Assembly: GCA_015492245.1 (NCBI GenBank)
Contig: WGFM01000030.1
Location: 1 to 32,389 of the forward strand
Direction of reading: 5' to 3'
DNA length: 32,389 nt
DNA from: Deltaproteobacteria bacterium
GTDB lineage: Bacteria; Desulfobacterota; GWC2-55-46; DRQE01
In this document: positions 1 to 32,389 of the stretch, in pieces
Position numbering within the stretch: the first letter of the stretch is position 1
How the letters are laid out: each line of letters begins with the position of its first letter
Program-made: the position numbers and the translations under genes
Notes under the pieces: model-generated
What the model was told of the DNA's origin: nothing
The model's database searches: none
The model's input: only the letters and a program-made list of their open reading frames with translations

Positions 1-466
1 TACAGAACAACTCTGACCTCTCGGAGATTCTCCACTGCAACAAACGCCTCATTCTCATGCAAACCAGGGTTACAAACAAGAAGAAAAACCTCCTGGAAAA
101 GCTTTCAACTCTGAACGAGAGGGTGTATCAATCCATGCTTCTGAAAGAACAGTTTTTGACAATCTACTCATCTCGAGACCGCAAGAGTGCTTTCACAAAC
201 CTTAGAGAATGGATTGTTGCTGCCATAAAATCAAAGATACCGTCCTTTGTGGAGCCTGGATTCAAATTCTTTCGCAAAAGACACTATGTCCTTAACCACT
301 TTATCTGCAAAACAACCTCCGCCATTTCAGAGGGGCTCGATAACAAGATCAATAAGGTTAAAACGTATGGCATACGGCTACAAAGATGTTCAATGCTTCT
401 TGCTAAAAATTCACCAGCATTGTGGCCTGCCAAATCCAAGGGGTTCAACTTAAATACGAAAGAACC
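1..466 (+). mobile_element. 3' remnant of an ISL3-family insertion sequence
   Basis: The window opens inside a decayed insertion sequence. The coding part is the transposase tail described separately. About ten bases after its stop lies AAATACGAAAGAACC (452-466), which resembles the right terminal repeat of ISL3 elements, whose ends typically read GGTTCTTT or GGCTCTTT inward. The left end lies outside the window, so neither the matching inverted repeat nor the target duplication can be checked. The end position is inference. Confidence 0.45.
3..453 (+). pseudogene. ISL3-family transposase, C-terminal fragment with frameshift
   Basis: The frame starting at base 3 reads the end of a DDE transposase of the ISL3 (IS204/IS1001/IS1165) type. 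It shows a lysine-rich helical stretch, then a conserved family block seen here as SAISEGLDNKINKVK (about 324-368), matching the usual NxxxEGxNNKIKxxKR. The expected continuation, RMAYGYKDVQCFLLKIHQHCG, is present but in the +1 frame (about 358-430), so a frameshift lies near 355-368. The restored frame stops at 451-453. The 5' part is outside the window. The copy is therefore inactive. The frame of the first part runs on to 899, but that continuation is non-coding read-through. Confidence 0.8.
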
Positions 467-526
467 TTTTTTTGTTGTTCTTGGCTCTGAACTCTCCAGT
501 GGTCTCTGGCCTTGTTTTACAGGTCT

Positions 527-724
527 TCAATCCTTTTTCCTGCCATTCACCTCCTTCTGTTCTGAGTCCACTGCGATAACCACGAGCCTCTTACACCTTC
601 TGCACTTGATTTCCACACCCTCTGATGTAAGCCTTGCAACAAGGTTTCCGCACTCACACCTCAGGTCTGCACAGCCACACACCCCACCTTCGGTCGCATC
701 TATGGTCCTCTTTGTTCTGGTCAT
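527..724 (-). CDS. Com-like small zinc-ribbon protein, probably Fur-regulated
   Basis: A 65-residue cytoplasmic protein with six cysteines: C16, C18, C23, C25, C41 and C44. The core DLRCECGNL...EIKCRRCK resembles Com of phage Mu, a zinc-finger translational activator, and related Com-like small proteins in non-phage contexts. I chose ATG at 724 because AAGGAGG sits at a normal distance upstream; a TTG 12 codons earlier would lie inside the operator. A Fur-box-like sequence lies about 35 bp upstream, with a TTGACA -35 beside it, so it has its own promoter rather than depending on the porin gene upstream. The function is unknown. An RNA- or metal-binding role in iron-starved cells is inference. 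Confidence 0.7.
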   Translation of the reverse strand: MTRTKRTIDATEGGVCGCADLRCECGNLVARLTSEGVEIKCRRCKRLVVIAVDSEQKEVNGRKKD

Positions 725-758
725 CCCTGCCACCTCCTTGACGAGTGGCAGGTATTTC

Positions 759-792
759 AATAATGAATATCATTTTCATTTGAATCTGTCAA
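759..792 (-). promoter_or_regulatory. Fur box and promoter upstream of the Com-like gene
   Basis: AATAATGAATATCATTTTC (759-777) matches the classical 19-bp Fur box GATAATGATAATCATTATC at 15 of 19 positions. On the minus strand a TTGACA -35 lies at 787-792 and the box covers the expected -10 region. The same arrangement, TTGACA then about nine bases then GAAAATGATA, precedes the FTR1 gene. Confidence 0.7.
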
Positions 793-864
793 GACATTTC
801 TCCACCCTCAGGTGGGCAGCCCGCACCTCTCTTGCGGTCCATTGCACAGGGTTGCCCTCATCTC

Positions 865-2202
865 TCAGAAGGCAAGCTGCATCCTTACCCCGTAGATGAG
901 CATGTCATTGTCGCTCACACCGCCTGCGTTCATCACATACTGTATGTCAGGGGACACTGACAGATTGTTGTTGGCCCACCACTTGTAGTAAAGTTCCATG
1001 TAGTGCTCGTAGTCTGCGTTCACATCCTTCTGTGAATCCCTGTAGTGTGAGCTCACCCTCGTTATCCCGTAGGCCAGTCCCACCCTGTCGTTTCCCCTCT
1101 TCCAGCCATTTCCCAGAATCTGCACCCCTAAGGAAAGGCTCATATTGAAGGGCGAGACCCTCTCACGCTGCAGTCCGTATCTCAAGAACATGGCCACATC
1201 TGTTGAGAGTTCCTGATCTATACTCATCCCTATGCCCGTGTTTGCAAGGTCCTTGTCTGTTGAGCCTGCCCGCAGGTCTCTGTGTGCCTCTCTGTTTGTC
1301 CATAAATAGAACCGGTAGTTTCCATTGAGCCCGTAGTAGGGCCTCCATATATCGAGCTCTGCTATAACGAATGGTCTGTCCAGTATGTTCCTGAAGTCTC
1401 CGTCTCCTTCGAAAAGCCCCACTCTACCCTTCACCCGCAGGCCCTTGTTGTATATGGATGTAAACCTGTATGCCACACTCACCCCGGCCCCATAGTAGTT
1501 ATCGTCTCCACCGAATTCTATGGCTATGTTGTTAACGAATATATCTGCCGTGAACTGGTCTGTCTCCGAGTTGGCCACCATGTTGGTATCGAACATTGCT
1601 GTGGGATCCATCTTTCCTATGCTCAGCTCGAGCCTTTTATCCCTGGTGCTGGGTATGGGGAACTCTGTCCAGTACCATGCCTCAACAAGGTTGAAGCGTG
1701 GCTCGTTGAGCTCGAGGTCTGCATTTGGCCCTGAGAACGCATCGGGCAGAAGGGCTGCCACACCGTCACCCTCACCTATGTTGCCTCTGAAGTAGACATT
1801 GCCGTAGAGCCCTGCAGGCGCCATAAGGAAAAGGTCTGCAGAGTAAGAACCCTCTGCTCCATCCCGGCCTGCAGGGTTGTCCACCACACCCTGCAGGTTC
1901 ATGGTGAGGTCTCCACCTATTGTGAAGGCATCGAGCCTTTCCTCCATGGCTCTGAGTCTACCGGTTCTGTAGTCCACCATGGCAAGGTTTCTCTCAAGGG
2001 TTTCAAGGTGTAGCTTCATGTTTTCGAGCATACGGGTATGCTCTTTCAGCACATCCTTCTCGAGCCTTCTGGTTCGTTCCTCCAGTTCTTCCACTCGTCT
2101 TTCAAGTGCCTCCTCCTGTTCATCCTGTGCACCTGCCCGCGGGTCTGACAGCAGAACCAGAAACACAGCTACAACCACAACAGAAATGATACGCATCTTC
2201 AT
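865..2202 (-). CDS. OprB-like outer-membrane porin with N-terminal coiled coil
   Basis: A 445-residue exported protein. Residues 1-25 form a signal peptide ending AGAQ. Residues 26-85 are a charged heptad-like coiled coil rich in E, R and L, as in porins anchored to the cell wall or trimerised through a periplasmic helix. The rest has the alternating pattern of a beta barrel and ends in MQLAF, the aromatic C-terminus recognised by the BAM machinery. The last strands (SPDIQYVMNAGG..., then GVRMQLAF) resemble the OprB carbohydrate-selective porin family. ATG at 2202 is preceded by AAGGAGG. It lies 19 bp after the P19-like gene, so it probably belongs to the iron operon and supplies the outer-membrane entry route. 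The substrate is not readable from sequence. Confidence 0.8.
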   Translation of the reverse strand: MKMRIISVVVVAVFLVLLSDPRAGAQDEQEEALERRVEELEERTRRLEKDVLKEHTRMLENMKLHLETLERNLAMVDYRTGRLRAMEERLDAFTIGGDLTMNLQGVVDNPAGRDGAEGSYSADLFLMAPAGLYGNVYFRGNIGEGDGVAALLPDAFSGPNADLELNEPRFNLVEAWYWTEFPIPSTRDKRLELSIGKMDPTAMFDTNMVANSETDQFTADIFVNNIAIEFGGDDNYYGAGVSVAYRFTSIYNKGLRVKGRVGLFEGDGDFRNILDRPFVIAELDIWRPYYGLNGNYRFYLWTNREAHRDLRAGSTDKDLANTGIGMSIDQELSTDVAMFLRYGLQRERVSPFNMSLSLGVQILGNGWKRGNDRVGLAYGITRVSSHYRDSQKDVNADYEHYMELYYKWWANNNLSVSPDIQYVMNAGGVSDNDMLIYGVRMQLAF

Positions 2203-2221
2203 ACCATGACCTCCTTCATCC

Positions 2222-2752
2222 TTAGTATCCACCCTTCTTTCCAACACCGTAGTAGGTGAACTCCCACTCCATGGTGAAGGCTCTGAACCATGGCCTTACT
2301 CCTGTCTGGCGGTCTGTGTGCCTGCCAAAACCCTCTCCTGGGGGTGCTATCCAGTAGATGAGCCTGTATTTTCCTGGGCCAAAGAGCTTTACATTGTCCC
2401 CATAGTGGGGTCCATCGTTTGCCACCATGGGTGAAAGTGTGCCCTCCCTTTTCTGGCCCGTATCGAGCCTTACAAGCTCATAGCGTATTTCAAGGTGTGG
2501 AATCCATTCACCTGCTGCAAAGCCATTGGGGTTGTTCTCGGCTGCCCTTATGTCGCACTCGAGGTGGATGTCCGAGTCTGCCCTTGAGCTCATTATCCCC
2601 TCTGGTTCCATCTCTATGGGCTGCAGGTACACGGCAGCCACCTCCATGCCATATATGGACTGAGGATACCCTATGGGTGTCTCTATGGCCTTTGCAGGCA
2701 GATAGCTGAGAAGAATCAAAGAGATAGCTGTAACGATACTTGCCGGTCTCAT
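2222..2752 (-). CDS. P19/FetP/FtrA-type periplasmic iron (Tp34 family) protein
   Basis: A 176-residue secreted protein with a signal peptide ending PAKA near residue 22. Family hallmarks are clear: GMEVAAVYLQPIEMEPEG, NGFAAGEWIPHLEI, PMVANDGPHYGDNV and GRHTDRQTGVRPWF. P19 of Campylobacter, FetP of E. coli and FtrA of Bordetella are dimeric periplasmic Cu/Fe-binding proteins that work with an FTR1 permease in ferrous-iron uptake. Candidate ligands visible here are the early Met/Glu motif and His in IHLEC, PHYG and GRH. The family's usual DIHA segment reads DIRA, so one commonly conserved His is Arg. GGGAGG overlapping the end of the 56-residue gene serves as ribosome site. Confidence 0.9.
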   Translation of the reverse strand: MRPASIVTAISLILLSYLPAKAIETPIGYPQSIYGMEVAAVYLQPIEMEPEGIMSSRADSDIHLECDIRAAENNPNGFAAGEWIPHLEIRYELVRLDTGQKREGTLSPMVANDGPHYGDNVKLFGPGKYRLIYWIAPPGEGFGRHTDRQTGVRPWFRAFTMEWEFTYYGVGKKGGY

Positions 2753-2758
2753 CTTTCT

Positions 2759-2929
2759 TTACCTCCCTACCTTTTCTTTTAAGATGTTTATGCCCCCCTG
2801 CGCCAGAATACGCAAGGCACGGAAAACAAGCATAAGTTCCTTGATGTTATCTCTTTGTATTTGTTTTTTTCCTATTTCGCTGATTTCCTGGATTCGATCG
2901 AGGCATTGCTCCAGTTCTCCTTTATTCAT
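2759..2929 (-). CDS. 56-residue small helical protein in the iron operon
   Basis: A short open frame fills most of the gap between the FTR1-domain gene and the P19-like gene. It encodes 56 residues starting MNKGELEQCLDRIQEIS and ending LKEKVGR, with amphipathic helical character, one cysteine and no signal peptide or membrane segment. AAGGAAGG stands about eight bases before the ATG. Its stop lies six bases before the P19 ATG, and the P19 ribosome site overlaps the end of this frame, which suggests translational coupling. I do not recognise the family. Spacing and a good ribosome site argue that it is real; the short length leaves doubt. Confidence 0.6.
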   Translation of the reverse strand: MNKGELEQCLDRIQEISEIGKKQIQRDNIKELMLVFRALRILAQGGINILKEKVGR

Positions 2930-3013
2930 GTCATTATCCTTCCTTTATTGTGGTTATGGGTTTATCCTGTATTTTTCTGATCCTGTTTCTTTCTCTTTCA
3001 TGCAAGATCATCT

Positions 3014-3742
3014 TTATTCCTCCTTTCCTACTACCTTGTCGCCCACCACCTCACCCTTCCATTGCCACCGCCCGATATTCCGCAGGCGGGAGCTCAATAT
3101 CCATGCACTGTGTCGGGTATGGTTCACCTTGAGCCCGTCATCAGCAGCCCATATCTCGATATATCGCTCCCCCGTGTCAAGAGCGATGGCTACCCGCTCC
3201 GGGCTTCCTATTGCCTCCCAGAGGTTACCTGCGAGGGAAAGATAGCCCGAGCGGGTGAGGGTGATGGTGTTGTGGAGTTTCCAGGTTTTTTTGAGGATTT
3301 TCATGCCATCCACCTTTCTGTATCCTTTGCGGGGCATCAGGCCTTCAGGCCTTACCCCTTTTTTACCAAGTATCTTTGCCACCTCTTTCAGCATCTCCAC
3401 AAGCTCTCTGGCCTGTGCTTCTACCACGGCCGGGGGCACCCCTTTATTCATTGTCTTCCTGATATTGGTGAACCCCTTCTCGAGCCTGAGGGCTTCTCCG
3501 AAAGATATGAATCTTCTTACAGCCACCTCCATGTTTGCCCCTGGCCATTCGAATATTCCGAAGTAGGCATCCACCACCATTTCCACAGCATCGAAGGCCT
3601 TACCCCTTCGGTATTCTCTAAGTGCCTCACCAAGCTTTGCCTCTATCCTTGCCACAACATCCATCCACACACACCCTGCTGCATTTGCAAGAGTAGAGAA
3701 CCTGGCCACCCCCACCAGGGATGCTACTGCGTGCCTTGCCAT
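3014..3742 (-). CDS. Stand-alone FTR1-type periplasmic domain fused to an unknown C-terminal domain
   Basis: A 242-residue protein. Residues 27-125 align by eye with the N-terminal domain of the FTR1 permease encoded just upstream: VARIEAKLGEAL...DAYFGIFEWPG...MEVAV here against VAEKIGQSLERS...RAYFDIFEAEG...MEEAV there, then a shared LExGFxxxR block. In FTR1 proteins this domain faces the periplasm ahead of the channel. Residues 150-235 form a separate beta-rich module (TLTRSGYLSL, LWEAIGSPERVAIALD, ILSSRLRNIG) that I cannot assign. It recalls small uncharacterised proteins with a TITRSGYI...LGSPEYV pattern. The start is ATG 3742 with AAAGGAGG. The first 24 residues (…LANAAGC) look like a poor signal peptide or weak lipobox, so export is uncertain. 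Confidence 0.7.
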   Translation of the reverse strand: MARHAVASLVGVARFSTLANAAGCVWMDVVARIEAKLGEALREYRRGKAFDAVEMVVDAYFGIFEWPGANMEVAVRRFISFGEALRLEKGFTNIRKTMNKGVPPAVVEAQARELVEMLKEVAKILGKKGVRPEGLMPRKGYRKVDGMKILKKTWKLHNTITLTRSGYLSLAGNLWEAIGSPERVAIALDTGERYIEIWAADDGLKVNHTRHSAWILSSRLRNIGRWQWKGEVVGDKVVGKEE

Positions 3743-3760
3743 CTTAACGCCTCCTTTGTT

Positions 3761-3779
3761 GATATTGATTATCATTTTC
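3761..3779 (-). promoter_or_regulatory. Fur box upstream of the FTR1-domain gene
   Basis: GATATTGATTATCATTTTC matches the 19-bp Fur consensus at 16 positions. It lies between the end of the FtrD-like gene and the ribosome site of the following gene, so the downstream half of the cluster has its own iron-responsive promoter. On the minus strand it contains the same TGAAAATGATA core as the other two boxes. Confidence 0.75.
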
Positions 3780-3805
3780 AACCACGCCTCTTTTAAAAAA
3801 ACAGC

Positions 3806-5173
3806 TCAGAAGAGCACCCGGTACCACAGCGTTGCCACAAGCCCTATTCCCAGAGCCACGGGCACCATGGCAACTGGATTGCCCCTGGTAATCCTTCCGG
3901 CAAGATAGATACTCCACAGCCCGCCTGCTGCAAAAAGTGCCATCTCCACAAGGCTTACAAACTGCGCTGAAACACCCATGGACACCATGGACTGAAAAAG
4001 GGGCTGTCCCAGCCCGAGCACAAGTGATAAGAGTGCCACAGGCCCGTATGCGTAACCGGTAACGGTAAAACCTTCGAATACAGAGCCACGAGGCCTTCCC
4101 GGAAGGACTGCCAGAAGTGTCAACCCTGAGAGCGCTGCCATAACAGCCAGCATGCTCCCAACCATGAATATGGTTATGCTTATTGCATCGAGATAGAGGA
4201 AGACCTCACCTGCCTCCGGCCAGTTCACCACAAGCCAGCGTGGCCCCGGGCCGCCCACGATATGGAGCAACCCCATGTTCAGAAACATGTCTCCTATGGC
4301 ATGTTTAAGCCCTATATACAGCGGGCTTACCTGCCAGTAGAACGCACCGAGGGCCAGTCCGGTGGCGGACAGAAGAAAGACTACCTCCCAGGGGTTCGGC
4401 TCTCTTCGGGCTATCTCCTCTACCTCTCTGCCAGGCCTTCTTATCTCAAGCCTCAGGGAGCCCTTCTCCCCTGGCCTTACACACCTGAAACACTCTATGC
4501 AGTTTGCGCTGGAGGCCTTGGTGGCGGTATTGATGAATGTGGGGCACGGATACCCCCTGCTCGACCGGCAGGCCCTCTCGAAGCCAATTGCCCCGAACCT
4601 TGAGAGCACACCAAGAAGTGGCCCCATCGGGCAGAGATACCTGCACCACACCCTTCTGCCGCTTGCGTATACATAGCCCACAACCACTGCAAGGATGGTG
4701 GTTCCCCCAAGCACCTCAAGGGTTGCAAGGGGATAATCCCTTACACCCACCACCTGGCCAAATATGGTTATAACTATAAAGCTTGCTATGGCAATCCAGT
4801 CTTTGCGCAACCATCTCGGGGGTGCGAAATCAAGCCCCCTTCTGCCTGCATACTCACTTGCAGCCCCCTGTGGGCAGAGCACGCCGCACCAGAGCCTTCC
4901 AGAAAGTATTACCGATAGAAAGAGCAGCGGAAACCACACTGCCCAGATCACAAAGTTGGCAAAGAGGCTAATGTTGTCGAAGATGGTGGCCTCTTCTTCG
5001 GGAAGGGGCAGAAAAGCAGGAACCACCACAAGTGCCACCATGAGGAGGAATACCACAAGGTGAACACGCCAGAACCTCTCCCTGTGCCTTACGAAGAACC
5101 CCTCTATCCTTTCTACAAGGGGTCTGCCGAGTGTCCTTCTCTTTTCTGTCATGCCAATGCTTCTGCTTTCCAT
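3806..5173 (-). CDS. FtrD/NapH-like 4Fe-4S membrane protein of the iron-uptake system
   Basis: A 455-residue polytopic inner-membrane protein. Hydrophobic segments flank two NapH-type motifs, WCGVLCPQGA (C96, C100) and WCRYLCPMGPLLG (C177, C181), followed by a cysteine cluster with C202, C210, C225, C228 and C231 in ACRSSRGYPCP and NCIECFRC. The usual fourth Cys of a CxxCxxCxxxCP ferredoxin motif is absent after C231 (VRPGEKG), so C202 or C210 may complete the cluster. In Bordetella FtrABCD and the Campylobacter P19 locus, the equivalent protein is thought to accept electrons during ferrous-iron oxidation and transport. ATG 5173 follows GGGAGTGGGAG, 13 bp after the FTR1 stop; an upstream in-frame Met would overlap the FTR1 gene by about 100 bp. 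Five or more further helices follow residue 260. Confidence 0.85.
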   Translation of the reverse strand: MESRSIGMTEKRRTLGRPLVERIEGFFVRHRERFWRVHLVVFLLMVALVVVPAFLPLPEEEATIFDNISLFANFVIWAVWFPLLFLSVILSGRLWCGVLCPQGAASEYAGRRGLDFAPPRWLRKDWIAIASFIVITIFGQVVGVRDYPLATLEVLGGTTILAVVVGYVYASGRRVWCRYLCPMGPLLGVLSRFGAIGFERACRSSRGYPCPTFINTATKASSANCIECFRCVRPGEKGSLRLEIRRPGREVEEIARREPNPWEVVFLLSATGLALGAFYWQVSPLYIGLKHAIGDMFLNMGLLHIVGGPGPRWLVVNWPEAGEVFLYLDAISITIFMVGSMLAVMAALSGLTLLAVLPGRPRGSVFEGFTVTGYAYGPVALLSLVLGLGQPLFQSMVSMGVSAQFVSLVEMALFAAGGLWSIYLAGRITRGNPVAMVPVALGIGLVATLWYRVLF

Positions 5174-5186
5174 CTTCTCCCACTCC

Positions 5187-6410
5187 CTAAGGCCCGTCTG
5201 TGGTGGGGCCTGTCCTTCTCCTTGTAACAAGCCAGTAACCCATGGCAAGAAGCAGTGCTGCAAGCAAGAGGGTCTGCAGCACAAGACCTTCCTTCGATGG
5301 ATATATACCGAACAGTTCTATATGTGGCAGCCACTCAATCTCTGTGTAGGACAGCCAGCCTGCCTCCTGCAGTTCCTTTATGCCCTTACCTGCAAAGCTG
5401 AAGGCAAGGTAGTAGAGGAGGGCCGATGTAACGGCAAAGAAGGGCCTCACAGGTATCCTCACCGAGTAACGCCTTACAAGGATAAATACCACCGCAAGTG
5501 CCACGGCACCTGCCCCGAACCCTGCGAGTATGGCCTCACCGCTTTGGGCACTTGAGTATAGAGCCTCGTAGAAGAGTATGGTCTCTGCCCCTTCACGATA
5601 CACTGCAAGGAAGGCCGCGGAGGAGAGGGCAAGGAGGCTGGTTCTGCTCAGCGCAGTGTCCATCTTTCTTCTTATATAGTGATGCCACCTTTCCACCTCC
5701 ATCTTGCTTATGAGCCAGTAGCTCACATAGAACAACACCGCAGTGGCAACAAGCATGGTCAGACCCTCCAGCGCCTCCCTGTCTGCCCCACTGAGGCTTA
5801 CAACACTGCGAAACAGAACCGCCGTAACAACACTTGCAGCAAGGGCTGCCACACAGCCATAGTATATGAACCTTACGCTGTCCTTCCGGCCGGTTCTTAG
5901 AAGGTAGGCCACAAGGGCACTTATGATGAGTATCGCCTCCAAACCCTCTCTGAGGATTATTACGAGTGCGTTGCCCATCGTCTGGTAATAGGATGCGCTC
6001 ATGGCCTTCTCATCAACATTCCTGTCAGCACCTGTGAGCCTTCTGGCATCTTCCCTCAGCTTGCTTTTGAGGTCATCTACCCGCTGGCCTGCAACCTGCA
6101 CGGGCCTGCCGGATGTGATGGCCTCTCTTACGGAGGCAAAGCCCAGCTCAAGCTCTGTCTTTCTCTGTGTGGATATGTGCAGGGCTACGGCCTCTTCCAT
6201 CCCCTCTGCCTCGAATATGTCAAAGTATGCCCTTGAGAGCTCTGCCCTTGCCTCATTCGACTTACCCGAGCCATAGAGCTCCATGCTTCTCTCAAGGCTC
6301 TGGCCTATCTTTTCTGCGACACCGTTCCAACTGTCTGCTGATGCAGATGACACTGCAATGACAAGCAGGAACACTATCGATACACATCTTGCCACCACCT
6401 TCGGGAACAC
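5187..6410 (-). CDS. FTR1-family iron permease (FtrC/EfeU-like) with periplasmic N-domain
   Basis: A 407-residue permease. I place the start at GTG 6410 because AAGAGGAGG precedes it and residues 1-25 then form a clean signal peptide (…VIAVSSASA). A Met 13 codons upstream would translate the Fur box. Residues 27-135 are a helical periplasmic domain. From about 145 come seven membrane helices with both iron-binding REXXE motifs: REGLE (154-158) and REGAE (272-276). FTR1 proteins carry iron across the inner membrane. With the FtrD-like protein 13 bp downstream and a P19-like protein in the same cluster this is a P19/FtrABCD-type system. I see no FtrB cupredoxin and no EfeO/EfeB. Confidence 0.92.
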   Translation of the reverse strand: MFPKVVARCVSIVFLLVIAVSSASADSWNGVAEKIGQSLERSMELYGSGKSNEARAELSRAYFDIFEAEGMEEAVALHISTQRKTELELGFASVREAITSGRPVQVAGQRVDDLKSKLREDARRLTGADRNVDEKAMSASYYQTMGNALVIILREGLEAILIISALVAYLLRTGRKDSVRFIYYGCVAALAASVVTAVLFRSVVSLSGADREALEGLTMLVATAVLFYVSYWLISKMEVERWHHYIRRKMDTALSRTSLLALSSAAFLAVYREGAETILFYEALYSSAQSGEAILAGFGAGAVALAVVFILVRRYSVRIPVRPFFAVTSALLYYLAFSFAGKGIKELQEAGWLSYTEIEWLPHIELFGIYPSKEGLVLQTLLLAALLLAMGYWLVTRRRTGPTTDGP

Positions 6411-6428
6411 CTTCGGCCTCCTCTTTTT

Positions 6429-6462
6429 GATAATAATTATCATTTTCAATTAGGGATGTCAA
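6429..6462 (-). promoter_or_regulatory. Fur box and promoter of the FTR1 operon
   Basis: GATAATAATTATCATTTTC (6429-6447) matches the Fur consensus at 16 of 19 positions. On the minus strand TTGACA (6462-6457) is followed 15 bases later by GATAAT inside the box, so Fur binding would cover the -10. This is the classical arrangement for iron repression. Confidence 0.78.
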
Positions 6463-6530
6463 GGAAATTCTCGAAAAGATTTTCACCATCTGGACTTCGA
6501 CTATTCTGGGATAGAGGTATCAGCTGTGGG

Positions 6531-7838
6531 TCATCTGTTGTGGCACTGCTGGCAGCCCACATTTGAAGGGAGACTCTTCCCTATCTGGTCACCCTGGACC
6601 ACGCCTGTAACATAGTCCCATCTCAGTGCATCGTAATAGGGACCCCCGTGGGCAAAGTGGCAGGTAAGGCAGAAGACCTTGTCCTCGTTGTCCGCGTCCG
6701 CGTAGTAGAACTCCTGGTTCAGGTTTGCATCGGTATTTGCAGCAGGTAGCTTGTAGCCATCTGGGATGGAGTTATAGTGTGCCCAGTCTATGGTGTCAAC
6801 TCCTGCCCCTGATACATCGCCATCATCTATGACCGCTGCCACGGGATGTCTGCGCCAGTCCTCCCCTGTTGCGTTGCCAGGGACCCTGACCTCATGGAAG
6901 AAGAGGTGACACTTGGCACACCACCCTGCTATCCCACTGGGTCTCGTGGCATGGTCGTTTGGACCCTTTATGCCATCGTAGACATTGTTGTTGGCAGCAA
7001 CCGTGGGAGTACCTGTGTAGACGGACCAGAGGGGAACGCCATTTACAACCACAGGCGTGTAATTGCCACCGTCAGAGAACTTGCCAGTAATGCCTCCAAC
7101 CCAGCTCTTCATCTCGTGCAGTCTGCCATTGCCCTGCTGATCCACCCCTGATGTGAAGGAGTGGCACACCCCGCAGACATCTCCGCTTTCTACTGTAACG
7201 GTGCCCATGGCAGCCCACAGGTTTCTGTATATGTTGGTCCCTGTGTAGTGATCATAGGGGTTTGGCAGCGGAGTATCTGTGCCATGGGGATTGTGGCATG
7301 TGGTGCATGTGAGTATGAGTTTTGAACTGTTTGGATTGCCAGGTATGAGGGTGGCAAGCCCCACGCTGTGGCCGTAACCAAGGGCTGTCTGGGAGCCTGC
7401 TGTGGTGAGGTCGAAACTCGAGTCAAGCTCGCTGGAGAAGTCTCCGCCTGCTCCAATCTGGCCAAAGTCCTTCGTCTGGTCCCAGTTGAGAAGTCCCCCA
7501 CTGTGCACTATTGGAGCCCTCTCTCCATGGGGAGGATGGGCTACATCCCACATGCTTCCGCCAACACCATGACACTGTAGACAGAGTTTGTGCATCTCTG
7601 TTCTTGACGGAACATCACCCCTTAAAAGCACTATGCTCCCACCCGTGGCACCCCCGAGGTTGTCAGGGATTGCAGTGCTTCCACCCTGGCTGTTGTGCAT
7701 GGTGTGGCAACTACCGCATACAAGCGGGCCTGCCCCCTTGTGGACAGCATGGGCAGGCTGACCGGAAAGACAGAGAATGACAAAGACAAACACCGGAAGT
7801 ATCACACACCCTGAAGCTGAATATCCATGATGTCGCAA
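6531..7838 (-). CDS. Multihaem c-type cytochrome, seven CXXCH sites (paralogue 1)
   Basis: A secreted cytochrome of 435 residues. Seven haem-binding sites are visible in order: CGSCH, CLQCH, CTTCH, CGVCH, CAKCH, CLTCH and CQQCH. The mature protein begins VHKGAGPL after a signal peptide ending QPAHA. Such proteins move electrons across the periplasm or at the outer surface in metal-respiring and sulfur-cycling anaerobes. The start is uncertain. An ATG at 7886 lies inside a terminator-like hairpin and has no ribosome site. TTG 7838 follows AAAAGGAG (a long 12-base spacing), gives a proper signal peptide and makes the gene exactly as long as its paralogue (1308 bp). It ends about 80 bp before the FTR1 Fur box, but I see no direct evidence of shared regulation. 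Confidence 0.82.
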   Translation of the reverse strand: MRHHGYSASGCVILPVFVFVILCLSGQPAHAVHKGAGPLVCGSCHTMHNSQGGSTAIPDNLGGATGGSIVLLRGDVPSRTEMHKLCLQCHGVGGSMWDVAHPPHGERAPIVHSGGLLNWDQTKDFGQIGAGGDFSSELDSSFDLTTAGSQTALGYGHSVGLATLIPGNPNSSKLILTCTTCHNPHGTDTPLPNPYDHYTGTNIYRNLWAAMGTVTVESGDVCGVCHSFTSGVDQQGNGRLHEMKSWVGGITGKFSDGGNYTPVVVNGVPLWSVYTGTPTVAANNNVYDGIKGPNDHATRPSGIAGWCAKCHLFFHEVRVPGNATGEDWRRHPVAAVIDDGDVSGAGVDTIDWAHYNSIPDGYKLPAANTDANLNQEFYYADADNEDKVFCLTCHFAHGGPYYDALRWDYVTGVVQGDQIGKSLPSNVGCQQCHNR

Positions 7839-7867
7839 GGCTGCATACCACTCCTTTTCACAAAACC

Positions 7868-7907
7868 AAAAAAAACACCCCGCCATGTGATGTAAAACTT
7901 GCGGGGC
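7868..7907 (-). terminator. Terminator-like hairpin before cytochrome paralogue 1
   Basis: On the minus strand CCCCGC (7906-7901) pairs with GCGGGG (7883-7878), with a G-T pair extending it to 7 bp. The loop is 17 bases and is followed by eight consecutive T (7875-7868). It can terminate transcripts of the upstream cytochrome gene or attenuate expression of the downstream one. Confidence 0.75.
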
Positions 7908-7980
7908 ATCCTCACCCTCTTCTTAATCGAGTCTTACTACAACCCTTGTATTATAAATGCGATCACCAACAGCGACTGCA

Positions 7981-9288
7981 TCACCTGTTGTGGCACAGCT
8001 GGCAGCCCTTGTTGGATGGTATCGCATTGGCACCCTGTGAGCCCGTGGATACAGTGGAGACATAGTCCCACCTCAGACCATCGAGGTATGGACCTGCATG
8101 GGCAAAATGGCATGTAAGGCAGAAGACCTTGTGGTTGTCTCCTCCACTGACGTCATCCATGCCGTTAAAGCTTGCTCCTGTGGTATCTGTCGGCAGATAG
8201 TAACTGTTGTCGGTGTAGAACTTGCTCGCCGTTACAGGAAGGGCCTGTCCAGCCTGAATCAATGCATCGTTGTAGTTGATTCTATCAAGCAGTGATACAT
8301 GACACCCCGTGGCACAGCCTGCTGCTGCAGCCCTGGGCATCATGGAGTTAACTGCATGTCTCCTTGAGTCAAGATCATTGGTGCGATCAAGGTTGGATGG
8401 TGTTATCTCCTCATGCCAGTTATCGTGGCACTGGGCACACCACCTCGACATGGTAACCTTCGATGTACCAGTGGTTGAACCAACCGGGTCAGTGCCCGTG
8501 CCATAGGAGTTGCTGTTGGCACTGTCGGTTAGGGGGTCACCGGTAAGGGTTCCTCTGTAAACAGGCCATATAACATTGCTGTCACTGTCAAGCTCATTGC
8601 CTCCGAAGTAGGAACCATTCACCCCACCCACATAGCTCCTGTGCCTGTAGTACTCCGTGGTGCCTGTGTAGAACTTTATACCCGAGTTCGCACCGGCCCC
8701 GGTGGGGTTGACCTTAAGGTTTCTGAAGAGGTTTATATTGGGATCGTCAAGGTCAGCTGTGCCATGTGGGTCGTGACAGTTGGTGCAGGTAAACTCTGGT
8801 ATCTGTGTGTCCCCACCTGGTGGGGTTACATCTGTCTCGCCAATGGAATGCCCATAGCCAAGGGACTTCTGTGTGGTTACATCCCAGGTTGTTGGATCGA
8901 TCTCCTTATAAAAGTTCCCACCAGAACCTATAAGGTTGAAGGGGTCATCATCTGTCCATGTGGCGGGACTCCACACCTTCGGGGCAATAACATCCTGTGG
9001 TGGATGAAGATCACCGGCCATGCTGCCGTTGGTGGCATGACACTGCAGACACAGTTTGTGCACCTCTGCCCTCGTGGTTACATTGCCCCTCAACAGAACC
9101 ACAGCACCACCTGTAGCCCCTCCAAGGTTGTCAGGGCTCGAGGCACTCCCACCCTGACTGTTGTGCATTGTATGGCAGCTGCCGCATGCAAGCGGGCCTG
9201 CCCCCTTGTGGACAGCTCCTGCAGGCCCTGTTGCGAAAAATATCAGAAAGAACGAGACGAGCAGACAAACACCATAATGAGGTGCCAT
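7981..9288 (-). CDS. Multihaem c-type cytochrome, six CXXCH plus one CX3CH site (paralogue 2)
   Basis: A paralogue of the downstream cytochrome, also 435 residues from ATG 9288. The N-terminus is nearly identical after processing (VHKGAGPLACGSCHTMHNSQ). Sites in order are CGSCH, CLQCH, CTNCH, CAQCH, CATGCH, CLTCH and CQLCH. Compared with paralogue 1 it lacks the fourth site (CGVCH) and instead has an unusual CX3CH, CATGCH, after RRHAVNS. The signal peptide MAPHYGVCLLVSFFL...GPAGA is good. No ribosome site stands close to ATG 9288, and an upstream GGAGG is about 20 bases away, so the start is only fairly sure. In-frame Met codons further up would give a non-signal N-terminus. Transcription probably begins at the promoter near 9500. 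Confidence 0.82.
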   Translation of the reverse strand: MAPHYGVCLLVSFFLIFFATGPAGAVHKGAGPLACGSCHTMHNSQGGSASSPDNLGGATGGAVVLLRGNVTTRAEVHKLCLQCHATNGSMAGDLHPPQDVIAPKVWSPATWTDDDPFNLIGSGGNFYKEIDPTTWDVTTQKSLGYGHSIGETDVTPPGGDTQIPEFTCTNCHDPHGTADLDDPNINLFRNLKVNPTGAGANSGIKFYTGTTEYYRHRSYVGGVNGSYFGGNELDSDSNVIWPVYRGTLTGDPLTDSANSNSYGTGTDPVGSTTGTSKVTMSRWCAQCHDNWHEEITPSNLDRTNDLDSRRHAVNSMMPRAAAAGCATGCHVSLLDRINYNDALIQAGQALPVTASKFYTDNSYYLPTDTTGASFNGMDDVSGGDNHKVFCLTCHFAHAGPYLDGLRWDYVSTVSTGSQGANAIPSNKGCQLCHNR

Positions 9289-9407
9289 CCTGAGAAGAGA
9301 TGGGACGTATCCGATACCTCCTGAAGAACCCTGGCCAGAGGATATGCATCTATTTTGGGAAAGATAAGCCACCTGACTCTCCTGCACTTCCATCCCTGTT
9401 AGAACCC

Positions 9408-9445
9408 AAAAAATACCCCAGAACATTACAAATCCATCCTGGGGT
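9408..9445 (-). terminator. Terminator-like hairpin in the leader of cytochrome paralogue 2
   Basis: On the minus strand ACCCCAG (9445-9439) pairs perfectly with CTGGGGT (9421-9415) across a 17-base loop, followed by A and six T (9413-9408). It lies downstream of a good promoter and upstream of the gene, so it would act as a leader attenuator. An upstream CCTGG (9476-9472) could pair with CCAGG (9443-9439) and compete with the stem. Confidence 0.65.
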
Positions 9446-9487
9446 GCATCATCGCAGTAATTACTTCAAGACCAGGTTACGGTTATA

Positions 9488-9516
9488 ATTGTAATATAGA
9501 TAGCCAGGGATTTCAA
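9488..9516 (-). promoter_or_regulatory. Sigma-70-type promoter for cytochrome paralogue 2
   Basis: On the minus strand TTGAAA (9516-9511), a 17-base spacer and TACAAT (9493-9488) make a strong vegetative-type promoter. Transcription would begin near 9481, about 190 bases before the coding start, leaving room for the hairpin leader. Confidence 0.65.
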
Positions 9517-9727
9517 GCTATTTCTTTCCACCCTTACCCAACTACTGCCCTAATAGACAAGGTAACGGTCTGCATGTCCCACCAGGATTTTCAAAAGAGA
9601 AGATTGTTGTTGATGAACAAGTCATTTATTCTATCCACTCGTCTATTTACCCATTCCATCCCCCTTTCAAAAAAGAAAAGAAATGGTATAGTTTAGTATC
9701 AAAGAAACAAAGCGCAAGGAGGAGCCC

Positions 9728-9886
9728 ATGAAGAGCTACAGGTGCAAGATATGTGGATACATATACGACCCTCTGAAGGGTGATCAGAAGGCCGGCATTC
9801 CAGGGGGCACACCATTCGAGCAACTACCTGATGACTGGGTATGTCCTGTATGTGGAGCCCCTAAGAAGCTGTTTGAGGAGGTATGA
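9728..9886 (+). CDS. Rubredoxin
   Basis: A complete 52-residue rubredoxin. It has the two CPxCG-type knuckles CKICG (C6, C9) and CPVCG (C39, C42), which bind one iron, and the family's conserved YIYDPLKGD and DDWVCP segments. AAGGAGG lies just upstream. The stop overlaps the start region of the flavodiiron gene. In anaerobes rubredoxin donates electrons to flavodiiron proteins for O2 or NO reduction, and the tight linkage here supports that pairing. Confidence 0.97.
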
Positions 9887-9888
9887 CG

Positions 9889-11079
9889 ATGGCTACCACA
9901 ACGGAGATGAGGCCGGGCCTGCACCATGTGGGTGTAAGGGACTGGAGCCGCCGTCAGTTCGATGCCCTCATATCCATTCCCCATGGGACGAGCTACAACG
10001 CATACCTGATACAGGGCAACAACAAGACCGCCCTGGTTGACACAGTGGCCCCGGGGTTCGAAGGGGAGCTGGCGAGAAAGGTTGAACGGATAATGGGGAT
10101 TGGAGATATAGACTATGTGGTGATGAACCATGCAGAGCCCGACCATGCAGGTGCGATACCCTGGATACTCAAGAGAAACGGAAGGGCACGGCTTCTCACA
10201 ACCAGAAAAGGGGCCAGGATGGCGGCCAGGTTCCACAATGTGCCAGAAGACAGAATAGATATTGTAACAGAGGATACAACCATAGAGCTTGGAAGAAGGA
10301 CCCTTCGTTTCATCGATGCACCATTTCTGCACTGGCCAGAGACCATGTTCACCTATCTTGTAGAAGACAGGGTGCTCTTTCCATGCGATTTCTTCGGTGC
10401 CCATACAGCCTTCGGGCTTTACGCAGACGAGGTGGAAGACACCATCTACCATGCAAAAAGATACTTCGGAGAGATAATGATGCCCTTCCGCCCGATGGCA
10501 AACAGGGCACTTACCAAGGTAAAAGGGCTCGATGTGGAGCTCATTGCCCCTGGGCACGGCCCTGTATACAGGGATTGTTCGGCCATACTCGATGCATATA
10601 CCAGATGGTGTACGGGGCAGACCAGGAACAAGGCCACCGTCATATATGTGAGCATGTGGCAGTCAACAGAACGAATGATAAACACCCTGGTGGATGTGCT
10701 CCAGCGGTGTGGCGTGGAGGTGGCCCTCTACAACCTTGCCTCATCCGACATTGGCGATGTGGCAGCAGAGCTTGTTGACTCAAGGGCCATGGTCATGGGC
10801 ACACCTGTGGTCCTGGGTGGCATGCATCCGCTTACGATGTATGCAGCATATCTGCTGAAGGCATTGAGACCGCCTGTGAAATACGCTGTAATACTCAGCT
10901 CTTATGGCTGGGCAGGTGGCGCCCTCAAGCAGGCAGCAGAGATGCTCGCCCCCTTAAAGCTCGAGGTGGTGGGAACTGTGGAGACAAGCGGCCCTCCGAC
11001 AGAGGAGGACATGAAAAAAGTAGAGGATGCCGCAGGAACACTTGCAGAAAAGATGAAAGGACAGGGCTCCGCTGTTTAG
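9889..11079 (+). CDS. Flavodiiron protein (rubredoxin:oxygen oxidoreductase, FprA type)
   Basis: A 396-residue class A flavodiiron protein. The N-terminal metallo-beta-lactamase domain holds the diiron ligands HAEPDH (H81, E83, D85, H86), H148 in LHWPETMF, D167 in FPCDFFG and H223 in PGHGPVYR. From about residue 250 a flavodoxin domain follows with the FMN loop VSMWQSTERM and the later SSYGWAGGA. The enzyme reduces O2 to water (or NO to N2O) with electrons from rubredoxin. ATG 9889 is seven bases after GAGGAGG, which lies inside the rubredoxin gene. An ATG at 9883 overlaps the rubredoxin stop but is too close to the ribosome site. The two genes are translationally coupled. Confidence 0.96.
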   Translation: MATTTEMRPGLHHVGVRDWSRRQFDALISIPHGTSYNAYLIQGNNKTALVDTVAPGFEGELARKVERIMGIGDIDYVVMNHAEPDHAGAIPWILKRNGRARLLTTRKGARMAARFHNVPEDRIDIVTEDTTIELGRRTLRFIDAPFLHWPETMFTYLVEDRVLFPCDFFGAHTAFGLYADEVEDTIYHAKRYFGEIMMPFRPMANRALTKVKGLDVELIAPGHGPVYRDCSAILDAYTRWCTGQTRNKATVIYVSMWQSTERMINTLVDVLQRCGVEVALYNLASSDIGDVAAELVDSRAMVMGTPVVLGGMHPLTMYAAYLLKALRPPVKYAVILSSYGWAGGALKQAAEMLAPLKLEVVGTVETSGPPTEEDMKKVEDAAGTLAEKMKGQGSAV

Positions 11080-11118
11080 ACAGTGTCTCTGCCCGTCGCA
11101 TGGTTGTCCAAAAAGATG

Positions 11119-11146
11119 TTGACACGAACTGGTATGTTTTGATAAA
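11119..11146 (+). promoter_or_regulatory. Promoter of tRNA-Glu
   Basis: TTGACA (11119-11124), a 16-base spacer and GATAAA (11141-11146), placed just ahead of the tRNA. Confidence 0.55.
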
Positions 11147-11161
11147 TTGAACCACTCAGGT

Positions 11162-11237
11162 GGTCCCATCGTCTAGTGGTCCAGGACGTCGCCCTCTCAA
11201 GGCGAAAACACGGGTTCGAGTCCCGTTGGGACCGCCA
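11162..11237 (+). tRNA. tRNA-Glu (anticodon CTC)
   Basis: A complete cloverleaf with an encoded CCA end. The acceptor GGTCCCA pairs with TGGGACC, the anticodon stem TCGCC/GGCGA encloses loop CTCTCAA with anticodon CTC at 11196-11198, and the T arm has GGTTCGAGTCC. The CTC anticodon decodes GAG. Confidence 0.96.
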
Positions 11238-11255
11238 AACATTTCGTAGAAACAG

Positions 11256-11287
11256 AGGGGTCGCCAGGCTTGCACCCCTTGTTTTTT
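11256..11287 (+). terminator. Rho-independent terminator after tRNA-Glu
   Basis: AGGGGT (11256-11261) pairs with ACCCCT (11274-11279), followed by TG and six T. It separates the tRNA from the convergent diguanylate cyclase gene. Confidence 0.7.
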
Positions 11288-11341
11288 CGTTCCAGAGGGC
11301 TTGCCATCACCGAGTATTGTGGAGGGGAAAGAGAAGCCTAT

Positions 11342-13492
11342 TCATTTTTTATCATCCTCATACGCCACAACCCTGTCCTTGCCACTCACCTTTGCCAGAT
11401 ACATCGCCTGATCCGCAAGCTGTATGAGTTCCTCGTAGCTCTTTGCATGTGATCTGGGGTATGTAGCCACACCGACGCTTATGGTGACATTTCTTTCCAT
11501 CCAGTCGTATACACGGGCCTTTACCCGCTTCCTCATCCTCTCACCAAACTTCTTTGCATCCTCTGTGTCCGTATCCACAAGGACAACCACGAACTCCTCC
11601 CCACCGTATCTTGAGGCAAGGTCCTCCTTTCTCACATTCTCCTTCATGATGGAGGCAACCCCTTTGAGCACCTCGTCCCCCTTGTCGTGTCCATAGGTGT
11701 CGTTTATGGACTTGAAGTTGTCCACATCGAAGAGGAGTATTGACAGGGAGTTCCCATGCCTTACAGCCATTGCCCACTCTTCCTCAAGGCGAGAATTCAG
11801 ATAACGGCGGTTGTAAAGCCCTGTGAGGGCATCTGTTATGGAGAGTTCCTGTATCCTCTGGTGCATTATGGCGTTATCAAGGGCTATGGAAATCTGGTTC
11901 GCAAGGTAGTCGAAAATGTTTGCCTCGTCTTCCGAATACTCGTTTATGCTACCAAGCACAAGCACACCAAGAACCCTGTCTCTGTAAGAAAGGGGTATGT
12001 AGGCAACCTCTCCTGGTGGGGTGGCTATGAAGCCGAGCTCAAGGACCTCGTCCATCGTCCGCTGTGGAAGGGATATGATGAAAGTTCTATTCTCCTGTGC
12101 CGCCCTGCCAGGATAGCCCTCTCCCATCTGCAGGGGCTTGATTTCAGCCTTCGTTCCGTACATCACCCGTGGGACAAGACGGGTATTGCCCTCCTCACAA
12201 AGGTATACTATACCCATGTGGGACTCTGTAACATTGACAGCTATGTTGAGCATCTTCTCCATTAGCTCTTTGAGGTCAAGTGTTGACATGAGCAGCTTGG
12301 CTATCTCGTTGTGTTTTTTGAGTCTTTCTTCTTTCTTCTTTATGCCCTCCGCCATCCTGTTGAAGCCGTCACCAAGTGTTTCGAACTGATCTCCCGTCCT
12401 TATGTGAACGGAGATGTTCCTCTCTCCCCTACCGAATGCATCCATGGCACGGGCAAGGGTCTCGAGGGGACGTGTTATGTCGGCCTTGACAAAGGCGGTT
12501 ATTACTATCGATATAACAAGCCCCACAAGGGCTACAACGAGTATGCCCTTGCCCATGTTGTACAGCACGATGGTCTGTATCTTCTTTGCGGGCATGCTCA
12601 CCCCTACGGCACCTATTATGCTGTTTTTGCTGTCCATGAGGGGCTCGTATGCCACAAGATGTTCAACATCGCCTATCGTGAGGGTTCCATAGTAGGGTTT
12701 GCCGAAGGCTATCTCCTCGCGCAGCTTCTCTGGCATGCCCTGCCCCACAGCCCATGTGCTTCTTGGCAGCGATGCGGTAGAATGCAGGATGAATGTCTGC
12801 GGGCTCTGCCCCGCAAATAGAGCCATCTCCACGCCGAACCTCTTGTAGACGGCATTACCCAGCCAGGGGTCTCCTGTGAGCAGGCTGCCTGCAACAAGGG
12901 CTCCTATGGTCATGTCCCCACTCTTTATTGGCGACACCACGAACTGCACCAGCCCAAGGTCTTTCACACGCTTGGCAAGGTCCTCATCCTCGTTTCTGAG
13001 AAACTCTCTGCTCACAAGCTCTGTGGCACTGGCCTGCTTCCCGCTCAAGAGTGCGGTGGAGAGAAGCCCCCTCAAGGAGAGTATGTCACCCCTCCTATCG
13101 GTCCTTCTGCTTATAACCCTCTGGTGGGAGTCCACCACGGTGAGTATGTCTATGTAGGGGTGGTTCTTGCCAAAGTCAAGAAGCAGTGTCTGCAGCTTTG
13201 TTGCATCCTTCTTGATTACACCATCCCTTGACTCCTGCCTGCCTGTAAACTGGGTGGTAACACCCCTGATGAGGGCCACATGGCCATCGCAGACCTCTCT
13301 CGCCCCCTTGAGGTTTACCTTTATCGAGTTGAGTCCCTCCTCGTAGAGCAATCCCTGGAACAGATAGAACATTATCACGGCAAGCACAGACACCGGCACC
13401 CAGAAGACTATACTGAGTGCAATGAGGGTCTTCGTGCCAACGCCAAGTCTCGGTCTAAAAAGCCTCATCTCAAACTTCTTTCTGGGTGCCAT
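11342..13492 (-). CDS. Membrane diguanylate cyclase: dCache-HAMP-GAF-GGDEF
   Basis: A 716-residue inner-membrane sensor. A membrane helix at about 22-47 and another at 315-336 flank a periplasmic double-Cache-type ligand domain (50-310). A HAMP linker (about 336-388) follows, then a GAF domain (395-545) and a GGDEF catalytic domain (553-712). The active site reads GGEEF (630-634), which is competent for making c-di-GMP from two GTP. The inhibitory I-site RxxD is present as RKED (621-624), five residues before it, so product inhibition is expected. The gene is divergent from the PilZ-like sigma-54 activator of the amyloid cluster, which makes a local c-di-GMP circuit plausible. The ribosome site (AGGTTGAG) is weak. 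Confidence 0.93.
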   Translation of the reverse strand: MAPRKKFEMRLFRPRLGVGTKTLIALSIVFWVPVSVLAVIMFYLFQGLLYEEGLNSIKVNLKGAREVCDGHVALIRGVTTQFTGRQESRDGVIKKDATKLQTLLLDFGKNHPYIDILTVVDSHQRVISRRTDRRGDILSLRGLLSTALLSGKQASATELVSREFLRNEDEDLAKRVKDLGLVQFVVSPIKSGDMTIGALVAGSLLTGDPWLGNAVYKRFGVEMALFAGQSPQTFILHSTASLPRSTWAVGQGMPEKLREEIAFGKPYYGTLTIGDVEHLVAYEPLMDSKNSIIGAVGVSMPAKKIQTIVLYNMGKGILVVALVGLVISIVITAFVKADITRPLETLARAMDAFGRGERNISVHIRTGDQFETLGDGFNRMAEGIKKKEERLKKHNEIAKLLMSTLDLKELMEKMLNIAVNVTESHMGIVYLCEEGNTRLVPRVMYGTKAEIKPLQMGEGYPGRAAQENRTFIISLPQRTMDEVLELGFIATPPGEVAYIPLSYRDRVLGVLVLGSINEYSEDEANIFDYLANQISIALDNAIMHQRIQELSITDALTGLYNRRYLNSRLEEEWAMAVRHGNSLSILLFDVDNFKSINDTYGHDKGDEVLKGVASIMKENVRKEDLASRYGGEEFVVVLVDTDTEDAKKFGERMRKRVKARVYDWMERNVTISVGVATYPRSHAKSYEELIQLADQAMYLAKVSGKDRVVAYEDDKK

Positions 13493-13988
13493 CTCAACCT
13501 GCTATTGTAAAGTTGCAGGACCAGTACAGATTATTCCCCAAAAAGACCTCCTGTGAAGATAATAACCCCTGCAGCAATTAAATGTCAACTTTACAGTATT
13601 GGAAGATTGTTTAGAGATTTAAAGAAGCACCCGTCTATATCTATATCGTCAGGCATCGGTTTTTGCTTAAGTTCCGAGCAGGTGCGTATTTTTCAACCAT
13701 CATCTTACAATAAAACAATCTCTCATCCTTATAAGGGGTTGCATGGTCTATAGAACAGTCTTTTGTAAACTTTTCTGCCCTCCACGCTCCATATTTGTTT
13801 ACAATAATGCTTGACAGGTTGAATTATTTATCTATCATTAATACTATAAGGCTGTTGTTTGTTACAGGGTAGATACAAAAGATGTAGGGCTGATACAGGG
13901 CTCAAGGAGGACGGAAAGAGGAAAAGCAACGGGGTATTGCAGCAGCGTCATGTTGCAGGAAGGCCCATCAAGGAGAGGACGAACTCAG
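13493..13988. other. Divergent regulatory region between cyclase and sigma-54 activator
   Basis: About 500 bp with no convincing gene. It contains an inverted pair TTGTAAAGTTG (13505-13515) and CAACTTTACAG (13586-13596), and a second pair TTGTAAAC (13763-13770) and GTTTACAA (13797-13804). The same TGTAAA/TTTACA half-site recurs upstream of the amyloid operon, which suggests binding sites for the activator itself. A short GCACC/GGTGC stem near 13624-13685 is too weak to name. Confidence 0.5.
13811..13838 (+). promoter_or_regulatory. Sigma-70-type promoter of the sigma-54 activator gene
   Basis: TTGACA (13811-13816), a 16-base spacer and TATCAT (13833-13838). The TTGTAAAC...GTTTACAA inverted repeat ends seven bases upstream of the -35, well placed for autoregulation. 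Confidence 0.6.
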
Positions 13989-15482
13989 ATGATTCGCTTC
14001 TACCCACGCATCAAGGTTCAGCTTTCTGCAGCGATAGGATTTGACAGACAGAAAGCCGAAATCATAGAGTTGAGCCCATCGAGCATATTTCTTAAGCCTT
14101 CGGGTTCTATTCTATCGGTTCACAGAAAGGACATATCTATCAAAGGACCAGTTGTGCTTACCTTCAGCCTGCCAGGATACGGAAGGTTCGAGTACTCCTG
14201 CAACATAGCAAGAAGGGACAAAAATGGTTATGTGCTGATACCAAGCGACATAGACATTACCGGCAGGATGAAGCTCTGGCAGTTCGTGGCAAAAAGACTT
14301 GCAGGGCTCAACACATGTCCATACTGTGGCAGACTCTATGAATCTCTTCCCCTTATATGTTCCAGATGTGGCTGGATGCTCGATTTCACTTCTCCAAACT
14401 ATTTCGGCTATCACGAAAGAACATTGCTCCTTTTGAGGCTGTTCTTCAGATGCAAGGCCCTGCCCACCGACAAGTTGCGCAGGGTCATAAACTTTCTCGA
14501 TACAGAAGTGGAGCGCAGGGCAGGCAGTGAGGCATTCCAGGAGTTTGTTGGCACATGCCCTGAGATGCTCGAGGTATTCTCCATAATACGCAGGGTGGCG
14601 GTTACAGACATACCGGTACTGATAGCCGGCGAAAGTGGCACAGGTAAAGAGCTCACCGCACTCGCCATACACGAGCGCAGCATCAGACGCAGCAAGAATT
14701 TTGTAACCATAAACTGTGCATCCATACCTGAGAACCTTTTAGAAAGCGAGTTGTTCGGCTACCAGAGAGGTGCCTTCACAGGGGCTGTAACGACAAAGAA
14801 AGGCCTGCTCGAGATGGCAGACGGTGGCACACTCTTTCTCGATGAGATAGGAGAACTGCCTGCAAACCTACAGGCAAAGCTGCTCAGATTTCTTGAAGAC
14901 GGTATGGTGAGGAAACTTGGCTCCAACGAGGCAAAGAAGATAGATGTGCGCATCATCTCGGCAACCAACAGGGACCTCGATAAGTCCGTCAGAACAGGCA
15001 CCTTCAGGGCAGACCTCTACTGGAGGCTCAACGGCTTCCCCTTGAGGCTCCCCCCACTTCGTGAAAGGGGAGAGGACAAGATAATCCTTGCCAGATATTT
15101 CCTTAAAAGATTCTCCACAGAACTGAAATCAACCGCAACGGAATTTACAAGGGACGCCCTCATGGCCATAGAGGAATACCACTGGCCCGGCAATGTAAGA
15201 GAACTTATAAACAGAATAAGAAGAGCCTGTGTTATGACACACTCAGAGCTCGTAACAGCACAGGACATGGGGCTCGAGAACATACTGAACAGCTCACTGC
15301 CACCTTACTCACTCAGGAGCGCAACACATACGAACAGAAGGGAACTCATCATAAGGGCACTGACAGAGAACAACTTCATCATCTCAAGGACTGCCCTGAG
15401 CCTCAACATAAGCCGCCAGAGGCTCCATACCCTTATAAAGCAATACTCCATAAACATAGAAGAACTCAAGAGGAAACTGTAA
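13989..15482 (+). CDS. Sigma-54 activator with PilZ-like N-domain, zinc ribbon, AAA+ and Fis-type HTH
   Basis: A 497-residue enhancer-binding protein. Residues 1-105 resemble a PilZ domain. The c-di-GMP-type RxxxR is present as RFYPR (3-7), but the partner (D/N)xSxxG reads ELSPSS, so binding is uncertain. A zinc ribbon follows (C110, C113, C124, C127). The AAA+ domain has Walker A GESGTGKE (214-221), the sigma-54 contact loop GAFTGA (261-266), Walker B LFLDEIGE (282-289) and HWPGNVREL (398-406). A Fis-type helix-turn-helix is at about 464-487. No receiver domain is present, so control is not by a classical kinase. ATG 13989 has AAGGAG 13 bases upstream; an ATG at 13950 has no ribosome site. 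The location just upstream of a sigma-54 promoter names its likely target. Confidence 0.92.
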   Translation: MIRFYPRIKVQLSAAIGFDRQKAEIIELSPSSIFLKPSGSILSVHRKDISIKGPVVLTFSLPGYGRFEYSCNIARRDKNGYVLIPSDIDITGRMKLWQFVAKRLAGLNTCPYCGRLYESLPLICSRCGWMLDFTSPNYFGYHERTLLLLRLFFRCKALPTDKLRRVINFLDTEVERRAGSEAFQEFVGTCPEMLEVFSIIRRVAVTDIPVLIAGESGTGKELTALAIHERSIRRSKNFVTINCASIPENLLESELFGYQRGAFTGAVTTKKGLLEMADGGTLFLDEIGELPANLQAKLLRFLEDGMVRKLGSNEAKKIDVRIISATNRDLDKSVRTGTFRADLYWRLNGFPLRLPPLRERGEDKIILARYFLKRFSTELKSTATEFTRDALMAIEEYHWPGNVRELINRIRRACVMTHSELVTAQDMGLENILNSSLPPYSLRSATHTNRRELIIRALTENNFIISRTALSLNISRQRLHTLIKQYSINIEELKRKL

Positions 15483-15493
15483 CCATTCCATCT

Positions 15494-15517
15494 GTGTAAA
15501 CCCCCTTCTCTTTACAC
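15494..15517 (+). promoter_or_regulatory. Candidate upstream activator site 1
   Basis: GTGTAAAC, eight bases, CTTTACAC: an inverted repeat with 7 of 8 positions paired, about 190 bp ahead of the predicted sigma-54 start site. Enhancer-type sites for such activators normally lie 80-200 bp upstream. Confidence 0.55.
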
Positions 15518-15589
15518 CCGAACAACCAGCCTAACACTCCGAATTAAAAGCACTTTCAGGCAAAACAACTTCTAAACTGTCTCTTTCCA

Positions 15590-15609
15590 GTGTATAGGTA
15601 ACTTTACAC
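15590..15609 (+). promoter_or_regulatory. Candidate upstream activator site 2
   Basis: GTGTATAG, four bases, CTTTACAC: the same half-sites as site 1 with 7 of 8 positions paired, about 100 bp upstream of the predicted start site. It also shares AACTTTACA with the region upstream of the activator gene. Confidence 0.55.
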
Positions 15610-15671
15610 TCCACACCTTCATGGACTCGAAGCAGAACAGAAATCCCTTTGGAACAGGGCACTTACATCAA

Positions 15672-15687
15672 TGGCACAACACTTGCA
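15672..15687 (+). promoter_or_regulatory. Sigma-54 (-24/-12) promoter of the amyloid operon
   Basis: TGGCACAACACTTGCA matches the consensus TGGCACRNNNNTTGCW at every defined position. It stands directly downstream of the sigma-54 activator gene and two palindromes. The predicted start, about 12 bases after the -12 C, is near 15698, only six bases before the first ATG. Confidence 0.85.
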
Positions 15688-15703
15688 TTGTCATAGGGGC
15701 AGG

Positions 15704-16033
15704 ATGAAGAAAAGGATCAAAATACTCTTACTCCTGATATGGTTTGTATCACTGTTCACCGCAGGGAGCTTGCTGCATGCCAGAGAGAATCTTTCCGTAA
15801 CAGCTGGCACAGGGTGCAAGAACTGCGTCATAGAGACAGGTTTCAACGGCACGGAAACAGGCCTCTATCTGTTGACTACCGAAGAGCTCGATGCCGTAGA
15901 GGCAGCAGGCCTTTATGCCACCCCATACAGCATGGATGCAACAGACCACGGAAGGATAATACTCTGGGACGAGACAGGCGATGAACAGGGTGGCAGGGCC
16001 CCAGTAACAGGAGACCTCTTTATAATGAAGTGA
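15704..16033 (+). CDS. Small secreted CXXC protein, first gene of the amyloid operon
   Basis: A 109-residue protein with a Sec signal peptide (1-27). The mature region has CKNC (38-41) and then LTTEELDAVEAAG (57-69), a motif shared with the two amyloid subunits downstream. Residues 70-109 are acidic and lack repeats. No family is recognised. Its position is like that of FapA in Pseudomonas, but I see no sequence resemblance that I would rely on. ATG 15704 follows GGGGCAGG; the upstream Met at 15671 lies inside the sigma-54 promoter and cannot be the start. It could be a chaperone, assembly factor or substrate of the C39 peptidase; those roles are inference. Confidence 0.72.
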   Translation: MKKRIKILLLLIWFVSLFTAGSLLHARENLSVTAGTGCKNCVIETGFNGTETGLYLLTTEELDAVEAAGLYATPYSMDATDHGRIILWDETGDEQGGRAPVTGDLFIMK

Positions 16034-16201
16034 GATACAGATAGGCCCCTTCTTTACGATGGGGTTTAGATAAAAGGAGGCCCATGAAACACAAGGAGCG
16101 AAAGGTTGAAAGGAGGTGAAGCGTAACCCATACCTTCCCAGGGTAAAGACTAAAGACGAAGCATGTTTCAACAAAACAAATCTGACAAGGAGGTTACACA
16201 G
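16034..16201 (+). other. Leader before the fibre gene, with an 11-codon mini-frame
   Basis: A 168-bp untranslated stretch. It contains CCCC...GGGG (about 16051-16067), which could form a small hairpin. It also has an 11-residue frame, MKHKERKVERR (16084-16119), with AAAGGAGG just upstream; its last codons overlap a second AAAGGAGG. A third strong ribosome site (AAGGAGG) precedes the fibre gene. Such stacked ribosome sites may raise ribosome loading or protect the mRNA. Confidence 0.4.
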
Positions 16202-18055
16202 ATGCGAAGATTCCTAACCATAACACTTGTTGGCCTTATGCTCTCAGCCGGCACGGCCATGGCCGGACCAAAGGCACTTACCGATGCGGAACTCGAGGAT
16301 GTGAATGCACAGGGATTGCAGCTCATAACGAACGACAACAGGGACTTCATGCCGCCCCTGAGCGATCAGAACAACAACCTCGACTCCCTTCAGCTCAACG
16401 GCTCTGCGCAGAAGGACTCAAATGTGGCTGGCATAGTGAACTCTGCAAAGAGTGCTGTCAACGCCTCTGCGAACATACTGAGGGTAGAGACCGTAGATGG
16501 TGATAAGAACGAGGATACCATCATCCAGTCGAACATCAATATTGCCGCAAATCACCAGAATGAGGCAAAAGCAAGAGCTGGTGATAGCCTGGCATTCAAC
16601 CAGAACAAGCAGACCCAGTATGTTGATAACACCCCTGTCTCGCAGATAGACGGGCAGAACAACAACAACAATTCCGTCCAGCTCAACGACAACGCACAGC
16701 AGGACTCCGTGGGTGTGAGCATCATAAACGCCTCCACGAGTGCCGTAAACTTCGCACTCAATGTGGTAAATGCAAGCTCGTTGAGTGATACGGTCTCACA
16801 GAGCAACTACCAGGAGGCCACCAACATGAGTAATAGGGCAGTGGCAACTGGCCTTGCATATGCTGGCAACGAAGAGTTCTACAGCGCAACCCAGACGATA
16901 AACAACCGCTACGATAAAGACAAAGATCCGGGTAGCGTGGAGAACCAGAACAACAACAACAACTCGGTGCAGGCAAACGCCAACGCCCAGGAATACGCAA
17001 GTGTTGGTTCCCTGCTCAACAGTGCACAGTCTGCCGTGAACATCTCGGGAAACCTTGCATCCCTTGGTGATGTCACTGGTTCCTCTCTGACACAGTCCAA
17101 CACCAACATCTCGAGCAACCACAATAACATTGCCATCGCCAACGAGATGGCATCTGCCAGCAACAGGAACAAGCAGACCCAGAATGTAGAGAACGCAGAT
17201 GATCCGAACTTCGGGGGACTGGCAACCATATACAACCAGAACAACAACAACAACTCGGTGCAGGCAAACGGCAACGCACAGAGAGCCGTGCAGGCCATAC
17301 TCCTTGAGAACGCGGCAAGCTCTGCCACCAACGCAGCACTGAACATGCTCTCAACCAATGGACTCTCTGGCTCCACCGCAGTGCAGTCCAACTACCAGAG
17401 TGCGAGCAACTACGAGAATTTGGCCATCTCTGATGGTCTTGCAAGGGCCGGCAATGTGGAGATAAACCGGGCACCCGGGCAGTACATACGCAATGTGCAC
17501 GCAACCATAGAGCAGGACAACAACAACAACTCCGTGCAGCTCAACGGCAACGCACAGGGTGATACAGTGGTTGACAAGCTCGTCAACTCCGCAAACTCGG
17601 CAGTCAATGCCGCCCAGAACCTTATGTCCGCAGGAGATGTGGCAGACTCGACCATATTGCAGTCCAACAGCCAGTATGCAGGCAACCACAACAATACTGC
17701 ATGGAGTACGGATGAAGCAACAGCCGTAAACATGAACAAGCAGACCCAGATAATAGATAACTGCTGGTGCACAGACCTCAGCGAGGGTAATTCACAGGAC
17801 AACAACATGAACTCCGTTCAGCTCAACGACAATGCACAGCAGAACTCCACAGGCACACTCATAGTAAATGCGGCTGACTCAGCTGTCAACGGTGCGCTCA
17901 ATCTTCTCGCAGCCAGTGCGGTAACCAACTCAACCATAGTGCAGTCCAACACGAACATAGCTGTCAACTTCTCCAATACATCTGTAGCCACAAATGTGGC
18001 GACATCAGCCAATATGGAAGGCATGCTACTTCCATATCCAATACCGATACTGTAA
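16202..18055 (+). CDS. Major Fap-like amyloid fibre protein, six N/Q-rich repeats
   Basis: A 617-residue secreted protein. The signal peptide (1-21) ends TAMA, followed by LTDAELEDVNAQG (26-38). Six imperfect repeats of about 92-97 residues start at residues 56, 152, 249, 346, 438 and 532, each opening Q-N/D-N-N-x-N-S-V-Q-x-N-x-x-A-Q and carrying a QSN...N segment about 50 residues later. Asn, Gln, Ser and Ala dominate and charge is low, as in functional amyloids. A CWC motif lies between repeats 5 and 6; Pseudomonas FapC has a terminal CXXC. The linked C39 peptidase and barrel support a FapC-like role rather than curli, because CsgG and curlin repeats are absent. ATG 16202 follows AAGGAGG; an in-frame ATG at 16163 lacks one. 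Confidence 0.82.
   Translation: MRRFLTITLVGLMLSAGTAMAGPKALTDAELEDVNAQGLQLITNDNRDFMPPLSDQNNNLDSLQLNGSAQKDSNVAGIVNSAKSAVNASANILRVETVDGDKNEDTIIQSNINIAANHQNEAKARAGDSLAFNQNKQTQYVDNTPVSQIDGQNNNNNSVQLNDNAQQDSVGVSIINASTSAVNFALNVVNASSLSDTVSQSNYQEATNMSNRAVATGLAYAGNEEFYSATQTINNRYDKDKDPGSVENQNNNNNSVQANANAQEYASVGSLLNSAQSAVNISGNLASLGDVTGSSLTQSNTNISSNHNNIAIANEMASASNRNKQTQNVENADDPNFGGLATIYNQNNNNNSVQANGNAQRAVQAILLENAASSATNAALNMLSTNGLSGSTAVQSNYQSASNYENLAISDGLARAGNVEINRAPGQYIRNVHATIEQDNNNNSVQLNGNAQGDTVVDKLVNSANSAVNAAQNLMSAGDVADSTILQSNSQYAGNHNNTAWSTDEATAVNMNKQTQIIDNCWCTDLSEGNSQDNNMNSVQLNDNAQQNSTGTLIVNAADSAVNGALNLLAASAVTNSTIVQSNTNIAVNFSNTSVATNVATSANMEGMLLPYPIPIL
16367..18055 (+). repeat. Six tandem ~95-residue coding repeats with two-unit periodicity
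   Basis: Repeat starts are 16367, 16655, 16946, 17237, 17513 and 17795. Odd units carry NKQTQ near their end: AACAAGCAGACCCAG occurs exactly at 16604, 17168 and 17735, spaced 564 and 567 bp. Even units 2 and 4 instead carry GLAxAGNxE. The opening of units 3 and 4 is identical over about 30 bases. This points to duplication of two-unit blocks. Confidence 0.85.
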
Positions 18056-18062
18056 GTAATGC

Positions 18063-18100
18063 AAGTGCCCTGCAGGGGCTGTTGCCCCTGCAGGGCACTT
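18063..18100 (+). terminator. Perfect 17-bp hairpin between major and minor subunit genes
   Basis: AAGTGCCCTGCAGGGGC (18063-18079), loop TGTT, then its exact reverse complement (18084-18100). No T tract follows, so it is more likely an mRNA-stabilising or partial-termination element that keeps the fibre message abundant relative to the downstream genes. Confidence 0.6.
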
Positions 18101-18145
18101 CAAAGTGTATAAACATTGATCTAAAAGCATGTAAGGAGGAATGGA

Positions 18146-18628
18146 ATGAAAAGGCTCGCAGCGACATTCGTTGTATTGATAACTGTTCTTATGCTTCCGG
18201 CCATCTCTCGAGCTGAAAACCACCAGCTGACAGATGAATACATGGATACAATCCATGCTCGTGGTCTCATGGTATTTATTGACTTCAACATGTTCCTTGC
18301 AGACTTCGGCATGACCAGTAGCCCCACAATCACAGGTGATGACATGCTCGGCCTGTCCGACATACCAGACTCTCTCAACAACATACACATAGGCGCCCAG
18401 GAGGTTGGTGATAACAACACTGGCAATGTGCTGCAGAGTTCTGTTCAGCTCAACGGCAACGCACAGCAGAACCTCAACTCCTTCGTGAACATAAACGCAG
18501 CCTCGAGTGTCGTCCCCTTCGGCATAAACATAACCGTCATCCAGGGAGACAACTATGGCACAGTAAGCCAGCGCAACCTTTCTCTGGGCATGTTCCGCAG
18601 CACCCTGTTCATGCTGGGCGGAATATAA
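18146..18628 (+). CDS. Minor Fap-like subunit (candidate nucleator)
   Basis: A 160-residue secreted protein with a signal peptide ending SRAE. LTDEYMDTIHARG (28-40) repeats the motif of the fibre protein. A single repeat-like segment follows: GNVLQSSVQLNGNAQQ, then INAASSVVPFGIN and QGDNYGTVSQRN. This is the fibre repeat pattern in one copy, as expected for a nucleating or capping minor subunit such as FapB. GGAGG lies six bases before the ATG. It follows the fibre gene after the strong hairpin, so it would be made at lower level. Confidence 0.75.
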   Translation: MKRLAATFVVLITVLMLPAISRAENHQLTDEYMDTIHARGLMVFIDFNMFLADFGMTSSPTITGDDMLGLSDIPDSLNNIHIGAQEVGDNNTGNVLQSSVQLNGNAQQNLNSFVNINAASSVVPFGINITVIQGDNYGTVSQRNLSLGMFRSTLFMLGGI

Positions 18629-18642
18629 AACAAGGGAAGCAT

Positions 18643-19383
18643 ATGAGAGCCCTGTCTATAGAGATAACAAGGAGGATACACCCTGTCTGGATTGTCCTGG
18701 TTGTGGTAGTGGTAGTGGGTTTTTCCTTCCTGTCCGGGGCAGCCGCAGCCCCGTTCAGTGTTGGTATGGGTGGGCTGACACTCCACATAGATGTAAAGAG
18801 CTTACGGGAGATACAGACCGACGGCATAGTGATACAGAAGCATGATTACAGCTGTGGCTCCGCAGCCATGGCAACACTCATGGGTTACCTCGGTGAGGAG
18901 GTCAAAGAAGAAGAGGTGATCGAGAGCATACTCAGACGAGGCAACCTGGAGAAGATCGCCAGGAGAGGGGGATTCTCTCTGCTTGACCTGAAGCGATACG
19001 CCGAATCACTGGGTTACAACGCAGAGGGATACAGGGCGGATACCCTCTCGGATCTTCTTCGGCTGAGCCTTGCATCAGGGGAAAGCATGTTCCCAGTGCT
19101 CGTGCCAATAGTTATAAACAACTACAAGCACTTTGTGATACTGCGGGGTATAAGAGACGGCAGGGTGTTCCTTGCCGATCCATCGAGGGGAAACACGACC
19201 ATGCCCGTGTACGAGTTTGAAAAATACTGGTTCAAGAACATATTCCTCATAGTTAGTAGAAGCGGGGTAGAACTGGAGGAGAACCTTAAGGAGATGGAGG
19301 CGTCTTTTCTTGAAAACTACAACCCTTCCACCCTCAAGTCCCTGTCCGTCCCGTTCATATCGCGGGACCCTGGAAGGTTTTAA
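18643..19383 (+). CDS. FapD-like C39-family cysteine peptidase
   Basis: A 246-residue protein. A hydrophobic segment (14-36) is a signal peptide or anchor placing the enzyme in the periplasm. The C39 catalytic pattern is complete: Q65 (oxyanion), C71 in HDYSCGSAA, H163 in NNYKHFVIL and D179 in LADPSRG. No ABC transporter domains are attached, unlike bacteriocin exporters. FapD of Pseudomonas is the same kind of free C39 protein and is required for Fap fibre production. The gene starts 14 bp after the minor subunit. The last 40 residues extend beyond the peptidase fold. Confidence 0.85.
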   Translation: MRALSIEITRRIHPVWIVLVVVVVVGFSFLSGAAAAPFSVGMGGLTLHIDVKSLREIQTDGIVIQKHDYSCGSAAMATLMGYLGEEVKEEEVIESILRRGNLEKIARRGGFSLLDLKRYAESLGYNAEGYRADTLSDLLRLSLASGESMFPVLVPIVINNYKHFVILRGIRDGRVFLADPSRGNTTMPVYEFEKYWFKNIFLIVSRSGVELEENLKEMEASFLENYNPSTLKSLSVPFISRDPGRF

Positions 19384-19435
19384 GATATAAGAAATACCTG
19401 TCATACCTATTTGTTATTTCACAACCGGAGGCAGT

Positions 19436-20482
19436 ATGAAAAAGGCGATACTTTCCATGGCCATTTTTGTGTTCATAACCATTAATACCATATCCTTCTC
19501 ACAGGGGGCAACGGAAGAGGAAATAACAAAGGTAAAGGAATCCCTGAAAAGAGAGCCGCCACAGAGGGTAATGCCATCTGACATACGCCAGGGTGGGTTG
19601 CTGCTCAAGAAGGGCCAGGTGGAACTCGACCTTACCTTCACATACGCACACTTTTCAGAAAACCAGATATTCATTGAAGGCTTTGCCCTTCTGCCTGTGC
19701 TTGTCATAGGGGAGATAACCGTGGAAAAGATAAAGAGGGACATATTCATCGGCTCCGTAACGGGCAAGGTTGGTATAACAGATCGGGTGCAGTTCGAGAT
19801 TACTGTGCCCTATCGCTATCAGTATGAGCGATACTTTCGTCCCAATGTCTCCATAGCCAACCAGGAAGAGGTCAACGACTACGGAGGCATGGGAGATGTC
19901 TACGGAAGCCTTCTCTACCACGCCATACAGGAGACAGCATCGAGACCCCATGTCGTGGTAGGGCTCACCTACAAATCCATCTCCGGTGAGAGCATATTCG
20001 ACATAAACCCACAAAACGGAGAGGTCCCGCTCGGCACGGGTTTTCACTCTCTAAAGGGTATAATATCGATGATAAAGACGGCTGACCCCGCTGTGGTATT
20101 CCTCAACCTCGGCTATACCTACAACTTCTCGAGAAAGGGTGATGTCTACATAGCAAGCCAGGATGCCGTAACAAAGGAGATAGTCTATACAAAAACACGC
20201 AGCAAGTTTCGGCCTGGTGATACCATCGAGCTCGGTTTCGGTGTTGCCTATGCCCTGAGTTACAAGTTCGCCCTCAACACCCAGTATCAGCACAGCATAA
20301 CACTAAAGACGGCAAAGGATGACGACGAAATAGAAGGCACCTTCCTCAATGTGGGCTACACAAAACTCGGGGGTGTGTGGGCATGGAGTGAGATGACATC
20401 CATAGAGCTCTCCACCACATTCGGTGTTACAGCCGATGCCCCGGATGTGGTGGTGGAATCGAGGGTATCATACAGGTTCTAA
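19436..20482 (+). CDS. Outer-membrane beta-barrel, candidate FapF-like amyloid exporter
   Basis: A 348-residue protein with a signal peptide (1-24). A short charged periplasmic N-region follows (TEEEITKVKESLKREPPQR), then amphipathic strands to the end (…VVVESRVSYRF), closing with the terminal Phe of BAM substrates. FapF in Pseudomonas is a trimeric barrel whose helical N-region plugs the pore and exports FapB, FapC and FapE. This protein is shorter and has only a brief helical segment, so the assignment rests on topology and position. GGAGG is at a good distance from ATG 19436. Confidence 0.75.
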   Translation: MKKAILSMAIFVFITINTISFSQGATEEEITKVKESLKREPPQRVMPSDIRQGGLLLKKGQVELDLTFTYAHFSENQIFIEGFALLPVLVIGEITVEKIKRDIFIGSVTGKVGITDRVQFEITVPYRYQYERYFRPNVSIANQEEVNDYGGMGDVYGSLLYHAIQETASRPHVVVGLTYKSISGESIFDINPQNGEVPLGTGFHSLKGIISMIKTADPAVVFLNLGYTYNFSRKGDVYIASQDAVTKEIVYTKTRSKFRPGDTIELGFGVAYALSYKFALNTQYQHSITLKTAKDDDEIEGTFLNVGYTKLGGVWAWSEMTSIELSTTFGVTADAPDVVVESRVSYRF

Positions 20483-20512
20483 TCTGTCTTATGTGAAAGG
20501 AGGACTTAAAGA

Positions 20513-21004
20513 TTGAGACTCTTGACTTCCATATTGATGATGCTTATCATGGTGGCCTATGTGAACGCAGAGGATGTTGCCACGAGGCTCAAGAACAAAG
20601 GGCTCAAGGAAGGTATCCTTGCAAATCTTAACGGTGCGTGCCTCAAGGCTGTGGACTTCGACTTCAAGGAAGACCACACCTTCTGGCAGAGCGTGTGGAA
20701 CACAGACGGTAGGTTCCTTGTGCTCGACTTCCTGCAGGGAACAAAACACTACACCCTTGTGGTGAGGCCTACCGGAAAGAATGGATGCCTAACTTCACGC
20801 ACCATTGTGGCCTACTGGACAAACCCATGTCAGAACCTGAAGGATAGATACAGAGACAGCTTCCCCAGGGACACCATAAAGATAAGAGAAACCCAGAGTG
20901 TATTCGTGTGGATAACCAACGACAGGGGTACAGACATATACCTCTACAAAACACCTGGAGGCTGTGTGGAGATATTCAGAGAAATCTATACCCTCAAGGA
21001 CTGA
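20513..21004 (+). CDS. Small secreted four-cysteine protein, last gene of the amyloid operon
   Basis: A 163-residue protein beginning at TTG 20513, eight bases after AAAGGAGG. A signal peptide (1-19) ends VNAE. The mature part is beta-rich with four Cys: NGACLK (C43), C86, C100 and C148. These could form two disulfides. It lacks the repeats and the LT..EL motif. Family not recognised; by position it might be an assembly factor or surface partner like FapE, but there is no sequence support for that. It ends immediately before an A-run and the thiC remnant. Confidence 0.75.
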   Translation: MRLLTSILMMLIMVAYVNAEDVATRLKNKGLKEGILANLNGACLKAVDFDFKEDHTFWQSVWNTDGRFLVLDFLQGTKHYTLVVRPTGKNGCLTSRTIVAYWTNPCQNLKDRYRDSFPRDTIKIRETQSVFVWITNDRGTDIYLYKTPGGCVEIFREIYTLKD

Positions 21005-21013
21005 AAAAAAACG

Positions 21014-21233
21014 GTGTTCCGATGGTGTTACATAACAGATAAAGTCTGCCCCTTTTCCACCTCCATGTCAGTATCTAATGGATGCATTCACCTTGGTCAT
21101 CAACCCCTTGCCTTTCTTGTTCTGTTTGCTGGTATAATAATCTGCCCCTTTGCCACACGCTCTCTTACCACATCTGTGGGAAGTCCCTCGCTGGTGTGGT
21201 CTTTCCAGCCCTTGCAAGCTCAATCTGCGTCAT
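21014..21233 (-). pseudogene. thiC: Degenerate thiC (phosphomethylpyrimidine synthase) remnant
   Basis: Three short frames on the minus strand line up in order with the ThiC N-terminus. MTQIELARAGKTTP starts at ATG 21233 with a GGAGG upstream. Then, in another frame, comes EGLPTDVVRERVAKGQIIIP and ANRTRKARG, and in a third TKVNASI. After a jump over most of the gene, GADFICYVTPSEH (about 21052-21014) matches the distal ThiC block GADFLCYVTPxEH. At least two frameshifts and one large internal deletion are therefore present. It follows the TPR gene by about 30 bp, suggesting that the two were once co-transcribed. Confidence 0.85.
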
Positions 21234-21263
21234 ACCTTCTGCAACCTCCAGAGTATCAACAAT

Positions 21264-22286
21264 TCATGCATCCTGCAGATGCGCCCTGCATTCTTCCATC
21301 TTTGCAAGTATTCCTGCATCTTCTGTAAGATCGTATGCAACAGAGTAATAGGAGAGTGCACCCTCGTATTCCTTCTCCTGTTTTGCAAGGTCTCCCATGT
21401 AGAGTGCACATGAGACCCACAGGGGCTCTGGATAGAATGGTGCACCACACTCTTCGAGCCTCTGTCTGCATGGGTTTATGTTTTCTGCCTCGAAGACATA
21501 TCCGCTCTTGTTCGTTATGTAGAACATCTGGCTTTCTGCCACCTCTGTTGGATGCCAGTGGGTGCTCACAATGTAGCAGAACATGGCCTCTGGCCAGTCC
21601 TCCTTCTCTATGAATAAGTAGCCCATGTTTCTGAAGTATCTGGCAATGTCCTCTCTACGGTAGCAGAAGGGGAAGGTCTCGACGGTGGCCCTGAAGAAAC
21701 CATCCATATCGGCCTGGAGCTTGTATATCTCCGCCCTCTCGAACATTATGTCCGTAAAGAGGGGTTTTCGCTCCAGAGCCCTGTCTATAACATCGAAGGC
21801 CTTCTGGAACTCTCTCTTCTCTATAAGAATGTAGGCATAGAGAAGGTATAGCTCTGCAACAGAGAGCGCAGGCTGCTGTATCTCCTTGCTGGTCCCATAC
21901 CTGTTCACATAGAAAAGATATTCCAGGGCGTTGTCGAACTCGAGGCAGATAGAGTCCTTACCCTCTTCGGCTGAGGGCTTGCTGGATGGCATTACGCTCT
22001 CCAGAAGCCTTTCTGCCCCCTCAAGGTCCTTTTCCATGAGCCTGTATCTTGCCTCAAGAAGTATGGCATCGAAGTGGTGCTGATCCTTCTCTGCGGCCTT
22101 GATAAAACTCTCCTTTTCATCTTCTGGTAGCATCTTGTAGACGAGTCTGTATATGCCGCCGAGTATCTCTGCAGCCAGAGGGTGTGCCCTGTATCGAGTC
22201 TGCTGTCGTGCAAGGTATTCGAGGTCCTTGTCTACATCTCCTGTAAGCCCCTTTGTTATCTCCTCCATTATCTCCTGGTAGCTCAT
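21264..22286 (-). CDS. TPR-like repeat protein, cytoplasmic
   Basis: A 340-residue protein without signal peptide. Helical hairpins of TPR type run through most of it: ALEYLFYVNRYG, LYLLYAYILIEKREFQKAFDVIDRALERKP, MGYLFIEKEDWPEAMFCYIVSTHWHP and EYEGALSYYSVAYDL. Such proteins are scaffolds for protein contacts. The start ATG 22286 follows AGGGGG. The downstream thiC remnant once shared its transcript. No specific function can be assigned. Confidence 0.8.
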   Translation of the reverse strand: MSYQEIMEEITKGLTGDVDKDLEYLARQQTRYRAHPLAAEILGGIYRLVYKMLPEDEKESFIKAAEKDQHHFDAILLEARYRLMEKDLEGAERLLESVMPSSKPSAEEGKDSICLEFDNALEYLFYVNRYGTSKEIQQPALSVAELYLLYAYILIEKREFQKAFDVIDRALERKPLFTDIMFERAEIYKLQADMDGFFRATVETFPFCYRREDIARYFRNMGYLFIEKEDWPEAMFCYIVSTHWHPTEVAESQMFYITNKSGYVFEAENINPCRQRLEECGAPFYPEPLWVSCALYMGDLAKQEKEYEGALSYYSVAYDLTEDAGILAKMEECRAHLQDA

Positions 22287-22525
22287 CGTATCCCCCTTGT
22301 TTTAGTAGAGTTTAGTATCATATATTATGCCTCTTTTTGTGAATTTGCCAGAGCTATTATAACAGAATACAGAAAAATACAATAAGATTTTGTTTACCCT
22401 GCGGGATAGAAGAAAGACAAAACCCTGAAGCTTAACGGCCTGTATCCCGGGGTATGACATCCACAGGCAGGAGGCAGATATGCTGCAACGGGTTTTCCCT
22501 GTGAAGCTTATAAGTATGAGAAAGA

Positions 22526-22602
<77 letters not shown>

Positions 22603-22627
22603 ACTTTGTTGTATAAATAGACAGGAT

Positions 22628-22990
22628 TTATTTCTTACAGAGAAGCTCCCTTATGGCACAGAGCTCTTTCCTCAGATCCTTGAGAAGGTTCATGTAGTGC
22701 TTCTCTGTAAAGGGAAATTGTAGCTGACAGTCCTTACCTTTCTTTCTTGTAAACTCTCTTATCTTCTTCTTTACGCCCTCTAAGGTGTAGCCCTCTTTCT
22801 CTATGAGCTCCTTTATGTAGAGTATCTGCTCCACATCCTTCTTCGTATATACACGCTGGTTACCCTGAGACTTTACAGGCTTTATTATGCGAAATGTCTT
22901 TTCCCAGTATCTGAGAATATAGGGCTTTATCCTGGTTATCCTCGATACCTCACCAATCTTGAAGTAAAGCTTGTCAGGTATCTGACCCAT
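22628..22990 (-). CDS. MerR-family transcriptional regulator
   Basis: A 120-residue protein with the MerR winged helix at its N-terminus: [28 protein letters not shown] and then [12 protein letters not shown] coiled region follows ([18 protein letters not shown]). No cysteine-rich metal loop is seen, so this is the short HTH type found next to ihfA in many bacteria. It begins three bases after the ihfA stop and is co-transcribed with pheST-ihfA. The effector is unknown. Confidence 0.9.
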
Positions 22991-22993
22991 CCA

Positions 22994-23287
22994 CTATTCT
23001 TGAGCTTGTTTGCCTGTGTTTACAAAGTCCTTGAGTATCTGACTCGGCTTGAAGGTCATAACCCTTCTTTCCTCTATGATTATCTCTTCGCCTGTCTGAG
23101 GGTTACGCCCCTTTCTTGCCCTCTTCTCTCTTACCACAAAGTTTCCAAACCCCGATATTTTCACCTTCTCTCCCCTCTCAAGGGCACTCTTTATGGTCTC
23201 GAATATCTCGTCAACCACCTCTGCTATATCCTTCTTGGAGGAACCTATCTTTTCAAACACAGCTTCCACAAGATCTGCCTTTGTCAT
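22994..23287 (-). CDS. ihfA: Integration host factor alpha / HU-family DNA-bending protein
   Basis: A 97-residue protein of the HU/IHF family. MTKADLVEAVFEKIG, KISGFGNFVVREKRARKGRNPQTGEE and VMTFKPSQILKD are typical of the alpha subunit, including the arm RNPQTGE that intercalates DNA. Location directly after pheT is the classic position of ihfA. AGGAGGTG precedes the ATG. IHF is also the usual architectural partner of sigma-54 promoters such as the one at 15672, although that link is inference. Confidence 0.92.
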   Translation of the reverse strand: MTKADLVEAVFEKIGSSKKDIAEVVDEIFETIKSALERGEKVKISGFGNFVVREKRARKGRNPQTGEEIIIEERRVMTFKPSQILKDFVNTGKQAQE

Positions 23288-23305
23288 CTATTCACCTCCT
23301 GTGGT

Positions 23306-25699
23306 TTAGATGCGTAGTGTTGCATTGAACCTTTTCTCGAGTTCCTTTGAAACCCTTGAGTGTATCTCCTCAACCTCCTGGAATGTAAGGGTTCTGTCGA
23401 GAGCCCTGTAGGTAATCCTTATGGCAAGGCTCCTCTTAGCTTCAGGGATGCCTTTCCCATAGTATACATCAAATAATTCAACCTTTTCAATAAGTTTTGT
23501 ATCCATATTATAGACCGCATCCCTTATTTCTGCAAAGGGTATATCCTCATCCACGATGAATGCCACATCCCGTACGGACTCTGGAAACCTTGGCAGCTGC
23601 CTGAAGGATGGATATTTCTCCATACTGATAACAAGCCCATGAAGTTCCAGCTCGAACCCATAGACAGGGTCCTTGAGGTTGAAGCTTTCCTGCACATCGG
23701 GGTGTATCTCTCCTATCGTGCCAACCTCTGTATCCCCTATCTTTATGGTGGCACTCTTTCCCGGGTGAAAGATCTTTGAAGAACTTTCCCTTTCGAACAC
23801 GGCCTTTTCTTTAAGCCTCAGTGAGCGGAGGAGGTTCTCCACCACTCCTTTTGCATCGTAGAAGTCCACCCCATCCTTTGGCTGGCACCATCCGGCAGGC
23901 ATTCTGGCACCATACATAACGGCGGCCACCTTCCATCTTTCATCCGGAAGTCCGCTATCACGGGGTATAAAGACCGGCCTGCACTCAAAGAGCCTCAAGT
24001 CCACATTCTTGTGCATAAGGTTTGTGTGTATGTTCTCAAGGAGCGAGGGCAGTAGCATATCCCTCATGACAACCTGTTCTTCTGTAAGTGGGTTCATTAT
24101 GAAGACCCCTGGTCTGGTCTGGTTGCCACAGAGCTCGAAACTCTGCCGCGAAATGAAACTATAGTTTATGACCTCTGTAAAACCCTGGCCTGTAAGTATG
24201 GATGCTATGTCTCTTCTTGTAACAAAGAACGGCGATGGCCTGCGGCTCCTTATGGTAGAGACAGGCATGGCCAGTGGTATGGATTCGTAGCCCTTGAGCC
24301 TTGCTATCTCTTCTATGAGGTCGGCATCGCACCTTACATCCTGCCTGAAAGACGGGGGGACGACCTCAAGGGCGTCATCGGCCTCTTCCACCCTCATTGC
24401 GAGGGCATCGAGTATCTCCCCTATCTCCTCTTTTTTTACCTCCATACCCAGGCTTCCTGCCACTGTCTCTGGCCTGAGCTTTATGGACGGGGGTACAAAC
24501 CTTTCCTGGTATACATCCACAGAGCCCCTTGCCACCCTGCCACCTGTAAGCTCGGAGACAAGGGCTGCCACCCTGTCAAGGGCACTTCCCACACCTTCTA
24601 TGTCCACCCCCCTTTCGAACCTGTAGGACGAGTCTGTAGAGAGGCCGAGCCGTCTGGATGTTCTTCTCACAGATGCGGGCTCGAACCAGGCACTTTCAAG
24701 CACCACCGTTGTGGTCTTCTCTGTAACCTCTGAAGGCTTACCACCCATAACGCCTGCAATGGCCTGGGGGCTTTCCGAGTCTGCTATAAGGAGCATCTCA
24801 CTGTCGAGTGTTCTCTCCTTGCCGTCTATGGTCCTTATGGTCTCACCCTCTTCTGCCCTTCTTATAACAAGGGTTCTGCCCATGAGTTTTTCAAGGTCGA
24901 ACCCATGAAGGGGCTGGCCCATCTCGACCATCACATAGTTGGTTGCATCCACCACATTGTTCACAGGCCTTATTCCACAGAGCTCAAGCCTTCTTTTGAG
25001 CCACACAGGGGATTCCGCAACATTTACCCCTTCCACAACCCTTGCCGCATATCTTCTGCACAGGGTGGGTTCTCTGAGATCAACCGTTATGCAGTCTTTA
25101 ACATCCTTTGCCTTCTCATTTATGCTTATTGGTCTGTCCTTGAAGGGTCTGCCGGTTATTGCCCCTATCTCTCTTGCAAGCCCCACGATACTCAGACAAT
25201 CTGCCCTGTTGGGTGTTATGGCGACATGGAGCACATAGTCATCAAGCCCCAGGAGCTCTGCCACATCACATCCCACCCGGGTGTCAGGTGGCAGTATCAT
25301 TATACCCCTGGATTTCTGTGTGAGTCCCAGTTCTTCCTCTGAACAGAGCATACCCTCTGATATAACCCCTCTTATCTTTGCCTTGCTTATGGCCACACCA
25401 GAGGGAAGCCTTGCCCCTGGCAGTGCAAGGGCCACCCTGTCTCCCTCTTTCATGTTGCCTGCACCACACACTATGGAATATTCTCCACCGGTGGTCCTTA
25501 CCTTGCAGAGCCTGAGCCTGTCTGCATTGGGGTGTTTCTCTATCTTGAGTATCTCTGCCGTTACCACTCCTTTTACAGATGGCTCTGCCTTTCTGCACTC
25601 TTCCACCTCGAGCCCTGTCATGGTGAGTCTTTCTGACAGCTCCCTGGGGCTTGTCTCTATATCTACAAATTCTTTCAACCAGTTGAGGCTATATAGCAT
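23306..25699 (-). CDS. pheT: Phenylalanyl-tRNA synthetase beta subunit
   Basis: A 797-residue PheRS beta chain. Domains in order are an N-terminal LNWLKEFVD start, an EMAP-II-like tRNA-binding domain (about 38-150, with VVTAEILKIEKHPNADRLRLC), B3/B4 editing (about 205-380), B5 (about 395-465), a catalytic-like core and a C-terminal FDX-ACB domain (about 700-797, YPSFRQLPRFPESVRDVAFIV). The start at ATG 25699 fits the family; GTG 25705 is two codons earlier. It is translated right after pheS, whose stop is at 25706. Confidence 0.96.
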   Translation of the reverse strand: MLYSLNWLKEFVDIETSPRELSERLTMTGLEVEECRKAEPSVKGVVTAEILKIEKHPNADRLRLCKVRTTGGEYSIVCGAGNMKEGDRVALALPGARLPSGVAISKAKIRGVISEGMLCSEEELGLTQKSRGIMILPPDTRVGCDVAELLGLDDYVLHVAITPNRADCLSIVGLAREIGAITGRPFKDRPISINEKAKDVKDCITVDLREPTLCRRYAARVVEGVNVAESPVWLKRRLELCGIRPVNNVVDATNYVMVEMGQPLHGFDLEKLMGRTLVIRRAEEGETIRTIDGKERTLDSEMLLIADSESPQAIAGVMGGKPSEVTEKTTTVVLESAWFEPASVRRTSRRLGLSTDSSYRFERGVDIEGVGSALDRVAALVSELTGGRVARGSVDVYQERFVPPSIKLRPETVAGSLGMEVKKEEIGEILDALAMRVEEADDALEVVPPSFRQDVRCDADLIEEIARLKGYESIPLAMPVSTIRSRRPSPFFVTRRDIASILTGQGFTEVINYSFISRQSFELCGNQTRPGVFIMNPLTEEQVVMRDMLLPSLLENIHTNLMHKNVDLRLFECRPVFIPRDSGLPDERWKVAAVMYGARMPAGWCQPKDGVDFYDAKGVVENLLRSLRLKEKAVFERESSSKIFHPGKSATIKIGDTEVGTIGEIHPDVQESFNLKDPVYGFELELHGLVISMEKYPSFRQLPRFPESVRDVAFIVDEDIPFAEIRDAVYNMDTKLIEKVELFDVYYGKGIPEAKRSLAIRITYRALDRTLTFQEVEEIHSRVSKELEKRFNATLRI

Positions 25700-25705
25700 G
25701 GCCAC

Positions 25706-26725
25706 CTAAAATTGACTCAAGAATCTTATATCGTTCTCAAAAAACAACCTTATATCATCTATACCGTAGAGGAGCATGGTTATCCTCTCTATACCCAGGC
25801 CGAAGGCAAACCCTGTGAACTCTTCCGGGTCGTAGCGTACTGCCCTGAAGACCTCGGGGTGTATCATGCCACAGCCAAGTATTTCGAGCCAGCCGCTTTC
25901 TTTGCAGACCCTGCACCCTCTGCCTCCACACATGACACACTCTATGTCCACCTCTGCACTGGGCTCTGTAAAGGGAAAGAAACTCGGCCTGAACCTTATC
26001 CCTGTTTTTTCACCAAAGAGGTTTCTGAGGAAATATGTGAGCACCCCTTTGAGGTCTGCAAAGGAGACGGCTTTGTCCACCATGAAGCCCTCGACCTGAT
26101 GGAACATTGGTGTGTGTGTAAGGTCGGAGTCTCTCCTATAGACGGCCCCTGGGGCTATAACCCTGAGTGGTGGGCTCTGCTTTTCCATGACCCTTATCTG
26201 CACGGGAGAGGTATGGGTGCGAAGGAGTATCTCCTTATCTATGTAGAATGTATCCTGCATGTCTCTTGCAGGATGCTCTGGTGGTATGTTAAGGGCTGTG
26301 AAGTTGTAGTGGTCCAGCTCCACCTCTGGCCCTTCTGCTATCTCGAACCCGAGGGAGAGGAATATATCCTCTACCTCGCTGAGCACATGAGTTATGGGAT
26401 GCAGAGTGCCCCTGGGGAGCCTTCTGCCAGGAAGTGTAACATCGATACGCTCCTTCTTGAGCCTTTCTTCTCTTGCCCTCTGGTGATACTCTGAAAGGAG
26501 TGCGTCTATCTTCTCTTCTATCTCTTTTTTTACCCTGTTTATTGCCTCCCCTGCTGAGCGTCTTTCAGATGGGGGAAGCTTTGAGAGCTCTTTTATGAGT
26601 GAGGCCAGTGGCCCCTTTCTTCCGAAGTATCTTTTCTTTATCCCTAAGAGTTCGGATTCCTTTGCAACCCCTTTCAGCTCACCGAGAAGCTCGTCTCTGA
26701 GTTTTTCCAGTCTTTCCTTCATCAT
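25706..26725 (-). CDS. pheS: Phenylalanyl-tRNA synthetase alpha subunit
   Basis: A 339-residue class II synthetase alpha chain. The N-terminal coiled coil binds tRNA. Motif 2, in the region ISPVY-like [19 protein letters not shown], and motif 3 in [20 protein letters not shown] are evident, with [12 protein letters not shown] between. The conserved [14 protein letters not shown] is intact. ATG 26725 overlaps the rplT stop in ATGA, so translation is coupled. PheS and PheT form the alpha2-beta2 enzyme. Confidence 0.97.
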
Positions 26726-27078
26726 GAAAGCGAGGCTTTGGCGATAGATGTTATCTGTGAAAAGCCATCGGGGTCATTCACGGCCATATGGGCGAGCATC
26801 TTTCTGTTTATCCTGACCCCTGCCTTTGTCAGCCCATCCATGAGCCTGCTATAGGTGAGCCCGTTGAGTCTTGCCCCTGCATTTATGCGTGCTATCCAGA
26901 GCCTTCTCATATCACGCTTTTTCCTCTTGCGGTGTGCATAGGCATAGCACCAGCCTCTCTCAACCGCCTCTGTGGCTGTCCGATATAGCCGCCTTCTTGC
27001 GCCCACATAGCCCTTTGCAGACTTGAGCACCTTTCTCCTCTTCTTCTTTGCATGCACACTTCTTTTTACCCTTGGCAT
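26722..27078 (-). CDS. rplT: Ribosomal protein bL20
   Basis: A 118-residue basic protein starting [18 protein letters not shown], with the family blocks [35 protein letters not shown] and [10 protein letters not shown]. It binds 23S rRNA early in 50S assembly. It lies in the conserved infC-rpmI-rplT order. Confidence 0.98.
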
Positions 27079-27119
27079 AGGCCCTTACATCTCCTTTCTA
27101 AAAGGGTTTTGCATTTTTT

Positions 27120-27317
27120 CTAACCATAGGGCAGAAGTCTCTTTATAGCCCTGTCATCCGGGGCTGCCACAACTGCCGGTGAGGCGAGCCTGCGTTTTCT
27201 CCTGGCAGCCTTCTTTGTCAATATGTGGCGAAGTCCTGACCTCCTGCGCCTGACCTTGCCCTTTGCTGTAAAAGAGAATCTCTTTGCCACACCTTTATTT
27301 GTCTTGAGTTTCGGCAT
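27120..27317 (-). CDS. rpmI: Ribosomal protein bL35
   Basis: A 65-residue basic protein, MPKLKTNKGVAKRFSFTAKGK, with RHILTKKAARRKRRL, of the normal bL35 length. It sits between infC and rplT as in most bacteria. Confidence 0.97.
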   Translation of the reverse strand: MPKLKTNKGVAKRFSFTAKGKVRRRRSGLRHILTKKAARRKRRLASPAVVAAPDDRAIKRLLPYG

Positions 27318-27345
27318 AACCTCGGTCTCCCCCTGTTTTGTTGAT

Positions 27346-27852
27346 CTATCCTTTAGCTGGATGCGGTGCGATGAGCATGCTCATGTTTCTGCCCTCAAGT
27401 TTAGGCTCCTGCTCCACCACACCGTAGTCCTTTATCTCTTCGGTAACACGCTTGAGCATCTCCACGCCCAGCTCGGGGTGGGTGATTTCTCTGCCCCTGA
27501 AGAATATGCCAACCTTCACCTTGTTTCCATGCTCGAGAAATCTCTTTATATTGCGCAGCTTGAACTGAAGGTCGTGCTCCTCTGTCTTGGGGCTGAGTTT
27601 CACTTCTTTTACATGTATTATGCTCTGTTTCTTCTTTGCCTCGTGTGCCTTCTTTCGCATCATGTACTTGTATTTGCCATAGTCCATGAGCTTGCACACC
27701 GGAGGCTCAGCAGTTGGAGATACCTCTACGAGGTCAAGCCCTGCATCCTCTGCCATCCGCAGGGCCTCGCTTACAGAGAGTATGCCCACCTGTTTTCCCT
27801 TCTCATCGATAAGACGCACCTTTGGTGCCCTTATCATGCGATTAACCCTCAA
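27346..27852 (-). CDS. infC: Translation initiation factor IF-3
   Basis: A full IF-3, about 168 residues from TTG 27852. The N-domain shows APKVRLIDEKGKQVGI and DLVEVSP...PPVCKLMDYGKYKY. The C-domain shows KEVKLSPKTEEHDLQFK and GIFFRGREITHPELG. The first ATG (27837) falls inside the conserved RVNxxIRAP block, so the true start is upstream. TTG 27852 has no ribosome site. An in-frame ACG at 27864 stands four bases after GGAGG. infC in E. coli uses a rare AUU start for autoregulation, and something similar is likely here. Confidence 0.93.
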   Translation of the reverse strand: MRVNRMIRAPKVRLIDEKGKQVGILSVSEALRMAEDAGLDLVEVSPTAEPPVCKLMDYGKYKYMMRKKAHEAKKKQSIIHVKEVKLSPKTEEHDLQFKLRNIKRFLEHGNKVKVGIFFRGREITHPELGVEMLKRVTEEIKDYGVVEQEPKLEGRNMSMLIAPHPAKG

Positions 27853-27881
27853 CTGGCCAGTCGTTCTTCCTCCAGGTTTTG

Positions 27882-29816
27882 CTATAAGTCGCCACCTCCT
27901 TCTAATGGTCTATTCTGCTCTTCTATGTGGCGGATAAATTCCTCCACCCTCATGCTTCCAAGCTCCCCTTCTTCTCTTGAGCGAGGTGAGATAAGCCCGC
28001 TCCTTTCCTCCTTATCTCCTGTTACAACCATGAAGGGGACTCTGCGAAGCCTTGCCTCCCTTATCTTGAACCCCAGGGTCTCGTTTCTTTTATCAATTTC
28101 TACCCTTATACCCCTCTCAACAAGCCTCCTGTAGACACCCTCTGCATACCCTGTATTTCTCTCTGTAACAGAGAGCACCACCACCTGCACAGGGGCGAGC
28201 CACAGGGGGAAGGCCCCGGCGTAGTGTTCCACAAGACAGCCAAAAAACCTCTCTACCGAGCCCATCAGCGCCCTGTGTATCATTATGGGCTGTGTGGGCA
28301 CACCCTCTTCGTTTCTGTAGCTTATATTAAATCTCTTCGGCAGGTTGAAGTCAACCTGTATGGTTGAACACTGCCATAATCTTCCAAGGCTGTCCTTTAT
28401 CTTTATATCCACCTTTGGCCCGTAGAACACACCCTCGCCAGGGTCTACACTATAAGAGAGCCCCTCACACTCCAGGGCAAGCCTCAGAGAGGTCTCTGCC
28501 CTCTGCCAGTCCTCAAGGGTGCCAGCGTACCTTTCAGGCCTTGTGCTCAGATAAATATCATATTCATTAAACCCAAAACTCTTGAGAATGTAAAGGGTAA
28601 ACTTGAGAATATTCCTTATTTCTTCCTCAAGCTGGTCGGGCCTCAAGTATATATGGGCGTCATCCTGTGTGAAACCCCTTACCCTCAACAGCCCATGCAA
28701 CACCCCGCTTCTCTCGTATCTATAGACTGTGCCCAGTTCCGCATACCTTATGGGAAGATCCCTGTAGCTCCTTATCTCGCCATTGTATATCTGTATATGG
28801 AATGGGCAGTTCATGGGCTTGAGTATATATTCCTGGCCTTCCACATCCATGGGGCTGAAGATGTTCTCCCTGTAGAAGTCCCAGTGCCCGCTTGTCTTCC
28901 ACAGGTCTATCTTTGCGATATGTGGGGTGTATATGAGTCTGTATCCCTGTCTTATGTGCTCCTTCTTCCAGAACTCCTCTACTATGTGCCTTACCATCGC
29001 ACCATGGGGATGCCACAGGATGAGCCCTGGGCCCACATCCTCGCTTATGGAAAAGAGCCCGAGCTCTCTGCCAAGCCTTCGGTGGTCTCTCTTTTTTGCC
29101 TCCTCAAGCCTCTTAAGGTAGGCATCGAGCTCCTCGCCTGTTGGGAAGGCCGTGCCGTATATGCGCTGTAGCATGGGGTTTCGCTCATCCCCTCGCCAGT
29201 AGGCCCCTGCAGTTGAGATGAGCTTGAAGGCCCTTATCTTCCCTGTGGATGGCACATGGGGGCCTCTGCAGAGGTCCACAAAGTCTTTCTGCCTGTATAT
29301 GCTCACCCTGTCTTCTTCCATCTCCTCTATAAGCTCGACCTTGTAGTCCTCCCCAAGCTTTCTGAAGAGCTCAAGGGCCTCTGCCTTTGAGAGTTCCTCC
29401 CTCTCGAAAGGGATATTCTTCTTTACAAGCTCTTTCATCTTTCTTTCTATCTTCTTGAGGTCTTCGGGTGTAAAGGGTCTTTCCACATGGAAGTCGTAAT
29501 AGAAGCCATCCTCTATGGTTGGGCCTATGGCAAGCCTTGCCCCAGGAAAGAGCTCCTTTACTGCCTGTGCCATAAGGTGTGCCGCAGAGTGGCGGTATAT
29601 ATCGAGCCCTTCCGGGCTATCGAGAGTTACGAACCCTACCCTGTGGGTGGCATCTCCATCTGAGAGTGTGGTTGAAAGGTCTACCACCCTGCCATCGAGC
29701 CTTGCAGCCACCGTGTTTTTGAAGAGCCTTTTGTCCTTATCCTTAAGGACCTCTGCAAGGCTTACCCCATCCGGGTATTCTCTTGTGCTTTCGTCCTCGA
29801 ACCTTAGCTTTACCAT
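27882..29816 (-). CDS. thrS: Threonyl-tRNA synthetase
   Basis: A 644-residue class II synthetase. An N-terminal TGS domain (1-62) is followed by an editing domain with HSAAHLMAQAVKELFPGARLAIGP. The catalytic core has the zinc ligand region LKPMNCPFHIQIY, TVYRYERSGVLHGLLRVRGFTQDDAH and motif 3 IMIHRALMGSVERFFGCL. The C-terminal anticodon-binding domain starts near 545. I chose ATG 29816 because the TGS domain begins there; an upstream in-frame Met would add 22 residues atypical for the family. I see no T-box in the leader. infC begins within about 20-30 bp of its stop. Confidence 0.96.
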   Translation of the reverse strand: MVKLRFEDESTREYPDGVSLAEVLKDKDKRLFKNTVAARLDGRVVDLSTTLSDGDATHRVGFVTLDSPEGLDIYRHSAAHLMAQAVKELFPGARLAIGPTIEDGFYYDFHVERPFTPEDLKKIERKMKELVKKNIPFEREELSKAEALELFRKLGEDYKVELIEEMEEDRVSIYRQKDFVDLCRGPHVPSTGKIRAFKLISTAGAYWRGDERNPMLQRIYGTAFPTGEELDAYLKRLEEAKKRDHRRLGRELGLFSISEDVGPGLILWHPHGAMVRHIVEEFWKKEHIRQGYRLIYTPHIAKIDLWKTSGHWDFYRENIFSPMDVEGQEYILKPMNCPFHIQIYNGEIRSYRDLPIRYAELGTVYRYERSGVLHGLLRVRGFTQDDAHIYLRPDQLEEEIRNILKFTLYILKSFGFNEYDIYLSTRPERYAGTLEDWQRAETSLRLALECEGLSYSVDPGEGVFYGPKVDIKIKDSLGRLWQCSTIQVDFNLPKRFNISYRNEEGVPTQPIMIHRALMGSVERFFGCLVEHYAGAFPLWLAPVQVVVLSVTERNTGYAEGVYRRLVERGIRVEIDKRNETLGFKIREARLRRVPFMVVTGDKEERSGLISPRSREEGELGSMRVEEFIRHIEEQNRPLEGGGDL

Positions 29817-29906
29817 AGATAAGGGCCTCAAAATGCAATAAAAGGCGTCAACCTTCTCCCCTTGATAAGGTAAGGATGACACCTTCAGTGTTTATCCCCT
29901 GAGGGA

Positions 29907-29981
29907 TGGTAGGCACGGGCGGTTTCGAACCGCCGACCTCTACCGTGTCAAGGTAGCGCTCTACCCCTGAGCTACGTGCCT
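29907..29981 (-). tRNA. tRNA-Val (anticodon GAC)
   Basis: A 75-base cloverleaf with encoded CCA. The acceptor AGGCACG pairs with CGTGCCT. The anticodon stem CTACC/GGTAG encloses TTGACAC, giving anticodon GAC. The T arm has GGTTCGAAACC. Confidence 0.96.
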
Positions 29982-30041
29982 CCAGCAGAGTATATTCGGG
30001 GCAATATACTACACCCCGAGGTCATCCAAAATTAACACCTA

Positions 30042-30069
30042 ATTTTATCACAAATGCCTTTTGTGTCAA
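30042..30069 (-). promoter_or_regulatory. Promoter of tRNA-Val and probably the thrS operon
   Basis: On the minus strand TTGACA (30069-30064), a 16-base spacer and TAAAAT (30047-30042), about 60 bp before the tRNA. No clear terminator separates the tRNA from thrS. Confidence 0.65.
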
Positions 30070-30172
30070 GGGTTTTGATGGGGGGTGGCGGAGGTTTCCG
30101 ACACCTGCCCGCGGTGAAGGGGGTTGGTGGATGGGGTGAGATGTTCGCAGGGTGTGCAGGGGGAAACTTTTG

Positions 30173-30210
30173 TTGACATCAGGCGCCTGAGCGCTTATAC
30201 TATTGGTATA
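30173..30210 (+). promoter_or_regulatory. Promoter with embedded palindromes for the toxin-antitoxin pair
   Basis: TTGACA (30173-30178), a 17-base spacer and TATACT (30196-30201). The spacer starts with the perfect palindrome TCAGGCGCCTGA (30179-30190). A second inverted repeat, TATAC-TATTG-GTATA (30196-30210), covers the -10. Both are good operator sites for the ribbon-helix-helix antitoxin. Confidence 0.8.
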
Positions 30211-30227
30211 CAGGAGGTGAAAAAAAT

Positions 30228-30467
30228 ATGGGCACAGCCACAGTGCGTATACCAGAGGAAAAAAGGGATATACTCAAGATAATTGCCAGTATAGAGAAGA
30301 AGGAGATAAAGGAAATCCTCACCGAGCTTATAGACGAATACATAGAAAGGCACAGGGAAACCCTCGAGCTTATATCCAGACCAGAGTGGGTGGATGCCAT
30401 AAAAAGAGGCAAGGAGGAGGTAAGAAAAGGCATCAAGGGAAAGACCCTCGATGAGCTGGAAGATTGA
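30228..30467 (+). CDS. Ribbon-helix-helix antitoxin
   Basis: A 79-residue protein. The N-terminus TATVRIPEEKRDILKIIA, followed by EIKEILTELIDEYIER, has the strand-helix-helix pattern of RHH DNA-binding antitoxins. The C-terminal part, rich in Lys and Glu, would wrap the toxin. AGGAGGTGA stands before the ATG. The end overlaps the toxin gene by 17 bp. It should repress its own promoter through the palindromes upstream. Confidence 0.88.
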   Translation: MGTATVRIPEEKRDILKIIASIEKKEIKEILTELIDEYIERHRETLELISRPEWVDAIKRGKEEVRKGIKGKTLDELED

Positions 30468-30717
30468 GGTAAAACCCACCGCAGAAAAACAATATAAAAG
30501 GCCTGGCGAATCAACCCGTCGTAGAACAAAAGATGCCTTAAGAGAGCTCGAATCCTCAAAAGATCCCTTCACCCACAGAGATGCAAGACCCCTTACAGGT
30601 GAGCTTAAAGGAGACTACCGCCTGCGCGTTGGTAAGTGGAGGATTCTCTTTACCCCAGATCGTAAAAAGAAGATACTACATGTATACGCCATACTTCCCC
30701 GCGGGGATGCATGTTGA
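30451..30717 (+). CDS. RelE/ParE-family toxin
   Basis: An 88-residue basic protein of the RelE/ParE superfamily. The N-terminus MSWKIEVKPTAEKQYKR and the core LTGELKGDYRLRVGKWRILFTPD, followed by LHVYAILPRGDAC, match RelE-type mRNA interferases, including the Arg-rich strands that bind ribosomal A-site mRNA. It starts inside the antitoxin gene, giving tight coupling. Confidence 0.9.
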   Translation: MSWKIEVKPTAEKQYKRPGESTRRRTKDALRELESSKDPFTHRDARPLTGELKGDYRLRVGKWRILFTPDRKKKILHVYAILPRGDAC

Positions 30718-30861
30718 AAGAGTGGTGCATATTTTAGTGGAGATTTCGGAGCCTTGAGGGCTCTTACCCCCTCAGAGCCTGGTACTTTCTTTGCCATTCG
30801 ATAGACTCTATCTATCTTCCTTATAGCCCCTGTTCTTCCATGGTCTTTCTTTTTGGCAAGA
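30718..30861. other. Short convergent gap between toxin and methyltransferase
   Basis: No gene or clear terminator. A small GAGCC...GGCTC hairpin near 30750-30765 has no T tract. A minus-strand frame runs through here into the toxin gene but has no start signal near it. Confidence 0.4.
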
Positions 30862-31659
30862 TTACAATACCCCGGCGAACAGTCTTTCTTCGTTGATCCT
30901 CGCCTCCTTGATCAACCTCTCCATTGCGAGCTTACAATAACCTTTATCAATCTCTATGCCTATGCCAATTCTATTGAGTTTGTAGGAGGCAACAAGGGTG
31001 GTGCCACTTCCCATGAATGGGTCCAGCACCATATCTCCCACGAAGGAAAAGAGCTTGATACACCTTTTTGGAAGCTCTATGGGGAAAGGTGCGGGATGGC
31101 CTGTCTTCTTTTTGCTTTCTCCAGAGAAGGTCCAGAGCCCGTTTGTCCACTCCATGAATTCTTCCCGTGTTATATCGGACTTCTTGCTACCGCTTGTTTT
31201 CTTCCACCTCTTCTTATAAAGGACAAGGACCAGCTCGACAGGGGCTATCACATATGGAGCAGAGGCACTCATCCATGAACCCCAGGCGGTCCTTCTCGAG
31301 ATATTCCCTTCGTTCCAGATGATGGTAGAGTGGTACTTGAAGCCTATCTCTTTAGCGATAGCTGTAAGATCTGCCCCTACGCTCTGCTGCCCCCCCTTGT
31401 TTTTATCAAGTGGAATGTTCAGGCAGAACCTTCCATCGTCCTTTAGCCATTCGTAACACCTTGTAAGCCACTTTCTGCTAAATTCCAGATAATCCCTGTA
31501 GGAGAGCTTATCATCGTGTGAATTGTATTTTATGTCAACATTGTAGGGGGGAGATGTTACCACAAGGTCTATACTTCCAGGCTCAACCTCTTTTGTCTTG
31601 AGGACGTCCTCATTTATTATCTTAAGCCATCTGTTTTTAAAGAATGTCTGGGAGGACAT
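30862..31659 (-). CDS. Solitary beta-class DNA methyltransferase (probable N4-cytosine)
   Basis: A 265-residue amino-methyltransferase. Motif IV TSPPYN (35-40) comes first and the AdoMet motif I DPFMGSGTT (213-221) near the end, the order of the beta class. The SPPY form is frequent in N4-cytosine enzymes, although some N6-adenine enzymes also have it. HPAPFPIELPKRCIKLFS is the usual block before motif I. The middle (100-190) is the target-recognition region. No endonuclease gene lies on either side within the window, so it may be an orphan regulator of DNA methylation or half of a lost restriction system. An extended -10 promoter lies just upstream. Confidence 0.9.
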   Translation of the reverse strand: MSSQTFFKNRWLKIINEDVLKTKEVEPGSIDLVVTSPPYNVDIKYNSHDDKLSYRDYLEFSRKWLTRCYEWLKDDGRFCLNIPLDKNKGGQQSVGADLTAIAKEIGFKYHSTIIWNEGNISRRTAWGSWMSASAPYVIAPVELVLVLYKKRWKKTSGSKKSDITREEFMEWTNGLWTFSGESKKKTGHPAPFPIELPKRCIKLFSFVGDMVLDPFMGSGTTLVASYKLNRIGIGIEIDKGYCKLAMERLIKEARINEERLFAGVL

Positions 31660-31688
31660 CTTTCATACCCCTTTGAGATTTGGATAAT

Positions 31689-31697
31689 ATTATAACA
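31689..31697 (-). promoter_or_regulatory. Extended -10 promoter of the methyltransferase gene
   Basis: On the minus strand TGTTATAAT (31697-31689) is a perfect extended -10 (TGnTATAAT), about 30 bases before the ATG. The -35 is poor, as is common with extended -10 promoters. Confidence 0.6.
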
Positions 31698-31841
31698 GAC
31701 TCGAGCATGTCATAAAAGCTCTTATCTGTGAACCACGGCTATCTATCTCCTCTTTCTGCCCATAGGTTCGATGACATACCTCGCCCATCCAACAGGCACA
31801 GGACAGGGCTTGACAGCCTTCCTCCTTCACCCCATGGAAAT

Positions 31842-31880
31842 AAAAAAAAGGGTGGCCACCTGTGATGGTTGCAGCCACCC
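31842..31880 (-). terminator. Rho-independent terminator of the exported TPR gene
   Basis: On the minus strand GGGTGGC (31880-31874) pairs with GCCACCC (31856-31850) and is followed by eight T (31849-31842). It stands about 35 bp after the stop of the TPR gene. Confidence 0.85.
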
Positions 31881-31916
31881 CTTTATTGTGTGGTGTGGAA
31901 GAGATTCTTACAGGGC

Positions 31917-32369
31917 TTACTTGTTTATCTCTATGAACTCCTTTACCTTTGGCTGTTCGGGATTGAGGGCAAGGGATCTTTCCCATGCGTTTATGGCCTT
32001 CTCGCGCTCGCCGTTCTTTATGAATGCTATGCCCAGGAGTTTATAGAGCTCTGCATCCTCTGGGGCAAGGTCTATGGCCCTCTGGTATGTATAGATGGCC
32101 TCTGCATTCCTGCCAGCCTTGAGGTATGCAAGCCCAAGGTTGAACAGACAGCTCACACTGTATGGGTTGAGCTCAAGAGACTCCTCGTATTCCTTTATGG
32201 CCTCTTCGAGCTTGCCCGCATCATCGAGCTTGTTCGCCTTTATCTCATGCTTCAACGCCTCTTTGAGCTGTGCCTCTGAAATCTTCTTATACTCTCCAGC
32301 GGCACTGTATCCAGAGAAGCCAGCCATTAATACACCAGCAAGAATAAGAGAAAGTAATGACCTTTTCAT
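31917..32369 (-). CDS. Exported TPR protein
   Basis: A 150-residue protein with a signal peptide (1-24, ending YSAAG). At least three tetratricopeptide repeats follow: AGKLEEAIKEYEESLELNPYS, AGRNAEAIYTYQRAIDLAPED and NGEREKAINAWERSLALNPEQ, each with the family's Gly/Ala and Pro positions. It probably acts as a periplasmic scaffold. AAGGAGG precedes the ATG. No specific partner can be read from the context. Confidence 0.9.
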   Translation of the reverse strand: MKRSLLSLILAGVLMAGFSGYSAAGEYKKISEAQLKEALKHEIKANKLDDAGKLEEAIKEYEESLELNPYSVSCLFNLGLAYLKAGRNAEAIYTYQRAIDLAPEDAELYKLLGIAFIKNGEREKAINAWERSLALNPEQPKVKEFIEINK

Positions 32370-32389
32370 GGTATTTACCTCCTTGTTAA

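Follow-up and report, generated by a model that had tools for sequence, protein, structure and literature searches.

Putative ANTAR-type antitermination leaders ahead of OmcS-family multihaem cytochrome genes in a GWC2-55-46 deltaproteobacterium

The stretch of DNA analysed in this work (hereafter, the window) corresponds to positions 1 to 32,389 (32,389 nucleotides) of contig WGFM01000030.1, belonging to the assembly GCA_015492245.1 of a Deltaproteobacteria bacterium (Desulfobacterota; GWC2-55-46; DRQE01). Its minus strand harbors two tandem multihaem cytochrome genes, each accompanied by an upstream terminator-like element, as follows:

6531-7886, minus strand: OmcS-family multihaem cytochrome gene P0002, assigned through a profile of 16 homologues that matches OmcS
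7981-9426, minus strand: OmcS-family multihaem cytochrome gene P0001, the upstream member of the tandem pair, assigned through the same profile
7868-7906, minus strand: intrinsic terminator hairpin followed by T8, between the two cytochrome genes and ahead of gene 6531-7886
9408-9444, minus strand: intrinsic terminator hairpin (10-11 bp, 9-nt loop) followed by T6, in the leader of gene 7981-9426
9438-9476, minus strand: possible competing stem CCUGG/CCAGG (CCTGG at 9476-9472, CCAGG at 9442-9438), read from the sequence
9488-9516, minus strand: promoter-like TTGAAA-17-TACAAT, a consensus match (10 of 12 positions)

OmcS is the nanowire cytochrome of Geobacter. The profile of 16 homologues, in which both window proteins are included, matched OmcS (6ef8/6nef) with an E value of 6.7e-20 along profile positions 23-401 of 413, most of the profile length, and OmcS was the sole PDB sequence matched at E <= 0.001; the two proteins were assigned to the OmcS family according to this similarity. 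Doubled CXXCH motifs were recognised with Pfam. A third paralogue is present in the same genome (G000:C21), and homologues were retrieved from 20 of the 59 genomes considered, this one included. The first ATG codons of the two genes (7886 and 9426) fall inside hairpins, so the true starts are probably located downstream: at the TTG 7838-7836 rather than the ATG 7886 for gene 6531-7886, and at some point downstream of 9426 for gene 7981-9426. Divergent rubredoxin-like (named by eye) and flavodiiron-type genes (9729-11079) adjoin the cytochrome pair, and a GGDEF gene is found at 11342-13492.

A sequence-only reading of the window had described, ahead of both genes and on their own strand, terminator-like hairpins with a 7-bp stem, a 17-base loop, and runs of eight and six T. 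These elements were confirmed: the T runs lie at 7875-7868 and 9413-9408, and an equal or better terminator appeared in only 5 (7906-7868) and 1 (9444-9408) out of 5000 dinucleotide-shuffled 100-nt leaders. The 7-bp stem with its 17-base loop is literally present, and RNAfold pairs more bases, with 13 pairs in the 7906-7868 hairpin (core arms 7906-7901 and 7883-7878), five of which involve T-run bases, and with 11 pairs in the 9444-9408 hairpin (arms 9444-9435 and 9425-9416), which brings its loop to 9 nt. Under one definition applied to both strands of the whole window, 10 terminator-like hairpins were counted versus 2.8 expected (40 shuffles); when the scan was restricted to loops of 3-8 nt, neither hairpin was listed in its known form. 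As for overall folding, the 142-nt leader of gene 6531-7886 was more stable than its shuffles (z -2.31, 2 of 200 shuffles), and the 201-nt leader of gene 7981-9426 did not fold better than its shuffles (z +0.52).

A good promoter had also been proposed before the 9444-9408 hairpin. The site itself, TTGAAA-17-TACAAT, does exist at 9516-9488, but such sites occur at chance frequency, six having been found between 5000 and 13000 versus 6.4 expected. Since this promoter-like site is 5' of the hairpin and no plausible same-strand gene end is nearby, the 9444-9408 hairpin is placed in a leader. The competing stem CCTGG/CCAGG suggested by the same reading is present and partly formed in the truncated fold. 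The 7906-7868 hairpin, in turn, is intercistronic, and all or part of its role could be to end transcription of the preceding gene 7981-9426.

The DNA upstream of the cytochrome genes was read in 31 loci (a few of which begin inside the gene), and a recurring layout emerged, consisting of a TTGACA-type promoter, a first hairpin (hairpin 1, U[GAYGNN]G; loops are given in square brackets), a short linker, a second one (hairpin 2, GAGGU[RANGNN(N)]GCCUC), a terminator that shares with hairpin 2 the arm GCCUC (3' in the hairpin, 5' in the terminator), and the cytochrome gene. The third paralogue (G000:C21) displays this full anatomy. Eleven clear leaders were aligned with MAFFT as a seed (alignment A2), L012 being excluded as misaligned, and used to build a covariance model (R1); a second model (R2) was obtained from 27 leaders (alignment A5), whose rows were fitted to the model. 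In A2, five of the six hairpin-1 pairs vary on both sides, and the covariation score was reached by none of 500 shuffles. In A5, 7 of 11 pairs vary on both sides, with a score of 0.432 versus 0.169 in shuffled alignments (0 of 500), a value to be read considering that fitting the rows to the model favours that structure.

Matches to R1 at E <= 0.01 were found in 29 of the 59 genomes, including the one studied here and the seeds, which match by construction; those near E 0.01 include chance ones, such as L067 and L075, which fall within ORFs. Within a set of 69 named loci, mostly from 'Deltaproteobacteria' MAGs, 19 matches at E <= 2e-4 were distributed in 17 loci, nine of the 19 being seeds. 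Among the 35 loci with tblastn E <= 4e-40, 16 have a leader recognised by R1 ahead of the OmcS-family gene, compared to 1 of 34 among the other loci. R1 detected no leader in the remaining 19 of these 35 best cytochrome loci, which include two loci that begin inside the gene (L082 and L108) and L079, the closest relative of gene 6531-7886; in this relative (L079/L004), missed by the models, a similar hairpin pair is readable by eye.

The A5 leaders contain two stem-loops of at least 3 bp joined by a linker of 3-18 nt, with no clear hairpin 1 in three of the 27 rows (L096, L115, and L037). The loop of hairpin 1 consists of six bases in 22 of 27 rows, and that of hairpin 2 of six bases in 8 and seven in 19. 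Guanine at loop position 4 is found in both hairpins: hairpin 2 has A2 and G4 in all 27 rows, and the six-base loops of hairpin 1 have G4 in 22 of 22 and A2 in 21 of 22 cases. Adenine at loop position 1 is not the rule in A5, where this position is occupied by G in all 22 six-base loops of hairpin 1 and by G (19), A (6), or U (2) in the 27 loops of hairpin 2. Because the A1 loop rule is not respected, these leaders are not unreserved members of the published ANTAR-target family; by analogy, they may work like an ANTAR-target RNA.

The overlap of hairpin 2 with the terminator was evaluated by searching for a partner of its 7-nt 3' arm before a T run. This partner was present in 14 of the 27 leaders, versus a rate of 5.9% when the arms were shuffled, and lacking in the other 13; a looser version gave 18 of 27 (13% in the shuffled-arm control). 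The data show the terminators, a conserved dual-hairpin fold, and, for roughly one half to two thirds of the leaders, an overlap between both. The same test with 5-nt arms (22 of 27, with a control of 54%, 580/1080) was replaced by the 6-7 nt one, and the core pattern GGTGANGN(2-3)GCC alone was uninformative, with 83 sites in the genome and two in the window versus 0.6 expected. Two further aspects of these leaders were observed: L105 carries a tandem pair of complete promoter/dual-hairpin attenuators (4650-4836) with one OmcS-like gene downstream, and the leaders of L003, L016, L019, L020, and L029 share, by eye, the upstream promoter core TTGACA...TTAAAATCTGTTAAT or one near to it, a likeness going beyond what the sigma-70 hexamers need.

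The elements recognised within the leaders of the window are the following:

7929-7945, minus strand: candidate hairpin 1, GGGUU[GUAGUAA]GACUC, from the MFE of 7951-7904
7904-7917, minus strand: candidate hairpin 2, GGGU[GAGGAU]GCCC, from the MFE fold, the R2 match, and the background terminator scan
9445-9456, minus strand: weak mini-hairpin UGC[GAUGAU]GCA adjoining the terminator, from the sequence; not a detectable family member

Truncated right after hairpin 2 (7951-7904), the leader of gene 6531-7886 folds into two hairpins, 11 nt apart and both with a U.G closing pair; the candidate hairpin 1 keeps G1 and G4 and has U, not A, at position 2, and the 3' arm of the candidate hairpin 2 is part of the 5' arm of the terminator. 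In the fold of the full leader, hairpin 1 stays and the remainder becomes the terminator, with hairpin 2 dismantled. The covariance search of the leaders and their homologues, indicated by the sequence-only reading as the way to check its proposal, revealed a conserved leader in the relatives, but the window leaders themselves are below significance with both models. R1 gave 4.3 bits (E 7.2, not significant) at 7923-7890 and no match in the 9480-9405 leader; R2 matched 7950-7901 with 7.2 bits (E 2, fourth of 18 matches, not significant window-wide), which is the best match within 7700-9600 (E 0.12), and gave a 1.6-bit fragment on the leader of gene 7981-9426.

Under the strict loop rule, the 7945-7904 leader fails, hairpin 1 breaking A2. 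We also applied a relaxed rule, loosened at loop-1 position 2 after having seen the 7951-7904 leader, with which this leader complies. Such pairs were obtained from 10 of 40,000 dinucleotide shuffles and from 17 of the 27 family rows; they were counted at six places in the window and 44 times over 1.2 million strand-bases of related loci, a count to which the family members contribute. Moreover, none of 231 background terminators has an overlapping mini-hairpin of a stringency equal to that of 7904-7917 (five have a weaker one); this is modest evidence, since the scan, with its strict terminator rule, recovered 4 of 19 model matches and other loop letters at the same stringency gave from 0 to 5 of 231.

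The 9480-9439 leader does not follow the loop rule of the lineage and contains no recognisable pair, and the mini-hairpin 9445-9456 is absent from the MFE of the truncated leader. The elements ahead of the two genes are not equivalent, one leader being a divergent dual hairpin and the other being devoid of a recognisable pair. Regarding transcription, the -10-like TATAAT at 7955-7950 lacks a good -35, and a transcript begun from it would have its 5' end in hairpin 1, which makes read-through from the upstream gene the likelier source; located between tandem genes, the divergent leader of gene 6531-7886 would probably govern read-through from gene 7981-9426. The leader of the latter combines a promoter-like site and a terminator without a clear pair, so its control is uncertain.

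ANTAR genes were found in all 59 genomes, this one included; hence, their co-occurrence with the leaders says little. The genome studied here has two, on contigs C17 and C9, the latter near an ammonium-transporter-like gene (named by eye). Out of 119 ANTAR matches, 106 were read (the other 13 include a partial match in G021): among the 58 genomes read, the SQxEN domain is present in 51 and both ANTAR types in 43, and the co-occurrence of this subtype with the leader was therefore unusable as a test. Of the 23 genomes with an R1 match at E < 1e-3, two yielded no SQxEN domain from the ANTAR matches that were read; one of these two, G015, has a strong R1 match.

On the other hand, the leaders are physically linked to SQxEN ANTAR genes: in five genomes, one of which is outside the class, an SQxEN REC-ANTAR gene is located 0.15-3.9 kb upstream of a leader. 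The C17 protein shares 51-56% identity with the REC-ANTAR proteins of G010, G058, G056, and the GWF2_42_12 MAG (L105), whose genes stand ahead of such leaders. The order in G010 is ANTAR gene, dual hairpin, and OmcS-like gene, all within 1.1 kb (start to start), the R2 score of this leader being only 13 bits. Searching 297 genomes phylum-wide, R2 gave matches in seven, six within the class (this one included) and one, G151, outside. In G151, which was not used in model building and was found only after R2 had been fixed, the leader precedes another multihaem cytochrome; upstream of it, at a distance of 3.9 kb on that contig and in the same orientation, there is a gene for an SQKEN REC-ANTAR protein with 55% identity to that of C17.

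The SQ.EN motif of these proteins aligns with SMNKR of EutV. In the alignment to EutV (6wsh), the SQxEN proteins have Q at the positions of R168 and M172, and the C9 protein keeps R and M; in the accessible part of PMC8934654, these EutV residues are described as RNA contacts and M172 is reported as essential. With loops off the published A1/G4 code and two EutV RNA contacts lost, the subtype would represent a variant.

Leaders were also observed at other genes. In G000:C12 and G057:C40, they precede seemingly similar beta-propeller lipoproteins downstream of ccsA-like genes (names by eye): the copy at G000:C12:67145-67193 (L152, about 2646-2694), after ResB/CcsA-like genes, has hairpin 2 and a strong terminator without a clear hairpin 1, and the full dual hairpin is found at G057:C40:24101. 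In L074 (G018:C97:10501-10544), an R1/R2 match precedes a spore-coat-U-like secreted protein (by eye), and the targets may thus include surface fibres. The G151 leader (L290 1505-1610, G151:C222) is a dual hairpin without a terminator; a translational version is suggested by its hairpin 2, whose arm CCUCG is the complement of the CGAGG found at the Shine-Dalgarno site. In L149 (about 3130-3060, minus strand; G000:C9), a terminator-like hairpin precedes a P-II-like gene, together with a mini-hairpin read by eye, GGGC[AAGGGC]GCCC, of the classical A1/G4 kind, on which the other ANTAR protein possibly acts. Beside the cytochrome clusters of L103 (3041-4102) and L148 (46-1113), response regulators of REC-HD-GYP-like type were recognised by eye.

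In the model that we propose, the OmcS-family cytochrome genes of this lineage would be under transcription attenuation: by default, the nascent leader would fold into an intrinsic terminator; an activated SQxEN REC-ANTAR response regulator would hold the pair of small hairpins, and hairpin 2, once held, would take up the 5' arm of the terminator, allowing the RNA polymerase to read through. Of the two window leaders, that of gene 6531-7886 would be a divergent copy placed between tandem genes. ANTAR-type antitermination is, with good confidence, the best account for the OmcS-family genes of the lineage, and its full form, with SQxEN proteins as the antiterminators, is the best explanation overall and a moderately probable one. 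It likely applies to the downstream window gene 6531-7886; for the upstream gene 7981-9426, we put it forward only tentatively, the balance being somewhat against it. ANTAR binding, its dependence on phosphorylation, conditional read-through, and the functioning of the window copies are what we infer from these data. Accounting for the hairpins, the sequence-only reading had invoked conditional termination by a leader or riboswitch: conditional termination finds good support in the conservation of the leader in the gene family, third paralogue included, and the riboswitch has given way to a protein-responsive, ANTAR-type antitermination leader as the best-supported class.

A different possibility is that the window elements are unregulated, the 7906-7868 hairpin terminating gene 7981-9426 about 75 nt past its stop and the 9444-9408 hairpin being a constitutive partial attenuator. 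This would fit the position of the former between tandem genes, the scores of the window leaders below covariance-model significance, and a TATAAT that, judging from its sequence, would start transcription inside hairpin 1; it does not fit the region near 9444, where no plausible same-strand gene end exists (if one disregards an ORF that runs antisense to the flavodiiron-type gene, the next is at 11342), nor a third paralogue and many relatives having structured leaders at the same place. We consider it unlikely, albeit with appreciable weight.

It is far less probable, and in our opinion very improbable, that a small molecule reads the leaders, either through a GEMM/cyclic dinucleotide module, as for omcST in Geobacter, or through a new riboswitch. 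The gene family is the same and the leader is terminator-based, a GGDEF gene is nearby, and REC-HD-GYP-like proteins stand beside relatives; against this, the search of 7700-9700 with Rfam gave no match up to E 5, neither GEMM (whose consensus had already been noted as absent) nor any other family, and 14 related loci gave sub-threshold matches only, none at the leaders. Furthermore, two hairpins of 4-6 bp with loops of 6-7 nt are small for an aptamer, and the linkage is with ANTAR genes. An improbable reading, too, is that another RNA-binding protein binds the dual hairpins, or that the action is translational, the ANTAR linkage being incidental. The loop code unlike A1/G4, the SQxEN proteins without the two EutV contacts, the leaders failing the strict terminator test, and the complementarity at the Shine-Dalgarno site of G151 point in this direction; the dual-hairpin/terminator overlap, in contrast, is like that of ANTAR systems, and each of the five linked ANTAR proteins belongs to the SQxEN subtype, though most genomes have both types.

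Extending the ANTAR-type model, there is about an even chance that a dedicated SQxEN ANTAR subfamily, whose RNA code would be shifted to a Y-G closing pair and an R-A-N-G loop, controls a class-wide antitermination regulon for extracellular electron transfer, of which the tandem cytochromes of the window would be divergent members. If so, the regulon would include OmcS-type and other multihaem cytochromes, a beta-propeller lipoprotein beside genes for cytochrome c maturation, and a surface protein resembling spore coat U, and it would represent a protein-based counterpart of the GEMM control of omcST in Geobacter. Moreover, the changed loop code pairs with changed RNA-contact residues, making ANTAR specificity directly testable. 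According to the accessible parts of PMC3369931 and PMC8164766, ANTAR antitermination outside actinobacteria is tied mainly to nitrogen use. Our literature search retrieved no paper combining 'ANTAR domain' and 'extracellular electron transfer'; subscription papers were mostly outside its scope, so absence from print is not established.

Compared to known systems, the leaders of this lineage share with the ANTAR-target RNAs (EutV/eut, NasR/nasF, AmiR/amiE) two short hairpins with loops of about six bases, G4, the short linker, the overlap of the second hairpin with an intrinsic terminator, and an ANTAR gene in the genome; in addition, the eut operon has internal attenuators (accessible part of PMC3369931). 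They differ from these RNAs in loop position 1, which is mostly G, in the nearly invariant A2, in the hairpin-2 loop, often of 7 nt, in the closing pair, mostly U.G versus the C:G preferred by NasR (accessible part of PMC7496416), and in their targets, which are cytochrome and surface-protein genes. The window cytochromes are distant in sequence from OmcS (PDB 6EF8, 6NEF). The GEMM-Ib riboswitches found at cytochrome genes of Geobacter, omcST among them, act on the same kind of gene through a terminator-capable leader (accessible part of PMC6456294), whereas the window leaders have no Rfam aptamer and an anatomy that fits protein-bound hairpins. An ANTAR-type leader on nanowire-type cytochromes would show that one extracellular electron-transfer machinery is, in different bacteria, under different leader-RNA switches, GEMM in Geobacter and ANTAR here.

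Follow-up and report, generated by a model that had tools for sequence, protein, structure and literature searches.

The first three products of an amyloid operon carry, each behind a Sec-type signal sequence, a motif that resembles the double-glycine leader of C39 peptidase substrates. We consider it probable that this motif is a propeptide by which the operon's own periplasmic C39 peptidase recognizes its substrates, such that the proteins would be exported by Sec and then cut by the C39 enzyme. The operon lies in a 32.4 kb window, by which we mean the whole stretch of 32,389 nucleotides of deltaproteobacterial DNA analyzed here, and the proposal is built on the presence, register, and modularity of the motif, its linkage to C39 genes, the intact catalytic residues of the enzyme, and a C39 fold predicted by modeling.

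Organization of a Fap/Fil-type amyloid operon

The activator gene, the promoter match, and the genes from P1 to the FapF-like barrel all lie on the forward strand. The cluster is preceded by a gene for a sigma-54-dependent activator with an AAA+ domain (13950–15482; Pfam Sigma54_activat, E 8.4e-69), which from its position is the probable regulator of the amyloid operon, and by a candidate sigma-54 (−24/−12) promoter, TGGCAC-N5-TTGC, for which the 32.4 kb window contains a single exact match (15672–15686), 17 nt 5′ of the P1 start codon. Given the adjacent activator, this match is probably a genuine promoter and the operon sigma-54 controlled. The match sits very near the P1 start (15672–15704), which predicts a 5′ untranslated region of about 6 nt.

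The first gene (15704–16033) encodes P1, a 109-residue secreted protein of the IILWDE family, recognized by its signal sequence and by relatives in loci L048, L052, L055, L057, L058, L062, L063, and L065. It is followed by P2 (16202–18055), a 617-residue Asn/Gln-rich protein built from repeats of about 95 residues (six DNA repeat copies at 276–291 nt spacing) and containing 18.8% asparagine behind the motif; P2 is likely the major amyloid subunit. P3 (18146–18628) is a 160-residue secreted protein with one copy of the P2 amyloid repeat core (repeat D3, common to both), it sorts into one cluster with P2 and relatives from locus L038 when the bodies are clustered, and it is likely a minor, FapB-like subunit. 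The initial annotation had placed a C39 peptidase next to these genes, and it is indeed the fourth gene of the operon (18643–19383; Pfam Peptidase_C39, PF03412, E 4.5e-20), just beyond the interval 15704–18628 to which that annotation referred. Next comes a FapF-like outer-membrane barrel (19436–20482; NCBIfam FapF, E 2.8e-38, under the curated cut-off), likely the export pore. The cluster ends, 3′ of the FapF-like gene, with a 163-residue secreted protein (20513–21004), which matches no known family and lacks a clear leader motif, its best 12-mer scoring about 4–9 bits.

The window cluster is thus a Fap/Fil-type amyloid operon: the C39 gene adjoins both a FapF-like barrel and repeat-bearing secreted subunits. 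The full fapABCDEF set is not present, as family matches to FapA, FapB, FapC, and FapE are absent among the window products, and P1–P3 are analogues of Fap subunits by position and repeats only.

Leader motifs behind the signal sequences of P1, P2, and P3

The three motif strings reported in the first three operon products are all found as written: LTTEELDAVEAAG in P1 (residues 57–69; 15872–15910), LTDAELEDVNAQG in P2 (residues 26–38; 16277–16315), and LTDEYMDTIHARG in P3 (residues 28–40; 18227–18265), scoring 12.5, 20.8, and 16.9 bits, respectively, with a weight matrix trained without the window sequence. A Sec-type signal sequence precedes each of them, and the distance in P2 and P3 from the likely signal-peptidase site to the body, about 16–20 residues, is hardly longer than the motif itself. 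The L038 relative of P3 has LSDEYLDTVHAQG at the same place. The alignment to the bacteriocin leader proposed in the initial annotation holds at −12, −11, −8, −7, and −4, and its A-x-G ending resolves into alanine at −2, A, Q, or R at −1, and glycine at +1, outside the pair that corresponds to GG. The hydrophobic residues L−12, L−7, and V/I−4 are present in all three motifs, with methionine replacing leucine at −7 in P3.

The three motifs end in AA, AQ, and AR at −2/−1, and they show neither a canonical GG, GA, or GS ending nor the canonical arrangement of a non-Sec N-terminal leader paired with an ABC-transporter-fused C39 domain. Although the motif would work like a double-glycine leader, we do not class it as a canonical one, because it differs in the −1 residue, in its position behind a Sec signal, and in being paired with a free enzyme. 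The IILWDE-family relatives of P1, however, carry GG, GQ, or GR at the very position of the AA in P1, and at the level of the alignment they form a direct bridge from the window variant to the classical double-glycine end.

A free C39 peptidase of the FapD/FilB type

The window C39 protein has an N-terminal signal or anchor, is predicted to be periplasmic, and lacks a transporter domain. Its best NCBIfam match is FilB (134.6 bits against a cut-off of 475), while its score in the FapD equivalog test (NF058616) is 113.5 bits against a curated cut-off of 330; as judged from these profiles, it is a FapD/FilB relative, FapD-like rather than a FapD equivalog. Membership in peptidase family C39 is indicated by both the profile match and the Gln/Cys/His/Asp catalytic residues: Gln65, Cys71, His163, and Asp179 do not vary among the 32 aligned sequences and align with Q21, C27, H101, and D117 of LahT. 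The nearest solved structure by profile is that of the LahT peptidase crystallized with its leader (6mpz, E 1e-20). An AlphaFold2 model of the window enzyme (pLDDT 82) superposes on the ComA peptidase with a Z score of 19.6 (rmsd 1.8 over 133 residues) and on the LahT–leader complex with a Z score of 18.2, so that the enzyme is predicted to adopt the papain-like fold of C39 peptidases.

In LahT, V−4, L−7, and L−12 occupy a hydrophobic groove and matter for recognition, E−8 and E−5 are dispensable, a 13-residue leader is enough, and the small residues at the double-glycine site are explained by a tight pocket (PMC6363468). Positions −12, −7, −4, and −2 of the motif match these determinants. The window motifs fit the groove positions, although the −1 residue of P2 and P3 is not small, whereas the C39 enzymes studied so far accept G, A, or S at −1 because the pocket is narrow. 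When we compared the −1 residue with the residues of the FapD proteins, many alignment columns were associated with it but followed clade, which left no single pocket residue to point to.

Linkage of the motif to C39 genes

C39 relatives were gathered from the phylum and from GTDB contigs, the latter contributing 80 loci with known organism names that range from Desulfobacteraceae to Pseudomonas, Massilia, and Marinobacter. A first-pass regular expression found its matches mainly in same-strand secreted genes adjoining the C39 gene. In a cross-group design, 60 Deltaproteobacteria-type loci served to train a weight matrix that was then tested on the 49 others, and the reverse was also run. The threshold was at least 9 bits, and genes were counted as near up to 4 kb from the C39 gene and as far beyond 5 kb. 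The motif was present in 38/126 signal-bearing genes near C39, in 2/88 far genes, and in 1/630 shuffled segments; with the training and test sets exchanged, the counts were 49/185, 5/131, and 6/925, respectively (Fisher p ~2e-8 for each cross-group test, with p-values that ignore the kinship of the loci). These fractions are approximate, as the signal-sequence rule is crude and the gene set computed, and most of the far matches seem to be genuine additional members of the same clusters. Random stretches totaling 1.13 Mb from five genomes, including a 327 kb sample from the window’s own genome, yielded 0/435 signal-bearing genes at 9 bits, and three weak matches when all open frames were counted instead of the gene set. 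With a matrix built on all loci, motifs of at least 12 bits occur in 93 of 109 loci (195 open reading frames), leaving 16 loci without one. The co-occurrence of the motif with free C39 peptidases across genomes, which the initial annotation had proposed as a check, is thus seen as strong linkage over the 109 loci. A search of viral contigs returned no relatives.

The consensus reads L/M/I at −12, S/T at −11, D at −10, E/D at −8, L/M at −7, V/I/L at −4, G/A at −2, and Q/G/R/E at −1, with any residue at the remaining positions; the −2/−1 pairs are chiefly GQ, AQ, GG, and AE in the Deltaproteobacteria-type set and chiefly GR, GG, AG, and SG in the remaining loci. The bodies that follow the motif fall into about 31 unrelated sequence clusters, among them DUF6160/FilA proteins, FapE, FapA, the window amyloid pair, and small VTAG proteins, which rules out that the motif is one inherited domain. 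Both this diversity and the cross-group design argue against inheritance alone as the source of the linkage. The predicted propeptide has a median length of 22 residues, most commonly 15–19, close to the 13-residue minimum of LahT.

Two further arrangements were noted among the collected loci. Four beta-/gammaproteobacterial loci (L107, L124, L133, and L142) have, adjoining the C39 gene, a series of genes for small secreted proteins whose leaders read L[ST]xxxMDxVTAG. A second, lipoprotein-like C39 protein of the PA2778 type (L002:1456–2418 on contig C12 of genome G000; also in L073, L075, and L076) pairs with a small membrane protein bearing a conserved LSDEELHSFA..IESLYPGGD-like stretch; these PA2778/PA2779 pairs were not counted, as the GG of the small partner is out of register with −12.

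Co-occurrence with DUF6160 and the Pseudomonas Fap proteins

Members of the Pfam family DUF6160 (PF19657) bear the motif and allow the linkage to be followed genome-wide. In the phylum, DUF6160 occurs in 21 of 395 genomes, and a FapD-type C39 is found in 17 of these 21 versus 36 of all 395; in Gammaproteobacteria, DUF6160 occurs in 4 of 229 genomes, and all four have a FapD-type C39, versus 28 of 229 overall. The initial annotation had named frequent occurrence of the motif where a C39 peptidase is lacking as an argument against its reading, and such genomes are a minority, 4 of the 25 with DUF6160: their motifs are intact, no FapD-type C39 was detected in the assembly, and assembly gaps are possible, with some of the DUF6160 genes located at contig ends. 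In one genome lacking a FapD-type C39 (G373, contig C5, 86458–86679; L225), the DUF6160 match is broken by one TGA. Genome G546 (L248–L254) presents 15 DUF6160 matches scattered over many contigs, with leader-type motifs in those checked, and a single FapD-type gene, which suggests that the peptidase acts in trans, one enzyme for many substrates.

In Pseudomonas, FapD acts in the periplasm as an active C39 protease with an unclear target, its active-site cysteine is required for FapC secretion (the C38A substitution abolishes it), and the Fap proteins were reported to lack canonical C39 sequences (Rouse et al. 2017; PMC5557850); a 2018 review still lists the FapD substrate as undetermined (PMC6173800). 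We find LKDQELANLRGR at residues 28–39 of FapE and LSDGDFASVASG at about residue 73 of FapA in the fetched Pseudomonas loci. FapE is the only Fap protein without peptides from its first ~70 residues, i.e., N-terminally processed (PMC5557850), and its motif fits this processing, though the missing peptides reach past the predicted site. The FapA motif does not fit, as FapA peptides were detected over the whole sequence and the protein reported as unprocessed (PMC5557850). In FapB and FapC of these loci we detected no motif, so removal of such a leader is no general feature of amyloid subunits.

Proposed route and alternative readings

We therefore propose a route in which the subunits would cross the inner membrane by Sec, as their signal sequences imply, and signal peptidase would leave a propeptide of ~16–40 residues. 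FapD could then grip a short amphipathic helix (L−12, L/M−7, V/I−4) in its hydrophobic groove and would cut after position −1, with A or G at −2, the scissile bond being predicted from the register of the motif. Removal of the leader may free the subunits to pass FapF and assemble. The leader is a portable module that stands before amyloids, FapE, FapA, DUF6160/FilA, and small VTAG proteins beside FapD-type peptidases. These comparisons support the earlier suggestion of a periplasmic C39 enzyme that recognizes a leader of double-glycine type on substrates exported by Sec, namely the 109-locus linkage, the GG-bearing bridging relatives, and the co-occurrence of DUF6160 with FapD-type C39, and the suggestion fits both the active periplasmic FapD and the N-terminal loss of FapE (PMC5557850), with cleavage as the step expected from them. 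Counting against this reading are the Q, R, A, or E at −1 in the window and many relatives, the four motif-bearing DUF6160 genomes with no detected FapD-type C39, the motif in the reportedly unprocessed FapA, the lack of a detected motif in Pseudomonas FapB and FapC, and the 16 of 109 loci with none at 12 bits or more.

The motif could alternatively be an export or docking signal recognized by FapF, through either its pore or its periplasmic coiled coil, with the C39 enzyme acting elsewhere, for example on FapF. Consistent with this, a FapF-like barrel adjoins the C39 gene in most loci and FapF has been raised as a possible FapD target (PMC5557850). In Syntrophaceae-type loci, however, three to six motif proteins cluster with the C39 gene while FapF is encoded elsewhere in the genome, and this retention of the motif genes beside C39 suggests that the tag is read by C39 rather than by FapF. 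The conserved positions are moreover those bound by C39 enzymes, and Pseudomonas FapB and FapC traverse FapF without the motif, all of which makes docking to FapF unlikely.

A second, very unlikely reading is that the C39 protein is a chaperone or tether that binds the leader without cutting it, in the manner of HlyB's inactive C39-like domain. Such noncutting domains exist and that of HlyB is among the structural matches of the window enzyme, but the four catalytic residues (Gln, Cys, His, and Asp) are conserved without exception in the 32 sequences aligned, and this, together with the loss of secretion in the Pseudomonas FapD C38A variant (PMC5557850), speaks for an active protease. A third reading is that the motif belongs to the mature protein, where it would cap the N-terminus or serve in assembly, was inherited along with the gene clusters, and is unrelated to proteolysis. 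The four genomes that keep the motif with no detected FapD-type C39, and the frequent occurrence of a −1 residue that is not small, are compatible with it, but the occurrence of the motif before ~31 separate body clusters and its absence from random secreted proteins render that interpretation highly improbable. Finally, chance resemblance in the acidic N-termini of secreted proteins, which has nothing but the short length of the motif in its favor, is refuted by the random-genome, far-gene, and shuffle controls (0/435 and 1/630 against 38/126 near C39) and has a negligible probability.

Returning to a propeptide recognized by the C39 enzyme, we are further inclined, on balance, to see in it a widespread Gram-negative two-step tag: a Sec signal plus a C39 leader whose end may be GG, GQ, GR, AQ, AG, or similar, placed before many unrelated extracellular proteins and read by a free periplasmic C39 peptidase, sometimes one for many scattered substrates. 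FapD is a cysteine protease needed for amyloid secretion for which the literature gives no determined substrate (PMC5557850, PMC6173800), and a defined leader would provide exact predicted cleavage sites in FapE, the window amyloids, the uncharacterized DUF6160 proteins, FilA, and other secreted proteins. A precise and testable answer to the question of FapD’s target is probably the main gain.

Comparison with known systems

Like the window operon, Pseudomonas fapABCDEF combines a free periplasmic C39 peptidase, FapD, with amyloid subunits and FapF, and the leader motif is present there in FapE and FapA; the difference is that in the window the repeat subunits P2 and P3 bear the leader, whereas none was detected in FapB and FapC of Pseudomonas. 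The putative FilA/FilB pilus of Acinetobacter (NF050077, NF050078) resembles the window in its C39 enzyme, as FilB is the NCBIfam family that the window peptidase matches best, though far below the cut-off, and DUF6160/FilA-type proteins (DUF6160, PF19657) likewise have a signal followed by LSD..L..VTGQ adjoining the C39 gene, but their bodies are unlike those of the window substrates and the window genome has no DUF6160 gene. The Neisseria nap island also combines a C39 peptidase (NapP) and a FapF-like pore (NapF) with GG-bearing products, which there, however, are bacteriocin-like autolysis peptides (PMC11798529); no matching leader was found behind a signal sequence in the nap stretch that we fetched. 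With the C39 domains of PCAT/AMS systems (LahT, PCAT1, ComA), the window shares the −12, −7, and −4 positions, the small −2 residue, the predicted fold, and the catalytic residues (PMC6363468). It differs from them in a C39 enzyme unfused to an ABC transporter, in a substrate that would leave by Sec first, and in a −1 residue that may be A, Q, R, or E, and if our reading is correct, double-glycine-type processing would not be confined to ABC transporters.
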